A DNA stretch of 64,000 nt from Acidobacteriaceae bacterium (GTDB lineage Bacteria > Acidobacteriota > Terriglobia > Terriglobales > Acidobacteriaceae): NCBI GenBank assembly GCA_027449965.1, contig DAIDKP010000024.1, forward strand, positions 1-64,000, read 5' to 3'. A program made the position numbers and the translations under genes. The notes below the pieces were generated by a model that was not told the DNA's origin, searched no databases, and was given only the letters and a program-made list of their open reading frames with translations. Below, piece by piece: positions 1 to 64,000 of this stretch (positions within the stretch are counted from its first letter, which is position 1; each line of letters begins with the position of its first letter).

Positions 1-713
1 GTCTCCACCAGCCGTTCCATCTCCTCGATCGCCCCGCCGTACCACTCCGGCGGAATCTCCGCCGCTGCATCCCAGATCTGCTCCACCGGCATCGTCTCCA
101 TCCGGCTCAGCCACGGTTCAAAGCTCTCCCAGCCCGTCACCCTGCCATAGACCGCATTCCGCGGATACACCCCGCGCAGCGGCGCATCCTCAAACTTCCA
201 CTCCCCGGCATGGAAGCAGAATCCCTGGTCAATAAAGACCGCCGTATACCGCCGCTCCCGCGCCGACCGCGTAAACACCGCCTGCCGTCCATTGGCATTG
301 CCCGTCCACTTGTCCAGCGCCAGCATCCCGGCAAACTCCGCCAGGTTCCGCACCTCGCCCAACTGCTCCTCCGGCAGATAATCCATCACCTGCCCCGGCA
401 TCAGTCCGCCCACATACCGCGCGCCAAAGTTCAGCCCCGCCGCGCACGGCTCGCGTCGCCGTCCCAGGTCCACCTGCAACTCCGGCGTATGCTCCACCAG
501 CCACGCGGAAACCTCCACAACCTCTGTCTCCGGAACGGTCAGCCCCACCGCGGCCGCCAGCCGCGTCGCCAGCATCTCATTCGCCAGCACCCGCTCATGC
601 TGCGGATTGTTGCGAAACTTCACCACATACAGCCGCCCATCGGAGCCAAGCATCAACTGCCCCTGCGCCCCGCCCCGCATCCGCCGAATCTGCTGCACCG
701 CCTGCACCGCCAA
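1..713 (-). CDS. HipA-like kinase, C-terminus cut by window edge
   Basis: The reading frame runs off the left edge, so about 237 N-terminal codons are visible. The protein opens with QAVQQIRRMRGGAQG, then LYVVKF (the lysine expected to contact ATP) and NPQHERVLANEMLA. Further on come LDKWTGNANGRQ, which fits a kinase catalytic loop (Asp followed by Asn), and FIDQG, which fits the metal-binding DFG-like site. These match the HipA-like kinase family (HipA_2 type), stand-alone proteins of about 260 residues related to the persistence kinase HipA. No ATG lies near the start; TTG at 713 has GGGGGA nine bases upstream, and GTG at 707 or 698 is possible. A frame stop at 720-722 bounds it. The substrate cannot be read from sequence. 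The terminase gene lies upstream on the same strand, 268 bases away. Confidence 0.8.
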   Translation of the reverse strand, partial: MAVQAVQQIRRMRGGAQGQLMLGSDGRLYVVKFRNNPQHERVLANEMLATRLAAAVGLTVPETEVVEVSAWLVEHTPELQVDLGRRREPCAAGLNFGARYVGGLMPGQVMDYLPEEQLGEVRNLAEFAGMLALDKWTGNANGRQAVFTRSARERRYTAVFIDQGFCFHAGEWKFEDAPLRGVYPRNAVYGRVTGWESFEPWLSRMETMPVEQIWDAAAEIPPEWYGGAIEEMERLVE

Positions 714-862
714 ACCCGTTCATCCCCCGTCGCGCCACGCTCATCGCCCACCCACGCGCTAATCCGGATTCTACCCGCTCCAACCAACACCCAGACTCCC
801 CCATCAACTCCCCCACCAAAATCTCCCATCAAGCCTTTGCGCTTGCTCTTGCTTCTCTCGCT

Positions 863-984
863 GTCATTCCCGCAGAGAATCTGCTTCTGCCCTTGCCCAT
901 ACTCCCAACCCACCCTGCGACCAACGGGAGCGGCCCCAAAAGCCCGTGGCGCGCAAAGCGCGCGGCTGCCCCACCCAGTGGTCA
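863..984 (+). repeat. Interspersed repeat, copy 1
   Basis: The segment begins GTCATTCCCGCAG, continues with an AATCTGCTT block, then CCACCCTGCGACC, a GCGCGC-aaa-GCGCGC hairpin, and ends CCCCACCCAGTGGTCA. The same blocks in the same order occur at 2791-2897, and a shorter inverted copy at 19322-19380. Its right end includes the TGA stop of the terminase gene (982-984, minus strand). It occupies most of the 268-base gap between the kinase and terminase genes; nothing else was seen in that gap. Confidence 0.7.
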
Positions 985-2607
985 GCCGGCCCGCCGATAG
1001 TTCCCTGCGCGAAGCGGAATATGCCGTTGCATCATTCTTCCACCCAGCATCTGTTCCCGCGCCGCCAGTCCAATGGCCATCGCCATCACGCGATCGTCGT
1101 GGGTTCCGCTGCGTGCGCCCGCGCTGCCATTAGCCAACCGCACAAAGCTGCGACACTCCATCAGCAGCCCGCGGCTGTTCAGCGCCTGCGGATGTTCCTG
1201 CACCACCGCCGCCAGCCGCGCCAGCACCATCGGACGTGTCAAGGTCGTCGTCAGCCATCCCGGCTGTCCATCCCCCGCCACCCAGATCTCGTGATACCCC
1301 ACCGTCTCGCTCAATCCCAGCAGCACCGCCGCCCCATGATTGTTCCGCTCCACCACCACCGGAGCCTCATTGAACCGCCGCGCCAACCCCGCCACCTCAC
1401 GCGCCAGATCGCTCCCGCCCAGATGTGCCGCAAACTCCGCGCACTGCATCCCGCTTTCCAGGTCCAGCACCTCGGCCACTGAATAGTCACCCTCCGAGCC
1501 GCCTCCAGCCGGGTCCACCGCCACCAGATACCGCCGCCCGCACACCGGCGGCAGATATACCTCCAGCCTTCCGTTATGCATCCGTTCCGTCGGCTCGCCC
1601 AGCTCCGCCAGTCGCTTCTCCACAGCCTCCTGGTCAAAGTACATCTCGCCGGAAACCAGAAAGCATCGCTCCGCATCCTCGGCAAACTCCTGACGCGCCA
1701 GCGGTCCCTGCGTCGCCATCATCTTCCGTCGATACGCAAGCTGTTCCAGATCCAGACCGCGCTCCACAAACATCTCCAGCTCCTCGTCCGACAAGCTCTC
1801 CTCATCCACCGCCGGCAGCCGATAGCTCTTCTCCATCCACCACGGAAAAAAGTGCTTCACCATCCCCGTCTCTTCGGCGCGCATCCACTCGTCATAGAAG
1901 CAGCCGCTCGCCCCGTTCGGCGTCGACTCCAGCACCAGTTCCGTCTCCGCTCCCGCGCTTCCCGGCGCCAGCGACGCCCGCAATCCCGCCAGCGTCTCCT
2001 TCCCATCCCCCGGCCAGCGCGAAACCTCCGAGCAGTGCAGATTCTGCACCGTCATCCCTCGACCCGCATTCCTGTCCGCCGCGCTCACCACACGAAACTC
2101 CGAATCGATCTTCGGAAATCCGATCTGCCGTACATTCAGCCGATTCGTCACCAGCACGCCGTCCTTCAACCCTCGCGGCAAATGCTCCACATACCGATGC
2201 ACAATCCGCAGAATCTCCTCCGCCGCATCCTGCGTATGCGCCACCAGCAGCGTCAGCGTCCCTGGCCGCGTCACCGTCTTCAGCAGAAACCTCCCCGCCA
2301 CCCACGTCGTCATCCCCATCTGCCGCGCCTTCAGCACAATATTCGCGTCCCCGCGATGCCGCTCAAACGCTTGCTGCGCCGCATTCGGCTTCAGCAGATG
2401 CAACCGGCCATCCTTGCCCCTCACCTTCAGCAGATTGCTCGCCAGAAAAATCAGCGGAGTCTTCCCCTTCAACTTCGTCGAGGGCACATCCAGAATCTCC
2501 CCCAGCTTCATCAGTTCTTCCCGATCCCGCATCTCCCGCAACGCCACCCTCTGCGCCTCGCGTTGCTGCTGCATCCGTTCCAGTTGCTTCAGCTTTCCTT
2601 GCGCCAA
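982..2607 (-). CDS. Phage-type terminase large subunit, isolated
   Basis: The 541-residue protein has the layout of a large terminase, the motor and nuclease that packages phage DNA. The ATPase part has VLKARQMGMTT near residue 87, the Walker A variant usual in these proteins, LHCSEVSRW as a likely Walker B region, and LESTPNG as the coupling motif. The nuclease part has VAVDPAGGG near residue 364, VVVERNNHG and GTHDDRVMA near residue 502, which would supply the acidic metal-binding residues. No motif looks broken. TTG at 2607 is preferred because AGAGGAG lies six bases upstream; ATG at 2522-region downstream positions is less likely. No small terminase, portal, capsid or protease gene is recognisable nearby, so it is either a remnant kept intact or recruited for another role. 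Confidence 0.85.
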   Translation of the reverse strand: MAQGKLKQLERMQQQREAQRVALREMRDREELMKLGEILDVPSTKLKGKTPLIFLASNLLKVRGKDGRLHLLKPNAAQQAFERHRGDANIVLKARQMGMTTWVAGRFLLKTVTRPGTLTLLVAHTQDAAEEILRIVHRYVEHLPRGLKDGVLVTNRLNVRQIGFPKIDSEFRVVSAADRNAGRGMTVQNLHCSEVSRWPGDGKETLAGLRASLAPGSAGAETELVLESTPNGASGCFYDEWMRAEETGMVKHFFPWWMEKSYRLPAVDEESLSDEELEMFVERGLDLEQLAYRRKMMATQGPLARQEFAEDAERCFLVSGEMYFDQEAVEKRLAELGEPTERMHNGRLEVYLPPVCGRRYLVAVDPAGGGSEGDYSVAEVLDLESGMQCAEFAAHLGGSDLAREVAGLARRFNEAPVVVERNNHGAAVLLGLSETVGYHEIWVAGDGQPGWLTTTLTRPMVLARLAAVVQEHPQALNSRGLLMECRSFVRLANGSAGARSGTHDDRVMAMAIGLAAREQMLGGRMMQRHIPLRAGNYRRAG

Positions 2608-2790
2608 CTCCCACTCCTCTCTGTTCGGCGGCCAACCGTTCCCACCCCACCCGTGCGCAACACGACCACCCCATCGACCCCGCAACGTCCCGCCACGTCG
2701 GGAGCCGCCCGCCTGCCCGGGCCGCCTCGCGCATCCCCTGTGAACCTGCCCCCATCCCCGCACACCGCTTCCACTTCTGTCTTTCTTGTT

Positions 2791-2897
2791 GTCATTCCCG
2801 CAGGGAATCTGCTTTTCCAGGCGCCCTGCGCCACCCCACCCCGCGACCACCGGGAGCGCCACCGCGCAAACGCGCAGTGGCCCCACGCAGTGGTTCA
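2791..2897 (+). repeat. Interspersed repeat, copy 2
   Basis: This copy holds GTCATTCCCGCAGGGAATC, whose core ATTCCC-gca-GGGAAT is a perfect inverted repeat, then CCACCCCGCGACCACCGGGAG, a GCGC-aaac-GCGC hairpin and CCCCACGCAGTGGTTCA. Its right end contains the TGA stop of the giant fibre gene (2895-2897, minus strand), just as copy 1 contains the terminase stop. It fills the right part of the 287-base gap between the two genes; the left part is C-rich with no feature seen. Confidence 0.72.
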
Positions 2898-5800
2898 GTT
2901 TCCGCCGCACCAGTAGCGCACGCTGTAGCCGGTCCCGGCCGTCAGCGCCGCATCCGCTGTCAGGGTCAGCGCCGTCGTCGTCTCCGACCACTCCACCGCG
3001 TTCACGGCTCCGCTTCCCGCCAGCGTCGCATTCACCACGCAGTTGGCGTTGTTCACATGCACAAACGGAAACGTCAGCGTCGCCACCGTTCCGGTCGTCG
3101 TTGCCGTTCCGGTCGTCAGCGTCAGCGTGCCGCTCACGCCGTCGCAGACGTGCCCGCTGGCGCAGCCAATCGTTGCGCCCGTACCAGCCGCCGTGCCTGC
3201 CGCCAGCGTCATTCCCCCGCTTCCGGCCACGCTCTGTGCCGTCTCCGCTCCTGCCACAGCCACGGTAAACGGTCCCGTCGAGCCGCTGTTGGTCAAGTTC
3301 AGCGTCTCGGCGCCGTTCGTTCCTGGCATACAGCTTGGCTGTATGTTCATCGCATCCATCGCGCTTGCGCTCCCGTTCCAATAGAAGCCCTGTATCGACA
3401 CAAAGCCCCCGTTGATGCACTGCGTTGCTGTTGCATACGCCGTCCCATTGATCAGCACCAGCGGCGCACCCGCGTTCACGCGTATCCCGCCATAGTTCGT
3501 CTGCAACAGATTCGCCGTCACCGTTCCCGGCACCGACAGGTCGCCTGCTCCGGTCACCGTCATCGCAGCTGTATTCGCGTTCGACCCTCCTTCATACACA
3601 ATCAGCCCGCCCGTACCGCTGCCGCTTCCGTTGTTGATCGTAACCGCATTCGCGCCCGCGCCCGCATTGATCGCCGTCTGCCCGTTTTGATACGCGACGA
3701 TTCTGTCCATGCTGTTCGCCGCATCCGTCATCCGCAGCGCATTGCCAGAGTCCTTCTTCCATGTCCACTCCGTCGCCCCGGTATAGCTGTTCCAGGCCAC
3801 CGTCCCGTTCTGCTCTGCGCTCGTTCCCGGCTGGATCGCCAATGTCTCTGCGGCATTCGTCGCATTCGTCAGGTTCACGTTCCCCGTCGCCGTCGTTGTC
3901 CCCGTCAGCGTCGGCGCGGCAATCGACGGACTCGTCGCCAGCACTGCGCTGCCCGTGCCCGTCGTCCCGAGGCCGCTCACCGTCGTGCCCGTCGTCGCGT
4001 AATACGCCAACTGGCCCGCCGTTCCGCTCGCCACCGTGCCCGCTCCACCGCTGGTCGCGCCGCAGCCCGTGCAGCTTGCCACCGTCAGATTGCCGCTTCC
4101 GTCAATCTTCGCCACCGTCGTCGGCGTCGCCCCGCCAGAGTAGAACACCACGCCGCCCGTACCCGCATTTGCCTCCACATTGAAGCGCACCGCGCCCGTT
4201 CCCGCCGCATCCAGATACTCATCCCCGTTCTGATACGCCTTCAGGTGGTCCAGCCCGTCAATCGCGGAATTCAGCGCCCAGTTGTTCGATCCATCCTTCA
4301 CCATGTACCACTGGCTCGCCCCCGTGTAGTCCTTGTAAATGAAGCTCTCCTTCTGCGTCGTCGTCGCGCCCGCCTGCAGCGTCTGGTCAATCTCCGCATT
4401 CGCCGCGTTCTTCACCGTCGTCGATCCGGTGAACGTCGTCGCGCCGCCCACGGCCAGCGTCCCCAGAAAATCCGCATTGCCGCTCCCGTCCACCGTCGCC
4501 ACCGTCGTCGGCGACGCGCCGCCGCTGGAAAACGCCACGCCGCCCGTGCCCGCGTTCCCGCTGCACTGGAAACAAACATTCCCTGTCCCGGTTCCGTTGA
4601 TCGCAGTCGAATTGTTTCCCGCCGCGTTCTGCTCCTCCATCTGCAACCGGATCACGCCGTTGATCAAGTCCTGAAATATCCAGTTCGACTGTCCGCTCCC
4701 ACCGTCCGTCAATCCCCACAGCCAGTTGTACTGCGTCGCCGACGTCCCGTTGTCCACCTGGCTCTCCCACTCCAGTCCGCGCACATTGCCCGCGCCCGTG
4801 CCCAGTCGATAGTGGTTGGTCACCGTCGCGTCCTTCTGGCTCGCATACCAGTCTCCGTTCAACCCGTTGAACGTCCGGTGAAACGCATCCCAGAAGCTGT
4901 TCCGGCTGCCGTTGTCGATCAGCGCTCCGGTAAACATCGTCCCACCCGTCATCCAGCTATTGAACTGGCTGCCCGCATCCGCCTCAACCTGCGTCGTCGA
5001 GCCTTCGTTCCTCACCCCCACCAGCGTATTGTTCTGCGCATTCGACCCCAGATGCACCGCCGTCGAGCAGCCCTCCACATCGCCGCCAGTAAACGTGTTC
5101 CCATCGCCCTGCACCAGATTTACACCCACCGTTCCCGCAATCGCGCTTCCGCTCGCTGTCGGACAATCGATATGCAATCGAAGAAACGTACTCGCATTCA
5201 CCCAGTCCGTCGTCGCCGCATTCGCCACCTGATGCCCCACCGCATTCACCGCAATCTGGAACCCGTTGATGTCCTGGTCAAAGAACGTTCCACCCGTGTA
5301 GTTGCCCGTCCCATCCAGTTGCAGCGCCGTCTGGTTCGCGTTGCCCAGGTAGTAGTCGCTTTCCAGATCCAGCTCCTGCACCCGCCACGCCGCCAGCGCT
5401 TCCGTCGCCGCGCTCGTCGATCCGGTCGTGTTCACCAGCACGTTGTCCATCGCAAAGCCCATCGTGTCCTGCGCATAGGTCGAGTCGCCCACCTGAATCG
5501 CCGCGCCAGCTCCCGAATACGCCAGCACCGTGCCGCCGCTCATCCCGCTTGCCGCCGTGCCTCCGCGCAGCGCGCAGCCATGCAGCTTCACCCCTCGCAC
5601 CCCCGCCGGAATCACCAGCGGAGCCGTCATCGTGATCGTCGCGCACGGCAGGTCGATCCGCGTATTCGGCACACTCACCGTCACCGCCGCGCTGATCGTC
5701 TGCGCGCCCGTATAGTTCCGCGCATCGCAGGTTCCGCCGGTCGCCGGCAGCCCGCCAATACAGGCTGCAAGCTGCGCTCCAAAGTTCGCTCCGCTCTCCT

Positions 5801-8800
5801 GATCGGTCTCCGTCAGTCCACCCACCGTCTTCGCCGTCAACGTGCCGCTGAAGATCGTCGCAGCCGCCGTCAGACTTGCGCCGCCCAGGTTGGCCAACGC
5901 CTGCGCCGCATCTGCCGCGCCCGTGCCACCAAAGCTCAACGCCAGCGTGCCCGTTGAAACGTTGCTCGCGTTCAGGCCCGTCAGGTTGCCTCCGGCAAGC
6001 TGCGGAGCCGTCTGCCACGTCGGTACAAACGCGCCCGTCCCATTGCCCACATCCACCAGCAGCGCCGGTGTCGTTGAGCTGTTGCCCGCCAGCCGCGTCG
6101 GATTCCCATTCGCATCGCCCACCACCAGGTCGCCCTCGCTTTGAGTCAACGAACCGCTTGTCGTCACCGCGCCGCCGCTGGTTGTCGGCGGCGTAGGCGA
6201 AGCGGCACCGGCCAGCAGAAACGCCTGATACGTGCCCGCCGGATAGCTGGCCGTATTCGTCGTCGGATTGCAGGCCGTCAGTGCCATCGTCCCCGCCGCC
6301 GTCATCGTGCCGCTCAACTGCAACCCATTCACGCTTGCAGGCGGTGCCACATACAGAATCCCGTCCGTCGCCGCCGCATTGGGCAGCGTAATACCCGGCA
6401 CCGTCGCGCAGCTCTGCGGCCTCACCGTTCCCCCGGCAATCGCAAACGCCTGCTCAGCAAAATCGGTCACCGGCAGCGTCGCATCCGCCGTGCTGATCAC
6501 ACCAGGCCGCACGCGCAGCCCAGGCATCTGCACCGCCGTCAGCCCCTGCAACCCGACGAAGCCGTCGTTCTCCAACACAAAATAACGCGGCGGCTGGTTC
6601 ATACTTGCATTCAATCCATCCGCGTTGCGCATGCACCACGCATCGTCATACCCGCCCACGCTCCCATGCAGACAAAACTCGCCCGAATCAAAGTTCACCT
6701 CTCCCGGCAAGCCCGTTCCCGTCGAATGCCCCAGGCTGAGTCGCAGGGTCGTCACCGGCGCGGTGCGCGGCACGATCACCGATGCGGCAATGCTGTCCGT
6801 GTTCGTAAGATAGGTTCGAAAGTCCCCCAACTGCTGCGTCTGACTCACCTGCGGCGGTTCGGCCACTGTGTCGGCGATCGGCGATCCCGACACATTGATA
6901 TTGCGCGCCGTCATGTTCTGGAAGTCATAGAGCAGCACCGCGCCCATCAGTTGGTTATCCACGCTGTCATAGGGATTCGGACAGCCTGAGGAACCATATG
7001 CGCCATAGGCGGGGGTGGCGTCGCACCAGCCCACCAGCTCCGTCCCGATCGAATCAATCGTCCAACCTGTCGCCGCCGTCGCAATAATCGGATAGTTCTG
7101 CGTGAACTTGATATTCGCATCGTGCAGATATACTCCGATCACTGGCCGGTAATAGCGCGAATAGGTGGCAAACATCACGTGATAAACCCCGCGCCACAGC
7201 GAATCCATCACCCCGCCAGCTGGAGCCTTGTTCTGGTCTGTCAGCCGTGTCTGGTTATCCTGCTCGTGGAAGAAGTAAGTGTTGAACCAGGTATCCAGAG
7301 CGTTTTGGGCGGTCTGTGACTGCGCCTGCGTTGACCAGTTGAATCCGTAAAAGATGATTCCATCCACCGATGTGCCATCGCCCAGGTTGTAATCATTCAA
7401 CACCGCATTCCCCTCGATGCTGGTACCCGGTGCGCGTGACTTCCACCAGCCGCCGATGATCAGCCCTGACATCATCCCTTGCAGGTTCAGGTTGCGAAAG
7501 TGGTTGAACTGCGACGACCCCAGAAGCAATGCCATACCGACTCCGTTCATCGTCACACGATCCCACTGCCAATACGCCGCCGAGACCGTCGTTGCCGCAA
7601 TGAACGCCTGCGATATATTCAGGTCATAGAGATTCCACGAGGCGATCGCAGTATCCGAGCCAAAAATCGCAAAGTAGGGCGCAGCCATCGTGTACTGCGA
7701 AGCTGAAATTGCATTCCCGGTAAAGCTCGAAGTGATCGTCGCGCCGTTGCCATAAATCGTCAGCGAATTCGATTGTGTGCTGGGGATGCGAATCGCATAA
7801 CCCAGATATCCCGGCGTCTCCGGCGACAGATTCGTACAGGGAACACCGTTACAAGTGTCCGTGCTGGGTGCCGTGCCGTCGTCCCACGCCGTCTGCATAT
7901 ACCCGGTAATCGTTCCGATGAAGTAGGTCTTGCCCTGCGTCAGAGTCACTGATCCGGCGTGTGTTCCGTTGCCGGTGGCAAATTCAATGGCATTGTTGAA
8001 GCACTGCGTATCGTCCGTCACGCCGTCGCCCGCACAGCCAAAGTCATCCACGCGAATGTCGGCGGAGTAGGTCGTTACGCCGCGCCGCTGATCGAGCACC
8101 GGCGCTGGCTGCTTCGTTGCCGATGGCGGAGCCACGGCGATCGTCGGGCAGCTTGTGTAGCCGCTTCCACCGCTTGTCACCGTGTAGCTGGACACCTCAC
8201 CGTTGCTCAGATTCGCCGTCACCTGCAATCCACTGCCGCCGCCGCCACTCACCGTCACCAGTGGATCCACCGTATAACCCTGCCCAAGCTGGCCGGGAAT
8301 CACGGAGGTGACCGCCCCGTTCTGCGTCGGATCATAGACACACTGCGCCGTCGCCTGCATCGCCGCATTCTGCGCAAACGTTCCCGTCGTTCCCGGCGGT
8401 ATCAGCGCTGAAGCCGCGCTGCTCACGCAGCCGCTCACGCTTGGCGAAAGCGCACAGTTGGTCGTCCCGTCAATCACCGGAGCATTCAGCGCTCCGGTCA
8501 TCGTGCCGCCGGCCAGCGGCAGTTCACCGCTGCCGCTGGCAATCTGGCTGGCCACGGCCTGATCCACATATGCCTTGTTCGCCGCCTGCTCCGGAGCCGT
8601 TGGCGCATTGGCCACCAGCAACTGCTGAAACGCGGGCACAAAGGCCATCCAGGCCGTCTCCACATTGGTGGACGTGCTGGGCGGCATGCCCTGCGCATTC
8701 ACCGCATTGCCCTGCGTCGCGCTGTCGCAGGCAGAGATTCCCGTGACTGTGTTGTAGGGAATGCGGAAGATCTGCCAGCTCGTCGTCAGATTCACCGTCT

Positions 8801-11555
8801 GGTCGGCGAAGACGCAACTTTGCCCATTCGCCACGCCGCTCAGTTTCAGCTCCTGGCTGGCAGCGGTGTCAGCCTTGGCGGCGATCTCCCAGGTGCCGGT
8901 TCCGACGGGAAATCCGTTGCCCAGCAGCAGGCTGCCACCTGCCCCGCGCACACTCCAGTTGCCCGTCGTATCCCACGCTCCACCCACGGCGCGCACATAC
9001 GAGCCGGTGACAGGAGCGCTCGCATCCTTGCCCGACTGGCTACCCGTGCCGACGCTTTCACCGCTGGCCGCAAGCAGGTCTTCGGCGGTGAGGAAAAGAT
9101 CGTCGAGGCTGCTGAATGCCTGGTTGGCAGAGCCGCCGCCGAGCAAGGCAAAATCTGCCGTCGCGCGACCTTCCTCCAGCCGCGCCGGTTCCACGGAGTG
9201 CTGGCCTGCGCCGCTGGTCTGCTCGAGGACGTTGCCCAGGCCGGAGTCAGCGAGCATCGCCGCTCCGCTGAGGCCCAGCTGCTGAAAGCGATTGGACGAG
9301 CCGCTGTTGCCGTTGGCTACACCGTTCAACTCGGCGCTGGGCGCAATCACCAGCGCCGGATAGCTGGTGGTGGAAGCGGCAAGTGTGCCGCCGCCCTGCA
9401 ACGAGGTTTCGTGCGTCTCCGATGAAGCCGCGTTCCAGACGGTGTAACCGCCGCTGCCGTTGAGCATGGCTCCGCCCAGAAGAGTCATCTTCTGGCCGGA
9501 GATCAGGTTGACCGGCTTTGCCGTCATCCATGTGCCGGCAACGTTGATGGTCGCGGTGGTGGTCGACGAGCAGCCAAATCCTGCTGAGGTCACAGCGACC
9601 GTGCCAAGCGATCCGTCCGCGTTGACCGAGGCATTTGCGACCGCCGTACAGCTTCCGCTGAAGACAAGAGGAACCGTTGGGCCATACGGCTCAAAGCCGA
9701 GTCCATGCTCCGGCCCGACCGTGACACCGGTGACCGCACCCGAAGCCGTGTTGACGGCAAGCTGCGGCTGGACAGCAATCCATTCAGGAGAAACTCTCGC
9801 ATTGCGAATGGTCCATCCCTGCGCTGTGCCCGGCGCGTCTGCGGCAAAGTCGAGCACCAGTCCGGTGGGTGCTTCGCCGGTGGCAGCCGAGTTCCAGGCG
9901 TGTGCTGTGATGCCATCCAATACGTTATTGGCCCCGACCGCGGCGACAAAGCCGTGGACGACGTTGAGCGTGAGATGGCTCCACTGATTGTTGTCCGCAG
10001 TCAGACCGGCGGGAACGGTGGCGGGCAGTGCGGGCACAGCGATGCCGGTGCCGAGTCCACTCAAGGTGAGGTTGCGAAAGACTGAGCCGGCGGGCCACTG
10101 AGCAAGATAGAGTCCGCAGGTATGGGTGGAGCTTGCACCGGAGTAGCCGCCGAGCGGATCGTTGCCCGTGGTGGCAATCACGAGATTGTCGATGGATGCG
10201 TTCTTCAGGCCGTTGCCGCCTGCTCCGGTGGAGGCGGGCATGGCGATGGCGCAGTTGCCGAGGTACCATCCGGCACCGCTGCCCGCGGTGGCCGTGAGGC
10301 CATTGCCGCCGGGCGAAAAGATGCTGCCGCCTTCGACAGGACGATTGACCGTGCAACTGCCGGCAGCGGCTCGACCCTCCGCGGGCGAGCAGGAGACATC
10401 GACGCTTTGATCGACATACAAAGTGAAGTCATGCAGGCGCGTTCCACTGAAAAGGGTGGGAGAGTCGGTCGTGGTGACGAGGATGTCCTGACCGGGAAAG
10501 CCCATGAGCGCGGAGTTTTGCGTGCCCTGACCTGCTATCGACTCCAGATGCCAGGTGAGCGGATGGGTTTTGCAGATGCCGGAGGGCAGTGTGAGTCCGA
10601 CGTGATGCGCCTGAGCGTAGTTGATGGCGGCCTGAAGCGCAGCGGTATCGTCGGTGACGCCATCGCAGACAGCTCCAAACTCCTTGACGCTGCGCGGGTG
10701 CTGCTGGGAGCCTCCGGTGCGCCAGTCTTCGACGCGAATGCCGCCGGGATTGGTGAAACTGTCCGTGCCGGAGTAGGTGGGCGGAACGATCATGGCGCCT
10801 GTGTTGCCTGCGGCGGTGACGGTGGTTTGAAGATTGGTCTGCGCCGAACCGTTGACGGGCGATGCAAGGCCGTTGACGGCGGGCGTGGCAAGTGGGCCGG
10901 TCATGGTGCCGCCGGCAAGCGGAACGGCCTGGGCAAAACTCTGGTCAACATAGTGTTTGTCGGCAGCCATGAGTGGGGTGGTGGGGTCGCCGCTCAGGGT
11001 GAGGGGTCCGGTGAGCGTGCCACCGGAGGGGGAGAGCTGACTGCTGCCGAGAGCGGCGATCTGCTGATTGACGTAGGCCTCTGTAGCGGCCTGGACGGCC
11101 TGCGCGGCGGGAAGCACCTGAGCTTCAACCGAGGCGATGGTGGCCGTGGTGGTAGCGGGGACGACCCAGTACTCAGTATTCACGGTGCCGTCAGAGAGCT
11201 GATAGACGACGGTGTAATACAGGCCGGCGGGAGTGGCGCCGAGGTTGGGGGCGAGATTGACGCTGACAAAACCATCGGCACCGATGGTGACGGTGGTGGA
11301 GTCCGCAGCGACGGACTGGCCGGCGGCGGTGGTGAAAGACGGCCAACTGATAATCAGCGTTCCAGAGGCAGGCGCACCACTGGCGAGATAGACGGTTCCC
11401 TGCACGGTGGTGGTGGTGATGGCCTGCGCCCAAAGCTGCTGCCCGGTGATGCCGCCACCGAAGAGAGCGCAGGCAAGTGTGATCAGGAGAGCAGTTCTGC
11501 GAAGCGCCTTCCACCCAAATCCGGATTGTGTGTCAACGGCCTGCCAATTGTTCAT
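2895..11555 (-). CDS. Giant secreted tail-fibre-like beta-helix protein
   Basis: The 2886-residue protein starts with a signal peptide (hydrophobic LLITLACALFGGGI after KALRR, cleavage likely after LWAQA near residue 45). A beta-sandwich-like domain (residues 46-135) is followed by LTGPLTL and PLAGGTMTGPL at about 180-220, a repeat typical of phage tail fibres that recurs near 1013. FGAVCDGVTDDTAA at about 294 and FGCAGDGVTDDT at about 1172 are the opening motif of pectate-lyase-3-type right-handed beta-helices; a third helix-like segment begins near 1913. Residues 2220-2650 hold three related modules, and the C-terminus ends RYWCGGN. GGAAGGA precedes the ATG by eight bases. It is probably a surface fibre or polysaccharide-binding or cleaving protein; catalytic residues cannot be assigned. 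It follows the small protein gene and precedes the terminase gene on the same strand. Confidence 0.8.
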   Translation of the reverse strand: MNNWQAVDTQSGFGWKALRRTALLITLACALFGGGITGQQLWAQAITTTTVQGTVYLASGAPASGTLIISWPSFTTAAGQSVAADSTTVTIGADGFVSVNLAPNLGATPAGLYYTVVYQLSDGTVNTEYWVVPATTTATIASVEAQVLPAAQAVQAATEAYVNQQIAALGSSQLSPSGGTLTGPLTLSGDPTTPLMAADKHYVDQSFAQAVPLAGGTMTGPLATPAVNGLASPVNGSAQTNLQTTVTAAGNTGAMIVPPTYSGTDSFTNPGGIRVEDWRTGGSQQHPRSVKEFGAVCDGVTDDTAALQAAINYAQAHHVGLTLPSGICKTHPLTWHLESIAGQGTQNSALMGFPGQDILVTTTDSPTLFSGTRLHDFTLYVDQSVDVSCSPAEGRAAAGSCTVNRPVEGGSIFSPGGNGLTATAGSGAGWYLGNCAIAMPASTGAGGNGLKNASIDNLVIATTGNDPLGGYSGASSTHTCGLYLAQWPAGSVFRNLTLSGLGTGIAVPALPATVPAGLTADNNQWSHLTLNVVHGFVAAVGANNVLDGITAHAWNSAATGEAPTGLVLDFAADAPGTAQGWTIRNARVSPEWIAVQPQLAVNTASGAVTGVTVGPEHGLGFEPYGPTVPLVFSGSCTAVANASVNADGSLGTVAVTSAGFGCSSTTTATINVAGTWMTAKPVNLISGQKMTLLGGAMLNGSGGYTVWNAASSETHETSLQGGGTLAASTTSYPALVIAPSAELNGVANGNSGSSNRFQQLGLSGAAMLADSGLGNVLEQTSGAGQHSVEPARLEEGRATADFALLGGGSANQAFSSLDDLFLTAEDLLAASGESVGTGSQSGKDASAPVTGSYVRAVGGAWDTTGNWSVRGAGGSLLLGNGFPVGTGTWEIAAKADTAASQELKLSGVANGQSCVFADQTVNLTTSWQIFRIPYNTVTGISACDSATQGNAVNAQGMPPSTSTNVETAWMAFVPAFQQLLVANAPTAPEQAANKAYVDQAVASQIASGSGELPLAGGTMTGALNAPVIDGTTNCALSPSVSGCVSSAASALIPPGTTGTFAQNAAMQATAQCVYDPTQNGAVTSVIPGQLGQGYTVDPLVTVSGGGGSGLQVTANLSNGEVSSYTVTSGGSGYTSCPTIAVAPPSATKQPAPVLDQRRGVTTYSADIRVDDFGCAGDGVTDDTQCFNNAIEFATGNGTHAGSVTLTQGKTYFIGTITGYMQTAWDDGTAPSTDTCNGVPCTNLSPETPGYLGYAIRIPSTQSNSLTIYGNGATITSSFTGNAISASQYTMAAPYFAIFGSDTAIASWNLYDLNISQAFIAATTVSAAYWQWDRVTMNGVGMALLLGSSQFNHFRNLNLQGMMSGLIIGGWWKSRAPGTSIEGNAVLNDYNLGDGTSVDGIIFYGFNWSTQAQSQTAQNALDTWFNTYFFHEQDNQTRLTDQNKAPAGGVMDSLWRGVYHVMFATYSRYYRPVIGVYLHDANIKFTQNYPIIATAATGWTIDSIGTELVGWCDATPAYGAYGSSGCPNPYDSVDNQLMGAVLLYDFQNMTARNINVSGSPIADTVAEPPQVSQTQQLGDFRTYLTNTDSIAASVIVPRTAPVTTLRLSLGHSTGTGLPGEVNFDSGEFCLHGSVGGYDDAWCMRNADGLNASMNQPPRYFVLENDGFVGLQGLTAVQMPGLRVRPGVISTADATLPVTDFAEQAFAIAGGTVRPQSCATVPGITLPNAAATDGILYVAPPASVNGLQLSGTMTAAGTMALTACNPTTNTASYPAGTYQAFLLAGAASPTPPTTSGGAVTTSGSLTQSEGDLVVGDANGNPTRLAGNSSTTPALLVDVGNGTGAFVPTWQTAPQLAGGNLTGLNASNVSTGTLALSFGGTGAADAAQALANLGGASLTAAATIFSGTLTAKTVGGLTETDQESGANFGAQLAACIGGLPATGGTCDARNYTGAQTISAAVTVSVPNTRIDLPCATITMTAPLVIPAGVRGVKLHGCALRGGTAASGMSGGTVLAYSGAGAAIQVGDSTYAQDTMGFAMDNVLVNTTGSTSAATEALAAWRVQELDLESDYYLGNANQTALQLDGTGNYTGGTFFDQDINGFQIAVNAVGHQVANAATTDWVNASTFLRLHIDCPTASGSAIAGTVGVNLVQGDGNTFTGGDVEGCSTAVHLGSNAQNNTLVGVRNEGSTTQVEADAGSQFNSWMTGGTMFTGALIDNGSRNSFWDAFHRTFNGLNGDWYASQKDATVTNHYRLGTGAGNVRGLEWESQVDNGTSATQYNWLWGLTDGGSGQSNWIFQDLINGVIRLQMEEQNAAGNNSTAINGTGTGNVCFQCSGNAGTGGVAFSSGGASPTTVATVDGSGNADFLGTLAVGGATTFTGSTTVKNAANAEIDQTLQAGATTTQKESFIYKDYTGASQWYMVKDGSNNWALNSAIDGLDHLKAYQNGDEYLDAAGTGAVRFNVEANAGTGGVVFYSGGATPTTVAKIDGSGNLTVASCTGCGATSGGAGTVASGTAGQLAYYATTGTTVSGLGTTGTGSAVLATSPSIAAPTLTGTTTATGNVNLTNATNAAETLAIQPGTSAEQNGTVAWNSYTGATEWTWKKDSGNALRMTDAANSMDRIVAYQNGQTAINAGAGANAVTINNGSGSGTGGLIVYEGGSNANTAAMTVTGAGDLSVPGTVTANLLQTNYGGIRVNAGAPLVLINGTAYATATQCINGGFVSIQGFYWNGSASAMDAMNIQPSCMPGTNGAETLNLTNSGSTGPFTVAVAGAETAQSVAGSGGMTLAAGTAAGTGATIGCASGHVCDGVSGTLTLTTGTATTTGTVATLTFPFVHVNNANCVVNATLAGSGAVNAVEWSETTTALTLTADAALTAGTGYSVRYWCGGN

Positions 11556-11629
11556 TGCAAATATCCTTCCCCATCGTGCTGCGTCGGTTGATCTGAAGCT
11601 GCCTTGCCAAACTGTGCGATCTGGTCGCG

Positions 11630-11688
11630 CAAAAATGCGGCCCTGAGGAGCCTGGTCCGTTGTGAGGACCAGGATTGCAGGGCCGCAT
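11630..11688 (-). terminator. Strong Rho-independent terminator
   Basis: An 11-base outer stem (11635-11645 with 11678-11688) encloses an 8-base inner stem CCTGGTCC/GGACCAGG (11651-11658 with 11666-11673, loop 11659-11665). On the minus strand it is followed directly by TTTTTGCGCG. It would stop transcripts from the small gene at 11772-12155 before they reach the giant gene, which then needs its own promoter in 11556-11634, where I see no convincing one. Confidence 0.75.
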
Positions 11689-11771
11689 CGTGGAAGCTGT
11701 CATTTGCCCTTGTCCCGGGCCAGGCTGCCGGCGTTCCACGCGTTCCGGCATTCCTGATTCATGATCTGCTG

Positions 11772-12155
11772 TTACTCTTGCTCGCCTTGTTCGTCGTCCT
11801 TCTCTACGCTGTCACCCACGAATCCAGGCATCCCGGCAAGAGTCTCTGCGAAACTCTCATATTCAGCCCGGCTGATCGGCTGCCTGTTGTTGTGTTTGGA
11901 TGCAATCTCAAAAAGAATGCGCACGCTGGGAGCATGATTCTTCTGGATGACGTTGTCGCCAATGCATTTGATGATTTTGAGCATGTTCATTGCTACGATC
12001 CGATCCGCCTTACTGACCATCTGCATCATCAACAATTCGTCAAAAGCAATATCCTCCGGATCGCTCTCCACATCGTCCAGCGTATTGTTTCGTGTTTCCT
12101 GTTTGTCCGCCTCACCGTTCTTCGTTTGCAACATCGCCCCGCTAGTTTCTGACAC
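11772..12155 (-). CDS. Small acidic hypothetical protein
   Basis: The frame encodes up to 127 residues, not recognised. It is charged and helical in appearance: an N-terminal Asp/Glu-rich stretch, then FDELLMMQMVSKADRIVAM, a segment ending RILFEIASKHNN, and an acidic tail EKDDEQGEQE. There is no signal peptide or membrane segment. The frame starts with GTG at 12155, which lacks a Shine-Dalgarno; ATG at 12134 is preceded by GCGGGGCG and is a reasonable alternative. The gene lies upstream of the giant fibre gene on the same strand, separated by a strong terminator. Its helical, acidic character and position would fit a small-terminase-like or DNA-binding partner of the terminase, but nothing in the sequence proves this. 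Confidence 0.55.
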   Translation of the reverse strand: MSETSGAMLQTKNGEADKQETRNNTLDDVESDPEDIAFDELLMMQMVSKADRIVAMNMLKIIKCIGDNVIQKNHAPSVRILFEIASKHNNRQPISRAEYESFAETLAGMPGFVGDSVEKDDEQGEQE

Positions 12156-12174
12156 CGAGGTTTTTGTCGAGCAA

Positions 12175-12211
12175 CAAAAAAGCGGAGCGGCTGTGCCGCA
12201 ACCGCTCCCGC
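12175..12211 (-). terminator. Hairpin plus T-run just upstream of small gene
   Basis: GCGGGAGCGG pairs with CCGCTCCGC (12202-12211 with 12182-12190, one bulge) and on the minus strand six T follow at 12181-12176. A competing hairpin GCGGC-tgt-GCCGC (12187-12199) overlaps it. It lies only about 20 bases before the GTG start of the 11772-12155 gene and no minus-strand gene lies upstream within 500 bases, so it may be an attenuator in the leader or the end of a short RNA. Confidence 0.5.
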
Positions 12212-12445
12212 ACTTCTGTTCCTCGCGAATGTTTTAAGCATAGTGAAATCGAAAGAATTGCCTGCCATTTTTAGGGAATTTTTATTTGCCATGGAATCAT
12301 AGACATGGGTCGGTTTTCCACAGGAGGCGCGCTTGACAGATTTTCGGATAGACGAGGTTTCAGCACTGTATGCCGCAGACGCGAGCTTCGCTCGCCATGC
12401 AGCAGTTGTGGTTCTCGCGCAAACCGCAAAGGGCGCGTCGTGGAC

Positions 12446-12500
12446 GGGGCACGGTCTGGATGGGGCACAGTCTGGATGGGGCGGGGTCTAGATGGGCCAC
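12446..12500. repeat. 16-base tandem repeat, about 3.4 copies
   Basis: GGGGCACGGTCTGGAT at 12446-12461 is followed by GGGGCACAGTCTGGAT and GGGGCGGGGTCTAGAT, then a partial unit GGGCCACGG. It sits in the 450-base gap (12156-12607) between the divergent small gene and the GH16 gene. The rest of this gap holds the hairpin at 12175-12211, an AT-rich patch at 12235-12300 and a candidate promoter. Confidence 0.7.
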
Positions 12501-12562
12501 GGCAGGGACACGACTCGGCAGAAGCAGCGGCGATAGGCGGAGCGTAACGGAGAACAAACCGA

Positions 12563-12590
12563 TTGACTCTTGTTGTTTTCGAGTGATAGA
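12563..12590 (+). promoter_or_regulatory. Candidate sigma-70 promoter for GH16 gene
   Basis: TTGACT (12563-12568) and GATAGA (12585-12590) are spaced by 16 bases and lie 18 bases before the first ATG of the glucanase gene. The -35 is good, the -10 weak. Confidence 0.4.
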
Positions 12591-12607
12591 AGGGCGGGAT
12601 TGAAGGA

Positions 12608-13801
12608 ATGCCGGATTCAGGATGTGCGGGAGTCAGGATGGGACGAATGCGAGCTGAGATGAGAAGGTTTGCGGGAAGCAGGCTGGCGCTTCGTGTGGCG
12701 ATGGGGATGCTGGCTCCGCTGCTGATGAGCTGCGGCGGAAGCAGCAGCAGCGGCGGGGTGGCGAAGACGCCACTGATTGTTCAGGCGCAGCCGCCGACGA
12801 TCACAGCGACGGCAGCGCAGAATGGCGCGCAGGTGATTACGCTTGCGAGCAACATTCCGACGGCGACGATGTATTACACGCTGGATGGCTCGGCGCCGAC
12901 GACGGCTTCAACCGTTTATGAGGCTCCGTTTCTGTTGACGTCGAGCGTGACGCTGAAGGCGATTGCGGCGGCGAATGGCTTCAACACGAGTCTGCCGGCG
13001 AGCCAGAGCTTCACGATCAACGTAGCGTCGGGGACGCTGGTGTGGAGCGATGAGTTTACAAACTCCGGCGCGACGAATGCGCAGCCGAACCCGGCGACGT
13101 GGACGTATGATACGGGCAATAGCGGCTGGGGCAACAACGAGCTGGAGGATTACTGCGCGTGGGGATCGAATGCGTCGCCGTGCAATGCGGCGTCTCCGAA
13201 TGCGTATGTGGGCACGGATGGGGCGCTGCATGTGGTGGCCGAACAGCCATCGGCGGGGGTGTATACGTCGGCGCGGATGAAGAGCCAGGGATTGTTCAGC
13301 TTCCAGTATGGACGGGTGGAGGCGCGGATCGAGCTGCCGGAGGAGCAGGGATTGTGGCCCGCATTCTGGATGCTGGGCAACGACATTGCGACGGTGAACT
13401 GGCCGGCGAGCGGGGAGATGGATATTGCCGAGCGTGTGAATGCGGCGACGACGCCGGACTGGAATATGGGTTCGGTGCATGGGACCGGGTTCACGGGGAC
13501 GAATCTCGGGACGAAGTACAACTTTCCGGCGGGTGAAACAGCGGCAGGGTGGCACACCTACGGGATGATCTGGAAGCCGGGATCTGTGGCGTATTACATA
13601 GATGATCCGACGCATCCGTATGCGACGTTTACGCCGGCGAGCGTGGCCGGGTTCAGCGGGGCGGTGTGGCCCTTTGACTCCGGGCCGTCATTTTTCATTT
13701 TGAACCTGGCGGTGGGTGGGCAGTGGCCCGGCGCACCGAATGCGACGACGAGCTTTCCAGCGCAGATGGTGGTGGACTATGTGCGGATTTATGCCAACTG
13801 A
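12608..13801 (+). CDS. GH16 family glucanase lipoprotein
   Basis: The protein is predicted to hydrolyse beta-1,3 or beta-1,3/1,4-glucan (laminarinase-like) on the cell surface. The N-terminus has basic residues, a hydrophobic stretch and LLMSCGGSSSS, a lipobox-like site with a serine-rich tether. Residues 60-145 form a chitobiase C-terminal-like beta-sandwich (YYTLDGSAPTT). The catalytic domain begins at LVWSDEF and carries GEMDIAE, the GH16 motif ExDxxE with nucleophile and acid/base glutamates, then YGRVEARI, WPAFWM and FILNLAVGG. The frame has 397 codons; starts at 12608, 12638 or 12659 are all possible, the later ones giving a more normal signal peptide. A LacI-type regulator follows. Exact substrate is not settled by sequence. 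Confidence 0.88.
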   Translation: MPDSGCAGVRMGRMRAEMRRFAGSRLALRVAMGMLAPLLMSCGGSSSSGGVAKTPLIVQAQPPTITATAAQNGAQVITLASNIPTATMYYTLDGSAPTTASTVYEAPFLLTSSVTLKAIAAANGFNTSLPASQSFTINVASGTLVWSDEFTNSGATNAQPNPATWTYDTGNSGWGNNELEDYCAWGSNASPCNAASPNAYVGTDGALHVVAEQPSAGVYTSARMKSQGLFSFQYGRVEARIELPEEQGLWPAFWMLGNDIATVNWPASGEMDIAERVNAATTPDWNMGSVHGTGFTGTNLGTKYNFPAGETAAGWHTYGMIWKPGSVAYYIDDPTHPYATFTPASVAGFSGAVWPFDSGPSFFILNLAVGGQWPGAPNATTSFPAQMVVDYVRIYAN

Positions 13802-13825
13802 GAGATGGCAGGAAACGACTGCGAG

Positions 13826-13857
13826 CCGGATTTTGCTGGACCCGGATTTTGCTGGAC
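13826..13857. repeat. Perfect 16-base tandem duplication
   Basis: CCGGATTTTGCTGGAC occurs twice back to back between the glucanase gene and the lacI-type gene. It could be a replication-slippage product or a pair of protein-binding sites. Nothing else clear was seen in 13802-13978 apart from TAATAT at 13936, a possible -10 box. Confidence 0.75.
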
Positions 13858-13978
13858 GATGACGAATTCTGTAGGAGGAAGCGCAGCATGACTGCTAGAC
13901 TTTGCGCAAAGATCGAGAGCAGGAAATTTTCACCGTAATATACGTGGATGATTCGATAGAAGAAGCGAGGCGCGAACG

Positions 13979-15103
13979 ATGGCGCGAACCCGAGAGGCAG
14001 GGCCGAGCGAAGCGGCGGCTGGGAATGGAAAACCGGAGAGGAAACTGAGCGCGAAGCTGGAGACGCATGTGGAAACGGGCGAGGATGTGAGCGCGCCGGT
14101 GACACTGAAGGTGCTGGCGGCGCGGCTGAATCTGGATCCGGCGACGGTTTCGGTGGTGCTGAACAATGTGCCTGGGCGATCGATTCCGGAGCGGACGCGC
14201 GAGCGGATTCGAACGATGGCGCGGGAGATGAATTATCACCCGAGCTACATTGCGCGTTCGCTGCGAAACCGTCGGACGATGATGGTGGGGATTCTGACGC
14301 CGGTACTCTCTGAGGGTTACCACTCGGAGGTGATGAATGGAATTTTTGCGCAACTGATTGAGCAGGATTATTTCAACTTCATTGCGACGCACCGGCACAG
14401 AGCGGAGCTGGTGGCGAAGTATCCGGGGATGATGCAGAGCCGCGGTGCGGAGGGAATTCTGGCGATTGACACGCACCTGGCGGGTCCGCTGCCTGTGCCT
14501 GCGGTTTCGATTGCCGGGCACGCGGCGATTGCCGGAGTGACGAACGTGCTGCTGGACCACAATGAGGCGGCGCGGCTGACGCTGCGGCACTTGTATGACT
14601 TGGGCCATCGGAGTATTGCGTTCATGCATGGGCATCCGGATAGTTCAGATTCGGATACGCGATGGGAGGCGCTGCAGGCAGCGGCGCAGGAGCTGGGGAT
14701 TGCGATCGATCCAGCGCTGACGATCCATATTGACGAGGACCGGACGACGCCGGAGCTGGGCTATCCGGTGGTGGAGCGGCTGCTGGGCGAGAAGCGGAAG
14801 TTTACGGCGATGGTCTGCTTCAACGATGTGGCGGCGATTGGGGTGATTCGCGCGCTGCACGATGCGCATATACGCGTACCGGAGGATGTGTCGGTGATGG
14901 GGTTCGACGATGTGCCGTATGCGGCGTTTCATTCGCCGCGATTGACGACGATTCGGCAGCCGCTGGCGGAGATGGGTGCGCTGGCGGCGCGGCTGCTGGT
15001 GGAACAGATGAGCGGCAGCGGAGGCGCGCCGAAGGCCGAGGTGATGGTGGCACCGGAGCTGATTGTGCGGGAGTCAACTGGCGCTGTGGCGCGGCGCGGG
15101 TAA
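13979..15103 (+). CDS. LacI/GalR-family transcriptional regulator
   Basis: The 374-residue protein carries an unusual 40-residue charged N-terminal extension before the helix-turn-helix VTLKVLAARLNLDPATVSVV (residues 41-60) and hinge region (RERIRTMAREMNYHPSYIARSLR). The periplasmic-binding-protein-like sensor follows, with MVGILTPVL, GILAIDTH, GHRSIAFMHG, FTAMVCFND and VSVMGFDD, all in the usual order. It should bind a palindromic operator and release it on binding a sugar or sugar phosphate. The MFS gene starts eight bases after its stop, so the two are likely cotranscribed. A matching operator lies at 16264-16277. An internal start nearer residue 40 cannot be excluded. Confidence 0.92.
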   Translation: MARTREAGPSEAAAGNGKPERKLSAKLETHVETGEDVSAPVTLKVLAARLNLDPATVSVVLNNVPGRSIPERTRERIRTMAREMNYHPSYIARSLRNRRTMMVGILTPVLSEGYHSEVMNGIFAQLIEQDYFNFIATHRHRAELVAKYPGMMQSRGAEGILAIDTHLAGPLPVPAVSIAGHAAIAGVTNVLLDHNEAARLTLRHLYDLGHRSIAFMHGHPDSSDSDTRWEALQAAAQELGIAIDPALTIHIDEDRTTPELGYPVVERLLGEKRKFTAMVCFNDVAAIGVIRALHDAHIRVPEDVSVMGFDDVPYAAFHSPRLTTIRQPLAEMGALAARLLVEQMSGSGGAPKAEVMVAPELIVRESTGAVARRG

Positions 15104-15111
15104 GCGGAGCG

Positions 15112-16266
15112 ATGGCAGAAGCGGGATGGCGACGCGCGACGGGCGAGCGGACGGAAGCGACGCTGCTGTATCTGATCTTTGCAGGAACCGGGATGGGAAT
15201 GGCGCTGCCGGGGGCGGTGTTGCCGGCGCTGATGCGTCAGTGGTCGCTTGAGGACAGCGGAGCGGGATGGCTGTTTTTTCTGGCCTGGCTTGGGTCATCG
15301 CTGGGCGCGCTGGCGGCGGGGCGGTATCGACGGACGTTGGTGGCGGCGGGTTGCGCGCTGGTGGGGCTGGCACTGGCGGGGATTGCTTATGGGCCGGCGG
15401 ATCTGCGGTTTGTGGAGATGTTTGTGTATGGCCTGGGCCTGGGCGGGACGATGACGGCGATCAGCCTGACGCAGGCCTCGCGGCACGCGGAAGAGTGCGC
15501 GAGTGAGATGAATCGGCTGAATATGATCTGGGCTGCGGGAGCGGTAGCGACGCCGCCGCTGGCGGCCCATTCGTTACGGGTGGCGAGCGCGCAACAGATT
15601 TGTGCAGGGATGGCCGGGGCGTTTCTGGTGTGGGCCGGGGTGGTGACGATGACGGCGGGGAGCGGCGGGCCGATGGCTGCACGGGTGGCGCGGCGCAAGG
15701 AAAAGATGCGCAATCCGCTTCGGCTGTGGCCGCTGCCACTGCTGCTTCTGGCGTTTTTGCCAACGGGAATTGAAAGCACGATGGGCGGATGGGTGGCCGA
15801 GTATGCCAGGCGGGAGCAGCAAAGCATTGCGACGGCGGTGATGGCGGGAAGCCTTTTCTGGGGCGGGATTCTGGCGAGCCGTGCGCTGGGGGCGACGCGG
15901 TATCTGAAGTGGCGGACGGAGAGCGGGCTGCTGGTGCAAAGCGCGTGGACGGTGTTGGCGGGGCTGGTGCTGCTGGTGGCGGCTCCGGTGCGGGCGGGGA
16001 TTCTGTGCGGGAATGCGCTGGTCGGGTTTGGGCTGGGTCCGGTGTATCCGGTGGCGCTGGCACTTGGGTTGAAGCATCGAGAGGCACCTGGAATTTTCTG
16101 GGTCGCGGGAGTGGGCTCGGCGATGTTGCCCTGGTTGACGGGGTTGGCATCGACGGCGAGCGGTTCGCTGCGCATGGGATTGCTGGTGACGGTGGCGGCG
16201 GGGGTGTTGCTGGTGGTGAGCGGAGAGGCGACACGTCGAGGCGAGGCACAAGCGAGGCGATTATGA
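15112..16266 (+). CDS. MFS permease, probably sugar
   Basis: The 384-residue protein has about twelve hydrophobic segments, beginning LLYLIFAGTGMGMALPG and including FFLAWLGSSLGALAAGRYRR, which is the cytoplasmic-loop region typical of major facilitator proteins. It acts in the inner membrane. Overall layout resembles fucose/glucose-type permeases (FucP-like), and cotranscription with a LacI-type regulator eight bases upstream supports a sugar substrate, but the substrate is inference. Its TGA stop forms part of the operator at 16264-16277. A GTG or downstream ATG start is possible; the ATG at 15112 was kept because it follows the regulator stop closely. Confidence 0.82.
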   Translation: MAEAGWRRATGERTEATLLYLIFAGTGMGMALPGAVLPALMRQWSLEDSGAGWLFFLAWLGSSLGALAAGRYRRTLVAAGCALVGLALAGIAYGPADLRFVEMFVYGLGLGGTMTAISLTQASRHAEECASEMNRLNMIWAAGAVATPPLAAHSLRVASAQQICAGMAGAFLVWAGVVTMTAGSGGPMAARVARRKEKMRNPLRLWPLPLLLLAFLPTGIESTMGGWVAEYARREQQSIATAVMAGSLFWGGILASRALGATRYLKWRTESGLLVQSAWTVLAGLVLLVAAPVRAGILCGNALVGFGLGPVYPVALALGLKHREAPGIFWVAGVGSAMLPWLTGLASTASGSLRMGLLVTVAAGVLLVVSGEATRRGEAQARRL

Positions 16267-16277
16267 TAGCGTTTACA
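16264..16277. promoter_or_regulatory. LacI/CcpA-type operator (cre-like palindrome)
   Basis: TGATAGCGTTTACA, read on the other strand TGTAAACGCTATCA, fits the LacI-family operator pattern TGWAANCGNTNWCA with its central CG. It overlaps the stop codon of the MFS gene and lies 39 bases before the ATG of the nucleotidyltransferase gene, so the local LacI-type protein could control that gene. Confidence 0.55.
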
Positions 16278-16315
16278 TGGCTGCCCGTGGTGGCCTAAAT
16301 CTTGTTGAGGATTGC

Positions 16316-17221
16316 ATGACGATGACAGCTCCGACACTTCTTGTTCTGGCAGCGGGCATGGGCAGCCGCTATGGGGGATTGAAACAGATTGATCCGGTGG
16401 GACCGAGTGGCGAGGCGATTCTGGACTACTCGGTTTTTGATGCGAAACGAGCCGGGTTTGGACGCGTGGTGTTCCTGATTCGGCACTCGATTGAAGAGGC
16501 GTTTCGCGAGACGGTGGGCGTGCGGTATGCGGGGCAGATTCCGGTGGAGTACGCATTTCAGGAGCTGGAGGATCTGCCAACCGGATATGCCGTGCCCGAG
16601 GGCAGGACAAAGCCGTGGGGAACGACGCAGGCTGTGCTGTGCGCCGAGCCTCTGCTCGATGGTCCGTTTGCAGTGATCAATGCGGATGACTTCTATGGCG
16701 CGGCGAGCTATCGGGCGCTGGCGGAGCATCTGCAAACGGGCACACGGGATTTTGCGATGGTGGGGTTTGTGCTGCGGAAGACGCTGTCGGCGTTTGGCTC
16801 AGTGGCGCGCGGCGTGTGCAGCGTGGACGAGGCCGGGATGCTGCGGACGGTGGTCGAACATACGAAGATTGAGCAGGACGGCACAGGCGCCAGGAGCATT
16901 CAAGCGGACGGATCGACGTTGGCGCTGACGGGCGATGAGCTGGTTTCGATGAATATGTGGGGATTTACGCCGGAGCTGTTTGCGCCGCTGCGCGAGGATT
17001 TTCTGCGCTTTCTGAGGGCGGCTGGCGGCGAGCAGAAAAGTGAATGCTATCTGCCGAATTCGGTGAATACGCTGGTTGGCCAAGGGCTGGCACGGGTGCG
17101 CGTGCTCTCTTCGCCGGATGCGTGGTTTGGCGTGACGTATCGCGAGGACCGGGAAAGCGTGGTGGAGCGGATTCGGGCGCTGGTGGCCGCAGGTGCGTAT
17201 CCGGAACGGCTGTGGAGCTGA
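16316..17221 (+). CDS. Sugar nucleotidyltransferase
   Basis: The 301-residue protein is a GT-A fold NTP-transferase: LLVLAAGMGSRYGGLKQ is the nucleotide-binding loop with its catalytic arginine/lysine, PVGPSGEAILDY follows, and VINADDFYG carries the metal-binding aspartates. These enzymes transfer NMP to a sugar 1-phosphate in the cytoplasm. The ATG at 16316 was chosen because TTGAGGA lies five bases upstream; an ATG at 16277 lacks such a site and sits inside the operator. Its place after a LacI-regulated permease suggests a role in sugar use or glycan precursor supply. The specific sugar is unknown. No phosphotransferase partner is adjacent. The 150 bases after it show no feature. Confidence 0.85.
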   Translation: MTMTAPTLLVLAAGMGSRYGGLKQIDPVGPSGEAILDYSVFDAKRAGFGRVVFLIRHSIEEAFRETVGVRYAGQIPVEYAFQELEDLPTGYAVPEGRTKPWGTTQAVLCAEPLLDGPFAVINADDFYGAASYRALAEHLQTGTRDFAMVGFVLRKTLSAFGSVARGVCSVDEAGMLRTVVEHTKIEQDGTGARSIQADGSTLALTGDELVSMNMWGFTPELFAPLREDFLRFLRAAGGEQKSECYLPNSVNTLVGQGLARVRVLSSPDAWFGVTYREDRESVVERIRALVAAGAYPERLWS

Positions 17222-17372
17222 GTAGGTCGCGCTGACGGCTGGGCGATTTCGACTGCGAGCTTTCCGATAGTTGCGCATGCCGCAGGCTAGCCGCGACGGG
17301 AAAGGCGCGGATTGGAGCAGGTTTTCAGGCGTTCCTCTGCTAGAGTGGTAGGCGAAAGTCAACCGCGCTTGG

Positions 17373-18329
17373 ATGGGAATCGAGACAGAGGATGATTCTG
17401 TGAACGCCTGGAATGCGGGCAAAGGCTGGAGTGTCAGCCGGGTTGCCGGTTGCGGTGTCGGCTATGCTGTTACGCTGGCGACGGTGCTGGCGCTGATGGG
17501 CGGCGTGAGTTGCGGCGCGGCCAGAGGCAGGCAGGCCGCGACAGGCGCGGGTGCGAAAACCACTGCACATGCCAGCGCGGAAACCCATGCTGGCGGGCCG
17601 GTTCTGGATGCGACGCGGCTGATGAAGCCGATCGATTTGAACGAAGGCTGGCGGATGCGGGCGGGCGACGATGCGGCGTGAGCCAGCCCGTCGCTTGACG
17701 ACTCGGGCTGGACGGCATTTGATCCGGCGAAGAACCTGAGAAGCTACTTTCCCAAGAGTCGCCCTGCGGTGGTGTGGTATCGGCTGCATGTGCGAGTGAA
17801 TCCGGACGAAAAAGGACTGGCGCTGCGGGTAAGTCACCTGGCGACGGCGTTTGAAGTGGATGGGAACGGCGAGCGGCTGATGGCAGTGGGAGGATTCATG
17901 CCGTATCGTCCGTATACGCTTGACGCGCCGGTGGTGCGTCGCATCCCGGAGCGCTTGCTGGTGGACGGATCGCTGGTGATTGCGGCGCGGGTGTACGTCA
18001 GTCCGTGGGAGTGGACCCAGAGAGGTGGATTGACGGCGGGAAACCTGACGCTGGGCGAGGAAAGTACGCTGCGCGAGCAGGACTGGCTGAAGGTGATAGG
18101 CCAGAATGTACTGAACTGGCTGGACCTGCTGATGGGCATGGCGGTGGGAGTGGTGGCGCTGGTGCTGTTTGTGGCGCAGCGCAGCCAGAAGGCGTATCTG
18201 TGGATAGCGGCGCTGGGCCTGGTGGGTCTGGTGGCGGGGATTGTGGACGAGGTCAAGCGATTTGGTCAGCAGGACGACATCACGGTGGTGACCATCCGAC
18301 GCGAGACGGCGATTGCCTCCGTGGACTGA
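17373..18329 (+). pseudogene. Broken SpoIIE-type phosphatase/sensor gene
   Basis: Two open segments in the same frame (17373-17681 and 17769-18329) are separated by TGA at 17680-17682. The surrounding text RAGDDAA-stop-ASPSLDDSGW matches a family in which the stopped position is tryptophan, so TGG to TGA is the likely change. The sensor domain (VVWYRLHV) and two membrane segments (LLMGMAVGVVALVLF; AYLWIAALGLVGLVAG) follow. The frame then passes straight to RFGQQDDITVVTI, which is the extreme C-terminal motif of SpoIIE-family PP2C phosphatases. The rest of the membrane and catalytic domains is missing, implying an in-frame deletion near 18240-18260. It begins with a lipoprotein-like signal (LALMGGVSCG). 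I infer a non-functional remnant. Confidence 0.75.
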
Positions 18330-18374
18330 ATCTGTGCGGCTTATGTTGCCGCGAAGAGCCAGCGTAGATTGCAA

Positions 18375-18408
18375 AGGAAAAGGCCGAAGCTTTTGCTAGC
18401 TTCGGCCT
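18375..18408 (-). terminator. Rho-independent terminator of rplU-rpmA
   Basis: AGGCCGAAGC (18381-18390) pairs with GCTTCGGCCT (18399-18408) around an 8-base loop. On the minus strand the stem is followed by TTTTCCTTT. It lies 27 bases after the rpmA stop codon. Confidence 0.8.
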
Positions 18409-18434
18409 GAGTTCTTTGAGAACGTTGCACGCGA

Positions 18435-18695
18435 TTATTCAGCCGCAGGAACGATGGAGGCAAAACGCCCCATGTTACCGCGATCGCGGAACTGGACCGT
18501 GCCGGAGACCTTGGCGAAGAGCGTGTCATCCTTGCCGATGCCGACGTTGAGGCCTGGCTTGATAGGTGTGCCACGCTGACGAACGATGATGGTGCCGCCG
18601 GTTACCGTCTGGCCAGCAAAAGCCTTGACGCCGAGGCGCTGGGCGTTGGAGTCGCGACCGTTTGTGGAGCTGCCGCCACCTTTTTTATGTGCCAT
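18435..18695 (-). CDS. rpmA: Ribosomal protein bL27
   Basis: The 86-residue protein begins [16 protein letters not shown], the conserved N-terminal tail of bL27 that reaches the peptidyl-transferase centre of the 50S subunit, and continues [11 protein letters not shown] and GRDRGNM-like text. Length and motifs are normal and no N-terminal cleavage extension of the Firmicutes type is present. It follows rplU by 48 bases in the usual rplU-rpmA order, ending at a strong terminator. The GTPase gene obg that often follows is absent here. Confidence 0.98.
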
Positions 18696-18743
18696 GGAAG
18701 TGATCCTTTCTGAATGGGGCTGAGTGTCTGGGCGTGCAGCGGG

Positions 18744-19079
18744 TTAGACGGCTGCGGTGAGCCTGGCACCATCGACTTCGATGGACTGGATGCGAATCTC
18801 AGTGAATGCCTGACGGTGGCCCTGCAATTTCTTGTACTGCTTTTTGCGCTTGAGGTGAAAGACCAGCACCTTGGCGTGACGGCCCTGGTTGACAACCTCA
18901 GCGGTGACCTTGGCCTTGGCTGGCTTGACAAGCGTACCCGGCTCGCCGGAGACGGCGAGAATGTCGGTGAATTCGACGGTCTGCGGCGCATCTTCGGGGA
19001 CATCGAGCTTTTCGATCTTGACGACATCGCCTGGGGCGACCCGGTACTGCTTTCCACCGGTGCGAATGACTGCGTACAT
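18744..19079 (-). CDS. rplU: Ribosomal protein bL21
   Basis: The 111-residue protein starts MYAVIRTGGKQYRV and contains VFHLKRKKQYKKLQGHRQ, both diagnostic of bL21, which binds 23S rRNA in the large subunit. The frame is open further upstream, but the ATG at 19079 is the conserved family start and has GGAGGAAG just before it. It is the first gene of rplU-rpmA, with a leader of roughly 180 bases from the promoter at 19263-19292, long enough for regulation by RNA structure. Confidence 0.98.
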   Translation of the reverse strand: MYAVIRTGGKQYRVAPGDVVKIEKLDVPEDAPQTVEFTDILAVSGEPGTLVKPAKAKVTAEVVNQGRHAKVLVFHLKRKKQYKKLQGHRQAFTEIRIQSIEVDGARLTAAV

Positions 19080-19262
19080 ACTTCCTCCAGCGCCGCGGAG
19101 CTGCGCTTCCTGAAAACTGTGAGAATGGCTTGCATCAGGTTGCCCCGGAACACTTTCGAGCGGCTGGCCCGTGCCTGCTGTCCGGAGAGCTGAAGGACTG
19201 AGGCAATAGAAGGCTGGATGCGCTGAAAGACGGGGCGACGGACAGAATCGCCAAACCTTTGT

Positions 19263-19292
19263 AGTGTATCGTCTTCCCGGGGGCGGCGTCAA
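19263..19292 (-). promoter_or_regulatory. Sigma-70 promoter for rplU-rpmA
   Basis: On the minus strand TTGACG (19292-19287) and TACACT (19268-19263) are spaced by 18 bases. Transcription would begin near 19256 and give a leader of about 175 bases before rplU. Confidence 0.6.
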
Positions 19293-19321
19293 TGGCGCTG
19301 AACCCGGAAGAGGTGGGCCTG

Positions 19322-19380
19322 GGTCGCGGGTGGATGGACAGGAGTCGCAGATGGGAAGCAGATTCCCCTGCGGGAATGAC
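19322..19380 (-). repeat. Interspersed repeat, copy 3 (inverted, short)
   Basis: Read on the minus strand it begins GTCATTCCCGCAG, continues with GAATCTGCTTC and ends near CCACCCGCGACC, matching the left half of the copies at 863 and 2791. It lies in the gene-free stretch 19080-19643, where I also see the rplU promoter and the phased repeats at 19491. Confidence 0.65.
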
Positions 19381-19490
19381 AAGCAGAGAGACAAAAGCAG
19401 GGGCGACGCATAGGATAAGCGACGGTGAATGGGCGAGGGGGTCAGGCCGTGTCTGACCGGTGTCCTGCTTTTGTCTTACCTGTGTATACC

Positions 19491-19553
19491 AATGTAAGAC
19501 CGATGCAGGACGCGTTGGACGCATGTAAGACGGATGTAAGACACACGTAAGAC
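19491..19553. repeat. Six degenerate 11-base phased repeats
   Basis: GTAAGAC or a close variant recurs with its GAC ending at 19500, 19511, 19520, 19531, 19542 and 19553, so the spacing is 11, 9, 11, 11 and 11 bases, about one helical turn. The last three units are near identical (catgtaagacg, gatgtaagaca, cacgtaagaca). An inverted GTCTTAC lies at 19473-19479. Confidence 0.65.
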
Positions 19554-19643
19554 ACTGCTGCAAAGGAACTTACGGTGAAGATTGACGACAAGCGAGTAGT
19601 GCGAGAGGTGCTGCAGAGCGCGCTGGGGACAGGAACAGAGGAA

Positions 19644-20135
19644 TCAGGGGGTGGTTTGTTTTGCCTGGCGGCGGAGGCGTTTGAGGACATTGGCCGGGAC
19701 GAGGCCGGTGATGTCGCCGCCGAAGCTGAAGACTTCCTTGACCATGCGGGAGCTGACGAAGGAGTAGCGCCCGGCTGGCTGGAGGAAGACAGTTTCGATC
19801 TCGGGGGCGAGGCGGCGATTCATGAGGGCCATCTGGAACTCGTATTCGTAGTCGCTGATGGCGCGGATGCCGCGGAGGACGGCGGTGGCCTGTTTTTGGC
19901 GGGCGAAGTCGACCATGAGGCCGTCGAAAGTTTCGACGGAGACGTTTTCGATCTGCCGGGTGGCTTCGCTCATCATTTCGACGCGCTGCTGGACGGTGAA
20001 TAGGGGATTTTTGATGGGGTTGTTGAGGATGGCGACGGTGAGGTGCTCGAAGAGCTTGCCGCCCCGCGCGATGAGGTCAAGATGACCGTTGGTGGGTGGA
20101 TCGAAGGTTCCGGGATAGATTGCGCGGACTGCCAT
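19644..20135 (-). CDS. coaD: Phosphopantetheine adenylyltransferase
   Basis: The enzyme transfers AMP from ATP to 4'-phosphopantetheine, the fourth step of coenzyme A synthesis, in the cytosol. GTFDPPTNGH near the N-terminus holds the nucleotidyltransferase GH motif, GLRAISDYEYE-like text (here RGIRAISDYEYEFQMA) forms the central substrate site, and SSRMVKEV is the C-terminal signature, where other members often have SSTLVKEI. The protein is 163 residues, normal for CoaD. The frame is open further upstream but the conserved MAVRAIYPG start at 20135 is clear. A TACAAT hexamer at 20159-20154 on the minus strand could give it its own promoter, independent of the FKBP gene ending 40 bases upstream. 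Confidence 0.97.
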   Translation of the reverse strand: MAVRAIYPGTFDPPTNGHLDLIARGGKLFEHLTVAILNNPIKNPLFTVQQRVEMMSEATRQIENVSVETFDGLMVDFARQKQATAVLRGIRAISDYEYEFQMALMNRRLAPEIETVFLQPAGRYSFVSSRMVKEVFSFGGDITGLVPANVLKRLRRQAKQTTP

Positions 20136-20175
20136 AGGTGGCCCTGAGGGTGATTGTAACGGAATGGGATGCGAG

Positions 20176-20811
20176 CTATCGATCGGGTGGTGTGGGTGGA
20201 GTCGGTGGTGCGGGTGGAGTGGGTGGTGCGTTCGTCTGCGGGTTGGCTGGTTCGTTGACCGGGCCATATCCATCGCTGCCTGGATCGGGAGGCGTGGCGT
20301 CGAGCAGTTCGACATCGAAGACAAGATCGGCCTGCGGCGGGATGACGGGCGGACGACCGGATGCACCGTAGGCGAGTTGCCAGGGGATGAGCAGGCGACG
20401 GATGCCGCCAATGTGCATACCGATGAGTCCGGTATCCCAGCCGGGAATGACCTGATGGCCACCGAGGACGAATTGAAATGGCTCCCCCTGGGGGAACTGC
20501 GCGCTGGCACGGTCGCGGGAGGAATCGAACTTTGTGCCGTCGGCGGCGAGCCAGCCGGTGTACTGGACGGTGAGGATCATGCCGGGTGTGGCGGCGGGTC
20601 CGGTACCGGTGCGAATCTCCTGGAAACGCAAGGCGTAGGCGGTCTGGATGGGCGCGCTGATGGGCGGGATGCCTTGCGGAGGTTGTGGCGCCGAGGCTGT
20701 CTGAGAGCCTGCTTGCGAGGCTGGCTGGGCGATGGCCGAGGCCGACGCAAGTGCGAGAGCGAGCAGCGCGGTGTGAAGGCTGCGGCGTGAGATGGGACGA
20801 GGTTCGTGCAT
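20176..20811 (-). CDS. Exported FKBP-type peptidyl-prolyl isomerase
   Basis: A signal peptide ([21 protein letters not shown]) is followed by a Pro/Gln-rich linker and one FKBP domain: [33 protein letters not shown] and [11 protein letters not shown] carry the aromatic active-site residues, and LVFDVELLD closes the fold. It should catalyse proline isomerisation in the periplasm or at a membrane. The C-terminus ends in a proline-rich repeat ([14 protein letters not shown]) coded by an 18-base DNA repeat at 20186-20230. The start at 20811 gives a standard signal peptide; a longer frame to 20877 adds an implausible leader. Length from this start is 211 residues. Confidence 0.9.
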
Positions 20812-20895
20812 CAGATTGATCTCGATTCGGCTGCGAGTTTTGTGATGGAGGATCGCTGTGAAATCCGGGTGGTGCAATCAGCTTACATTTTTTTC

Positions 20896-20924
20896 TTGGC
20901 AGGGATGGTATGAGCCTCTACAGT
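20896..20924 (+). promoter_or_regulatory. Promoter implying leaderless mRNA
   Basis: TTGGCA (20896-20901) and TACAGT (20919-20924) are spaced by 17 bases. The ATG of the first TauE/SafE gene begins five bases after the -10 box, where transcription should start, and no Shine-Dalgarno is present. Confidence 0.6.
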
Positions 20925-20929
20925 GAGAC

Positions 20930-21718
20930 ATGGAATCCTTCTTTGCTCATAACCTACAGCTTATAGTGCTCCTCGTGGCTTCTTTATGGGCTGGCGTGCT
21001 GAATACGCTGGCCGGGGGTGGTTCGTTTCTGACTCTGCCGATCCTGTTGCCACTGTTGCAGGCGCGTGGATTTACGTCGGTGTCGGCGCAATCGACAAAC
21101 ATCGTCGCGCTGTGGCCGGGGCAGTGGAGTTCGATTGCGGTCTTTCGGCATGATCTGCGGCAGCATGGGCATCGGATTGTGGCGCTGGCGTTGGCATCGC
21201 TGGCGGGCGGACTGGTGGGCGCGTGGCTGCTGCTGCTGACGCCGAACCAGCGGTTTCTGCATCTGCTGCCGTGGCTGATGCTCTTTGCGGCGACGATGTT
21301 TTATGTGAGTGAGTGGCTGGGTCGATGGGCGGCGCGGCATCGCGCGGCGCACGTTTCGGAGTTCTGGCTGGTGGCGGGCATGACGGTGGCGAGCGCGTAT
21401 GTCGGCTACTTTGGCGCAGGAGGTGGTTTTCTGGTGATGGCGCTGCTGGCTGTCTGCGGCATCCGCGGGATGCGGGAGATGATTGCGCTGAAGACGGTAA
21501 ACGGATTTGTTTCGATTGGCATCGCGGTGGTGTGGTTTCTGGTGCACGGTCGCATTGCGTGGAGCGAGTGCGCGGAGATGGCGGTGCTGGCAACGCTGGG
21601 CGGCTATCTGGCGGCGCACTCGTCGAAGCGGATGAATCCGCTGTGGATGCGACGCTTTGTCTCGTTCATCGGGTTTGCCACGGCGGCGTGGTTCTTCTGG
21701 AGAGACTACACGCACTGA
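20930..21718 (+). CDS. TauE/SafE (TSUP) family membrane exporter 1
   Basis: The 262-residue inner-membrane protein has about eight hydrophobic segments. LNTLAGGGSFLTLP and STNIVALWPG in the first half and YFGAGGGFLVM in the second half are the paired glycine-rich signatures of the TauE/SafE family, which moves small anions such as sulfite or organosulfonates. The substrate is not deducible here. A close paralogue starts 50 bases downstream, so the pair arose by duplication and may form a heteromer. The gene diverges from the FKBP gene and its start codon follows a -10 box by five bases. Confidence 0.85.
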   Translation: MESFFAHNLQLIVLLVASLWAGVLNTLAGGGSFLTLPILLPLLQARGFTSVSAQSTNIVALWPGQWSSIAVFRHDLRQHGHRIVALALASLAGGLVGAWLLLLTPNQRFLHLLPWLMLFAATMFYVSEWLGRWAARHRAAHVSEFWLVAGMTVASAYVGYFGAGGGFLVMALLAVCGIRGMREMIALKTVNGFVSIGIAVVWFLVHGRIAWSECAEMAVLATLGGYLAAHSSKRMNPLWMRRFVSFIGFATAAWFFWRDYTH

Positions 21719-21768
21719 TCGCGGACTGACGGGACGATGCGCTGCGATAGCCGCTTACACTGGAATGG

Positions 21769-22605
21769 ATGATTTCTCTATGGACTGCCAGCCTGCAGGG
21801 CTGGATGATGCACAATTGGGTGGGCGGCGTGGACTGGCGTCTGCCGTGGATTGCCCTGGCGGCATTCATTGCCGGGGCGCTGAACGCGGTGGCGGGCGGC
21901 GGATCGTTTCTGAGTTTTCCGGCGCTGCTGGCTGTGGGCATCGGTCCGATTCAGGCGAATGCGACGAATACCGTGGCGCTTTGGCCGGGGCAGTTGATGT
22001 CGATTGCCGGCTATTGGAACGAGGTGCGGCGATATCCGCGGCTGGCTGTGCTGATGGGAATCGCCGGGCTGGCTGGTGGCACCGTGGGAGCAGTGGTGCT
22101 GCTGCATACGCCGGCGATGACGTTCATGAAGCTGGTGCCGTGGCTGCTGCTGATCGCCGCGCTGATCTTCGCATTCAGCGGGCCGGTGACGCGCTGGCTG
22201 CAACGCCGCGCCGCGGCACGAGTTTCGCACGAGCAGCGGCAGTCGGCAGGCTATTGGCCGCTGGTGACGATGACGGCGATTGTGTGCTTTTACATTGGCT
22301 ACTTTGGCGCCGGGGCGGGATTCCTGATTATTTCACTGCTGTCGCTGTTTGGCTTTGACGACCTGAACCAGATGAACGCGATGAAGGTGGTATCGACGAC
22401 GATGGCCAACGGCGTGGCCTGCCTGCTGTTTATCTTCAGCGGGAAGGTGGAGTGGCGCTATTGCCTGGCGGCGATGCTGACGTGCGGAATCGGCGGCTAC
22501 TGGTCTTCACGCACAGCGCAGAAGCTGAATCCGAAGCTGCTGCGCGGAGCAGTGGTGGTGATCGGCTTTGCGATGGCGGGATTTTTCTTCTGGAAGAGCT
22601 ACTGA
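21769..22605 (+). CDS. TauE/SafE (TSUP) family membrane exporter 2
   Basis: The 278-residue protein shares layout with its neighbour: LNAVAGGGSFLSFP, ATNTVALWPGQLMSIAGYW and YFGAGAGFLII. Eight membrane segments are likely. TACACT ends seven bases before the ATG at 21769, without a matching -35, so it may have a weak leaderless promoter or be read from the upstream gene; the GGAA at -7 could also act as a ribosome site. Its last seven bases overlap the 3' end of the convergent SurA-like gene. Confidence 0.85.
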   Translation: MISLWTASLQGWMMHNWVGGVDWRLPWIALAAFIAGALNAVAGGGSFLSFPALLAVGIGPIQANATNTVALWPGQLMSIAGYWNEVRRYPRLAVLMGIAGLAGGTVGAVVLLHTPAMTFMKLVPWLLLIAALIFAFSGPVTRWLQRRAAARVSHEQRQSAGYWPLVTMTAIVCFYIGYFGAGAGFLIISLLSLFGFDDLNQMNAMKVVSTTMANGVACLLFIFSGKVEWRYCLAAMLTCGIGGYWSSRTAQKLNPKLLRGAVVVIGFAMAGFFFWKSY

Positions 22606-23654
22606 ACGCCTTTTTTCAGGATGTCTTCGGCGAGGTAGTTGTGGACCTTGGCCTCATCGTGGAGCATCTCGTCGTAAGCAAGTTGAAGAAGCTGCGCGTG
22701 GCTGTCGCGTAACTGCTGGCGGATGCTCTGCTGCACGCGAGGATCGCTGAGCTGGCCTTGCCCGGCTGGACGGCGCTCAATCAGTTCATAGATGGCGTAG
22801 CCAACGACCTTTTTCGTCTTCCCGTCTGTCATCGTGATGGGCAGCGTCTCTGTGCTTTCGCCAGCCTTGAGCTTGCTGACGGCGGCGAAGACATCGGGGT
22901 GCTCGGTCTTGAGCGGAGTCTCCAGAATGAAGCCGAGATCACCGCCGTTGCTGCTGGTGGATGGGTCTTCGGAGTAGCTCATGGCTACCGAGGAAAACTC
23001 TTCGCCGCTATCGAGGTGGTTGCGGATCATCTGGATCTTACGGCGCGCGTCGGCGTCGCTGGTGGCTTTGCTGTTCTGGAGATTGTTCACCTGCCCAGTG
23101 GGCTGGTTGGTGACGACGATCTCGGCCAGATGATACTGCGGCTCGATAAGGTTGAACTCGCTTTTGTGCTGGTTATAGTAGTCGGTGATCTCGGAGTCGG
23201 TGATGGTGATCTTGGACTCGATTTCCTTGTTGATGAGCTTGTTACGCGTGAGCGTACGGCGGATGTCTTCCTTGAACTCGTCGAGGGTGATTCCTTTTTC
23301 CTTGAGCTTACGGTTGAACTCTTCCTCGGTATAGGGCGCCTTGTAGTCAGTGAGCTTGGCGTTGACCTCTTCATCGGTGGCGACGAGATTGAGCTTGGCG
23401 GCGCGCTGCTGGAGGATTTCATCGTCGATGAGGCTGTGGAGAATGTTGAGGCGGACGATCTGCACCTGTTCATTGGACGGAGTCTGCGTGGTGTCGCCGA
23501 CGGTCTGCTTGTAGACGCGTTGCACGTCGGCAGCCATGATGCGCTTGCCGTTAACGGTGGCGAGGACATCGGGGGAGTGCGTCTGGTCGCAGGCGGTAAG
23601 CGACAGCAGGAGCGCGGCAGTCAAAGCGGTTGGAGCAAAGGATCGAAGTTTCAT
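22599..23654 (-). CDS. SurA-like peptidyl-prolyl isomerase lipoprotein
   Basis: The 351-residue protein begins with a lipoprotein signal (TALTAALLLSLTAC, cysteine at about 23). The N-terminal chaperone domain (ATVNGKRIMAADVQR, ILHSLIDDEILQQRA, GITLDEFKEDIRR) resembles SurA_N, and the following parvulin (PPIC) domain has YHLAEIVV, SEDPSTSSNGGDLGF and ESTETLPI. Such proteins help outer-membrane proteins fold in the periplasm. The start at 23654 gives a normal signal peptide; the open frame extends to 23711. It fits the many outer-membrane clients in this window (LptD, TonB receptor, porin). A DsbA-like gene lies upstream on the same strand. Confidence 0.88.
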   Translation of the reverse strand: MKLRSFAPTALTAALLLSLTACDQTHSPDVLATVNGKRIMAADVQRVYKQTVGDTTQTPSNEQVQIVRLNILHSLIDDEILQQRAAKLNLVATDEEVNAKLTDYKAPYTEEEFNRKLKEKGITLDEFKEDIRRTLTRNKLINKEIESKITITDSEITDYYNQHKSEFNLIEPQYHLAEIVVTNQPTGQVNNLQNSKATSDADARRKIQMIRNHLDSGEEFSSVAMSYSEDPSTSSNGGDLGFILETPLKTEHPDVFAAVSKLKAGESTETLPITMTDGKTKKVVGYAIYELIERRPAGQGQLSDPRVQQSIRQQLRDSHAQLLQLAYDEMLHDEAKVHNYLAEDILKKGVQ

Positions 23655-23801
23655 CACCGGCAAATCTGTTCTCCCCGGCTGCAAGCAAGGCAGCGAGGCG
23701 GCGCGCAGCAATGAGTTCCCTGCCGTGCGAACACCTGTGACTCTAGGATAAACCTGCCCGGCGCGCGAGGATACAACCCGCGCGCCGTGGCAGAGATTCC
23801 A

Positions 23802-24767
23802 TTACTGGCCGGAGGGTGATGACTGTGCGGGCTGTTGCGAAGCGGGCATGGGCGGCGGAGTGACACCAGCCGAGCGCAGAGCACGGTCGATGACGACCCA
23901 GACCTGCTGCTCCGGCACTGCACCGTTGATGTGTTCGCCATCGATGAAAAGCGAAGGCGTGCCATCAACGCCGAGTGCGTCAGCTTCGTGCATTGAGGTG
24001 CGGATGGTGGCCTCATCCTGCTTGGCGACGCAGGCATCAAGCTTGGCCGAATCAAGGCCGAAGGGCTTGACCTGATCGTTGGCGATGCGATCCAGCGTGG
24101 CGAAGCTTTTCTGAAGGTTGTGCTCGGTGCCGGTGACCTCGTCGCCGTGCGCGTGGAGATAATCGACGTAGCTCCAGTAGGCTTTGTCGTTTTGCGCGGC
24201 GATGCAGTTGGCATCGACGGCGGCGTGCATGGCCCAGGGATGAATCTCGACGAGCGGATCGTCCTTGTAGACGAAGCGAACGAGATTGCCGTAGTGATTC
24301 ATAGTGTCCGGGAAAAGTTCGCGGTGCATGGCGGCGCAGAAGGGACACTCGAGATCGTCGAAGCTGATGACGGTGACTTTGGCTTCTGGATTGCCGCGGA
24401 TGGGCCGCCCGTCGATGGGGATGTGGCGCGTGGGCATTCCAGCCAGATCGAAGGTTTCCAGACGAGCCAGCGTCTTGTTGTCTTTGGAGATGAGAAAGGT
24501 GGTGGAGGTGGTGCGCCCGTTGTGGCTGAGCGTGACCTTGAGGTTGTCGTAGCCTGGCAGGTTGCTGGGTGTGCGTTCGCCGAGCGTGACATCGTAGTCA
24601 GGCGGAACGCTGAACTGCGAGCGGACCATGACTTCAATGCTGCGGGCGAGTGCATGATCCTGAATCGTGGTGCCGGATGATGCAGCGTTTTGAGCCTTGC
24701 AGCCGACGGACGCGATGGCCAGCGCGGCTACGACGAGAATGGCGAAACGAGTTGAAATCAAGCGCAA
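23802..24767 (-). CDS. DsbA-like thioredoxin-fold protein
   Basis: The 321-residue exported protein has a signal peptide with a lipoprotein-like cysteine (AALAIASVGCKAQ). Residues 35-125 form an N-terminal domain of about 90 residues (VPPDYDVTLGERTPS), and the thioredoxin domain begins near 135 with VTVISFDDLECPFCAAMH, giving the CPFC redox site, and closes with ALGVDGTPSLFIDG, the cis-proline loop. It likely oxidises or isomerises disulfides in periplasmic proteins. The start is TTG at 24767, the codon that fits the signal peptide; AAGGCAGG lies upstream. The tail is Pro/Ser/Gln-rich. It diverges from the S9 peptidase gene with about 105 bases between. Confidence 0.88.
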   Translation of the reverse strand: MRLISTRFAILVVAALAIASVGCKAQNAASSGTTIQDHALARSIEVMVRSQFSVPPDYDVTLGERTPSNLPGYDNLKVTLSHNGRTTSTTFLISKDNKTLARLETFDLAGMPTRHIPIDGRPIRGNPEAKVTVISFDDLECPFCAAMHRELFPDTMNHYGNLVRFVYKDDPLVEIHPWAMHAAVDANCIAAQNDKAYWSYVDYLHAHGDEVTGTEHNLQKSFATLDRIANDQVKPFGLDSAKLDACVAKQDEATIRTSMHEADALGVDGTPSLFIDGEHINGAVPEQQVWVVIDRALRSAGVTPPPMPASQQPAQSSPSGQ

Positions 24768-24837
24768 AAGAACCTGCCTTCCTGCGTTTAGTTTACGGTA
24801 TCCACGCTCAAAGAGAGTTTTGGGCGTGATTTTTCAG

Positions 24838-24866
24838 TTTGCAAATGCAGGATGCCGGTGTAGGCT
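24838..24866 (+). promoter_or_regulatory. Promoter implying leaderless mRNA
   Basis: TTTGCA (24838-24843) and TAGGCT (24861-24866) are spaced by 17 bases, and the ATG of the S9 peptidase gene begins six bases later. No Shine-Dalgarno is visible. Confidence 0.55.
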
Positions 24867-24872
24867 TGGCCC

Positions 24873-26969
24873 ATGTTTGCGCATCGTGGTTTTCGCTTGC
24901 TTCTGCGCGGCGGCCTCCTGCCGCTTGCTTGTGCCGTTTGCCTGGCAATGCCTGCGCGCGGCTTGGCTGCCCAGCGCCCGATTACGCTGGATGATCTGGC
25001 ACGGATTGGCCGGGTGGGGAATCCGGTGATCTCGCCGGATGGCAAATGGGTGCTCTATTCGGTCAGCCGCATGGACACAAAGGAGGACAAGAACCACACC
25101 GAACTGTGGATGGTGCCGTGGGATGGCGGTGCGGCGGTGCAACTGACGTCGGGGATGCAGCCGGCGGGTCATGCGGAGTTCAGCCCGGATGGAAAGTACA
25201 TCAGCTTTTTGTCGTCTCGACCGGGCAAGACGAAGGGCGCGCAGGTGTGGGTGATGAACCGCATGGGCGGCGAGCCGGAGCAGTTGACGGCGATTACCGA
25301 CCAGGATCTGGATAGTTATGAATGGTCGCCGGACTCCAAACGCCTGCTGCTGACGCTGGAGCCGAAGGCGCGTCCCGACGCCAAGCCAGGAGAAGCAGGC
25401 GACAAGCCGGAAAAGCCGCTGCCGATTGTGATTGATCGCTACCACTTCAAGGAGGATGTCGAGGGCTATCTGCGCGACGATGAGCATCAGGCGCTCTATC
25501 TGGACGATCTGGCAACGGGCAAGGTGGCGAAGCTGACGACGGACCATGGCGTGGACGAGCGCGGAGCCTCGTGGTCACCGGACGGAACAAGGATCGCCTT
25601 CACCAGCAATCATGATCCGGACCCGGATCGGACGTATAACTCGGATGTCTTTGTGGTGGCGGCGCAGGCGGGATCGACGGCGAAGAAGCTGACGACGTGG
25701 CCGGGGCCGGATGGTGGATACGGCGGATTGGCGTGGTCGCCGGATGGGAAGTCGATTGCGTATACGCAGGGCGCGGAGGCTCGGTTGGCGCTTTATAGCC
25801 AGGCGCGGCCCGCAGTGGTCACGCTCGATGGCAAGGTGACGTATCCGGCCTCGGGACTGGATCGCGCGGCGCGCCAGCCCTGCTACACGAGCGACGGAAA
25901 ACTGATCTATCTGATTACCGATGATCGCGCGGAGTATCCGGCGGTGGTGGAGCAGAACGGGCCGGGCGCACAGCGGCTGCTGGCGGGCGAAACGGTGACG
26001 ATGGCGATGACCTGCAAGGCGGGACGGATTGCCGTGATTCACACCGACGACGCGCATCCTGGCGAGATCTTTGCGCTGGAAGGCATGAGCCTGCGGCAGT
26101 TGACGCATGCGAATGACAGCCTGATGGCCGAGTTGCAACTGGCTCCGACCGAAGACGTGACCTCGCACAGCAAGGACGGGACCGAGGTGCATGGGCTGAT
26201 GACGCATCCGCTTGGATGGCAGGCCGGGCAGAAATCACCGACGATTCTCTTCATCCACGGCGGACCGAATGGGCAGGATCAGCACGCGTTCGACTTCATG
26301 CGGCAGTGGTTTGCGGCCAACGGGTTTGCCGAGATGAATGTGAACTATCGTGGCAGCGCGGGGCGTGGGCAGGATTACGCGAAGGCGATTGCCGGCGACT
26401 GGGGACATCTGGAGGTGATGGACCTGCTGGGTGCCGTGGATGAGGCTGTGGCGCATGCGGGCGCGGATGGCGATCATCTGGGAATCGGCGGATGGAGCTA
26501 CGGCGGCATCCTGACCGACTACACCTCGGCTTCGACGGATCGCTTCAAGGCGGCCATCAGCGGTGCTGGCATGGCGATGCCGTTCTCGTTCTTTGGCGTG
26601 GATGAGTACATCCTTCAGTACCACTACGAACTGGGCGATCCGTGGAAGGCGCGCGACCTCTACATCAAGCTGAGCTATCCGCTGCTGGAGGCCGACAAAC
26701 GCATTCACACGCCGACGATGTACATGGGCGGGACGCGCGACTTCAACGTGCCGCTGGTTGGCGGCGAACAGATGTACCAGACGCTGCAGGAGCTGAATAT
26801 TCCGACGGAGCTGGTTGTCTATCCGGACCAGTTCCACGGCTTCACGCGGCCCAGCTTCATCGTGGATCGCTACAAGCGATGGCTGGCCTGGTATACGCAC
26901 TACGTGAAGGGCGCAAGCTCACCGGCAACGCTGCCGGCGATCATTCCGGCAGGCTACGAAGGCAAGTAA
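24873..26969 (+). CDS. Secreted S9 family peptidase
   Basis: The 698-residue protein carries a signal peptide (LLLRGGLLPLACAVCLAMPARGLA), an N-terminal beta-propeller of TolB/PD40-like blades (VISPDGKWVLYSV, EFSPDGKYISFLSS, SWSPDGTRIAFTS, AWSPDGKSIAYT) and a C-terminal alpha/beta-hydrolase domain. GGWSYGG holds the nucleophile serine, GTRDFNVP the aspartate and DQFHGF the histidine of the prolyl-oligopeptidase triad. It likely trims oligopeptides or dipeptides in the periplasm. The second S9 gene at 48992-51070 is a distant relative. lipA starts 32 bases after its stop. Confidence 0.92.
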   Translation: MFAHRGFRLLLRGGLLPLACAVCLAMPARGLAAQRPITLDDLARIGRVGNPVISPDGKWVLYSVSRMDTKEDKNHTELWMVPWDGGAAVQLTSGMQPAGHAEFSPDGKYISFLSSRPGKTKGAQVWVMNRMGGEPEQLTAITDQDLDSYEWSPDSKRLLLTLEPKARPDAKPGEAGDKPEKPLPIVIDRYHFKEDVEGYLRDDEHQALYLDDLATGKVAKLTTDHGVDERGASWSPDGTRIAFTSNHDPDPDRTYNSDVFVVAAQAGSTAKKLTTWPGPDGGYGGLAWSPDGKSIAYTQGAEARLALYSQARPAVVTLDGKVTYPASGLDRAARQPCYTSDGKLIYLITDDRAEYPAVVEQNGPGAQRLLAGETVTMAMTCKAGRIAVIHTDDAHPGEIFALEGMSLRQLTHANDSLMAELQLAPTEDVTSHSKDGTEVHGLMTHPLGWQAGQKSPTILFIHGGPNGQDQHAFDFMRQWFAANGFAEMNVNYRGSAGRGQDYAKAIAGDWGHLEVMDLLGAVDEAVAHAGADGDHLGIGGWSYGGILTDYTSASTDRFKAAISGAGMAMPFSFFGVDEYILQYHYELGDPWKARDLYIKLSYPLLEADKRIHTPTMYMGGTRDFNVPLVGGEQMYQTLQELNIPTELVVYPDQFHGFTRPSFIVDRYKRWLAWYTHYVKGASSPATLPAIIPAGYEGK

Positions 26970-27001
26970 TCTGGGTGACCGGGCGCGGCTAGAATGGAAG
27001 C

Positions 27002-27904
27002 ATGGAGCTTGTGCAGATTGAACCGGCGCGCCGCGTGGCCTCTCCCAAACCGGAGTGGCTGCGCGCGCCCGCGCCGATGGGCGAGAACTATCACAGCCTG
27101 AAGCGACTGGCGCGCTCGCTGGGGCTGCACACGGTCTGCGAGAGCGCACATTGCCCGAATATCGGCGAGTGCTGGCAGCACCGGACGGCGACGTTCATGA
27201 TGCTGGGCAATCTGTGTACGCGTCGGTGCGGCTTTTGCGCTGTGCCGAAGGGGCATCCTGAGCCGATTGACCGGGATGAGCCGCGGCGCGTGGCTGAAGC
27301 TGTGGCGCAACTGGGACTGCGCCATGCGGTGATTACCAGCGTGAATCGCGACGACGATCTGATGGGCGGCGCGGAAGCGTTTGCCGAGGTGATTGCAGAG
27401 ATTCGCCGGGCTGCACCGGAGTGCCAGGTGGAGGTGCTGATTCCAGACTTTCAGGGCAAGGAAGCGGCGATTCGCGTGGTCGTCGAGGCGCGCCCGGAGG
27501 TGCTGAATCACAATACGGAATCCGTCCCGCGGCTCTATCGCGTGGTGCGCTCCGGAGCGCGGTACGAACGAACGCTGCGTCTGCTGGAGTATGCCAAGGA
27601 AGTGAATCCTGACGGAGTGACAAAGTCTGGCGTGATGGTGGGCCTGGGCGAAGAAACACGCGAACTGCTGGATGTCTTTCGCGATCTGGCCGCAGTGGGG
27701 TGCGACATTCTGACCGTGGGGCAGTATCTGCGCCCGTCGCGGGATCATCTGCCGATGGCGCGAATCTATACGCCGGGCGAGTTTGCCGAGCTGAAAGCAG
27801 CGGCGCTGGAGATGGGATTCCGACATGTGGAGTCTGGTCCGCTGGTGCGCTCCAGCTATCACGCGCACGAGCAGGCGGCCTCGACGGGACTTTCTGCAAG
27901 ATAG
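27002..27904 (+). CDS. lipA: Lipoyl synthase
   Basis: The radical-SAM enzyme inserts two sulfur atoms into octanoylated lipoyl domains. CESAHCPNIGEC supplies the auxiliary iron-sulfur cluster and CTRRCGFCAV the SAM-binding cluster (CX3CX2C); usual LipA has PFC where this has GFC. KSGVMVGLGE and TVGQYLRP are further family signatures, and the C-terminal VRSSYHA gives the serine ligand. The length of 300 residues is normal. TAGAAT ends six bases before the ATG, so it may be leaderless, though GGAAG overlaps that spacer. The octanoyltransferase gene lipB is not adjacent. In the following 220-base gap I see only a 7-base inverted repeat CACAGGT/ACCTGTG at 28071-28092. Confidence 0.97.
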   Translation: MELVQIEPARRVASPKPEWLRAPAPMGENYHSLKRLARSLGLHTVCESAHCPNIGECWQHRTATFMMLGNLCTRRCGFCAVPKGHPEPIDRDEPRRVAEAVAQLGLRHAVITSVNRDDDLMGGAEAFAEVIAEIRRAAPECQVEVLIPDFQGKEAAIRVVVEARPEVLNHNTESVPRLYRVVRSGARYERTLRLLEYAKEVNPDGVTKSGVMVGLGEETRELLDVFRDLAAVGCDILTVGQYLRPSRDHLPMARIYTPGEFAELKAAALEMGFRHVESGPLVRSSYHAHEQAASTGLSAR

Positions 27905-28124
27905 TCGGGCATGTTGACTGCTTGCCTTGGGAGTTGTCTTTTGAGGTTTCGACGGGATGCGCTCTGCCGTCGTTCGCGGGCCTCGAAAGCGGCAGGCGTG
28001 ACCTATCCGAAGTGACGAAGAACTGCAATGGGAATCGAGGCGACGCGCCCGGTCGCGAACGGTTTCGGGTCACAGGTTTCATCTGACCTGTGGAGGAATA
28101 ATCGGCTCACCTGCGAGCGCTGAA

Positions 28125-30170
28125 TCAAAGGTCGCTTAAAGTGGTCGAATCTTCCGAAGTGACGGGGAAAAAAGCAGCGACATCGGCGAGCGAGCGCGTG
28201 AGGCGATAGGGCGGCAGGCTCTCGATGAAGACACGTCCGTAGTGCTTCTGATGGATGCGCGGGTCAAGGAGAACGAGCACGCCGCGGTCATCGAGCGAGC
28301 GGATGAGACGGCCAAAACCCTGCTTGAGCGTGATGACGGCGGAGGGAATCTGGTAATCAAAGAAGGGATTACCGCCGGACTCTTCGATGGCCTGCATGCG
28401 CGCGGCGACAACCGGGTCATTGGGAACGGCAAAGGGCAGGCGGTCGATGATGACGCAGCTCAGCGCTTCGCCCTGCACATCGACGCCCTGCCAGAAGCTG
28501 GAGGTGCCGAAGAGGACGGCGTTGGGGGTTTCGCGGAATCGCTGCAAAAGCAGGTGACGCGGCGCGGAGCCGTGGAGCAGGATGGGGTAGTCGATCATGG
28601 AGTGGAGGCGGTCGCTGATCTCCTGCATCTGGCTGTAGCTGGTGAAGAGACAGAAGGCGCGTCCACGCGTGATCTTGAGGACGCGGCGGATGCATTCGGC
28701 GGCCTCGGCCTGAAAGTCGCGGGAGCGTGGATCGGGCATCTGCGGCGGCAGATAGAGGAGCGCTTGCTCGTCATAGCGGAAGTGCGAAGGGACGATAAGC
28801 TGGCGAGCGTCGCGCAGGCCGAGCCGCGTGCAGATGTGATCGAAACCACCCTGCACGGTGAGCGTGGCTGAGGTGAGAATGACGCTGGGAATCGTCTCAA
28901 AGAGATGCTCTTCCAGCAGCGACGAGACATCGATGGGCGTGGCCTGGACGAGGATGGTGCGAGTCTGGTTGCGGAGGCCGCCGGAGACGCGCCGCTCGAG
29001 CCAGTAGACCATGTTGCCGGAGTTGGATTCGAGGACAAACTCCAGTTCGGAACGAAGCTGAGCGACACGACGACGAAGACCCGCGGACTCCTCGACACTG
29101 CGCAGTTGATCCAGTTCCGCTTCCAGGCGGATGAGAGTGGTGCGTACGCTGAGATAGAGGTCGCCGCTGGTTTCCAGAAACTCTTCGCGATGGGCGAAGG
29201 GCTGGCGGCCATCTTCTGCGATGGGCAGGTGGTGAAAGAAAAGCCGCGCACGATCGAGCATCTGTTGCGCGCAGAAATGAACCTGGGTGGCGGTGTCGGT
29301 GTGCTGTCGAAAAAGCGATTCGAGATCGTGGGCAAGATTCTCAAAGCGCTGATTGCTGACGGAGAGACCGAAGTAGCTGCTGGCGACCGACTCCAGTTCG
29401 TGGGCTTCGTCAAAGATGACGGCAGCCGCCTCGGGAAGCACTCCAGCATCGGGCGCGCCGGCGGCTTCTCGACGGACGGCGAGATCGGCAAAGAAGAGAT
29501 GATGGTTGACGATGATGAGGTCGCTTTCCAGAGCTTTGCGACGCATCTCAGTGATGAAACAGCGCTGGTAATCCGGACAGGTGGAACCGAGACAGGCCTC
29601 ACTGCGGGCGTCGATGCGCGACCAGAGTTCGCTGACCTCGGGCAGGTCGGCAAGCTCGGAGCGATCGCCGGTTTCGGTGTGCTGCTCCCAGTCCTGAATC
29701 TGCTGAAGCTGACGGACGTGGTCGAGGCCGGTGAGCACGGGCTGACGCGCGAGGGTGACCAGTTTGTGACGACAGAGATAGTTGGCGCGGCCCTTCATGA
29801 CGCAGACGCGCAGCGGACCGAGCAGCGACTCCAGAAACGGAATGTCGCGGGAGATGAGCTGATCCTGAAGCGCCTTGGTTCCGGTGGAGATGATGACGCG
29901 GCGGCCGGAGCGCAAAGCGGGAAGCAGATAGGCGAGGGTTTTGCCGGTGCCGGTGCCGGCCTCAACGATGAGATGACGCTTTTCATCGAGCGCCAGCTCG
30001 ACGGCGCGCGCCATGGTGAGCTGGCCGGGACGGGATTCGTAGGGCAGCGAGGACTGTTGCAGGATGCCGCCGGGAGCAAAGAACGCGTGAAGTGACGGGA
30101 GTGAACGGAACTCCGCAGCAGCCTCCCTGCCCGCGTTTTCTGTCTCTGCTGCGGTAAGTTTCTGCGGCAA
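28125..30170 (-). CDS. DinG/XPD-type iron-sulfur DNA helicase
   Basis: The 681-residue ATP-dependent helicase is of superfamily 2. EAGTGTGKTLAYLLPAL is Walker A, FDEAHELE the DEAH box and SFWQGVDVQG, PFAVPNDP and QGFGRLIR the C-terminal motor motifs. Between motifs I and II, cysteines in NYLCRHK, CLGSTCPDYQRC are spaced as in the iron-sulfur cluster domain of the XPD/DinG family, which opens DNA forks, R-loops or G-rich structures. The start is TTG at 30170; no ATG lies near the N-terminus of the conserved part. It lies opposite the upstream toxin-antitoxin pair. Confidence in the family is high, the specific role less so. Confidence 0.92.
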   Translation of the reverse strand: MPQKLTAAETENAGREAAAEFRSLPSLHAFFAPGGILQQSSLPYESRPGQLTMARAVELALDEKRHLIVEAGTGTGKTLAYLLPALRSGRRVIISTGTKALQDQLISRDIPFLESLLGPLRVCVMKGRANYLCRHKLVTLARQPVLTGLDHVRQLQQIQDWEQHTETGDRSELADLPEVSELWSRIDARSEACLGSTCPDYQRCFITEMRRKALESDLIIVNHHLFFADLAVRREAAGAPDAGVLPEAAAVIFDEAHELESVASSYFGLSVSNQRFENLAHDLESLFRQHTDTATQVHFCAQQMLDRARLFFHHLPIAEDGRQPFAHREEFLETSGDLYLSVRTTLIRLEAELDQLRSVEESAGLRRRVAQLRSELEFVLESNSGNMVYWLERRVSGGLRNQTRTILVQATPIDVSSLLEEHLFETIPSVILTSATLTVQGGFDHICTRLGLRDARQLIVPSHFRYDEQALLYLPPQMPDPRSRDFQAEAAECIRRVLKITRGRAFCLFTSYSQMQEISDRLHSMIDYPILLHGSAPRHLLLQRFRETPNAVLFGTSSFWQGVDVQGEALSCVIIDRLPFAVPNDPVVAARMQAIEESGGNPFFDYQIPSAVITLKQGFGRLIRSLDDRGVLVLLDPRIHQKHYGRVFIESLPPYRLTRSLADVAAFFPVTSEDSTTLSDL

Positions 30171-30332
30171 ACGGTGTGTCCTCGCTGCCCTGTGCCGGAC
30201 GCTGCCGTGTTCTGGTGGCGAAATCCCGGGGGCCAGTCTCCATAGTAGCGAGGATGGGCGAAGGACTGCGGGAGGAACGATGAGTATTTGCAGGGATGGA
30301 TTCGCGATAGTGCGTGTATACGGTGGTTGGAG

Positions 30333-30367
30333 TTGACCGCGAAAAGTGGACTAAGTATAGTTAGTCC
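30333..30367 (+). promoter_or_regulatory. Antitoxin promoter with palindromic operator
   Basis: TTGACC (30333-30338), a 17-base spacer and TATAGT (30356-30361) make the best promoter in the window. The palindrome GGACTAA-gtatag-TTAGTCC (30348-30367) covers the -10 box and ends at the base before the ATG, so a Phd-type protein bound there would block polymerase. The start codon lies six bases after the -10, implying a leaderless mRNA. Confidence 0.75.
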
Positions 30368-30688
30368 ATGGCCTATACGGTACACCAGGCAAAGACACAC
30401 TTTTCGCGTTTGCTGAAACAGGTGGAGGCAGGCGAAGAGGTGATCGTGATGCGCGGGTCGCATCCGGTGGCGAAGCTGGTGCCGTTTGAGCCGGAGAAAA
30501 AGTCCAGTCCGCGCAGACAGCCGGGGGGATTTGAAAGTCTGGCGCCTTTCGACGAATCTGCACTGGAACCTCTGAACGCGGATCAGTTGTCGGCTTATGG
30601 TTTCGATACTCCGCTGGAAAACAAACTGCGCGGGCAAGCGATTGCGATGCCAACGTCGTTGTCGGCTGGAGATGTGGAAAGGAAATGA
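30368..30688 (+). CDS. Phd/YefM-type antitoxin
   Basis: The 106-residue protein begins MAYTVHQAKTHFSRLLKQV and continues EEVIVMRGSHPVAKLVP, the Phd/YefM fold that binds DNA through its N-terminus and the toxin through its C-terminus. It is about 25 residues longer than the usual 75-85, the extra length lying in the C-terminal half (FESLAPFDESALEPLNADQLSAYGFD). It overlaps the toxin start by four bases (ATGA), so the two are translationally coupled. A palindrome over its promoter suggests self-repression. Confidence 0.88.
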   Translation: MAYTVHQAKTHFSRLLKQVEAGEEVIVMRGSHPVAKLVPFEPEKKSSPRRQPGGFESLAPFDESALEPLNADQLSAYGFDTPLENKLRGQAIAMPTSLSAGDVERK

Positions 30689-31071
30689 AGTATCTAATCG
30701 ATACACAAACCTATCTCTGGTTTCGCATCGCGCCAGAGTTGTTGCCGCCGAAGTGCCTGGACCTTTTGACGGATACCGAGCATACGGGCTTTCTTTCTGT
30801 CGTAACTCCGTGGGAGCTGGCGGTGAAGTCGAGCGCAGGGAAGCTGGATGTGGCCGCACTGCTGGTAGATTTTGAACAGCGAGAGACGGAAGCAGGCTTT
30901 TGTATCGCGGGGATTACGGTGGGACAGGCGATTGCATCCGGTCTGTTGCCACGGCATCACCGAGATCCGTTTGACCGGCTTCTGGTTGCGCAAGCACTGG
31001 ATATGCGTACACCACTGCTCAGTCGTGACACCTCTTTCGATCACTACGGGGTAGAGCGCATCTGGCATTGA
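30685..31071 (+). CDS. PIN-domain toxin (VapC-like ribonuclease)
   Basis: The 128-residue protein begins MKYLIDTQTYLWF with the first catalytic aspartate; LLDTHT is usual here. TPWELAVK holds the glutamate, DPFDRLLVAQA the third acidic site and LLSRDTSFDHYG the last aspartate, so the metal site looks intact. PIN toxins cut RNA, often tRNA or rRNA, and are silenced by the paired antitoxin. The ATG overlaps the antitoxin stop. Its own stop lies 42 bases before the der start chosen here. Confidence 0.9.
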   Translation: MKYLIDTQTYLWFRIAPELLPPKCLDLLTDTEHTGFLSVVTPWELAVKSSAGKLDVAALLVDFEQRETEAGFCIAGITVGQAIASGLLPRHHRDPFDRLLVAQALDMRTPLLSRDTSFDHYGVERIWH

Positions 31072-31112
31072 GTGCTATCGCGTCGGCTGCGGAGATATCC
31101 GGCAGCTATGAA

Positions 31113-32714
31113 ATGGAGTTTTCTTTGTCGAAGTATCATAGGACGGTTGTTGCGTCGAGTTCTGCAAGCACGGGAGCGCCGGTGGTGGCGATTGTGGGCC
31201 GCCCGAATGTGGGGAAATCCACGCTGTTTAACCGGCTGACACACTCACGCCGCTCGATTGTGGGCGATGAGCCGGGGATCACGCGCGATCGCATCTATGG
31301 CGATGTGGAGTGGGATGGGCGCGTGCTGCGGCTGGTGGATACGGGCGGAATTGTGCCGAACGATGCGGAGCTGATTCCAAGCGAGATCTATGAGCAGGCG
31401 CGGACGGCGCTGGCGGAGGCGGAGCTGCTGCTGCTGGTGGTGGATGCGCGGACGGAGCTTGCTTCGCCGGATTACGATCTGGCGCGGATGCTGATTCGCG
31501 GCGGGAAGCCTGTCTTTCTGGTGGTGAACAAAGTGGAAAGCGCGGCGATTGAAGCGGCGGCGGAGAATTTTCGCCAGCTTGGCATTCGCGACGTGTATCC
31601 GGTGAGCGCCGAACATGGGCGCGGCATTGGCGAGCTGCTGGACGCGGTCTTCGCGTTGCTGCCTGCGCCGGAGGCCGACGGGGCGAGCCACGCGGCGACC
31701 GATGTGGGTGACGACGAATTCGACGAGTTTGACGAAGAGGTAAGCGGGGTGACCCCCGAGGCGGTGATCAACCGCCACCTGGCGCAAAGCGGCGTGGGCG
31801 AGGATTTTGCCGAACAGCCGGAGGCATCGGACGCAGAGGACTCGGAGGCTGAGGATGAGAGTGGCGGAACAGGCCTGCATCGCACGCATGGCGAGTTTGA
31901 GCAGCATGAGACCTCAGTCGCGATTATCGGCCGGCCGAACGTTGGCAAATCAACGCTGTTGAATGCTCTGACGGGAACGAAACGGGCGATTGTTTCGCCG
32001 ATTGCCGGCACGACGCGCGATGCGGTGGACGAGGTGATTGAGCAGGATGGCAAGCGCGTGCGACTGATTGACACGGCCGGCATTCGACGCAAAGGCAAGA
32101 CGCACCTGATGGCCGAAAAACTCTCTGTGATGATGGCGCGACGCCACCTGGAGATGTGCGATGTGGCGCTGCTGATGATTGACGCAACGGAAGGCGTGAC
32201 GGCTAGCGACGCGCACATCGGCGGCTATGCGCATGAGAGCGGGCGCAGCGTGATTGTGGTGGTGAACAAGTGGGATCTGGTGACGACGAAGCGCACGGAT
32301 GGCAAGGCTCCGGCAGATAAAAAGATCTATGAGGAGCAGGTGCGTCATGCGCTGAAGTATCTGGATTATGCGCCGGTGCTGTTTATCTCCGCAGCCGAGG
32401 GCGCGAATCTGGACAAGGTGATGCGGGAGATCGACCGCATTGGCCGTCAACGGCGCAAGCGTGTTTCCACGGGCCAGATGAATCGTTTTCTGGACAAGAT
32501 CGACTTCCAGCGAGCGACCGTTCCGATGGCCAAGCGCGTGCGGATTTTTTATATGACGCAGGCAGCGGTGGCGCCGCCAACATTTGTGCTGTTTACGGAT
32601 CGGCAGATCAAGCTGCACTTTGCCTTTGAACGCTTTCTGGCGAACCAGATTCGCGAAGCGTTTGGATTTGACGGCACACCGATCTGGTTCAAAGTGAAGG
32701 CGCGCAAGGAGTAA
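31113..32714 (+). CDS. der: Ribosome-assembly GTPase Der (EngA)
   Basis: Der matures the 50S subunit. Two GTPase domains are visible, each with GRPNVGKSTL (residues about 29 and 273), DEPGITRD and IAGTTRDA switch regions, DTGGI and DTAGI, and NKVE and NKWD, followed by the KH-like C-terminal domain (FVLFTDRQIKLHFAFERFLANQIRE). Between the domains lies an acidic stretch of about 65 residues rich in Asp and Glu, longer than usual. From ATG at 31113 the protein is 533 residues; a TTG at 31068 would overlap the toxin stop. No strong Shine-Dalgarno precedes either, so the start is uncertain. It shares a strand and probably some transcripts with the toxin-antitoxin pair. Confidence 0.95.
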   Translation: MEFSLSKYHRTVVASSSASTGAPVVAIVGRPNVGKSTLFNRLTHSRRSIVGDEPGITRDRIYGDVEWDGRVLRLVDTGGIVPNDAELIPSEIYEQARTALAEAELLLLVVDARTELASPDYDLARMLIRGGKPVFLVVNKVESAAIEAAAENFRQLGIRDVYPVSAEHGRGIGELLDAVFALLPAPEADGASHAATDVGDDEFDEFDEEVSGVTPEAVINRHLAQSGVGEDFAEQPEASDAEDSEAEDESGGTGLHRTHGEFEQHETSVAIIGRPNVGKSTLLNALTGTKRAIVSPIAGTTRDAVDEVIEQDGKRVRLIDTAGIRRKGKTHLMAEKLSVMMARRHLEMCDVALLMIDATEGVTASDAHIGGYAHESGRSVIVVVNKWDLVTTKRTDGKAPADKKIYEEQVRHALKYLDYAPVLFISAAEGANLDKVMREIDRIGRQRRKRVSTGQMNRFLDKIDFQRATVPMAKRVRIFYMTQAAVAPPTFVLFTDRQIKLHFAFERFLANQIREAFGFDGTPIWFKVKARKE

Positions 32715-32745
32715 GCGCGGCGCGACCACAAACAGAGATCAGCGT

Positions 32746-33501
32746 CTACGCGCGGCGGCGATAGCGGATGAGGAATTCGTAGCCGTCGTTGGGTGGGAAG
32801 AGGCTGGCGATGTGGCGCAGACGCTCGGCCAGAGCGGGCGCGGCGAGCAGCGGATATTCCCGCTCGCGCAGATCCTGATAGTCGATATCGGTGACCTGAG
32901 AGAGCATGTAAACTGCCAGCGCATCCGTGAAGGCTGCTTCCTCATAATCTTTGCGTGCCTGCTCGCTAGCTGGCTGCGTGACGGCCTCGGATTCGGGTTG
33001 CAGGGCCTTGCGGCGCGCCTCCCATGCGTCGCGGCTGGTTTCTCCGCGGACATCTGCCTGAGCCTGGGACCAGACAAGATCGCTGAAGGAAGCGGGAACG
33101 CCGACTGCATCGACGAAGTTGTGCGCGACGTTGATGCAGAACTCGAAGGCCAGTCCGAAACGGTCTTCGGCGAGTCGAGCGGAGAGAAAGACGGCCTGTA
33201 CGGAGCCAAGGGAAAGATCGCGATGACAGCTTGCACGCTCGGCGGCATCGCTGGAATGAGCCGGTGCGACGAGAATGTCCTTGCCGTCAGAGAGAACGAG
33301 CGGGACGAAGTAGTAGCAGCGATCGGCAAGCGCGGGCGCGAGGATGCGCGGCACGACGCCGACGATGTGCTCCATCTCAGAGTGGGAGATACGCGTTTCA
33401 GCCCAACTGGTGAAACGCAGACCATTGGGAGCCGTGGCAACGGTGGTGAGGGTGGCTACCTTTTCGGCAGATACCCAATCATGCTGAGCAGAGATCGTCA
33501 C
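32746..33501 (-). CDS. Hypothetical protein, 251 residues
   Basis: I do not recognise this protein. It is soluble, with no signal peptide or membrane segment, and contains short conserved-looking stretches WAETRISHSEMEHIVG, RCYYFVPLVLSDGKDILVAP and YEEAAFTDALAVYMLSQ, ending in LIRYRRRA. The GTG at 33501 lies five bases after TATAGA (33512-33507, minus strand), consistent with a leaderless start. It converges with der, 31 bases apart. Codon use agrees with neighbours, so it is a real gene rather than a shadow. Confidence 0.7.
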   Translation of the reverse strand: MTISAQHDWVSAEKVATLTTVATAPNGLRFTSWAETRISHSEMEHIVGVVPRILAPALADRCYYFVPLVLSDGKDILVAPAHSSDAAERASCHRDLSLGSVQAVFLSARLAEDRFGLAFEFCINVAHNFVDAVGVPASFSDLVWSQAQADVRGETSRDAWEARRKALQPESEAVTQPASEQARKDYEEAAFTDALAVYMLSQVTDIDYQDLREREYPLLAAPALAERLRHIASLFPPNDGYEFLIRYRRRA

Positions 33502-33596
33502 TGTTTTCTATACTAACGAAGCAGGCATGAGAATGGACAGCGGTCGCGGACGCCGCAAAGGGCAGCATTTCGGGAGCAGGCCGAAGGAGGAGATCA

Positions 33597-33890
33597 ATGA
33601 CGATGGAAGACAAGGCGGATCAGGGTGGCAAGTTTCTGGGCTTTCCGCTGGAGGGGTTTGGCTTCTTCACGAGCCTGCTGCTGACGGCAGCTTCGGGATT
33701 TTTTACATTTTTTCTGGTGACGGCGCTATCGATATTTGCACTGCTGATCTGGAATCAGCTAGGCCACCATAGCGTGAACTACGCAGACACGTATCTGTAT
33801 TGCGGATTTCCGGCAGCGGTGGTGGTTTGGACGGTGGCGCTGTTTGTCTTTGGCTACCTGTGGATTCGCGCCAAGATTCACGCGAAGTGA
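33597..33890 (+). CDS. Small two-helix membrane protein
   Basis: The 97-residue protein is not recognised by function. It has two long hydrophobic segments, FFTSLLLTAASGFFTFFLVTALSIFALLI and CGFPAAVVVWTVALFVFGYLWI, joined by a short polar loop, and both ends are charged. AAGGAGG lies seven bases before the ATG, one of the clearest ribosome sites in the window. A TATACT at 33509-33514 may be its -10 box, giving an 80-base leader. It sits between a hypothetical gene and a D-Ala-D-Ala carboxypeptidase gene. Confidence 0.75.
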   Translation: MTMEDKADQGGKFLGFPLEGFGFFTSLLLTAASGFFTFFLVTALSIFALLIWNQLGHHSVNYADTYLYCGFPAAVVVWTVALFVFGYLWIRAKIHAK

Positions 33891-33903
33891 GCTATCTTTT
33901 TGA

Positions 33904-33933
33904 TTCACGGCGACCCGGGTATTCGACTACACT
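33904..33933 (+). promoter_or_regulatory. Promoter implying leaderless mRNA
   Basis: TTCACG (33904-33909) and TACACT (33928-33933) are spaced by 18 bases; the ATG of the carboxypeptidase gene starts six bases after the -10 box. Confidence 0.5.
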
Positions 33934-33939
33934 CCGCGT

Positions 33940-35559
33940 ATGAAACAAGAACGGAGTTTCCTTCGCGGATGGTTGCCGGTTTGTCTGCTGGCGATGAGTT
34001 TGTGCGCATGGGCGCAGGACGGAACGACGGCAGAAAACGCTGACGGGACGCTGGCAGCGACGATTTCAGAGATTCTGGCAACACCGGAGTTGGCGCAGGC
34101 CCATGTGGGGATTCGTGTGACCACGCTGGATGGTCGCGTGATCTATGCGCTGCATGAGAAGGAACGGTTCACGCCGGCTTCGAATACTAAGCTGCTGACG
34201 ACGGCTGCGGCCTCTGCCCTGCTGCCCGTGAATGAGCTGACGTGGACGACGCGGCTGGTGACCAGCGGGACGGTGGATGCCAACGGGACGCTGTATGGCG
34301 ACCTGATCCTGCTGGGCGCGGGCGACCCGACGATGAGCGCGCGGCATTTTCCGTATCGCAGCAAGGAAGAGGCTGCGGCCCATCCCGTAGCGGAGCGCGA
34401 TCCGCTGGAGGCGATGGCGGCGATGGCGGATGCATTGAAGGCGCAGGGGATTCGCGCGGTGGATGGCGATGTGGTGGGCGATGACACGCTCTATACCTGG
34501 GAGCCATACGGCGTGGGCTGGGGATGGGACGATGTGGTGTGGAGTTATGGTGCGCCGGTTTCTGCGCTGACGCTGGATGACAACGTGGTGCGGCTGCATG
34601 TGAGCGGCAACAGCGATGGCACGACGACAGCCACATGGACTCCCTCTACGCCGTTCTATACGCTGGACAACACGGCGCGCGTGGTGGGGACCGGATCGAC
34701 GGCCGAGCAAACGACGGCTGAGCCTGGGTTGGACCGAATGCCGGGGTCACGCGTGGTGAGGCTGTGGGGAACGATTCCGGCCATTGGATATGCGGCTCCG
34801 ATGGCGATCGAAGACCCGGCGGAGTATGCTGCGCGCTCGCTGGCGATGCTGCTGACAGAGCGCGGCGTAACGCTGTCGGGAACGGCGCGGGCACGGCATC
34901 GGCTGAATGCTTCGACCACGGATTACGCCGTGGAACAGGCGACTCCGGTGGAGTTGCATCCGGTGGAGACGAGGACATTTGCCGCGCCGGTGATGGGCAG
35001 GCATGTGCTGGCCGAGCACGTTTCGCCGCCGGTGGCCGAGGACATTGTGGTGACGAACAAGGTGAGCCAGAATCTGCATGCGGAGCTGTTGCTTCGGATG
35101 CTGGGAAGCCTGCTGGGCAACGATGGCAGCTATGCGCAGGGCGTTCGCGTGGTGCGGCAGTTTCTGTTGAATGCAGGCGTGCAGCCGCAGGATTTTTTCT
35201 TTCATGATGGCTCCGGGATGAGCATGAGCGACGAGATTACACCACGCGCCTATACGACACTGCTGGCGTATGCGGCGCATCAGCCATGGGGGGCACAGTG
35301 GCGAAAAAGCCTTCCCGAGGGTGGCGTGGATGGCTCACTGAATGCTCGCTTTGCGCACACCGCGCTGGACGGAAAGATTGAAGCGAAGACAGGGTCGCTG
35401 AGCGAGGTGAGCACACTGAGCGGCTATCTGACGGCGGCCAGCGGAAAGACGCTGGTGTTTTCGATTCTGGTGAATGGACACTTGCCGGGTGATGCTCATG
35501 CCCACGCGACGACGGCGGCGATGGACAGGATCTGCCTGGCGGTGGCCGGGGCCGAGTGA
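33940..35559 (+). CDS. dacB: D-Ala-D-Ala carboxypeptidase/endopeptidase (S13)
   Basis: The 539-residue periplasmic enzyme trims peptidoglycan stem peptides. A signal peptide (WLPVCLLAMSLCAWAQ) is followed by PASNTKLLTTAAA (the SxxK site), SQNLHAE (SxN) and EAKTGSLSEVSTLSGY (KTG), the three penicillin-binding motifs of the PBP4/DacB family. The region between SxxK and SxN contains the expected inserted domains. A -10 hexamer lies six bases before the ATG. The cytochrome gene follows after 20 bases. Confidence 0.93.
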   Translation: MKQERSFLRGWLPVCLLAMSLCAWAQDGTTAENADGTLAATISEILATPELAQAHVGIRVTTLDGRVIYALHEKERFTPASNTKLLTTAAASALLPVNELTWTTRLVTSGTVDANGTLYGDLILLGAGDPTMSARHFPYRSKEEAAAHPVAERDPLEAMAAMADALKAQGIRAVDGDVVGDDTLYTWEPYGVGWGWDDVVWSYGAPVSALTLDDNVVRLHVSGNSDGTTTATWTPSTPFYTLDNTARVVGTGSTAEQTTAEPGLDRMPGSRVVRLWGTIPAIGYAAPMAIEDPAEYAARSLAMLLTERGVTLSGTARARHRLNASTTDYAVEQATPVELHPVETRTFAAPVMGRHVLAEHVSPPVAEDIVVTNKVSQNLHAELLLRMLGSLLGNDGSYAQGVRVVRQFLLNAGVQPQDFFFHDGSGMSMSDEITPRAYTTLLAYAAHQPWGAQWRKSLPEGGVDGSLNARFAHTALDGKIEAKTGSLSEVSTLSGYLTAASGKTLVFSILVNGHLPGDAHAHATTAAMDRICLAVAGAE

Positions 35560-35579
35560 ACGCGCGATAGAATAAGCAC

Positions 35580-35966
35580 GTGAATGCGCACGGGAATTTC
35601 CGGCAGGACAGACATAGAGGACGGACAAAAAGGTTGGCGGGCCTGGCGCTGACTGCTTCGGTGCTGCTGATGGGTTGCACACCACTGCCGCCCTCGAAAC
35701 CGGCCAGCGAGTTTACACCGCAGGAAGCACGCGGCGCAGCGGTCTTCCAGTCGCACTGCGCGCGCTGCCACTATCCGACGACGACGCACGGACTGCATGG
35801 ACCGGGATTGCAGGCGTTGACCAAGCTGAAGGCGATGCCGTCCGGCGCGCCGCCCACGGATGCGCGAATCACGCAAACCATTTTGTATGGGCATGGGATG
35901 ATGCAGCCGGTGGCGGTGAGCGATGCGGAGCTGCGCGACCTGCTGGCCTATCTGCATACGCTGTGA
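35580..35966 (+). CDS. Small cytochrome c lipoprotein
   Basis: The 128-residue protein has a signal ending LTASVLLMGC, a lipobox, and one haem-binding site CARCH, followed by GLHGPGL and a distal methionine in GHGMMQPV, typical of small class-I c-type cytochromes. It would carry electrons in the periplasm while anchored to a membrane. The start is GTG at 35580, which lies six bases after TAGAAT (35568-35573). The next gene begins 13 bases after its stop, so the two are likely cotranscribed. Confidence 0.88.
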   Translation: MNAHGNFRQDRHRGRTKRLAGLALTASVLLMGCTPLPPSKPASEFTPQEARGAAVFQSHCARCHYPTTTHGLHGPGLQALTKLKAMPSGAPPTDARITQTILYGHGMMQPVAVSDAELRDLLAYLHTL

Positions 35967-35979
35967 AGAGGAGATCGGG

Positions 35980-36411
35980 ATGAAGAATCCAGGTGAGCCG
36001 GATGTAGAGAGTCTGGATGAGCTGGGCGTGAAGGTACCGTTCAATCCGGGCGATAAGCCCGGTGGTGGAATGCAGGGCAATCCACTGCTGCGGTTGCCGG
36101 GGCTGATCTTCATCGGGCTGTATATGCTGGGGCTTTCCGCGCTGGTGACGGTGCGTGTGGTGTCGCATCAGGCGCATCCGCTGTATCTGGTGATTGCGGT
36201 GCTTTTTACGATTGCGAGCTTTGGGCTGGTGCGGCTGTTTCGCTGGGCGTGGGCGCTGACGCTGGCTGCGGTCTTCCTGCCGATGAGTTACTGTCTGTGG
36301 CTGATCCTGCGCCACGCAATGCCGTATGAGGTGGGCTTTGTGCAGATCATTTTGAATCTGCTGCTGTTCCTGTATCTGGTGAGGCCCGAGGTGCGCGCAG
36401 CTCTGCGATGA
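35980..36411 (+). CDS. Hypothetical four-helix membrane protein
   Basis: The 143-residue protein is not recognised. After a polar, proline/glycine-rich N-terminus of about 45 residues it has four hydrophobic segments (LPGLIFIGLYMLGLSALV, LYLVIAVLFTIASFGLV, WALTLAAVFLPMSYCLWLIL and FVQIILNLLLFLYLV). AAGAGGAG lies six bases before the ATG at 35980. It follows the cytochrome gene closely and might serve in the same membrane process. The 156 bases after it show nothing. Confidence 0.75.
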   Translation: MKNPGEPDVESLDELGVKVPFNPGDKPGGGMQGNPLLRLPGLIFIGLYMLGLSALVTVRVVSHQAHPLYLVIAVLFTIASFGLVRLFRWAWALTLAAVFLPMSYCLWLILRHAMPYEVGFVQIILNLLLFLYLVRPEVRAALR

Positions 36412-36567
36412 ACGAAACTGCACATGGATGCGCCTGTTGCCGCACTTAGCCGGTTTTGTTGGGATCCGCAGCAAGCAACTGCGCGAGACAGAATCCAAGG
36501 CTGCATTCCGATGATAGACACAACATGGTTCCGTGAATGGATATTCGATTCTGATTCCTGCACGGAC

Positions 36568-39090
36568 TCAGTAGGTGTGAGCGAGGATTGCGGGAGTGGG
36601 GAAGACCGAACTGCTGCGGCGAATGTTGCCTGCTGAGCCGATGCCGGAGAGCGTGAAGCCCCAGAGGAGTTCGGATTCGTCGCGGAGCGAGCCGAGGGCA
36701 AAGCGTCGATAACCAACGTTGAGGCCGCAGCAGTTCCAGTTGTAAATGGCCTGGGTGCCACTGTACTGGAGCTGGCTTTCGGCGAAGTCGTAGCTGGCGT
36801 TGACGCCGAGGCTGAAGCCAGCATCAGAGGGCTTGCCAAAGTAGAGAAACGGGGTGAACTCGTGGCTTTGAACCACGGAGGCCGATGCGCCGGACTCATC
36901 GACGGCGTTGAGCAGGGCTTGTCCCGCACCGAGGGTCATGCGTCCAAGGCTGTAGCCGGCGTAGAGATTGTTGGCGCCGAAGCGTCCTGCCTTGGTGTCG
37001 TAATCCATATCCCACTCGATGCGCATGTTGGGAATGGCTTCAAAGCGAATGCGGGAAAGGATGGGCGCGACATTGCGGGCGTTGGTGAGAAAGGCAACGC
37101 CAGTGAGGTCGAGCGTGGTGTCAAAGACGTTGCGGCGGTTGGGGATGAGCGCCCCGCCGAAGGTGGGATTGAAGAAGAATTTTTGCGCGATCCACCAACT
37201 GGCCCATTCGCGCTGGGGTTTGGGGCAGGGTGTGAGCGTGTTGGTGCAGGAGGATGCAGCGGTGGAGCGAAGATAGAAGCGCTGGGTAAGCGCATAGCCT
37301 GCTTCGTTGGTATCGACAGCGATGTCGGTGGTGTCAAAGAGCAGGGTATCTGGCTCGGAGTGGATGCCAGCGACGTAGCGATAGAAAAGCTGCGGCTCGA
37401 TGACGTGACGCAGTTCACGATGGAAATACGGCAGCAGGAAGTCGCGACCAACGACAGGCGGACGGATGTCGAGAGCAAATTCAGCATCGGTGCGCGTGAG
37501 CGGATCGTGACTGACGAAAGGCACACCGCTGAAGTGGTTTCCGGAGAGGTCGGGGATCTGGCTGCCGGAGTATTGGGTGAGGCGGACGGCGGCTTCAGGC
37601 AGGAAATTCCACTGGCCCAGATGAAGCGGCCACTCGACGAAGGGATAGACGTCGAGACGACCTACGTTGTGCGAGTGAAAGTTCGGCTCGGAGCGACTGT
37701 AGTCGCCAACGGAAGACCCGAGGCCCCATCGGATGGAAGAGTCGGCAATGGGCTGATCGAGAACATCCCAGCGAACATTGGGCAAAGAGAGAAACTTGAC
37801 TTCAGGCACACTGAGCACAGGAGCGCCGCTGCCGTTGCCGGCGGCACCGAAGCTCTCAAAGCGATTGAGGCCGGCGGTGAGCACGCGCCCATGGTGGTCG
37901 CTGGTGAGGGCGACATCGCTGAGCACCTCGGAGCTGGTGGCCTGCGCAAGATTTTCGTCAAAAGCGAGGCGGAAGATGTAGCTCGAGAGATATTCCGCAT
38001 TGCCGGCGATGCGGTTGTGCGCGGTGAGATCACGACGCCCCCAGGCAAGAATGTCCGTGCCGCCCTGCGTGACCAGCGTAGGCTCGGTGTTGCCGGGCAG
38101 CAGCTCCGAGATGCCGCGATCAAAAAGCGCATCCCAGCGCAGGTTGAAGGCATCGAGACCGCGACCTTTATAGCGGAAGTTTCCGTTGGGCGCCCAGCCG
38201 CGATTGCTCCAGTATTCGAGTCCAACGGTGGCGTCGGCGCTGCGATTGATGGCCCAGTAGAACTCGTCGCCGAGAACGATGCCTTTGATGCTGGAGTCGG
38301 CAAAGATGGGCAGTAAAAGTCCGGAGCTGCGCCCGGAGGTCTGTGTGGAATGCTTGAGCCATGGAATGTAGAACAGTGGGATGTGGAAGTAGCGGAAGAC
38401 ACTGTTGCGCATGGTCGCGGTCTGATCCTGAATCTCAATGGAGCGCGCGAGGAACTGCCAGTCAGGCTTGGGCAATCGGCAGGAGGTCATGGCGCCATCG
38501 ACGATGCGGTAGCTGTTCTCGCCGGTCTGGAGCAGGACTCGCCCGGTGAAAGTGAACGGATCGGGCGTGGTGTAGACGCGGGATGGGCCAAGTCGCCGGA
38601 CGCCAAAACTGCCGACAACCTGATAAAAGCGCGCGGTGTGGGCGTCGGGATGAATTTCGCCGTGATCGGCGGTCAGGGAAACATCCTGCGGACCACCATC
38701 GATCTGCACGTGGCCCTGGACGAGGATCGTGTCCTTGTCCTGCTGATAGATGACCGTGTCCGCACGCATGACGTAGCCGCGCAACGTGAGAACCACATCC
38801 CCCCGAAGCGTCCAGGTATCCCCGGTTCGGGTCTGCTCGCGGGCCTGCCAGCGGATTGTGTCTCCCGGCTGCGGCACGGGAATGGGGCGCGCAGTGGGAA
38901 GAAGCTGCCGGCTGGGATCGTCAGGAAATGCCACGCTGTAAGCTGGCGCAGTGGATGTGTCCTGGACAGCAACAGCAGCGGTGACAGAGGATTTTGCAGA
39001 AGGTAACGCATTGGTTACTAGCTGAGCACGAATCTGCGCATGACACAGCGCAAGCAGCGTGATACACCAAAAATAGTAAGGTCGCGTCAC
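36568..39090 (-). CDS. lptD: LPS-assembly outer-membrane protein LptD
   Basis: LptD inserts lipopolysaccharide into the outer leaflet of the outer membrane with LptE. From the GTG at 39090 the protein is 840 residues with a signal peptide (PYYFWCITLLALCHAQIRAQ); AGCAGGA precedes it. Residues about 60-200 form the OstA/LptA-like domain (GDVVLTLRGYVMRADTVIY, GHVQIDGG, ADHGEIHPD), and the rest is a long beta-barrel with a C-terminal strand pattern. NSYRIVDGAMTSCRLPKPDW is the region of the inter-domain cysteine. An open frame reaches 39216 but would overlap the divergent RDD gene. Confidence 0.9.
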   Translation of the reverse strand: MTRPYYFWCITLLALCHAQIRAQLVTNALPSAKSSVTAAVAVQDTSTAPAYSVAFPDDPSRQLLPTARPIPVPQPGDTIRWQAREQTRTGDTWTLRGDVVLTLRGYVMRADTVIYQQDKDTILVQGHVQIDGGPQDVSLTADHGEIHPDAHTARFYQVVGSFGVRRLGPSRVYTTPDPFTFTGRVLLQTGENSYRIVDGAMTSCRLPKPDWQFLARSIEIQDQTATMRNSVFRYFHIPLFYIPWLKHSTQTSGRSSGLLLPIFADSSIKGIVLGDEFYWAINRSADATVGLEYWSNRGWAPNGNFRYKGRGLDAFNLRWDALFDRGISELLPGNTEPTLVTQGGTDILAWGRRDLTAHNRIAGNAEYLSSYIFRLAFDENLAQATSSEVLSDVALTSDHHGRVLTAGLNRFESFGAAGNGSGAPVLSVPEVKFLSLPNVRWDVLDQPIADSSIRWGLGSSVGDYSRSEPNFHSHNVGRLDVYPFVEWPLHLGQWNFLPEAAVRLTQYSGSQIPDLSGNHFSGVPFVSHDPLTRTDAEFALDIRPPVVGRDFLLPYFHRELRHVIEPQLFYRYVAGIHSEPDTLLFDTTDIAVDTNEAGYALTQRFYLRSTAASSCTNTLTPCPKPQREWASWWIAQKFFFNPTFGGALIPNRRNVFDTTLDLTGVAFLTNARNVAPILSRIRFEAIPNMRIEWDMDYDTKAGRFGANNLYAGYSLGRMTLGAGQALLNAVDESGASASVVQSHEFTPFLYFGKPSDAGFSLGVNASYDFAESQLQYSGTQAIYNWNCCGLNVGYRRFALGSLRDESELLWGFTLSGIGSAGNIRRSSSVFPTPAILAHTY

Positions 39091-39132
39091 CGGATTCCTG
39101 CTCAGGATAGCAAAGCAGCACTGCACTTCGGT

Positions 39133-40632
39133 ATGACGCGTAACGAGCCATTGCGGTTGCTGAGGCAATGGGCGACTGAAAGGGATGAATCTTTGAAGAC
39201 GACGGCAGGCTTTCAACGGGAGTCGACTGCACCGGACCTTTTTGCTGAGGGCGCGGAGTCACAGGCGACGTCGTCGTGGAAGGATGAAGTGAACCGCCGC
39301 CTGGCTGCGCATCGCAATCGTCAGGGATCCCAGGCAACAGCCGATTCGGCAGAATTGATTTCGCGGCCAACCAGCAACTCGACGCGGGCGGCTCAGGCAG
39401 CGGCACGGGTAGCGGCGCGTTATGCCAAGGCTCCCGCGTATCGCGATCTGTTTGCCGGCGATGCGGAGGCCGTGGTGCGAGCAGCAGGCGCAGCGGTGGA
39501 GGCAGCAAGGGATGCACAAGCCGCAGCCGAAGCGGTGCTGGCCGGATTGCAGGCGCATTTGCCAGTGGAGACCCATTCCCTGCCCCAGACATCCACACGC
39601 TGGCAGGACGATGACGCCGCCGATGCAGGCCGTCCGGAGATGGCAGTCGGAGCAGCGATGCCGCGATGGCATGACACGATTCCCGAGGCGGAAGCACGCA
39701 ACGTGTGGGAAGAGATGCGCGTGTTGCCGAGCGCCCGGTATGAGCCGGACTCGCCGGAAGTGGAAGATGCACGTGTAGGCGAGATGGTGGAGCCGGTACA
39801 AACATCGACGGCCAACCTGATTGAGTTTCCGCGCGAACTGGTAGCGTCGCGCAAGGCGCGTCCTCGCCTGGCGGAGGGTCCGTTTGCGCAGCAGGCGACA
39901 AGTCCGCAACTGAATATCTTTGAGGTTGACCCGACTCAGCTGTCGGCTTCCAGCGCACCCGAGACGCAAACTGCACCCCCGCAGTGGACGCAGATGGAGT
40001 GGGAGCGAGCAAGCAGTGCGCAGGTCTCCGCAGTCGAGGAAGCACTGCCAGAGCACAGCTCCGCGGAGGTGTTGGAGCCGGAGCCTGTGTGGCATCGTCT
40101 GCCGGAGATTGTGGCCGAGGAGACGACGGACGCCGATGCGATGGCTGACGTGCAGACCGCTGAGGGTACCGAAGCCGTGGCGCAGTCGGCAACCCTTGCA
40201 GATGCTCAGCATTTGCCGGAGTTGTTTGTAGCCGGTCAAGCGGATCGATTGCTGGCTGGGATCGTGGACTTCAGCCTGGTTGCACTGGCCTATCTGGGGG
40301 CGGCAACAGTAGCGTTGGCATCGACAGATCAGATGCCTTCGAGCCGGGTAGCACTGGAGGCTTCGCTGGTGGGGATGCTGCTCTTCGGTGTGGCGTACCT
40401 TGTGCTGTTTTTCGCGTTTTCCGACCAGGGTACGCCGGGCATGCGTTATGCGCGGATTGCCCTGTGCACGTTTGATGACAACAATCCAACCGTGGGACAA
40501 TGCCTGATGCGCATTCCGGCGATGTTGCTGGCGATACTTCCGCTGGGCGCTGGATTGCTGTGGTCGATCGTCGATCGCGAGAACCTGGGACTGCACGACC
40601 GCCTGTCGAAGACGTATCAGCGAAAGTACTAA
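39133..40632 (+). CDS. RDD-domain membrane protein with long disordered N-terminus
   Basis: The last 130 residues form an RDD domain: AGQADRLLAGIVDFSLVAL carries the conserved Arg-Asp, followed by membrane segments and SDQGTPGMRYARI. The first 370 residues are low-complexity, rich in Ala, Glu, Gln and Pro, with no membrane segment (for example AAVEAARDAQAAAEAVLAG), an unusual fusion. The ATG at 39133 is the first after the divergent lptD start; longer frames to 39040 are possible. Role of RDD proteins is poorly known, with transport of ions or solutes suggested for some. It converges with the ROK gene. Confidence 0.82.
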   Translation: MTRNEPLRLLRQWATERDESLKTTAGFQRESTAPDLFAEGAESQATSSWKDEVNRRLAAHRNRQGSQATADSAELISRPTSNSTRAAQAAARVAARYAKAPAYRDLFAGDAEAVVRAAGAAVEAARDAQAAAEAVLAGLQAHLPVETHSLPQTSTRWQDDDAADAGRPEMAVGAAMPRWHDTIPEAEARNVWEEMRVLPSARYEPDSPEVEDARVGEMVEPVQTSTANLIEFPRELVASRKARPRLAEGPFAQQATSPQLNIFEVDPTQLSASSAPETQTAPPQWTQMEWERASSAQVSAVEEALPEHSSAEVLEPEPVWHRLPEIVAEETTDADAMADVQTAEGTEAVAQSATLADAQHLPELFVAGQADRLLAGIVDFSLVALAYLGAATVALASTDQMPSSRVALEASLVGMLLFGVAYLVLFFAFSDQGTPGMRYARIALCTFDDNNPTVGQCLMRIPAMLLAILPLGAGLLWSIVDRENLGLHDRLSKTYQRKY

Positions 40633-40686
40633 AGCCGGGTCATCCGGGCGAAGGGTCGCTTTGTTGTCGCCTTCCGTTCTCTGCGA

Positions 40687-41601
40687 TTACCACTCCTGCT
40701 GAGCGCGCAAAGCGGCGACGCCCGCTCCGAGAATGCTGATGGCATCATCGGCGGGGAGCACCTCCAGCGAATAGCTTTGCAGCGGACTCATGCGCACCAT
40801 CTTCTCCAGATGCTCGCGCAGCAGTTTGGTGTCGAGAAAACGGATATTCAGCCCAGTGAAGTAAAAGCGACCCGGACCGCCAAGATGGATGGCCGTGGCG
40901 CATCCAGCGGCGAGAGCGCGATGCCAAAGATCGACGAACTCGCGACAGCGCGTATCGCCCTTTTGCGCGTTGGCAAAGATATCTTCCGGTTCCATATCCA
41001 TGAAACGCAGGCGCATGGCGCGATTCCCCATAATGCCCTCGATGTGGCCGACGCCGCCACAGCCGCAGAAGTTTTCGCGTGGGTCCAGAGTGACGACCGT
41101 ATGACCGCCCTCCCAGACGCCATCGGCGATAGGCCAGCGACCGTATCCAATACCGTTGCCAAGGGTCCAGACACGGATGAGGCGGTCAAGATTGCCGCCG
41201 CGAGAAGCCAGGCCGGCAGCAACCGAGTCCGCATCGTTGAGGATGTGGACCGGAGCCTCGATACCCTGCTCGCGCAGAACAGCGGCGAGCGCCTCGCCCA
41301 TGCGAAGCCCCTTGATCTGGGCAAGATTGGGTGCATCCTGCACGACGCCGCTGCGAACAACACCAGGAACTGCGACACCGATGGCTGTTACGGGATGCGC
41401 CGCAGCGTACATGAGCGGCTTGATCTGCTCGGCCAGCAGTTCATACAACTCGCTGGTGGGCATGCCGAACAGGGCGTCCGTTTCCGCAGGGTCCGCCGGA
41501 AAACGAAGGTATTCGCCGGTCAGCGTCATTTGGCCGTTCTCTTCCTGAAGAAGACCGGCGACGATATGTTCGGTGATTACAACGCCAATTGCTGAGGCCA
41601 T
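40687..41601 (-). CDS. ROK-family sugar kinase/regulator
   Basis: The 304-residue protein lacks a DNA-binding domain, so it is more likely a kinase than a repressor. AIGVAVPGVV, LNDADSVAAG (catalytic aspartate), TLGNGIGYG and the zinc loop FCGCGGVGHIEG are ROK signatures; the last motif has Gly-His where many members have Gly-Cys. It may phosphorylate glucose or another hexose. GGAGGGA lies five bases before the ATG at 41601, and TAGAAT at about 41622 is a probable -10. It follows sthA on the same strand by 53 bases. Confidence 0.85.
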   Translation of the reverse strand: MASAIGVVITEHIVAGLLQEENGQMTLTGEYLRFPADPAETDALFGMPTSELYELLAEQIKPLMYAAAHPVTAIGVAVPGVVRSGVVQDAPNLAQIKGLRMGEALAAVLREQGIEAPVHILNDADSVAAGLASRGGNLDRLIRVWTLGNGIGYGRWPIADGVWEGGHTVVTLDPRENFCGCGGVGHIEGIMGNRAMRLRFMDMEPEDIFANAQKGDTRCREFVDLWHRALAAGCATAIHLGGPGRFYFTGLNIRFLDTKLLREHLEKMVRMSPLQSYSLEVLPADDAISILGAGVAALRAQQEW

Positions 41602-41654
41602 CGCTTCCCTCCAAAACACCCGATTCTATGCTCACCGGCGGGCAGCCGCAAGCC

Positions 41655-43061
41655 TCAGTCGTTCTGATACCGATGGAGACGACCGACGCCATTGAAGGCT
41701 GCCACCTTGTAGCACTCCGCCAGCGTGGGATAGTTGAAGACGGTCTCGATGAAGTAGTCGACGGTGCCGCCGAGGGTCATGACCACCTGGCCGATATGGA
41801 CCAGTTCGCTGGCACCCTCGCCGATGATGTGAACGCCGAGAATCTTGCGCGTGTCGCGATGAAAGATAAGCTTGAGCCTGCCGGTGGTGTCGCCGCGAAT
41901 CTGTCCTCGGGCAACCTCGCGATAGTAGGCCATTCCAACCTCGTAGGGCACGTCTTCCTCAGTCAGTTGCTCTTCGGTTTTGCCGATGAAGCTGATCTCG
42001 GGAATGGTATAGATGCCGTAGGGATAAAAGCTGGGATTGGAGATGGTGTTCATGTCGTTGAAGGCGCGCGCGGCGGCGATGCGGCCCTGCTCCATCGATA
42101 CCGAAGCAAGCGACGGAAAGCCGATCACATCCCCGACGGCAAAGATCGAAGGGACATTGGTTCGGAAGTGTTCATCGACAGGGATGCGCCCGCGCGCATC
42201 GGCGTGAATGCCCGCCGCATCGAGGTTCAGGTCGTCAATATTGCCCTGTCGCCCGACGGCATAGAGCAAAGCATCGCCGGAGACTTTCTTCTGGCTTTTG
42301 AGATTGGCCACTACCGTGCCGTCGGCAAGCTCTTCGACGCTGTCCAGCTCTTCCCCAAGGCGCATGGTGACGCGACTATCGCGCAGGTGGTAGCTGAGCG
42401 TTTCAATGATCTCCTGATCGGCGAACTCCAGCAGCCGACCGCGCTTTTCAATGACCGTGACACGAACACCGAGGATGGCAAACATGCAGGCATATTCAAC
42501 GCCAATGACGCCGCCGCCAACCACGATGAGCGTACGCGGCAGCTTGGGCAGATTCATGATGAGATCGCTGTTGACGATGGTCTTGCCGTTGATGGGCACA
42601 CGGTCAGAGGTTGCAGGCTTGGTGCCGACCGCGATAATGATGCGTTCCGACTGAAGCGTGGACTCGGTATCGGAACCGGTGATGTGAAGGGTCTGAGGAT
42701 CGACAAAGCTGGCGATGCCGTGAATGACGTCGATGCCATTGCGCGAAAGCTGTGCTTCGGTGACATCGATCTCCGTCTTGATGACACCTTGGACGCGGAA
42801 AGCCAGATCGTCGATGGTGATCTTCTCTTTTACGCGGTAGTTCATGCCATAAACGGTGCGATAGTTGTAGCCGGAGAGATGCAGCACGGCTTCGCGCATG
42901 GTCTTGGAGGGGATGGTACCGGTGTTGACGCAGACACCTCCGACAACCGAACGCGATTCGATGACTGCAACCCGTTTTTTGAGTTTGGACGCAGCAACAG
43001 CCGCGCGCTGGCCAGAAGGGCCAGAACCAATCACGATCAAGTCATATTTAGCGGCGCTCAT
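41655..43061 (-). CDS. sthA: Soluble pyridine nucleotide transhydrogenase
   Basis: The 468-residue flavoprotein balances NADPH and NADH in the cytosol. GSGPSGQRAA is the FAD-binding loop, CVNTGTIPSKT is the SthA form of the disulfide site in which the second cysteine of other pyridine oxidoreductases is replaced, VGGGVIGVEYA the NAD(P)-binding loop and VPSIFAVGDV the C-terminal FAD contact. TGTGGAGA lies upstream of the ATG. The MCP gene is upstream on the same strand but separated by a terminator. In 43062-43195 I see nothing further. Confidence 0.95.
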   Translation of the reverse strand: MSAAKYDLIVIGSGPSGQRAAVAASKLKKRVAVIESRSVVGGVCVNTGTIPSKTMREAVLHLSGYNYRTVYGMNYRVKEKITIDDLAFRVQGVIKTEIDVTEAQLSRNGIDVIHGIASFVDPQTLHITGSDTESTLQSERIIIAVGTKPATSDRVPINGKTIVNSDLIMNLPKLPRTLIVVGGGVIGVEYACMFAILGVRVTVIEKRGRLLEFADQEIIETLSYHLRDSRVTMRLGEELDSVEELADGTVVANLKSQKKVSGDALLYAVGRQGNIDDLNLDAAGIHADARGRIPVDEHFRTNVPSIFAVGDVIGFPSLASVSMEQGRIAAARAFNDMNTISNPSFYPYGIYTIPEISFIGKTEEQLTEEDVPYEVGMAYYREVARGQIRGDTTGRLKLIFHRDTRKILGVHIIGEGASELVHIGQVVMTLGGTVDYFIETVFNYPTLAECYKVAAFNGVGRLHRYQND

Positions 43062-43195
43062 GCCGGAATCTCCACAAGGAAAGGAAGTGGGATTGCGATG
43101 AACCTCTCCTCAACCGGAGGCTAACACACTGACGGTCCAAAGTAACCCGATGAAAGCGTCCGCGGGTTGAGCGGAGGCGCAAATGGGTACGATGC

Positions 43196-43233
43196 AAAAA
43201 GCAGGGTCGCCGGTTGGAAATATCCCGGCGACC
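43196..43233 (-). terminator. Rho-independent terminator of MCP gene
   Basis: GGTCGCCGG (43205-43213) pairs with CCGGCGACC (43225-43233) around an 11-base loop. On the minus strand the stem is followed by CTGCTTTTTGC. It lies 84 bases after the MCP stop codon. Confidence 0.72.
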
Positions 43234-43316
43234 TGGGTAATTTTGCTTCGCTCAAGCCCGGTGAAGCGATGAGGCAAAGGCGCTTCGCAGGCTATGCTCT
43301 GACGAAGCGAAGTCGA

Positions 43317-45038
43317 TCAGCGAGCGGCGGAAGCCACTCGCAGAGCCGGGATGGCCGAGGATGCCGGAGCGGAGTTTTTCCATTGGCCACCGGGCTGGTT
43401 GTCTTCGCCCGTGCGAAATTGGCGAATGACGCCGTCCAGTTCGCTGGCGAGGACGGTGAGCTGGCGACAACCCTCGGCTGTCTCCTCCGAAGCGTGGGAA
43501 TTTTCCGTGGCAAGCTGGGAGATCTGCGAAGCCGACTGGGAGATTTCTCCAGCGGCTGCGGTCTGTTCCGTAGCGGCGGTGGCGATGAGATGAATCATGT
43601 GCTCGACCTCACGAGCCGAGGCGATGATGGCCTCCAGACTGGTGCGCGCACGAGCCGTTTCATCGATGCCGTTTTCAACGGCGACCTGCGAGCCTTGCAT
43701 GAGGTCAAGCGTCTGGCGGGTCTCTTCCTGAATGCTTTCAATCGTGGCGGAGATCTCCTGGGTGGCGGATCGGGTGCGCTCAGCGAGGCGGCGAACTTCG
43801 CCGGCAACGACTGCGAAACCTCTACCATGTTCACCGGCCCGAGCCGCTTCAATGGCGGCGTTGAGGGCAAGCAGATTGGTCTGTTCGCTGATCTCCTGAA
43901 TGACGGTGACGACCTTGCCGATTTCGAGGGAACGGCTGGCGAGTTCGTTCATCTTTTCTGCGACCGAGGCAGAGGCCGTTGAGATGCGCTGCATGGTTTC
44001 GGCAGCGGCCTGCATGACGGCTCCGCCTTCATTGGCCTTTTCCGCGGACTGGCGGCTGGCTCCGGAAGCCGCTTCGGCGTTCTGGCTGATCTCGCCGATG
44101 GTGGCGGTCATCTCCTGCGCGGCGGCGGCAATCTGGTTGGTTTTGTCGGACTGCGCATGAGTGTTGCCGCTGGTCTCGCGCGTTCGCACACTGAGTTCCT
44201 CGGCAGCGGAGGAGAGTGTGCCGACACCACCGGCAACCGACTGAATGACGCCTCGCATGGCGGCAACCGAACGATTGAGCGCGGTGGCGAGGCGACCCAT
44301 TTCATCTTCGCTGTGAACTTCGACCTGAGCGGTAAGATCACGCTCGGCAAGCTGTTCCAGAGCGCGCGTGACAGCTGCCAAAGGCGGGGCGATCATCCGA
44401 GTGAGGATTAAACCCGTGATGCAGCAAAGCAGTAGAACTATGGCGGAGACGCCAACGGTGATCCAGGTGGAGCCGGAAGCGGTAGAGACGGCTGCAGCAG
44501 CGCTGGCCGTACCAAAGCGCAAGTTCAACTGGCGCGTCTGGTCGATCGCGCTCAGCGCCTGATCGAAGGACTTCACTGCGGCATCGGACATGATCTGATC
44601 GAGCGCGTCGCCCATGTTGTTGGCGGAAACGTCCGACTGTACACGCGCGGCAATACTGTTGTAACGATCCGCCGCCTCTTTGACTTTGTTGAAGGTTTCG
44701 CGCTCGCCGGGATACTGGATCATCGGCAGATACGCCTGAAACGCGCGGTTGTAGTCATCCATCGCTTTTTGATACCGCTGTTGCTCCATCTGCCTGCAGT
44801 CGGACGCGGGGCAAAGCAACTCGGTCAGTTCCGCGCGGCGCGACGCATTGAAGGCCGTATCGATGGAACCGAGAGCAATCAAAGAAGGCAGCGTATTGTC
44901 TCGGACATCGGCGGCCTTTTGAGTGACGGAATGAAAGGCGAGGATTGTGAAGACGCTTAGCGACAAGCAAAGCAGGCAGACCAACCCGAAGGCGGCCATA
45001 AACTTGCGGGAAACGGGCAAATTTCGGAAGAAAGTCAT
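43317..45038 (-). CDS. Methyl-accepting chemotaxis protein
   Basis: The 573-residue inner-membrane receptor has a first membrane segment ([19 protein letters not shown]), a four-helix-bundle sensor to about residue 190, a second segment ([21 protein letters not shown]), a HAMP domain ([27 protein letters not shown]) and a signalling domain with [27 protein letters not shown]-like hairpin tip, here split across residues 385-410. It should signal through CheW/CheA. No other chemotaxis gene is nearby. AGGAG lies eight bases before the ATG. No CheR-binding pentapeptide is visible at the C-terminus. Confidence 0.93.
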
Positions 45039-45309
45039 CGGGAAGGCTCCTGGGCAAAAGGTGAATCTCCGGCTCTCACTGCGGACTCGCGACTAACGAT
45101 TACAAAATCGCTTAGCCACCGCTTTACAAGAACGATAGACAACCGGTTCATCGGCATCTGGCTAGACAACTTGAATGCGTGCTGTGCAAGGATGCGCAAG
45201 GATATCCATCGCCCCCGACAGGATTCGCGGATAATAGGATTATGCAGGCGTGGCTGACTCCTGTTGGAGGTGGCGCCTGGGAAGATCGATGGAACGGGGT
45301 GGTGAAGCG

Positions 45310-45861
45310 ATGCGATTGACGGTGTTGGAACTGGAGCGGGAGGCCATTGATTTCTCCCTGGAGCTGCCTGCGGGAGCGATCGATTTTGGCGAAGAGACGA
45401 CCCTTGTGGGTTCGCTTCAGACAAAAGGCCGCGCTGAGGTGCTCCACGAACACCGAAGTCCAACGGAGATGGTTGCCGATATCTGGCTTCGAGGGCAGTT
45501 TTCCGGGGTGTTTGAGGTTCCATGCGCGCGCTGCGTCGAGCCGGTACGCCATGCGCTTGCGTCGGAGTTCGACCTGCTGTTTCGCCCGCTCGGAGTGGAC
45601 GAAGCCGGAGCAGAGCGCGCGATTTCCGCAGAAGAGACAGAAATCGGGTATTATGAAAAGGGCGGGTTGCAACTGGAAGATGTCCTGCGCGAGCAGGTTC
45701 TGCTTGCATTGCCAGCCAGAACACTCTGTCAACCAGACTGCAAGGGACTGTGTCCGGTCTGTGGCCAGAATCGAAATGAGCAGAGTTGCAACTGCTCCGA
45801 ACGGCCCATGGACCCGCGCTGGAGTGCTCTCTCGAAACTGGAGAGTGGCAAAGACTCCTGA
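45310..45861 (+). CDS. YceD/DUF177 protein
   Basis: The 183-residue protein belongs to the YceD (DUF177) family that precedes rpmF in most bacteria and acts in 23S rRNA metabolism. Two cysteine pairs occur in CARCVEPVRH and CQPDCKGLCPVCGQN, with QSCNC near the end, suggesting metal binding. The start at 45310 follows GGGGTGGTGAAG. Order yceD-rpmF-plsX is the standard fatty-acid/ribosome operon. GATAATAGGAT at 45230-45240 may hold its -10 box. Confidence 0.88.
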   Translation: MRLTVLELEREAIDFSLELPAGAIDFGEETTLVGSLQTKGRAEVLHEHRSPTEMVADIWLRGQFSGVFEVPCARCVEPVRHALASEFDLLFRPLGVDEAGAERAISAEETEIGYYEKGGLQLEDVLREQVLLALPARTLCQPDCKGLCPVCGQNRNEQSCNCSERPMDPRWSALSKLESGKDS

Positions 45862-45929
45862 ATGTTTGCTTCAGAGAATGGTTGAAGTCGGCGATGACCC
45901 GACGAGTGGTTGCCTGAAAGGAATTTGTC

Positions 45930-46118
45930 ATGCCTAATCCGAAACGACGTCATTCCAAGCGTCGCACCGCCATCCGCCGGTCCCACGATTTTCTGACCGC
46001 CGGATCGCTTTCCATCTGCCCGAACTGCCAGGAAAAGAAGCTGCCGCATCGTGCCTGCCCGAAGTGTGGCGAGTACAAGGGCCGCGCCGTGCTTGAGAGC
46101 AAGACCGCAGTCAGCTAA
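45930..46118 (+). CDS. rpmF: Ribosomal protein bL32
   Basis: The 62-residue protein begins MPNPKRRHSKRRTAIRRSHD and contains CPNCQEKKLPHRACPKCGEYKGR, so it is the zinc-binding (C+) form of bL32 with two CxxC pairs. It is a component of the 50S subunit. AAAGGAA lies six bases upstream of the ATG. It sits 68 bases after yceD and 13 bases before plsX. Confidence 0.98.
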   Translation: MPNPKRRHSKRRTAIRRSHDFLTAGSLSICPNCQEKKLPHRACPKCGEYKGRAVLESKTAVS

Positions 46119-46131
46119 CACACCGCCACCG

Positions 46132-47184
46132 ATGGCAAAGTTGATCGATATCGCGCTGGACGCATTCGGCTCAGACAAGGCGCCGGAACCGGAGATTCGT
46201 GGGGCTATTCTTGCCTGCAAATCACTTCCGGTTCGGGTGCATCTGGTTGGCCCGGAGCCGGAGTTACGCGATCTTCTGGACGAATATCTGGAAGATGAAG
46301 ACCTGCCGATTCAGATTCACCATGCCTCGGAGCGAATCGGCATGGATGAAAAGGCCGCCCATGCCGTGCGCACCAAACGCGACAGCTCGATGCGCGTGGG
46401 GCTGAAACTGGTCCGGGAGAAAAAAGTTGCCGGATTTGTGACGGCGGGCAATACCGGTGCGGCGATGGCCACGGCGAAGATGGTGCTGGGAGCGATTCCC
46501 GGCGTGGATCGTCCGGCGCTGACGGCGCAGATGCCAACCGTGACGGGTTCGCCATGTGTGCTGCTGGACGTAGGCGCAAATGTCGATTGCAAGGCTCACA
46601 ACCTGGAGCAGTTTGCGATCATGGGCGAGATGTTCGCCCGAAGCGTGTTGAAAATTGAACGGCCGCGCGTGGGACTGCTTTCGATCGGCGAAGAGGAATC
46701 GAAAGGCAATGAACTGACGCGCGAGGCATTCCCGCTGCTGCGCGCGCTGCCCATTCACTTCATCGGAAACTCGGAGGGGCGCGATATCTTCAATGGCAGC
46801 GCGGATGTGATTGTCTGCGATGGATTCATTGGCAACGTGGCTCTGAAGACGGGCGAAGGGATTGGTCGGCTGTTTCGCGATTTGTTGCGCGAGTCGCTGA
46901 CGCAGACGGTGACGGCACAGGTCGGCGCGATGCTCTCACGCAAGGCGTTTAACAACTTCAAGCGCAGGCTGGATTACAACGAGTATGGCGGCGCACCGCT
47001 GCTGGGCGTGCGCGGCATCTGCATCATCGCGCACGGTTCATCGAACGAAATTGCGGTGTTGAACAGCATTCGCGTAGCCATGGAGTTTGCTCGCGCGGAG
47101 ATCAACGGCCGTATTGAGCAGGAACTGGCGAGCCGCCCGCACCCGACAGCCGATACTCCGCCGGATGAAATCGCTGTCCAGTAA
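46132..47184 (+). CDS. plsX: Phosphate acyltransferase PlsX
   Basis: PlsX makes acyl-phosphate from acyl-ACP, the first committed step of phospholipid synthesis in bacteria using PlsY. The 350-residue protein begins IDIALDAFGSDKAPE, where PlsX usually has AxDAMGGD; here DAFGSD, a mild variant. HASERIGMDEKAA, GFVTAGNTGAAMA and LLDVGANVDCKAHNLEQFA are family signatures. The ATG at 46132 has no clear Shine-Dalgarno, so translation may depend on rpmF coupling. The Trm112-like gene overlaps its end by 20 bases. Confidence 0.95.
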   Translation: MAKLIDIALDAFGSDKAPEPEIRGAILACKSLPVRVHLVGPEPELRDLLDEYLEDEDLPIQIHHASERIGMDEKAAHAVRTKRDSSMRVGLKLVREKKVAGFVTAGNTGAAMATAKMVLGAIPGVDRPALTAQMPTVTGSPCVLLDVGANVDCKAHNLEQFAIMGEMFARSVLKIERPRVGLLSIGEEESKGNELTREAFPLLRALPIHFIGNSEGRDIFNGSADVIVCDGFIGNVALKTGEGIGRLFRDLLRESLTQTVTAQVGAMLSRKAFNNFKRRLDYNEYGGAPLLGVRGICIIAHGSSNEIAVLNSIRVAMEFARAEINGRIEQELASRPHPTADTPPDEIAVQ

Positions 47185-47389
47185 TTTTGTCCTGGAGTCT
47201 GACTTGGCTTTGCCTCAGCTTGCCGCAGAACTGAATCAAGTGCTTTTGCTGCTGGCTTGCCCGGCGTGTCGATCCAAATTGCATTGCGCACCTGGAAGCG
47301 ATGGCAACGGGAAGATCATCTGTGAAGGATGCGGCCGCGAATATCCTGTGGTGGACGGGATTCCGGTGCTGATTGCTGACGCGAAGTGA
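47165..47389 (+). CDS. Trm112-like zinc-ribbon protein
   Basis: The 74-residue protein ends in LLLLACPACRSKLHC, IICEGCGREYPVVDGIPVL, the Trm112/UPF0434 fold with two CxxC pairs. Family members support methyltransferases or lipid metabolism; no partner is visible. The ATG at 47165 lies inside the plsX end; a TTG at 47204 would give a protein closer to the usual 60 residues. It converges with the small membrane gene at 47397-47618, eight bases apart. Confidence 0.82.
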   Translation: MKSLSSNFVLESDLALPQLAAELNQVLLLLACPACRSKLHCAPGSDGNGKIICEGCGREYPVVDGIPVLIADAK

Positions 47390-47396
47390 CGGATCG

Positions 47397-47618
47397 TCAG
47401 CGACGCAGATAAAACGGCCAGACGATGGCAGCCGCGAACGAGATAGCTGCGACCAGAGCCAGCGCCAACAGCAGATAAAGTATGATCAGGTTTGGTCCGC
47501 GAGATGGCGGGTCAGATTCGTTTTGCGGGTCTGGTTCGGGCTGATGCAGCGGGACGGAATGCAGCGAAGGATTGAGTCTCGCTGAAGGATCGTTTGCTGG
47601 CAGATCAGAACTATTCAT
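47397..47618 (-). CDS. Small single-helix membrane protein
   Basis: The 73-residue protein has a polar, proline-rich N-terminus of about 45 residues and one membrane segment near the end (LIILYLLLALALVAAISFAAAIVW), closing with PFYLRR. It is not recognised. Its ATG lies inside the end of the permease gene, with an overlap of eight bases, so it is translationally coupled and may be an accessory subunit of that transporter. Confidence 0.7.
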   Translation of the reverse strand: MNSSDLPANDPSARLNPSLHSVPLHQPEPDPQNESDPPSRGPNLIILYLLLALALVAAISFAAAIVWPFYLRR

Positions 47619-48885
47619 ACTTCAAAGACTCCACCGGGTCCATCTGCGCGGCGCGCGTGGCCGGGACGGTGCCGAAAACGACGCCAACGATGAGCGAGAC
47701 GGCAAGCGCCGCAACGATGGACCAGGGCGAGATGGGGATACTGTAGCTGGTGAAGACGCGCACGCCCAGCGGCAGCCCCAGGCCAAGCAGAGTGCCGACA
47801 ATGCCGCCTGCAAGCGAGATCATGACCGCCTCCGTGAGGAACTGCAAACGAATCTCGCGTGAGGTGGCGCCAAGGGCCTTGCGGATGCCAATCTCGCGGA
47901 TCCGCGAACGGACGTTGGCCAGCATAATGTTCATGATGCCGACGCCGCCGACGGCAAGCGTGACCATGGCGACGGCGATGAGCACGGCCGTGAGTCCGGT
48001 GGCAATGCGACCGGCCATGGTGAGCACTTCCGTGAGCGTCGTGGTGCGATAGACCGAACTGGGTTTGTGGCGGGCCTTGACGATGCGCACGATGGCTTTG
48101 GCCGCATCCGGCACGTCAGCCATGCTGCGCATGGAAAAGTAGATTTGCTTCACATTGTCGGTGCCGGTGAAATAGCGCGCGACTGAATATGGAATGAGAA
48201 TGGTATTGTCGGTCAGTTCGGATTGGCCAAAATCATCGACAGACTCTTTGAAGGTGCCGATGATGGTGAATGGAATGCCGCTGATGGAGAAACTTTGTCC
48301 GACAGCGGCATCGGCGGAGCCGAACATCTGCTGGGCGAACGGAATGGTGACGACGGCACACTTGATGTGTGCGCTTTCGTCTTCTGAGTCCATGAATCGC
48401 CCCTGGGTCATGATGAGATTGCGAACTTTTTGATATGCCGGGACCACGCCGAGCACCAGGGTGTCCTTGACGACTCCGCCACCGAAGGCAATGCGGTCGT
48501 GCATCTCAAGGACCGGCGAAGAGTATTGCACGCTGGGCAACTGTGCCTCAACGGCGCGCTCGTCTTCACGAGTGAGGTAATCGTTGTATTCGACGTTTTC
48601 AGTGCCGACGGCGCCGCCCCCTGAATACTCCAGTTCGACCATATTGGTGCCGATCTTCTGGATCAGGCCGAGCGCATACTGCCTGCCGGTGAGGCCGATG
48701 GTGACCACTAGAATGACAGAGGCCGAACCGATCACCATGCCGAGCGCAGTGAGGGCAAAGCGGGCTTTGTTGGCGCGAAAGGAATCCAGTGCCAGCCGCA
48801 CCGTCTCTTCCAGAGCGATGGTGCGGCGTGCGCTTCGCAGAGTTGCGCGAAACTCTTCCATGCGTAGATGTTCAGCAGTCGTCAT
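47611..48885 (-). CDS. MacB-like ABC transporter permease
   Basis: The 424-residue protein has the FtsX/MacB layout: a first membrane segment (FALTALGMVIGSASVILVVTI), a large periplasmic MacB-type domain (residues about 70-290) and three C-terminal segments with GIMNIMLANVRSRIREIGIRKALGA at the cytoplasmic coupling region. MacB-type systems use mechanotransmission to expel peptides, lipoproteins or toxins. No ATPase domain is fused and no ATPase or membrane-fusion gene is adjacent, so its partner is unknown. ATG at 48885 or 48861 are both possible. Confidence 0.9.
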   Translation of the reverse strand: MTTAEHLRMEEFRATLRSARRTIALEETVRLALDSFRANKARFALTALGMVIGSASVILVVTIGLTGRQYALGLIQKIGTNMVELEYSGGGAVGTENVEYNDYLTREDERAVEAQLPSVQYSSPVLEMHDRIAFGGGVVKDTLVLGVVPAYQKVRNLIMTQGRFMDSEDESAHIKCAVVTIPFAQQMFGSADAAVGQSFSISGIPFTIIGTFKESVDDFGQSELTDNTILIPYSVARYFTGTDNVKQIYFSMRSMADVPDAAKAIVRIVKARHKPSSVYRTTTLTEVLTMAGRIATGLTAVLIAVAMVTLAVGGVGIMNIMLANVRSRIREIGIRKALGATSREIRLQFLTEAVMISLAGGIVGTLLGLGLPLGVRVFTSYSIPISPWSIVAALAVSLIVGVVFGTVPATRAAQMDPVESLKYE

Positions 48886-48991
48886 CGATGATCGGGCTTG
48901 TGCGCTGAATCGCTGACATGAGCGATGCGACGCACTATCTCTAGCTTACCTGTTCGATGCGCCAGCCAGCGATCGAGCTTCGCGATTCCGC

Positions 48992-51070
48992 TTACTGCGG
49001 ATCGTATTTGTCGAGCCAGAGAAGTTCATCCCGTAGCTTGATGTAGCCGTGCCAGGGATCGTTGCCGAGGCCGTGACCCTCACCCGGAAAGACGAGGAAA
49101 CTGTGCGGGATGCCGAGGCGCTGAAGGGCGCGTTCGAGCGTGACGCCTTCGAGGTAGCTGACACGCACGTCGTGGTTGCCCTGGACGATGTGGGTGGGCG
49201 TGCGGACGCGATCCATGCGGAAGAGCGCGGCCTCGGACTGATACATTGCGGGCTGCTGCCAGGGCGCTCCGCCGAGATACCAGGCGTCGTCGAAGGAGAC
49301 ATCGTCGTTGCCCCAGTTGGCGGCGTGCTCCACGGCTCCGGCGCCGGTGACGGCGGCTTTGAATCGGGTGGTGGCGGTGATGAGCCAGTTGGTCATGTAG
49401 CCGCCGTAACTGTAGCCGCCGACGGCGAGTTTGTCAGGGGCGGCGATGCCGTCGCGGACGAGCGCATCGACGCCGGAGAGGATGTCGTCGCCGGGTTTGG
49501 AGACGATGTGGGGCGCGATCTGGAGCATGAAATCGTCGCCGTAGCCGGAGGAGCCGCGATAGTTAGGCCGGAAGACGAGCCACCCGTGAGCGGCGGCCAG
49601 CGTAGCCCAGTCATACCAGTCGGCACCGAAGCGGTTGCCGTCGGCGTCGGCGGGACCGCCGTGGATGAAGGTAAGCATGCGCAGGTTTCTGGCGTTCTGC
49701 TTGCCAGGCGGGAAGATGAGCACGCCCTCAACCGAGACTCCGTCGGGCGCTTTCCAGCGGTAAGTGCGCCAGGTGGGTTGCGCGCGCTGAGCAAAGATCG
49801 GGTTGAAGTGAGTGATGGCTGTGGCCTGCTCAGGGTGAGCGGCGTCCGCGGCGACGAAGACCTGGGTGGGGACGTTGATGGCCGAGCGCTCGAAGACCAG
49901 CCCGTGGCTATGCAACGGAATCGAGGCCGAGGCAACCGACCCTTCGCCGCTGGGCAGCTCGGCGGCGCGGGTACCGATGACGTGGTACAAATGCTGCTCG
50001 GTTCCCTTCAGCCCGATGGCAACGAGCGAGCCGTCAGCAAGCTGGTCGTAGTTTTCCCATGAACCCGGGAAATCCGCACCGAGGCGGGTGACCGAACCGG
50101 TGGCAGGATCAAGCTGATACAGTCTCCCTTGTACATCGCGATAGGGACCAGAGAGCGAGCCGCCCGCAGCGTGGACGATGAAGCGGAGCACGCGGGAGTC
50201 GGCGGTCCAGTGAAGGTTGTCTTCGAGCGCCTGATTGTGGGTGAGCTGGCGCGACGCTCCACCGGAGACGGGGACGGTGAATATCTCGATCTGGCCAGGG
50301 TCTTCCATGCGGTGGCTGATCGAGTTGGTGATGTAGGCGATCAGCGCGCCGTCGGGCGAGGGGGTGATGTCGTTGATCTCCAGAGGACTCGTACTGAGGA
50401 CGCGGCTGCCCGCCGGATATACGGGTTTGGCGTCGTCGGATTTCTGCGGATGCTCGGGTGGAACGGCTCGGTTGCGCGCGAGGGCAGCGGCGAGCGGCAG
50501 AGCAAGCAGCGCGTCGCCACGCTCCTGTTCGCGCCAGCGGATAACGTCCTTCCACTCGGCTTTTTCGGCGTCCTGCTGGTCGGCGCTGATGGGCTGGCGG
50601 ATGGAGAAAAAGAGGGTCGTGCTGTCGGCGGACCAGGCGAAGCTGTGGGTGTCGGTTTTTTCGTTGTAGAGCGGCTGCGCTTCGCCGCCGGTGGCAGCGA
50701 TGATCCAGAGGCGCGTGGCGTCGCCGGCCTTGGTGTCGGCAGCAACCGGACGATCAGAGAGGAACGCGATCCATTTGCCGTCGGGACTCCAGCGCGGGTC
50801 GGAGTCCGAGGCCGCCTGGGTGAGCGCGCGGAGGCCGGAGTGAGCGGTCCAGAGCCAGAGCTGTTCGCGGAAACGATTGCCGCTCCAGTCGGGCGCTTCG
50901 GTGCCGATGACGACGGCCGAGCCGTCCGGGGATGGGCGCGCGGCGGTGATCGCGGTAGTGTTCAGGAACTCGTCGAGCGAGATGGCCGGCTGCGACGAGG
51001 CCGGAGCAGCGAGGGCAGCAGCAGACATGGCAACGACGAAAAAAGATGAAAACCATGGAAAAGAACGCAC
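48992..51070 (-). CDS. Secreted S9 family peptidase
   Basis: The 692-residue protein has a signal peptide (FFVVAMSAAALAAPASSQ), an N-terminal TolB-like propeller (RWSPDGKWIAFLSDRP, ITPSPDGALIAYITN) and a C-terminal hydrolase domain with GGYSYGGYM (serine), GNHDVRV (aspartate) and PGEGHGLG (histidine). It resembles acylaminoacyl/dipeptidyl peptidases. The GTG at 51070 has AGAGGAG just upstream. Its propeller lacks close match to the S9 protein at 24873-26969, so the two are not a recent duplication. Confidence 0.92.
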   Translation of the reverse strand: MRSFPWFSSFFVVAMSAAALAAPASSQPAISLDEFLNTTAITAARPSPDGSAVVIGTEAPDWSGNRFREQLWLWTAHSGLRALTQAASDSDPRWSPDGKWIAFLSDRPVAADTKAGDATRLWIIAATGGEAQPLYNEKTDTHSFAWSADSTTLFFSIRQPISADQQDAEKAEWKDVIRWREQERGDALLALPLAAALARNRAVPPEHPQKSDDAKPVYPAGSRVLSTSPLEINDITPSPDGALIAYITNSISHRMEDPGQIEIFTVPVSGGASRQLTHNQALEDNLHWTADSRVLRFIVHAAGGSLSGPYRDVQGRLYQLDPATGSVTRLGADFPGSWENYDQLADGSLVAIGLKGTEQHLYHVIGTRAAELPSGEGSVASASIPLHSHGLVFERSAINVPTQVFVAADAAHPEQATAITHFNPIFAQRAQPTWRTYRWKAPDGVSVEGVLIFPPGKQNARNLRMLTFIHGGPADADGNRFGADWYDWATLAAAHGWLVFRPNYRGSSGYGDDFMLQIAPHIVSKPGDDILSGVDALVRDGIAAPDKLAVGGYSYGGYMTNWLITATTRFKAAVTGAGAVEHAANWGNDDVSFDDAWYLGGAPWQQPAMYQSEAALFRMDRVRTPTHIVQGNHDVRVSYLEGVTLERALQRLGIPHSFLVFPGEGHGLGNDPWHGYIKLRDELLWLDKYDPQ

Positions 51071-51136
51071 GAAGACTCCTCTGGAGGATAAATGCAGTGT
51101 GGGCAGGATAGACGCACAGGCGCGGATTCGTCACGC

Positions 51137-51174
51137 AAAAAAACGAGCCAGGAGATGTCTCTCCTGACTCGTTT
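51137..51174 (-). terminator. Rho-independent terminator of TonB receptor gene
   Basis: AAACGAG and CAGGAGA (51141-51155, one mismatch between them) pair with TCTCCTG and CTCGTTT (51160-51174) around a 4-base loop. On the minus strand seven T follow. It lies 28 bases after the receptor stop codon. Confidence 0.85.
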
Positions 51175-51201
51175 GTCACTGGCCTCGGCGGTGATGAGGT
51201 G

Positions 51202-54200
51202 TTAGAAGTCGTAACGCAGGCCGAACTGCATACGACGGAAGTTGCTGGCCGAGGGCAGGGTTGCGCCGTAGGCACCGAGGGTTGCACTGGCGACGCCGGC
51301 CGAGAGCGAGGCGGTGTCGAAGCGGTTGGAGTTGGTGACGTTGAAGACCTCCCAGTCAAACTTGAGCGTGCCATAGCTGGAAAGTGCCCAAACCTTGCTG
51401 AGGGTGGTATCGATGTCAAAGTAACCATCTCCACGGAAGTTGTTGCGCATGCCGGCTTCGCCGGGGTAGGGAAGGCGAACCGGGCCGTTGTTGCTCTGGT
51501 AATTTGCGCCGATGACTCCCGGGTTCTGGAAGACCTGCTCCTGACCCTGGACATAGTGCTTGTGGGTCTTCACATAGCCAGTCTGTACGGCGTAGCCTTC
51601 GAGCTGCCAGTCGGTCGACCAGCCCGGCTCATAGAGCGAGAAGGGCAGGCCGCTGGTCCAGCGGTAGAGGCCGGCGAAGGTCCATCCACCGACGAGGCTG
51701 TCTACCATCGTGTTGGCGCCACCCAGGAAGTGCTTCCCGCGACCCACCGGCAGGTCATAGACCATATCGGCGTTCACCAGGTGACGGGTGTCGAAATCCG
51801 AAGGCGCCTTGTTCAGCTTCGGGTTCCAGGAGTTCTGGATGGCTGAGCCGCCGGCGCTGTCGTTTGAAAACTCGCTGCCGCGCTCAGTGCCAGAGTTCAG
51901 ATCCAAAGACTTGGACAGCGTGTAGCTGAGATCGAAGCTGAGACCGTGCGCCGTAGGGTGACGAAGCGAAGCCTGCAGCGCGTTGTAGGAGCTGGTGCCG
52001 ATGGTGGACCAGGCGTAGAGCGAAGAGAACTGGCTCTGCCAGAACTTGCTCTGGCCATTGGCGCAGTAGCCACCATAGACACAGTAGAAGTCAATGTCGG
52101 CCAGCGAGGTCGTTTCACCATAGGTATAGCGATACGGCGCCCACTCGTTATTGTAGATACCTTCCGTAGCTGACTCACCCTGGAAGTCCAGGTTGGCCAT
52201 CTGTGGGAAGACATCTTCGAAGTACTGGATGGTCGGGACCGAGACGGGGGACGTCGCTGTTCCGTTGCCGTATCCGTAGTAGTTCGAGTAGAAGGCACCC
52301 TGATGCTCATCGACCAGCTTGGAGAGCTGCGCTCCGGCTGTAAAGTAATCTCCGCCGCCCTGCGGGTCGTTCCAATCCACCGGCTCAGCGAGATCGAGCT
52401 GCTGGAGCAGATGACGACCGAAGCGTCCGACATAAGCTTCCTCAAACAGGAATCCGCCGGGAAGTTCCCGCTGGTAAGACAGGTTGTATGCCTCGGAATA
52501 CGGCGTCTTGAGACGGTTATCCACGCCAAAGGTGATGAGGAATGCTCCAGTCGGTGGCGCATAGGGGAAAGATGCATTCTGCGCGGCAGACTGGAGTGGA
52601 ATATTTGGAAGGTTGTGCTCGCCTGTAAAACGAGGAGCCGCCTGATAGCGCGACGAGGAGGTGTAGCTGAGTACGCCCGCCTGGTTGGTGAGACTGGTCT
52701 GCAGGCCAAATGAGCCATTGGCGCTGAAGTTCTGAACGAGAGCTTCGCCGTAGTGATCGTAATAGATGCCCGCGCCGGCCCGAATGGACGTCTTCGAGTC
52801 AGGCGACCAGGCAACAGAGAAGCGGGGCGCGAAGTTGTTCTTATTTTCAGGCCAGTATCCGGGTTTACCGTTGGCCTTGCCGGCAGGCGCAAATTGGAGG
52901 AGCGGCTCGGAGATGACACCCTTTGATGCTGCGGCACCACGTTCCTTGAACCAGTCGTGGGTGTTAATGGTGGGCGCAATCTCCTGCCCATTCGTCTCGT
53001 ACGGTGTTTGCAGGAGCACATACCGCAGTCCTGCCGTCAGGGTCAGGTTTGGCAGAACCCGCCAGCTATCCATGGCATAGCCTTCATATTCGTTGGCCTT
53101 GTAGTGCCGCGGAATATATGCGCCTGTTCCCAGCAGGGTAGCCTGAGTAGGCGAGCTGACCTGGTAGTTATAGGTGTTGGTGAGCGACGGGACGGTGCCC
53201 AGAATGGTGGCGTACGCAATCTGGTAGGAGTTCTGGAAGCCAGACGCGACTGGAGCGTAGGTGCTGCCCAGGGTAGACGGACTGGGTGGATTGCCGCCCA
53301 GCCAGTAGGGGTTAGTGCTGGCGACGTTGAACGAAGCATTATCGGACGAGGTTATGTCCTGCACCAGACGCCAGTTCACGCCGACTGAGATCGTGTGGTT
53401 GCCCTTGGTGATCGTGAGGTTGTCGACAATATTATGCACAGGAACCGCGTTGATCGTATTGCGGGTCTGCGCTTCGGGCTGAGTGAGGAAACGGAAGTCC
53501 ACGTACTGACCTGATCCCAGACCCGACAAGCCGTAGCTCTCACGAACGTATCCGTAGCGAAGGTCGTTGACGATGTTGGGTGTCGGATTCCAGGTGTGCC
53601 CCAGAGCCAGACCCTTGGTGTTGTAGACCTTCTCGGTCGCCGGTGGCTGACCGGGCAGATTGGCATCTCCCGCGTAGGTGTCTTTCTGGTAGTTGCCGCG
53701 AGCGAAAAGCTGCTGCTTGCTGGTCATGTTGTAATCCAGCTTGAAGATGCTCGTGTTTTGCGTGGTCGGAATCTTGACTGGGAAGAACAGCGAGCCGCTG
53801 TTCAAACCGTCACCGCTGGCCGCACCCGTGGCGATGGGAACATTCTTGTAGTAGGAAAGAACATTCGGGTCGACGCCCGGACCCCAGGGGCAGACGGTCG
53901 AGCCGTTGAAGTCGCTGGTGGTGCAACCCGCGTCGAGCGTGGCGATATTGGCCGTGGTGAGCGTGTCGTTGTTGCCCTGCGCATCCTGATACATCACGGT
54001 GCCGTTCTGGAAGGCAGCCGTGGGGACGGTGGCTGAAGCGACGTCGTCGATAGCCTGACGCAGGCCTTCGTAGTTACCAAAGAAGAAGAGCTTGTTCTTC
54101 TTGATAGGTCCGCCGAGCGCGGCACCGAAGATGTTGCGCAGATACTTGGCCGGTACGTTAGGCTGGCCAGCGGACAACTGAGAGTTCTTCAGGAACCAGT

Positions 54201-55017
54201 TGTTGCTGACGGTGTTGGTGGGGCGGTAGTACTCGTACGCCGAGCCATGGAAGTGGTTGGTGCCGGACTTGGTGACGAGCGAGACCTGAGCACCAGAGGA
54301 GCGGCCCTCGTTGGCACTGCCGTCCGAAGTGGTGACGCGGAACTCTTCCGTCGAATCGAGCGTGGAGCGAAGGACGCCGGTGAAGGCGTAGCCGTTGATC
54401 TGGCTGTTGTCATCGAGGCCATCGAGGGTGATGTTGCCCTGGTCGGAACGGCTGCCGGAGACAGCACCCTGACGGCTGTCTGTACTCTCCTGATTGCCGG
54501 TGGCGCTGGTGCCGCCGCCCTCGCCGAGGAAGAGTACGCCGGGCTGGAGAGCAAGCAGGGAGATCGGGTCACGCCCATCCGAAGGGATCGACTGGATCAT
54601 CTCGTTGCCGATGGCGTTGCCTTCGGAGGCGTCGGTGGTATTGAGAGTCTGTGCTGAGCCACTGACGTCGACGGTGACGTTGCTGGCCTGAACGGACAAT
54701 GCAAAGTTCACGGTGGCCGGCTGATTGACAAGCAATGTGGCCGTCTTGGACTGCGCGGCAAAGCCGCTGGATGTCACCGTGATGAGGTAATTCGCAGGGG
54801 GAATCTGAGGAAACTGATAGTAGCCCGAACTATCCGAAGTGGCCGTGTAGGACTTGTTGACCGATTTGTCGAGCAACGTGACCGTTGCTCCGGGAACGAG
54901 TGCGCCAGCTTGATCCTTGATGCTGCCGCGGAGTGAGGTGGTGGCAACCTGGCCGAATGCGGAGATACTTGCGATGAGGATGCAAAGAAGCATCGCTCCC
55001 AGATGGGATCGTTTCAC
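51202..55017 (-). CDS. Oar-like TonB-dependent outer-membrane receptor
   Basis: From GTG at 55017 the protein is 1271 residues, with GGAGGAAG seven bases upstream and a signal peptide (LLCILIASISAFGQ). Residues about 20-110 form a carboxypeptidase-regulatory-like domain (LRGSIKDQAGALVPGATVTL, GYYQFPQIPPANY). The plug follows (MIQSIPSDGRDPISLLALQPGV) and then a long barrel ending MQFGLRYDF, with the C-terminal aromatic residue used by the assembly machinery. This architecture is abundant in acidobacteria and fits uptake of glycans or peptides. The longer frame to 55137 lacks a ribosome site. No ExbB/ExbD or TonB genes are in the window. Confidence 0.9.
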   Translation of the reverse strand: MKRSHLGAMLLCILIASISAFGQVATTSLRGSIKDQAGALVPGATVTLLDKSVNKSYTATSDSSGYYQFPQIPPANYLITVTSSGFAAQSKTATLLVNQPATVNFALSVQASNVTVDVSGSAQTLNTTDASEGNAIGNEMIQSIPSDGRDPISLLALQPGVLFLGEGGGTSATGNQESTDSRQGAVSGSRSDQGNITLDGLDDNSQINGYAFTGVLRSTLDSTEEFRVTTSDGSANEGRSSGAQVSLVTKSGTNHFHGSAYEYYRPTNTVSNNWFLKNSQLSAGQPNVPAKYLRNIFGAALGGPIKKNKLFFFGNYEGLRQAIDDVASATVPTAAFQNGTVMYQDAQGNNDTLTTANIATLDAGCTTSDFNGSTVCPWGPGVDPNVLSYYKNVPIATGAASGDGLNSGSLFFPVKIPTTQNTSIFKLDYNMTSKQQLFARGNYQKDTYAGDANLPGQPPATEKVYNTKGLALGHTWNPTPNIVNDLRYGYVRESYGLSGLGSGQYVDFRFLTQPEAQTRNTINAVPVHNIVDNLTITKGNHTISVGVNWRLVQDITSSDNASFNVASTNPYWLGGNPPSPSTLGSTYAPVASGFQNSYQIAYATILGTVPSLTNTYNYQVSSPTQATLLGTGAYIPRHYKANEYEGYAMDSWRVLPNLTLTAGLRYVLLQTPYETNGQEIAPTINTHDWFKERGAAASKGVISEPLLQFAPAGKANGKPGYWPENKNNFAPRFSVAWSPDSKTSIRAGAGIYYDHYGEALVQNFSANGSFGLQTSLTNQAGVLSYTSSSRYQAAPRFTGEHNLPNIPLQSAAQNASFPYAPPTGAFLITFGVDNRLKTPYSEAYNLSYQRELPGGFLFEEAYVGRFGRHLLQQLDLAEPVDWNDPQGGGDYFTAGAQLSKLVDEHQGAFYSNYYGYGNGTATSPVSVPTIQYFEDVFPQMANLDFQGESATEGIYNNEWAPYRYTYGETTSLADIDFYCVYGGYCANGQSKFWQSQFSSLYAWSTIGTSSYNALQASLRHPTAHGLSFDLSYTLSKSLDLNSGTERGSEFSNDSAGGSAIQNSWNPKLNKAPSDFDTRHLVNADMVYDLPVGRGKHFLGGANTMVDSLVGGWTFAGLYRWTSGLPFSLYEPGWSTDWQLEGYAVQTGYVKTHKHYVQGQEQVFQNPGVIGANYQSNNGPVRLPYPGEAGMRNNFRGDGYFDIDTTLSKVWALSSYGTLKFDWEVFNVTNSNRFDTASLSAGVASATLGAYGATLPSASNFRRMQFGLRYDF

Positions 55018-55166
55018 GTCTCTTCCTCCAGAAAATGTCTGCCGATGCAAAAAAGTGCGAATCGAATGCAGATGAATGAGAGCTGCAATTGAATTTCGAT
55101 AGACCGTGCTTGTGCCAGTTGGGGAAACCGGAGCCAAGCGGCCTTCCCGCTACGATGAGTGTTCCC

Positions 55167-55195
55167 ATTTTGCAATAAATTTTCCGGAGATTCAA
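55167..55195 (-). promoter_or_regulatory. Candidate promoter for TonB receptor gene
   Basis: On the minus strand TTGAAT (55195-55190) and CAAAAT (55172-55167) are spaced by 17 bases within the AT-rich stretch 55165-55212. The mRNA leader would be about 140 bases; nothing else was seen between the receptor start and 55275. Confidence 0.45.
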
Positions 55196-55275
55196 TAAAA
55201 ATTATTCCTGAGCATCCGGAATCGCGATTCTATGCGGAGAGCCGATGCGGCTGGCGCACGCAAATCCTGCAGGAG

Positions 55276-55839
55276 TCAACCGGCCCAGGCATGTCGGATT
55301 CTGTGGCAAGTAGTCTCCATATCCTCAGGCAGAATGCGGGTTTCAGCGACGGTGGTCATGAAATTGGTGTCACCCGTCCAGCGCGGAAGAACGTGCAGGT
55401 GCAAGTGTCCGGCGACACCCGCTCCGGCAGCTTCGCCCAGATTCATGCCCAGGTTGATGCCGTGCGGCCGATAGAGCCGGTGGAGGACGCGCTCCATTTT
55501 CTGGGCAAGATCGGCGATTTCATGCGCCGTGGAGACGGGCAAAGCCGCAAAACTGGCCTGATGCCCATAAGGGATGACCATGACGTGGCCGGCGGTGTAT
55601 GGGAACGCGTTGAGGCAGACAAAACACTCGTCGCCACGATGCACGATATAGGCTGCGGATTCGGCGCGCTCAGAGTCCATGCCGGAACGAATGGCAAAGT
55701 CAGCGGCTGCAATCATATTGCAGAAGACACATCCGAGGTCGCCGGCCCAATCTGCGAGCGCGGCGGGAACGCCTTTGCGCGAAGCTTGTTCCGTGCCAGT
55801 GACGTATCGATAACGCCACGGAGTCCAGAGATAATCCAT
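55276..55839 (-). CDS. HIT-family nucleotide hydrolase/transferase
   Basis: The 187-residue protein begins MDYLWTPWRYRYV, CVFCNMI follows and may bind zinc, and HLHLHVLPRW carries the HIT motif (His-x-His-x-His) whose central histidine is the nucleophile. The motif resembles Ap4A-phosphorylase/HIT proteins of actinobacteria and acidobacteria. The ATG at 55839 is chosen for its conserved N-terminus and because TATACT ends seven bases upstream; a longer frame to 55911 is less likely. It lies between the TonB receptor and the rpsA promoter. Confidence 0.88.
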   Translation of the reverse strand: MDYLWTPWRYRYVTGTEQASRKGVPAALADWAGDLGCVFCNMIAAADFAIRSGMDSERAESAAYIVHRGDECFVCLNAFPYTAGHVMVIPYGHQASFAALPVSTAHEIADLAQKMERVLHRLYRPHGINLGMNLGEAAGAGVAGHLHLHVLPRWTGDTNFMTTVAETRILPEDMETTCHRIRHAWAG

Positions 55840-55970
55840 GGAGGCCAGTATAGAGCCAGAGTGTGTTTCGTGGAGAAACCGCAATGTGGTTCGAGAGCCA
55901 TACAGATGCACTATTTACAGTGCACACCGAGGATGTTCCGCAGACGGGCTGATGATTCAATAAGATTTCA

Positions 55971-56000
55971 TTGACGATGTCTGGAGTAGGTTGCTACCAT
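55971..56000 (+). promoter_or_regulatory. Sigma-70 promoter for rpsA
   Basis: TTGACG (55971-55976) and TACCAT (55995-56000) are spaced by 18 bases. It would give a leader of about 270 bases before the rpsA start, without another gene in it. Confidence 0.55.
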
Positions 56001-56006
56001 CATAGT

Positions 56007-56279
56007 GTAGCCCTACGACCGGATTTCAGCGTATGGGCAAGGTGGTTGCCAGCGATTCTCTCCAACCCAGAATCATTCAGGTTCAACGCAAAACGAGTGA
56101 ACGATTTCATGTTCCTCGGTTCTGCTATTGAGCCGGGAAAGCTCCGGTTTGATGCTTCGGTCTGGCAGCGTTCTTCGCAGATCATTTTCAGGCAAGCGGT
56201 TTCCTGGAGTGCAGGCTGCGCGGCCAAGTCATTGCCCGTGAGGGATGGCTGGATGTAATGAAGTCCGGAGCTGGCAGTT
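56007..56279 (+). other. Long rpsA 5' leader
   Basis: About 270 bases lie between the candidate promoter and the rpsA ATG. No frame with normal codon use is present. GGAG at about nine bases before the ATG is the likely ribosome site. In other bacteria S1 represses its own translation through leader structure, and this length would allow that; no specific fold was established. Confidence 0.4.
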
Positions 56280-58259
56280 ATGGCAGACGTCCTCAATCTT
56301 GAAACCGAGAGCAAACCCCTGAATACCGAATTGGAAACCCCTGAGCTTGAACCTGTGACGGAGCAGCCTGTGCCGTCGCCCGAATCCACCGTAAACCCCG
56401 AAGTCTCTGTTGCGTCGGAACCTGATGCTCCGCACGAAGCCGAAGTCGCTGCTGCGGTTGCAGACATTGAGCAGGCCACGGCTGCTTCCGAGGCCATGCA
56501 TCCCGCAGTGCCGGCAGTCCCTGAGAAAACCCTGGAAGCTGTGCCGGAAGCAGGACATGATCCTGAGTCTGCGGCTGACTTTGCCTCGTTGCTGGAAGCC
56601 TATGAGCGTGAGCAGGCGGCAGAAGCTGCGGCTGTGGAAGCTTATGGCGACAGCATAGTGACCGGCAGAATTGCCAATCTGACCGACAAGCACGCAGTGA
56701 TCAATGTCGGGCTGAAATCCGATGGCCTGTTGCCGATTGAGCAGATTCTCGACCACAACGGTCAGCCGCGATTTCAGGCTGGCGATGTGATTGACGTGGT
56801 GATCGAACGCGAAGAGCCGGAAGGCGGCTACCTGGTCAGCTATGACAAGGCTCAGCGTCTGCGCGTGTGGGACGAGATCGAGAAAGCAGCGAACGAAAAA
56901 ACCGCTGTGATGGGAACGGTTGTGGGTCGCGTGAAGGGCGGGCTGACGGTTGATATCGGGCTGAAGGCATTTTTGCCGGGTTCTCAGCTTGAGATGCGTC
57001 CGGTGCGCAACCTGGACGGCTACATTGGCCAGCAGATACCAGTGCGCGTGATCAAGCTGAACAAGAAGCGCGGCAATGTGGTGGTGAGCCGCAAGGAGAT
57101 TCTGGAAGAAGAGCAGAATACGCGGAAGGAGCAGACGCTGGAGCACCTGAGCGAAGGCTCGGTGTTGACCGGAACGGTGAAGAACCTGACGGACTACGGC
57201 GCGTTTGTTGACCTGGGCGGCATCGATGGGTTGCTGCACATCACCGATATGAGCTGGGGGCGTTTGACGCATCCGCGAGATCTGGTGAATGTGGGCGATG
57301 AGATCCAGGTGCAGGTGTTGAAGTTTGATCGGGAGAAGCAGCGTGTTTCGCTCGGATTCAAGCAACTGACGCCGGACCCGTGGCTGGATGCAGTGGAGCG
57401 ATATCCGCTTGGCGCGCATGTCAGCGGTCGAGTACTCTCGGTCACCGACTACGGAGCGTTCATTGAACTGGAACAGGGCATTGAAGGCCTGGTACACGTA
57501 TCAGAGATGAGCTGGTCCAAGCGCATGAAGCACCCGACCAAGCTGGTGAAGCCGGGCGACGAGGTGGAATCGATCGTGCTCGCCGTGAATCCGGCGGACC
57601 GACGCATCTCCCTGGGCATGAAGCAGCTCCAGCAGAATCCGTGGGAAAATCTTACCGAGCGCTATCCGACCGGTACCGAGGTCGAGGGTCGTGTTCGCAA
57701 CCTGACCGACTTCGGCGCCTTTATCGAGATCGAAGATGGGATCGATGGGCTGGTACACGTCTCAAATCTAAGTTGGACCAAGCGCATCAAGCATCCTTCG
57801 GAAGTGCTGAAGAAGGGTGACAAGGTGAAAGCTGTGGTGCTGGGCGTGGAGCCGGAGAATCGTCGGCTTTCGCTGGGCGTTAAGCAGTTGCAGCCCGATG
57901 TGTGGGAGACGTTCTTCCGTCAGCACCGGGTCGGCGATGTGGTCCACGGCAAAGTTCTGCGTACGGCGCAGTTCGGAGCCTTTGTAGAGATCGCCGAGGG
58001 CGTGGAGGGTCTGTGTCACGTCTCCGAGGCGGTAGATGGCGAAGGACATGCGATGACCCTGGAGCAGGATCAGGAGCACGAATTCAAGATCATCAAGATG
58101 AGCGTGGAAGAGAAGAAAGTTGGACTGAGCATTCGCGCCGTTGGCGAGGAAGCCAGCCGAAGCGAGGTGGAGCACTACAAGGCTCCCACCAGTTCTTCTT
58201 CATCCAGCTCGACCACAACGCTTGGCGATCTGGTGAACTGGGCAAAGTTTCGCCGCTAA
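56280..58259 (+). CDS. rpsA: Ribosomal protein bS1 with acidic N-terminal extension
   Basis: The 659-residue protein contains six S1 RNA-binding domains beginning near residues 122, 206, 293, 377, 464 and 551, each of the last four with the pattern TDYGAF or close variants (VKNLTDYGAF, LSVTDYGAF, RNLTDFGAF, RTAQFGAF). S1 brings mRNA to the 30S subunit. The first 120 residues are an Ala/Glu/Pro-rich acidic extension that E. coli S1 lacks, and the end is Ser/Thr-rich (TSSSSSSSTTTLGDL). It stands alone, with a strong terminator 22 bases after its stop. Confidence 0.96.
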   Translation: MADVLNLETESKPLNTELETPELEPVTEQPVPSPESTVNPEVSVASEPDAPHEAEVAAAVADIEQATAASEAMHPAVPAVPEKTLEAVPEAGHDPESAADFASLLEAYEREQAAEAAAVEAYGDSIVTGRIANLTDKHAVINVGLKSDGLLPIEQILDHNGQPRFQAGDVIDVVIEREEPEGGYLVSYDKAQRLRVWDEIEKAANEKTAVMGTVVGRVKGGLTVDIGLKAFLPGSQLEMRPVRNLDGYIGQQIPVRVIKLNKKRGNVVVSRKEILEEEQNTRKEQTLEHLSEGSVLTGTVKNLTDYGAFVDLGGIDGLLHITDMSWGRLTHPRDLVNVGDEIQVQVLKFDREKQRVSLGFKQLTPDPWLDAVERYPLGAHVSGRVLSVTDYGAFIELEQGIEGLVHVSEMSWSKRMKHPTKLVKPGDEVESIVLAVNPADRRISLGMKQLQQNPWENLTERYPTGTEVEGRVRNLTDFGAFIEIEDGIDGLVHVSNLSWTKRIKHPSEVLKKGDKVKAVVLGVEPENRRLSLGVKQLQPDVWETFFRQHRVGDVVHGKVLRTAQFGAFVEIAEGVEGLCHVSEAVDGEGHAMTLEQDQEHEFKIIKMSVEEKKVGLSIRAVGEEASRSEVEHYKAPTSSSSSSSTTTLGDLVNWAKFRR

Positions 58260-58280
58260 GCAAAGGCTGGAGTAGCGACA

Positions 58281-58310
58281 GAAAGGACCGCCAAAATCGG
58301 CGGTCCTTTC
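58281..58310. terminator. Rho-independent terminator of rpsA
   Basis: GAAAGGACCGCC (58281-58292) pairs perfectly with GGCGGTCCTTTC (58299-58310) around a 6-base loop. The T tract lies within the 3' arm, as in some high-GC terminators. No gene lies between rpsA and the next start at 58424. Confidence 0.82.
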
Positions 58311-58423
58311 TGTATCCGCAGATAGTTTTTTGTTCTCCTAGTGCCTGCAATATCAGAACTGAAATCGGCTACGGATGAGAACTGGCGCTTTCAACGCAAC
58401 CCGCAGATCGCCGCAAAGGATGA

Positions 58424-59326
58424 ATGATGGAAGCTGCCCGATCCACGATTCGTGTGACTCCAGAGACAAAGCTGACCCGCAGGAACCTGCTGCGCGGAGC
58501 AGCACTGGGTGCTGGCGCACTGGCTCTCTATTCCGGTGAAATTGAACGGCACTGGATCGATCATCGAAAGATTTCCATCCCCATCGCGGGCATGTCTGAG
58601 GCGATGGATGGATTCCGGATAGTCCAGGTGAGCGATATCCATCTGGAGGAGTTCACCGAACCATTCTTCCTGCGCGATGCCGTACGCAGGGTGAACGCGA
58701 TGAAGCCGGATGCCGTGGTACTGACCGGGGACTTCATCACCACGTCAACTCGCTCGACGGATTTTCCAGAGAAGGCAGCTCAGCTTTGCGCTGAGATTCT
58801 GAATGGGCTGGAGTGTCGGAGTGTCCACGGAATTCTGGGAAATCATGATGCTCAGGTGAATCCGGCAGCGGTAACCACCATTCTGGAAGCGCATGGAATT
58901 CCGATTCTGCGCAACCAGCATGTGCCTCTGGAGCATGGGGGTGGGCGATTGTGGCTGGCAGGAATCGACGATATGCTGGCGGGAAGACCCGATCTCGACA
59001 AGACGATTCCGCCGCAGATTCGCAATATCCCGAATGAGCCGGTAATTCTGCTGGGCCATGAGCCGGACCCGGCGCTGAAGATTCTTCGTCAGCCTGCCGG
59101 CGCTTCCGTGAGGCTGATGCTGAGCGGCCATACGCACGGAGGGCAGGTGCGGCTTCCGTTTGTGGGTGCTTTGAAGCTGCCACCACTCGGCGAGCGGTTT
59201 GCAGAAGGTCTGTTTTCGTTGGGATCGATGAAGCTTTATGTCAATCGGGGATTGGGAACGGTCGGCCTGCCGTTACGCTTCGATTGCCCGCCAGAGATTA
59301 CAGAAATCACCCTGCGCGCCGTCTGA
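58424..59326 (+). CDS. Tat-exported metallophosphoesterase
   Basis: The 300-residue protein starts with TRRNLLRGAALGAGALALY, a twin-arginine signal, so it is probably folded with its metals before export. VQVSDIHL, VLTGDFIT, GILGNHDA, LLGHEPD and LSGHTHGGQ are the five calcineurin-like motifs in order, closest to the YaeI/LpxH-related phosphoesterases. AAGGA lies six bases before the second ATG at 58427, so translation may start there. Substrate is unknown; UDP-diacylglucosamine or a phosphodiester is possible. It converges with an MFS gene. Confidence 0.88.
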   Translation: MMEAARSTIRVTPETKLTRRNLLRGAALGAGALALYSGEIERHWIDHRKISIPIAGMSEAMDGFRIVQVSDIHLEEFTEPFFLRDAVRRVNAMKPDAVVLTGDFITTSTRSTDFPEKAAQLCAEILNGLECRSVHGILGNHDAQVNPAAVTTILEAHGIPILRNQHVPLEHGGGRLWLAGIDDMLAGRPDLDKTIPPQIRNIPNEPVILLGHEPDPALKILRQPAGASVRLMLSGHTHGGQVRLPFVGALKLPPLGERFAEGLFSLGSMKLYVNRGLGTVGLPLRFDCPPEITEITLRAV

Positions 59327-59370
59327 AAATCCGGCGCTCGCTGCGTCTCCGAGCCATATATCGAAAACAA

Positions 59371-60591
59371 TCAGACTGCGGTTCGGCGCAAGGACTGCCA
59401 GCCCGTCAGCAGGATGGCAACCAGAACGGCGCAGGCCGCAAACAGATACATCTCCGGAAATCCCCAGACTCCGATGATCGCGCCCGCGACCGGCCCGGTA
59501 ATCATCAACGAAAAATCCATGAAAACGCCATAGGCGCCGAGCGCTGTCCCTTTGTCCTGGGGTGGAATGGCTTGCACCGCCTCGACGCCGAGTGCGGGAA
59601 AGACAAGAGAAAATCCGAAGCCTGTGAGCGCCGCTCCACTGAAGGCGATCAGGCGCGTATGGGCCTGCCAAAGCAGAAGCAGTCCGCACGTCTCCGCCAC
59701 AAAGCAGACAAGCGCAACGCTGTAACCGCCGATTCGATTGATCCATCCGGCGAAGAGGAGTCGCGCAAAGATGAACAATGCGCCAAAGAGTGTGAGCGCC
59801 AGAGCGGCTCCCGACCAGTGTCGATGCGCAAAATCCAAGGTGATAAAGGTGGCCAGAACGCCAAAACCAATACTGCCCAGGCCAAGTCCCATGCCCTGCA
59901 GGGAGACGCGCCGGAAGACATGGTGATAAGGCAGTTTTTCGCCGTGAATGATCGGCGCTGCCGGTTGTCGCAGAGCAAAAAAGAGCGGACCAACGCCCAG
60001 CGCCAGAACCGACAGGCCCACCGAGGAAAAGCCAAAGCTGGTGAGCAGGATCACTCCCAGCGGCGCACCCAACGCAACGCCGCCGTAGGTGCAGATACCG
60101 TTCCAGGAGATGACCGCAGCGGTATTTTCCACGCCTGCGCCCCAGATGCCCCAGATGGTAGCCCCCGTCGCAACCAGACTCTCGCTGGCTCCCAGCGACA
60201 GCCGAGCTGCAAAGAGCAATAACAGCCCCATCCATGGCAGTCTGTGCGCAAATGCGGAGGCAAGCGTGAGCACTCCGCTGGCGCCACACAGAAGTTGCCC
60301 GATGATCACAGAAGTCCGTGCGCCGCGCCGATCCACAATCAGCCCGGCCCAGGGACGCGTGAGCACGGTGGCCACATATTCCGCGCTGACGATGAGGCCG
60401 GCAAGCATGGTGCTGTAGCCCAGCGTGAGATGAACGTAGCCCGGCAGGACGGCAAGCTGAATCCCGATGGTCAGATAGCAGACCAGACTGTAGCCGACAA
60501 AGGAAAAAATGCGTGCATTCAGTGCCGCTCCAGAGCGACTGAGAAGCGCATTCCGATGTACGTGGGTTGAAGAAGCTGCAGATCGAGCCAT
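59371..60591 (-). CDS. MFS transporter
   Basis: The 406-residue protein has twelve likely membrane segments, with LTRPWAGLIVDRRGARTSVIIGQ, the conserved loop between segments 2 and 3, and an equivalent in the second half (GWINRIGGYSVALVC). Layout resembles the YhhS/arabinose-efflux type of the family, commonly drug or metabolite exporters. The ATG at 60591 is 10 bases after TATACT on the minus strand, so its leader is very short. It lies 48 bases upstream of the end of nothing related; folP precedes it on the same strand. Confidence 0.85.
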   Translation of the reverse strand: MARSAASSTHVHRNALLSRSGAALNARIFSFVGYSLVCYLTIGIQLAVLPGYVHLTLGYSTMLAGLIVSAEYVATVLTRPWAGLIVDRRGARTSVIIGQLLCGASGVLTLASAFAHRLPWMGLLLLFAARLSLGASESLVATGATIWGIWGAGVENTAAVISWNGICTYGGVALGAPLGVILLTSFGFSSVGLSVLALGVGPLFFALRQPAAPIIHGEKLPYHHVFRRVSLQGMGLGLGSIGFGVLATFITLDFAHRHWSGAALALTLFGALFIFARLLFAGWINRIGGYSVALVCFVAETCGLLLLWQAHTRLIAFSGAALTGFGFSLVFPALGVEAVQAIPPQDKGTALGAYGVFMDFSLMITGPVAGAIIGVWGFPEMYLFAACAVLVAILLTGWQSLRRTAV

Positions 60592-60639
60592 GCGTAGCCT
60601 CAGTATACGAAGATCAACAGGCGCATGGAGAAGTAGCCG

Positions 60640-61572
60640 TCAGCTTTCGTCGCCGGAAGCATCCTGCTGCTCTAGCAGAGCATCGGCGATGGCGGCAGCT
60701 TCAGTGGCAGCGCGAGCGGAGTGGACACGCACAATGGACGCCCCGGCAAGAATCGCCGCCGTCATCGCAGAGACGCCTGCGTTCTCCATGGAAGATGCAC
60801 TCCGCACCTCCCTGCCCAGACGCGATGCGAGAGCGTGACGCAAAAACGACTTTCGTGAAAGCCCCACCAGGAGAGGACAGCCCAGAGCAAGAAACTCCGC
60901 CTGATGGTGCAGCAGAGTGAAGTTCTCGCTCATCCGCTTGCCGAAACCGTAGCCAGGATCCAGCACAATCGCAGCCGGAGAAATGCCTGCGCTCAGCGCT
61001 TCGCGCAGTGAAGCGCTGAGACCCTCCCGCACGAGTGAAATCATCTGAGAACGATCCATCGGAGGCTGGTGCAGCCACTCATCGGGACGCCCTCGAGTGT
61101 GCATCAGCACCACGCCGCAATGCTCTTCGGCACAAACCTGAGACATCGCCGCATCCCAGGTTAAGCCGCTGACATCGTTGATGATCTCTGCGCCCGCCAG
61201 CAAGGTTGCACGCGCCGTCTGCGCCTTATACGTGTCAATTGAGATGAGCGTGGCAGGGCGATGGCGCAGCAGCATCTCCAGCACGGGCAACAGACGATCC
61301 TGCTCCTGCTGCGCGCTCACGGCGGCTTGCAGTGGCTCACCTGCACGGGAGCCGGGACGGGTGCTCTCCGCACCCAGGTCGATGATCTCAGCGCCATGAC
61401 GCAGCAATCGCAACGCCTGCTCCGCAGCGCGCTCCGAAGTAAGAAAACGCCCACCGTCAGAGAAAGAATCAGCTGTGATGTTGACCACACCCATCACAAT
61501 CGTCCGACGCCCAAGCTCCAGAGATCGAGTTCGCAGTTGCCATTGAGTCGGGACGCGTCGAGCGATCTTCAT
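60640..61572 (-). CDS. folP: Dihydropteroate synthase
   Basis: The enzyme condenses p-aminobenzoate with hydroxymethyl-dihydropterin diphosphate in folate synthesis and is the sulfonamide target. [18 protein letters not shown] is the N-terminal signature (usual form NVTPDSF; here NITADSF), [12 protein letters not shown] the second, and [35 protein letters not shown] and VRVHSARA follow. From ATG at 61572 it has 310 residues. The start overlaps the mnmG stop as ATGA, so the two are translationally coupled. The longer frame to 61791 lies inside mnmG and is not plausible. Confidence 0.95.
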
Positions 61573-63584
61573 GGCTGAGTCATATCTGAGCTGAAAGCCG
61601 TCGAAGCCTCGGCGATTCCCTGCTCCGAACGGCGCGTGGACTGAATTCGAATGGAGAGATGGACGAGGCTGAGAGCGGCCGGAGTGACGCCCGGAATGCG
61701 GCTGGCCTGGCCGATGGTGACAGGGCGCACACGACCGAGTTTTTCCTGCATTTCGCGCGATAGCCCGCTGATGACGCTGTAATCGAACCACTCGGGAATG
61801 CTGACGGTCTCAGCCTCCTTCAGCTTCTGGATGGCACGCTTCTGCTGATCGAGATAGCCCACAAACTTGATCTCCGTTTCGACGGCACGCAGTTCGTTGC
61901 GGCGAATGGCAGCAAGTCCTTCAGGAGAATTGTCCAGCATCGGCGCAAGCACTGGATCGACCTCCATCGCCTCTCTCAGCGCGGGCAGCAGGCGATCGAT
62001 GGTGATCTCCGGACGGCGCAGCAGTTGCGCCCAGGTTTGTCCGGCGACCGCGCTCCAGGCCAGTTCCGGCGCAATGGCGGCAAGCTTTTCGGCATGGATC
62101 TTTTGCGTTTCCACAAGGCGCTGAAGATGTCGCATACGCTGCTGCTTCTGCTCGTAAGCCCTCCAGGTATCCTCATCGATCAGCCCCAGTTTATGCGCAT
62201 AAGGCGTCAGACGACGATCCGCATTATCGATGCGCAGATGCAGGCGAAACTCGGCGCGCGAGGTGAACATGCGATACGGTTCATTCGTACCTTTGGAGAT
62301 GAGATCGTCGATGAGAATGCCGGTGTAGCCCTCGCTGCGATCAAGCGTGAACGGCTCACGTCCGCCGATCTGCAACGCTGCATTGATGCCGGCCATGATG
62401 CCCTGGCAGCCTGCTTCTTCATAGCCGCTGGTGCCGTTGATCTGCCCGGCAAGAAAGAGTCCGCGAATGCACTTGACCTGAAGGGAGCGATCGAGTTCGG
62501 TAGCGTCGACGCTGTCATATTCAATCGCATAACCGGGGCGCAGCATCTCGGCGGATTCCAGACCGGGAATCGAGCGCACCATCTGCCACTGAACCTCCAT
62601 CGGTAGTGAGGTGGACATGCCGTTGATGTAGACCTCGTGCGTCGATAGCCCTTCGGGTTCGAGGAAAAACTGATGCTGAGACTTGTCGGGAAACTTGACG
62701 ATCTTGTCTTCGATGGAAGGACAGTAACGCGGCCCAACGCCTTCGATCTGGCCGGAATACATCGCCGAGCGACCGACGTTTTCGCGGATGATCTGGAGCG
62801 TCTCCGGCGTGGTCCAGGCGATGTGACAACTGATCTGCGGCTGCGCGATGCGCGTGGTGCGAAAGCTGAACGGAGTGGGATCTGCGTCGCCGGGCTGCTC
62901 CTCGAATACCTCCCAGCGGATGGTTCGACCGTCGAGACGCGGCGGCGTTCCGGTCTTCAGCCGTGTGGTGCGCAGGCCGAGGCGGCGCAGCGCTTCTCCC
63001 AGCAGAACACTTGCAGGCTCTCCACTGCGGCCCGCTGGATAGCGCTCTTCACCGCAGTGAATCAGGCCATTCAGAAAGGTTCCCGTGGTGATGATCGTGG
63101 CATCGGCCAGCAACTGACGGCCATCGCGCAGCTTCAATCCAATCGCGCGTCGCAAAGGACGTCCCTCCGCATCCAGGCGATGCGGATCCTCATTCAAAAT
63201 CAAGTCCACGGCTTCAGCCTGTCGAATGTGCAGATTGGGCTGCGCTTCTAGTACTTCGCGCATCTTCACGCGATAGAGAGCCTTATCGCACTGCGCGCGC
63301 GGACTCCAGACGGCAGGGCCACGCGAGGTGTTCAACAGGCGAAACTGAATGCCGACCGCATCCGCCACCTGGCCCATGACACCGCCAAGCGCGTCGATCT
63401 CGCGCACCAGGTGACCCTTGGCGATCCCGCCGATCGCCGGATTGCAGCTCATCTGCGCGATGAGGTCAAGATTCATCGTGATGATGGCAGTGCGAAGGCC
63501 CATGCGCGCGGTGGCCATGGCCGCTTCGCAGCCTGCGTGGCCGGCGCCGACGACGGCCACATCGTACTGTTCTGTGAAGCTCAT
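61569..63584 (-). CDS. mnmG: tRNA uridine-5-carboxymethylaminomethyl modification enzyme MnmG
   Basis: MnmG works with MnmE to modify the wobble uridine of several tRNAs. The 671-residue protein has the FAD-binding loop [27 protein letters not shown] with the first conserved cysteine site, [13 protein letters not shown] with the second region, and [24 protein letters not shown] at 63584 is the conserved family start; TACAAT ends nine bases upstream on the minus strand and AGAGG sits between. folP follows by overlap. mnmE, rsmG and parA, frequent neighbours near chromosome origins, are not visible. Confidence 0.96.
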
Positions 63585-63715
63585 GCAGCCTCTATTGTAC
63601 GGAGAAGCAAAGAGCATGGGAAACAGCCGATGACTCTGGGACCAGCAAGGATCGCCTGCACATCGGCTCCACAGTGCCAGTGCTGCACCCGCTTCATGGA
63701 TTCAAAAGTACGGGT

Positions 63716-64000
63716 TCAAAAGTGAAAGATGAGGTCGCTGGCAGCGGTGAAGACAGTGGCATGACGACCACTGTCGTAGCCATTGCGATCCCAGCTATGG
63801 TCGAGACGAATCTCGGGGCGAAGCTGAATCGTCGAGCCGAACCAGTGTTGCCAGGAGAGCGTGTTTTCGGTGTAGCGCGTGGCAAAGCCAGTGCGTTGGC
63901 CCTTCTGATCATCGAGCATGTCGCTGCGAAACGAGAGCAGGTCATGCGGCGAAAACTGGCGCTCGATATAGTTCACGGCGGCATACTCGGGCGCAGTACA
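63716..64000 (-). CDS. Outer-membrane beta-barrel porin (BBP2/OmpL-like), N-terminus beyond edge
   Basis: Only the last 94 residues are in the window; the frame is open to the right edge. Alternating strands such as VNYIERQFSPHDLLSFRSD, GQRTGFATRYTENTLSW and IQLRPEIRLDHSWDRNGYD end in ASDLIFHF, with the C-terminal phenylalanine that guides outer-membrane assembly. This matches putative beta-barrel porin-2 (OmpL-like) proteins, numerous in acidobacteria and planctomycetes. The 130 bases between it and mnmG show nothing. Confidence 0.8.
   Translation of the reverse strand, partial: CTAPEYAAVNYIERQFSPHDLLSFRSDMLDDQKGQRTGFATRYTENTLSWQHWFGSTIQLRPEIRLDHSWDRNGYDSGRHATVFTAASDLIFHF

Follow-up and report, generated by a model that had tools for sequence, protein, structure and literature searches.

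The left end of a probable domesticated, vertically inherited tailed-phage structural cluster in one acidobacterial family

Introduction

Why would an acidobacterial chromosome hold an apparently intact large terminase gene beside a gene for a giant, secreted, fibre-like protein? The locus that raises this question lies at the left end of the window, by which we mean the whole 64,000-nucleotide stretch analyzed here, positions 1-64000 of contig C24 of an Acidobacteriaceae genome (G000). An initial annotation described four genes at this end, encoding a large terminase subunit (TerL), the fibre-like protein, a small acidic protein, and a HipA-like protein, without any other phage genes, and proposed that they form a kept, repurposed module such as a surface-fibre system or a DNA-delivery element. 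On our best reading, one acidobacterial family has domesticated a tailed-phage structural cluster and passes it on vertically, most likely as a gene transfer agent, and the locus is the left end of that cluster.

Results

The locus is cut by a contig end

All four reported genes proved to be real, including the Sec-type N-terminus of the fibre-like protein (Table 1). TerL lies in an open frame spanning 982-3420, within which the gene start was set at the 2574 end, following its homologues. The reported absence of other phage genes did not survive a look at the assembly. Because window position 1 is the end of a contig, that absence is an assembly artefact; a capsid search placed the presumed capsid gene of the same genome at C13:63-1028, opening another contig, and tblastn identified the adaptor, c7, c11, tube, hub, and c12 genes after it, up to about position 7702. 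A portal search returned no match in the G000 assembly, indicating that the piece between C24 and C13 is missing from it. In relatives, this piece comprises the rest of the HipA-like gene followed by the DUF3037, portal, protease, and scaffold genes, and a genome whose TerL is 95% identical to that of the window (G014) carries the HipA-like, DUF3037, portal, protease, and scaffold genes in that order.

Table 1. Features at the left end of the window
Feature	Positions	Strand	Evidence or comment
HipA-like protein	1..713	-	HipA_2 (Pfam) E 4e-11; PADLOC PDC-M66A; C-terminus cut by contig end
TerL (large terminase subunit)	982..2574 (likely gene)	-	PHROG terminase large subunit E 6e-24
Fibre-like protein, 2886 aa	2895..11555	-	Pectate-lyase-like Pfam E 6e-9; PHROG phage connector/baseplate matches
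Fibre Sec-type leader	11424..11555	-	Limits approximate, by inspection; TTTVQGTVY module comes next
Small acidic protein, 127 aa	11772..12155	-	ORF
Contig end	1	.	Cluster continues on contig C13 of the same genome

The terminase does keep its ATPase and nuclease acidic motifs, as first reported. The window protein has a deviant Walker A motif, a Walker B motif, and the nuclease acidic motifs. The Walker A and Walker B patterns are present in all 81 aligned TerL rows (77 distinct), and the strict nuclease patterns match 65, 40, and 34 of the 81, with most exceptions still keeping the acidic residues on reading. The TerL of one locus (L173) is devoid of the last two motifs and looks frameshifted, and that of G035 has ELN in place of ERN.

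A hydrophobic leader directly precedes the TTTVQGTVY module in ten fibres, that of the window and nine from other copies of the element, all of which were picked by this motif. By a simple test, 26 of 35 uncut fibres have a Sec-type leader, compared with 0-39% of control genes; the test is lax at such control rates, so the assignment rests as much on the similarity of the ten leaders. Fibre length differs among relatives. An exported fibre may work at the cell surface or join particles outside the cell. In four other genomes of the genus, the fibre is preceded by a homologue of the small acidic protein bearing a helix similar to ..HLPSAKLL... Clear homologues are limited to this genus, and we regard this protein as a candidate small-terminase-like protein.

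Relatives share an ordered head-tail gene cluster

We extracted 20-60 kb around TerL from ten relatives and clustered the genes. The resulting order is small protein, fibre, TerL, HipA-like, DUF3037, portal, protease, scaffold, capsid, adaptor, c7, c11, tube (c9), hub (c10), and c12, often with purE/purK next. Scanning named genomes with the capsid alignment, we confirmed 180 relatives and analyzed the loci of 80 of these, locating cluster genes by tblastn. The standard order holds in 62 loci, while 12 are permuted (eight of them from genomes named Granulicella or Edaphobacter) and six are ambiguous. Neighbouring gene pairs stand in the standard order in 711 of 729 cases, and 32 of the 80 loci contain all 12 core genes. 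Where a standard locus extends at least 2.5 kb beyond the hub, purE lies downstream in 34 of 42 cases.

The identities of these genes come from several kinds of evidence. The portal matches Pfam at E 6e-56 and the adaptor matches a head-tail adaptor PHROG at E 2e-14. The model of the tube protein (pLDDT 79.5) matches tail tube proteins with a best E of 2e-11, at TM scores of only 0.40-0.47, and the model of the hub (pLDDT 88.6) matches baseplate hubs and spikes, including Mu gp44 and VgrG, along with weaker lectin-like and lyase-like folds. We identify c5 as the presumed capsid from its position, its weak PHROG matches, and its near-constant length, the frame measuring 321-324 aa in all 84 extracted rows (83 distinct). 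The protease and scaffold are named by position and sequence character alone, and c12 looks holin-like by inspection alone. In G088, a glucosaminidase gene adjoins c12 (E 5e-26). No tape measure was found between the tube and the hub, which directly follows the tube in standard loci. Searches of PDB sequences with the capsid profile, the hub profile, and the HipA-like protein gave nothing useful.

Near the left edge of the cluster, c15 encodes a CI-like repressor and c16 a sigma-region-4-like protein. Each was found in six of the 11 genomes whose genes were clustered and in most permuted loci. Self-cleavage of CI-type repressors is expected to need a serine and a lysine. Both residues are present in the c15 of G088 and absent from the other sequences that show this stretch, making SOS control unlikely in most.

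The cluster is a nearly always single-copy feature of one family

TerL matches were found in 56 of 150 relatives. The capsid gene is present in 228 of 397 genomes of the order, or 169 of 268 among the better ones, with a single match in all but four of the 228 positive genomes and two matches in those four. A phylum-wide draw of 396 genomes gave 35 with the capsid gene, all in the family of the window, and nine genomes of that family without a match. If the genomes are listed by kinship, which seems to be the case, the share in the family is 35 of 44. One genome (G007) has TerL and no capsid match, so a capsid-negative genome need not have lost the cluster.

Among 50,697 phage records, the capsid had no match and TerL matched 365, all below 60% identity, with the best at 28%. 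Large phage contigs carry lone copies of the cluster's capsid gene, in which the segment past the first ~55 residues is rewritten (L246, L250) or deleted (L247). No integrase was found among the cluster genes scanned with Pfam and PHROGs, and none of 24 element-type virus contigs, most of them fragments shorter than 22 kb, contains one, compared with five of 13 other contigs with a related capsid. Six virus contigs, among them L260 and L255, gave no match to the TerL model phrog_2, a model whose result therefore says little.

Trees, locus, and deletion scars point to vertical inheritance

We compared the tree of TerL with that of the host gene der across 30 genomes. The two trees have 16 of 27 splits in common, with a Mantel r of 0.815 that none of 2000 permutations equalled; when the comparison is limited to the 18 genomes outside the genus, r falls to 0.69, again with none of 2000 permutations as high. 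The remaining 11 splits differ, some with good support, which leaves room for exchange between near relatives. The der gene lies ~30 kb from the cluster in the lineage of the window, and hundreds of kb away or on other contigs in most other genomes whose coordinates were obtained.

The purE site retains traces of the cluster in genomes that have no capsid match. We searched for purK in nine genomes, eight of them capsid-negative, and read the purE region in six of the eight. All six of these family genomes keep cluster pieces there: G165 retains the HipA-like/DUF3037 pair, G001 retains fragments of the fibre and hub plus c12, and G172, G178, G163, and G166 retain small edge genes alone (c12, c15, c16, or a small downstream ORF). 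The other two capsid-negative genomes gave a distant purK match (G197) or none (G063). At a threshold of E 1e-3, cluster genes were found at the purE site in none of three genomes outside the family, these three being the members of a set of nine that had a purK match and the other six having none. Scars in six of six family genomes and in none of three outgroups point to presence of the cluster in the family ancestor followed by repeated deletion. The lineage of the window is an exception to the purE association, with purE and purK on contig C17 and no cluster gene found beside them.

Purifying selection acts on the core genes

Values of dN/dS were estimated from 14 pairs of related loci. Each gene was represented by between 5 and 14 of these pairs, those with dS outside 0.05-2.5 being left out. 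Median values across 13 genes range from 0.048 (c12) to 0.176 (TerL), with the capsid at 0.061, and these sequence-based estimates indicate that the core cluster genes are under purifying selection. A single outlier of 1.18 for the scaffold (L154-L147), which was kept in the median, is probably a frame error. Some extracted cluster genes are short or contain an internal stop, and in G053, G037, and G038 the TerL gene is broken into at least two separate frames.

The HipA-like protein is probably a pseudokinase

The HipA-like and DUF3037 proteins, encoded by adjoining genes between TerL and the portal, match PADLOC PDC-M66A and PDC-M66B. The kinase loop of the HipA-like protein reads NxNGR in 45 of 49 sequences, with the pattern unmatched in four, whereas seven homologues from related genomes and two plasmid homologues have NxD instead. 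With the catalytic Asp lost, kinase activity is unlikely. We therefore regard the protein as a probable pseudokinase, and the pair may now serve another role, perhaps a regulatory one. An active toxin-antitoxin or defence pair is likewise unlikely, as the catalytic Asp is gone.

Discussion

Taken as a whole, the cluster is very probably a domesticated, largely vertically inherited particle cluster of phage origin. The initial annotation had argued for a kept module from the isolation of four genes, a premise that falls because in relatives these genes lead straight into those for the portal, protease, scaffold, capsid, tube, and hub. Its conclusion, a kept and repurposed module, for instance one for DNA delivery, and not a random relic, remains the best reading on other grounds, namely a largely fixed site, a nearly always single copy, purifying selection, and largely congruent trees. 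A surface-fibre system as the sole use is unsupported. In the conserved synteny that it suggested searching for, the HipA-like protein and the fibre are regular cluster members; the small protein has clear homologues in the genus alone. Portal, capsid, and tail genes to the left had been expected to mark an ordinary prophage; they are present in relatives, yet the locus, the trees, the scars, and the lack of a detected integrase lead us to reject that reading.

Published provirus annotations imply a temperate phage family that can still move and favours a site near purE. The mostly intact structural genes would suit such a family, some related contigs at 45-55% capsid identity bear integrases, and the accessible text of two surveys lists such loci as putative, likely active prophages (PMC5900883, PMC11924767). 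Set against these points, the absence of any integrase found in the cluster, the largely fixed locus, the range of one family, the tree congruence, and the partial-deletion scars make continued mobility improbable. Split, short, or deleted copies in some genomes might instead suggest a prophage relic in neutral decay. We reject that explanation on dN/dS, and with medians far below 1 in all 13 genes and a capsid frame of near-constant length in every extracted row, it is scarcely credible.

For the domesticated cluster, service as a gene transfer agent is the use that we consider most likely and favour on balance, the particles and the transfer of DNA being predictions from gene content. A phage-like head-tail gene cluster in the host chromosome is what such an agent would present. 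We envisage that the host would switch the cluster on in some cells, perhaps by way of c16 (sigma-region-4-like) and c15 (CI-like), which lie close to the left edge, and that phage-type heads would be built with a short tail, made of tube and hub without a tape measure. With no phage genome remaining for them to select, TerL and the portal would load these heads with host DNA. Lysis would then release the particles, and the exported fibre would help them meet kin cells. Several observations stand against a gene transfer agent: the missing tape measure, carbon values that point in different directions, and the Sec leader of the fibre, which is hard to square with particle assembly in the cytoplasm. 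Also weighing against this reading are the split, short, or interrupted genes in some genomes, the nine family genomes without a capsid match, the four scars made up of small edge genes, and the 11 discordant tree splits. Gene transfer agents have been reported to have proteins low in carbon. Compared with seven phage homologues, the mean carbon content of the cluster's protease is lower than all seven and that of the portal is lower than four, and that of the capsid is higher than six.

The domesticated cluster could also be kept for another use, such as making a particle to attack competitors, building a surface structure that includes the exported fibre, or fending off phages. This we consider unlikely but well short of negligible. 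The Sec-type leaders on most uncut fibres, as read by the lax test, speak for it, as do the lack of a detected tape measure, the relation of the PDC-M66 pair to a tested defence pair, and the lone copies of the capsid gene on large phage contigs. A fibre-only or tailocin-like role, however, would not be expected to keep the terminase, portal, protease, and scaffold under purifying selection, and the HipA-like kinase has no catalytic Asp. A more speculative and doubtful proposal is that a gene transfer agent lineage was domesticated independently in Acidobacteriota and that its particles matter so much to phages that large phages captured its capsid gene as an assembly-poisoning decoy; were this true, the element would serve for DNA exchange and at the same time take part in a conflict with phages.

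Acidobacteria are abundant in soil, and a family-wide gene transfer agent candidate among them would offer a route of gene exchange there. Some annotated acidobacterial proviruses and soil virus contigs would then be host genes. This reading can be tested, since the cluster is carried by a cultured and sequenced host, Terriglobus roseus DSM 18391 (L172).

Comparison with known systems

The T. roseus locus has been cataloged before. In Eichorst et al. 2018 (PMC5900883), prophage cluster 153 includes T. roseus NC018014 150000-180000, a region that contains our locus (154283-175251), and also Koribacter 5150000-5190000; in the accessible text of that survey, prophages with a virion gene are counted as likely active. 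A provirus group of Terriglobales, group (ii), is said to resemble the Koribacter provirus in the available portion of the Tunturi virus study (PMC11924767). Both papers treat such loci as proviruses, and vertical inheritance, a fixed locus, scars, and domestication are absent from their accessible text (PMC5900883, PMC11924767). In the available sections of a Sphagnum virome study (PMC12142844), one two-ORF contig aligns to a phage-like region of an Acidobacteriaceae genome, and contigs without excision and replication modules are discussed with the remark that vertically inherited cryptic phages can turn into gene transfer agents; this is meant in general terms, and for four of the five contigs the match is to Acetobacteraceae. 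Our literature search found no paper that names this cluster a gene transfer agent, and the accessible text of a 2023 taxonomy proposal for gene transfer agents lists hosts only among alphaproteobacteria and spirochaetes (PMC9953437).

In the accessible parts of two reports, tested HipAD/DS-6/PDC-M66 pairs have a role in defence against phages, apparently working as a toxin with its antitoxin (PMC12548924, PMC13092281). The pair in our cluster resembles them in having a HipA-like protein beside DUF3037 and in matching the same PADLOC models, but differs in lying between terminase and portal and in its NxNGR loop in place of NxD (PMC13092281, PMC12548924).

The nearest phage-type virus contig by capsid is L260 (IMG/VR, 47 kb). 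It has homologues of the portal, protease, capsid (53%), c11, and tube in identical order, but differs in carrying a weakly identified tape measure after the tube (PHROG E 2.5e-4) and in having no HipA-like or DUF3037 match within the 18.6 kb examined.

Among established gene transfer agents, we compare the cluster with those of alphaproteobacteria, RcGTA of the Rhodogtaviriformidae, as generally described. The RcGTA tail has a tape measure, a feature that not every gene transfer agent possesses. Our cluster differs in that no tape measure was found, in the HipA-like/DUF3037 pair within it, in the Sec leader of its fibre, and in belonging to another phylum. The two are alike in being vertically inherited head-tail clusters with a terminase, portal, protease, capsid, adaptor, and tube, free of an integrase and lost in a patchy fashion.

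Lone capsid homologs on large virus contigs

Homologs of the element capsid occur singly on four large IMG/VR virus contigs, and three of these (L246, L249, and L250) have almost the same sequence over the stretch examined. The capsid homologs of these three match that of L141 at 67 to 70%; that of the fourth, L247, matches the L174 element at 77% and is missing a segment that would follow the first ≈60 residues. In a tree with weak support and a long-branch outgroup, all four group with the elements, adjoining those of the permuted type, the minority with a different gene order. The dN/dS of the L246/L250 homolog is 0.19. No portal or terminase homolog was found in the examined stretches around the four lone capsids, and phage genes for ligase, kinase, helicase, and primase are among the neighbors of the capsid in L250 and L247.

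Lone capsid homologs and the flank of the window cluster
Feature	Location	Note
Lone capsid homolog	L246 (IMG/VR contig, 124 kb)	
Lone capsid homolog	L249 (IMG/VR contig, 74 kb)	
Lone capsid homolog	L250 (IMG/VR contig, 214 kb)	
Lone capsid homolog	L247 (IMG/VR contig, 89 kb)	Also a lone protease homolog
GH16-like enzyme and LacI-type regulator	Window 12608-15103	Adjoining cluster

Cluster surroundings and related integrase-bearing contigs

The GH16 gene lies at the same place in the close relative G014 and is absent there in the other nine relatives compared. In G088, the single copy of the element examined for a lysin, a glucosaminidase-type lysin gene (L125:11709-12161) lies immediately behind the small cluster gene c12. 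At the purE site of the capsid-negative genome G165 (L301:11937-13719), the sole remnant is the HipA-like/DUF3037 pair.

Two further virus contigs, L251 and L253, carry integrases and a capsid with 46 to 49% identity. Unlike the element, in which none is seen, L251 also bears a contractile tail sheath gene.
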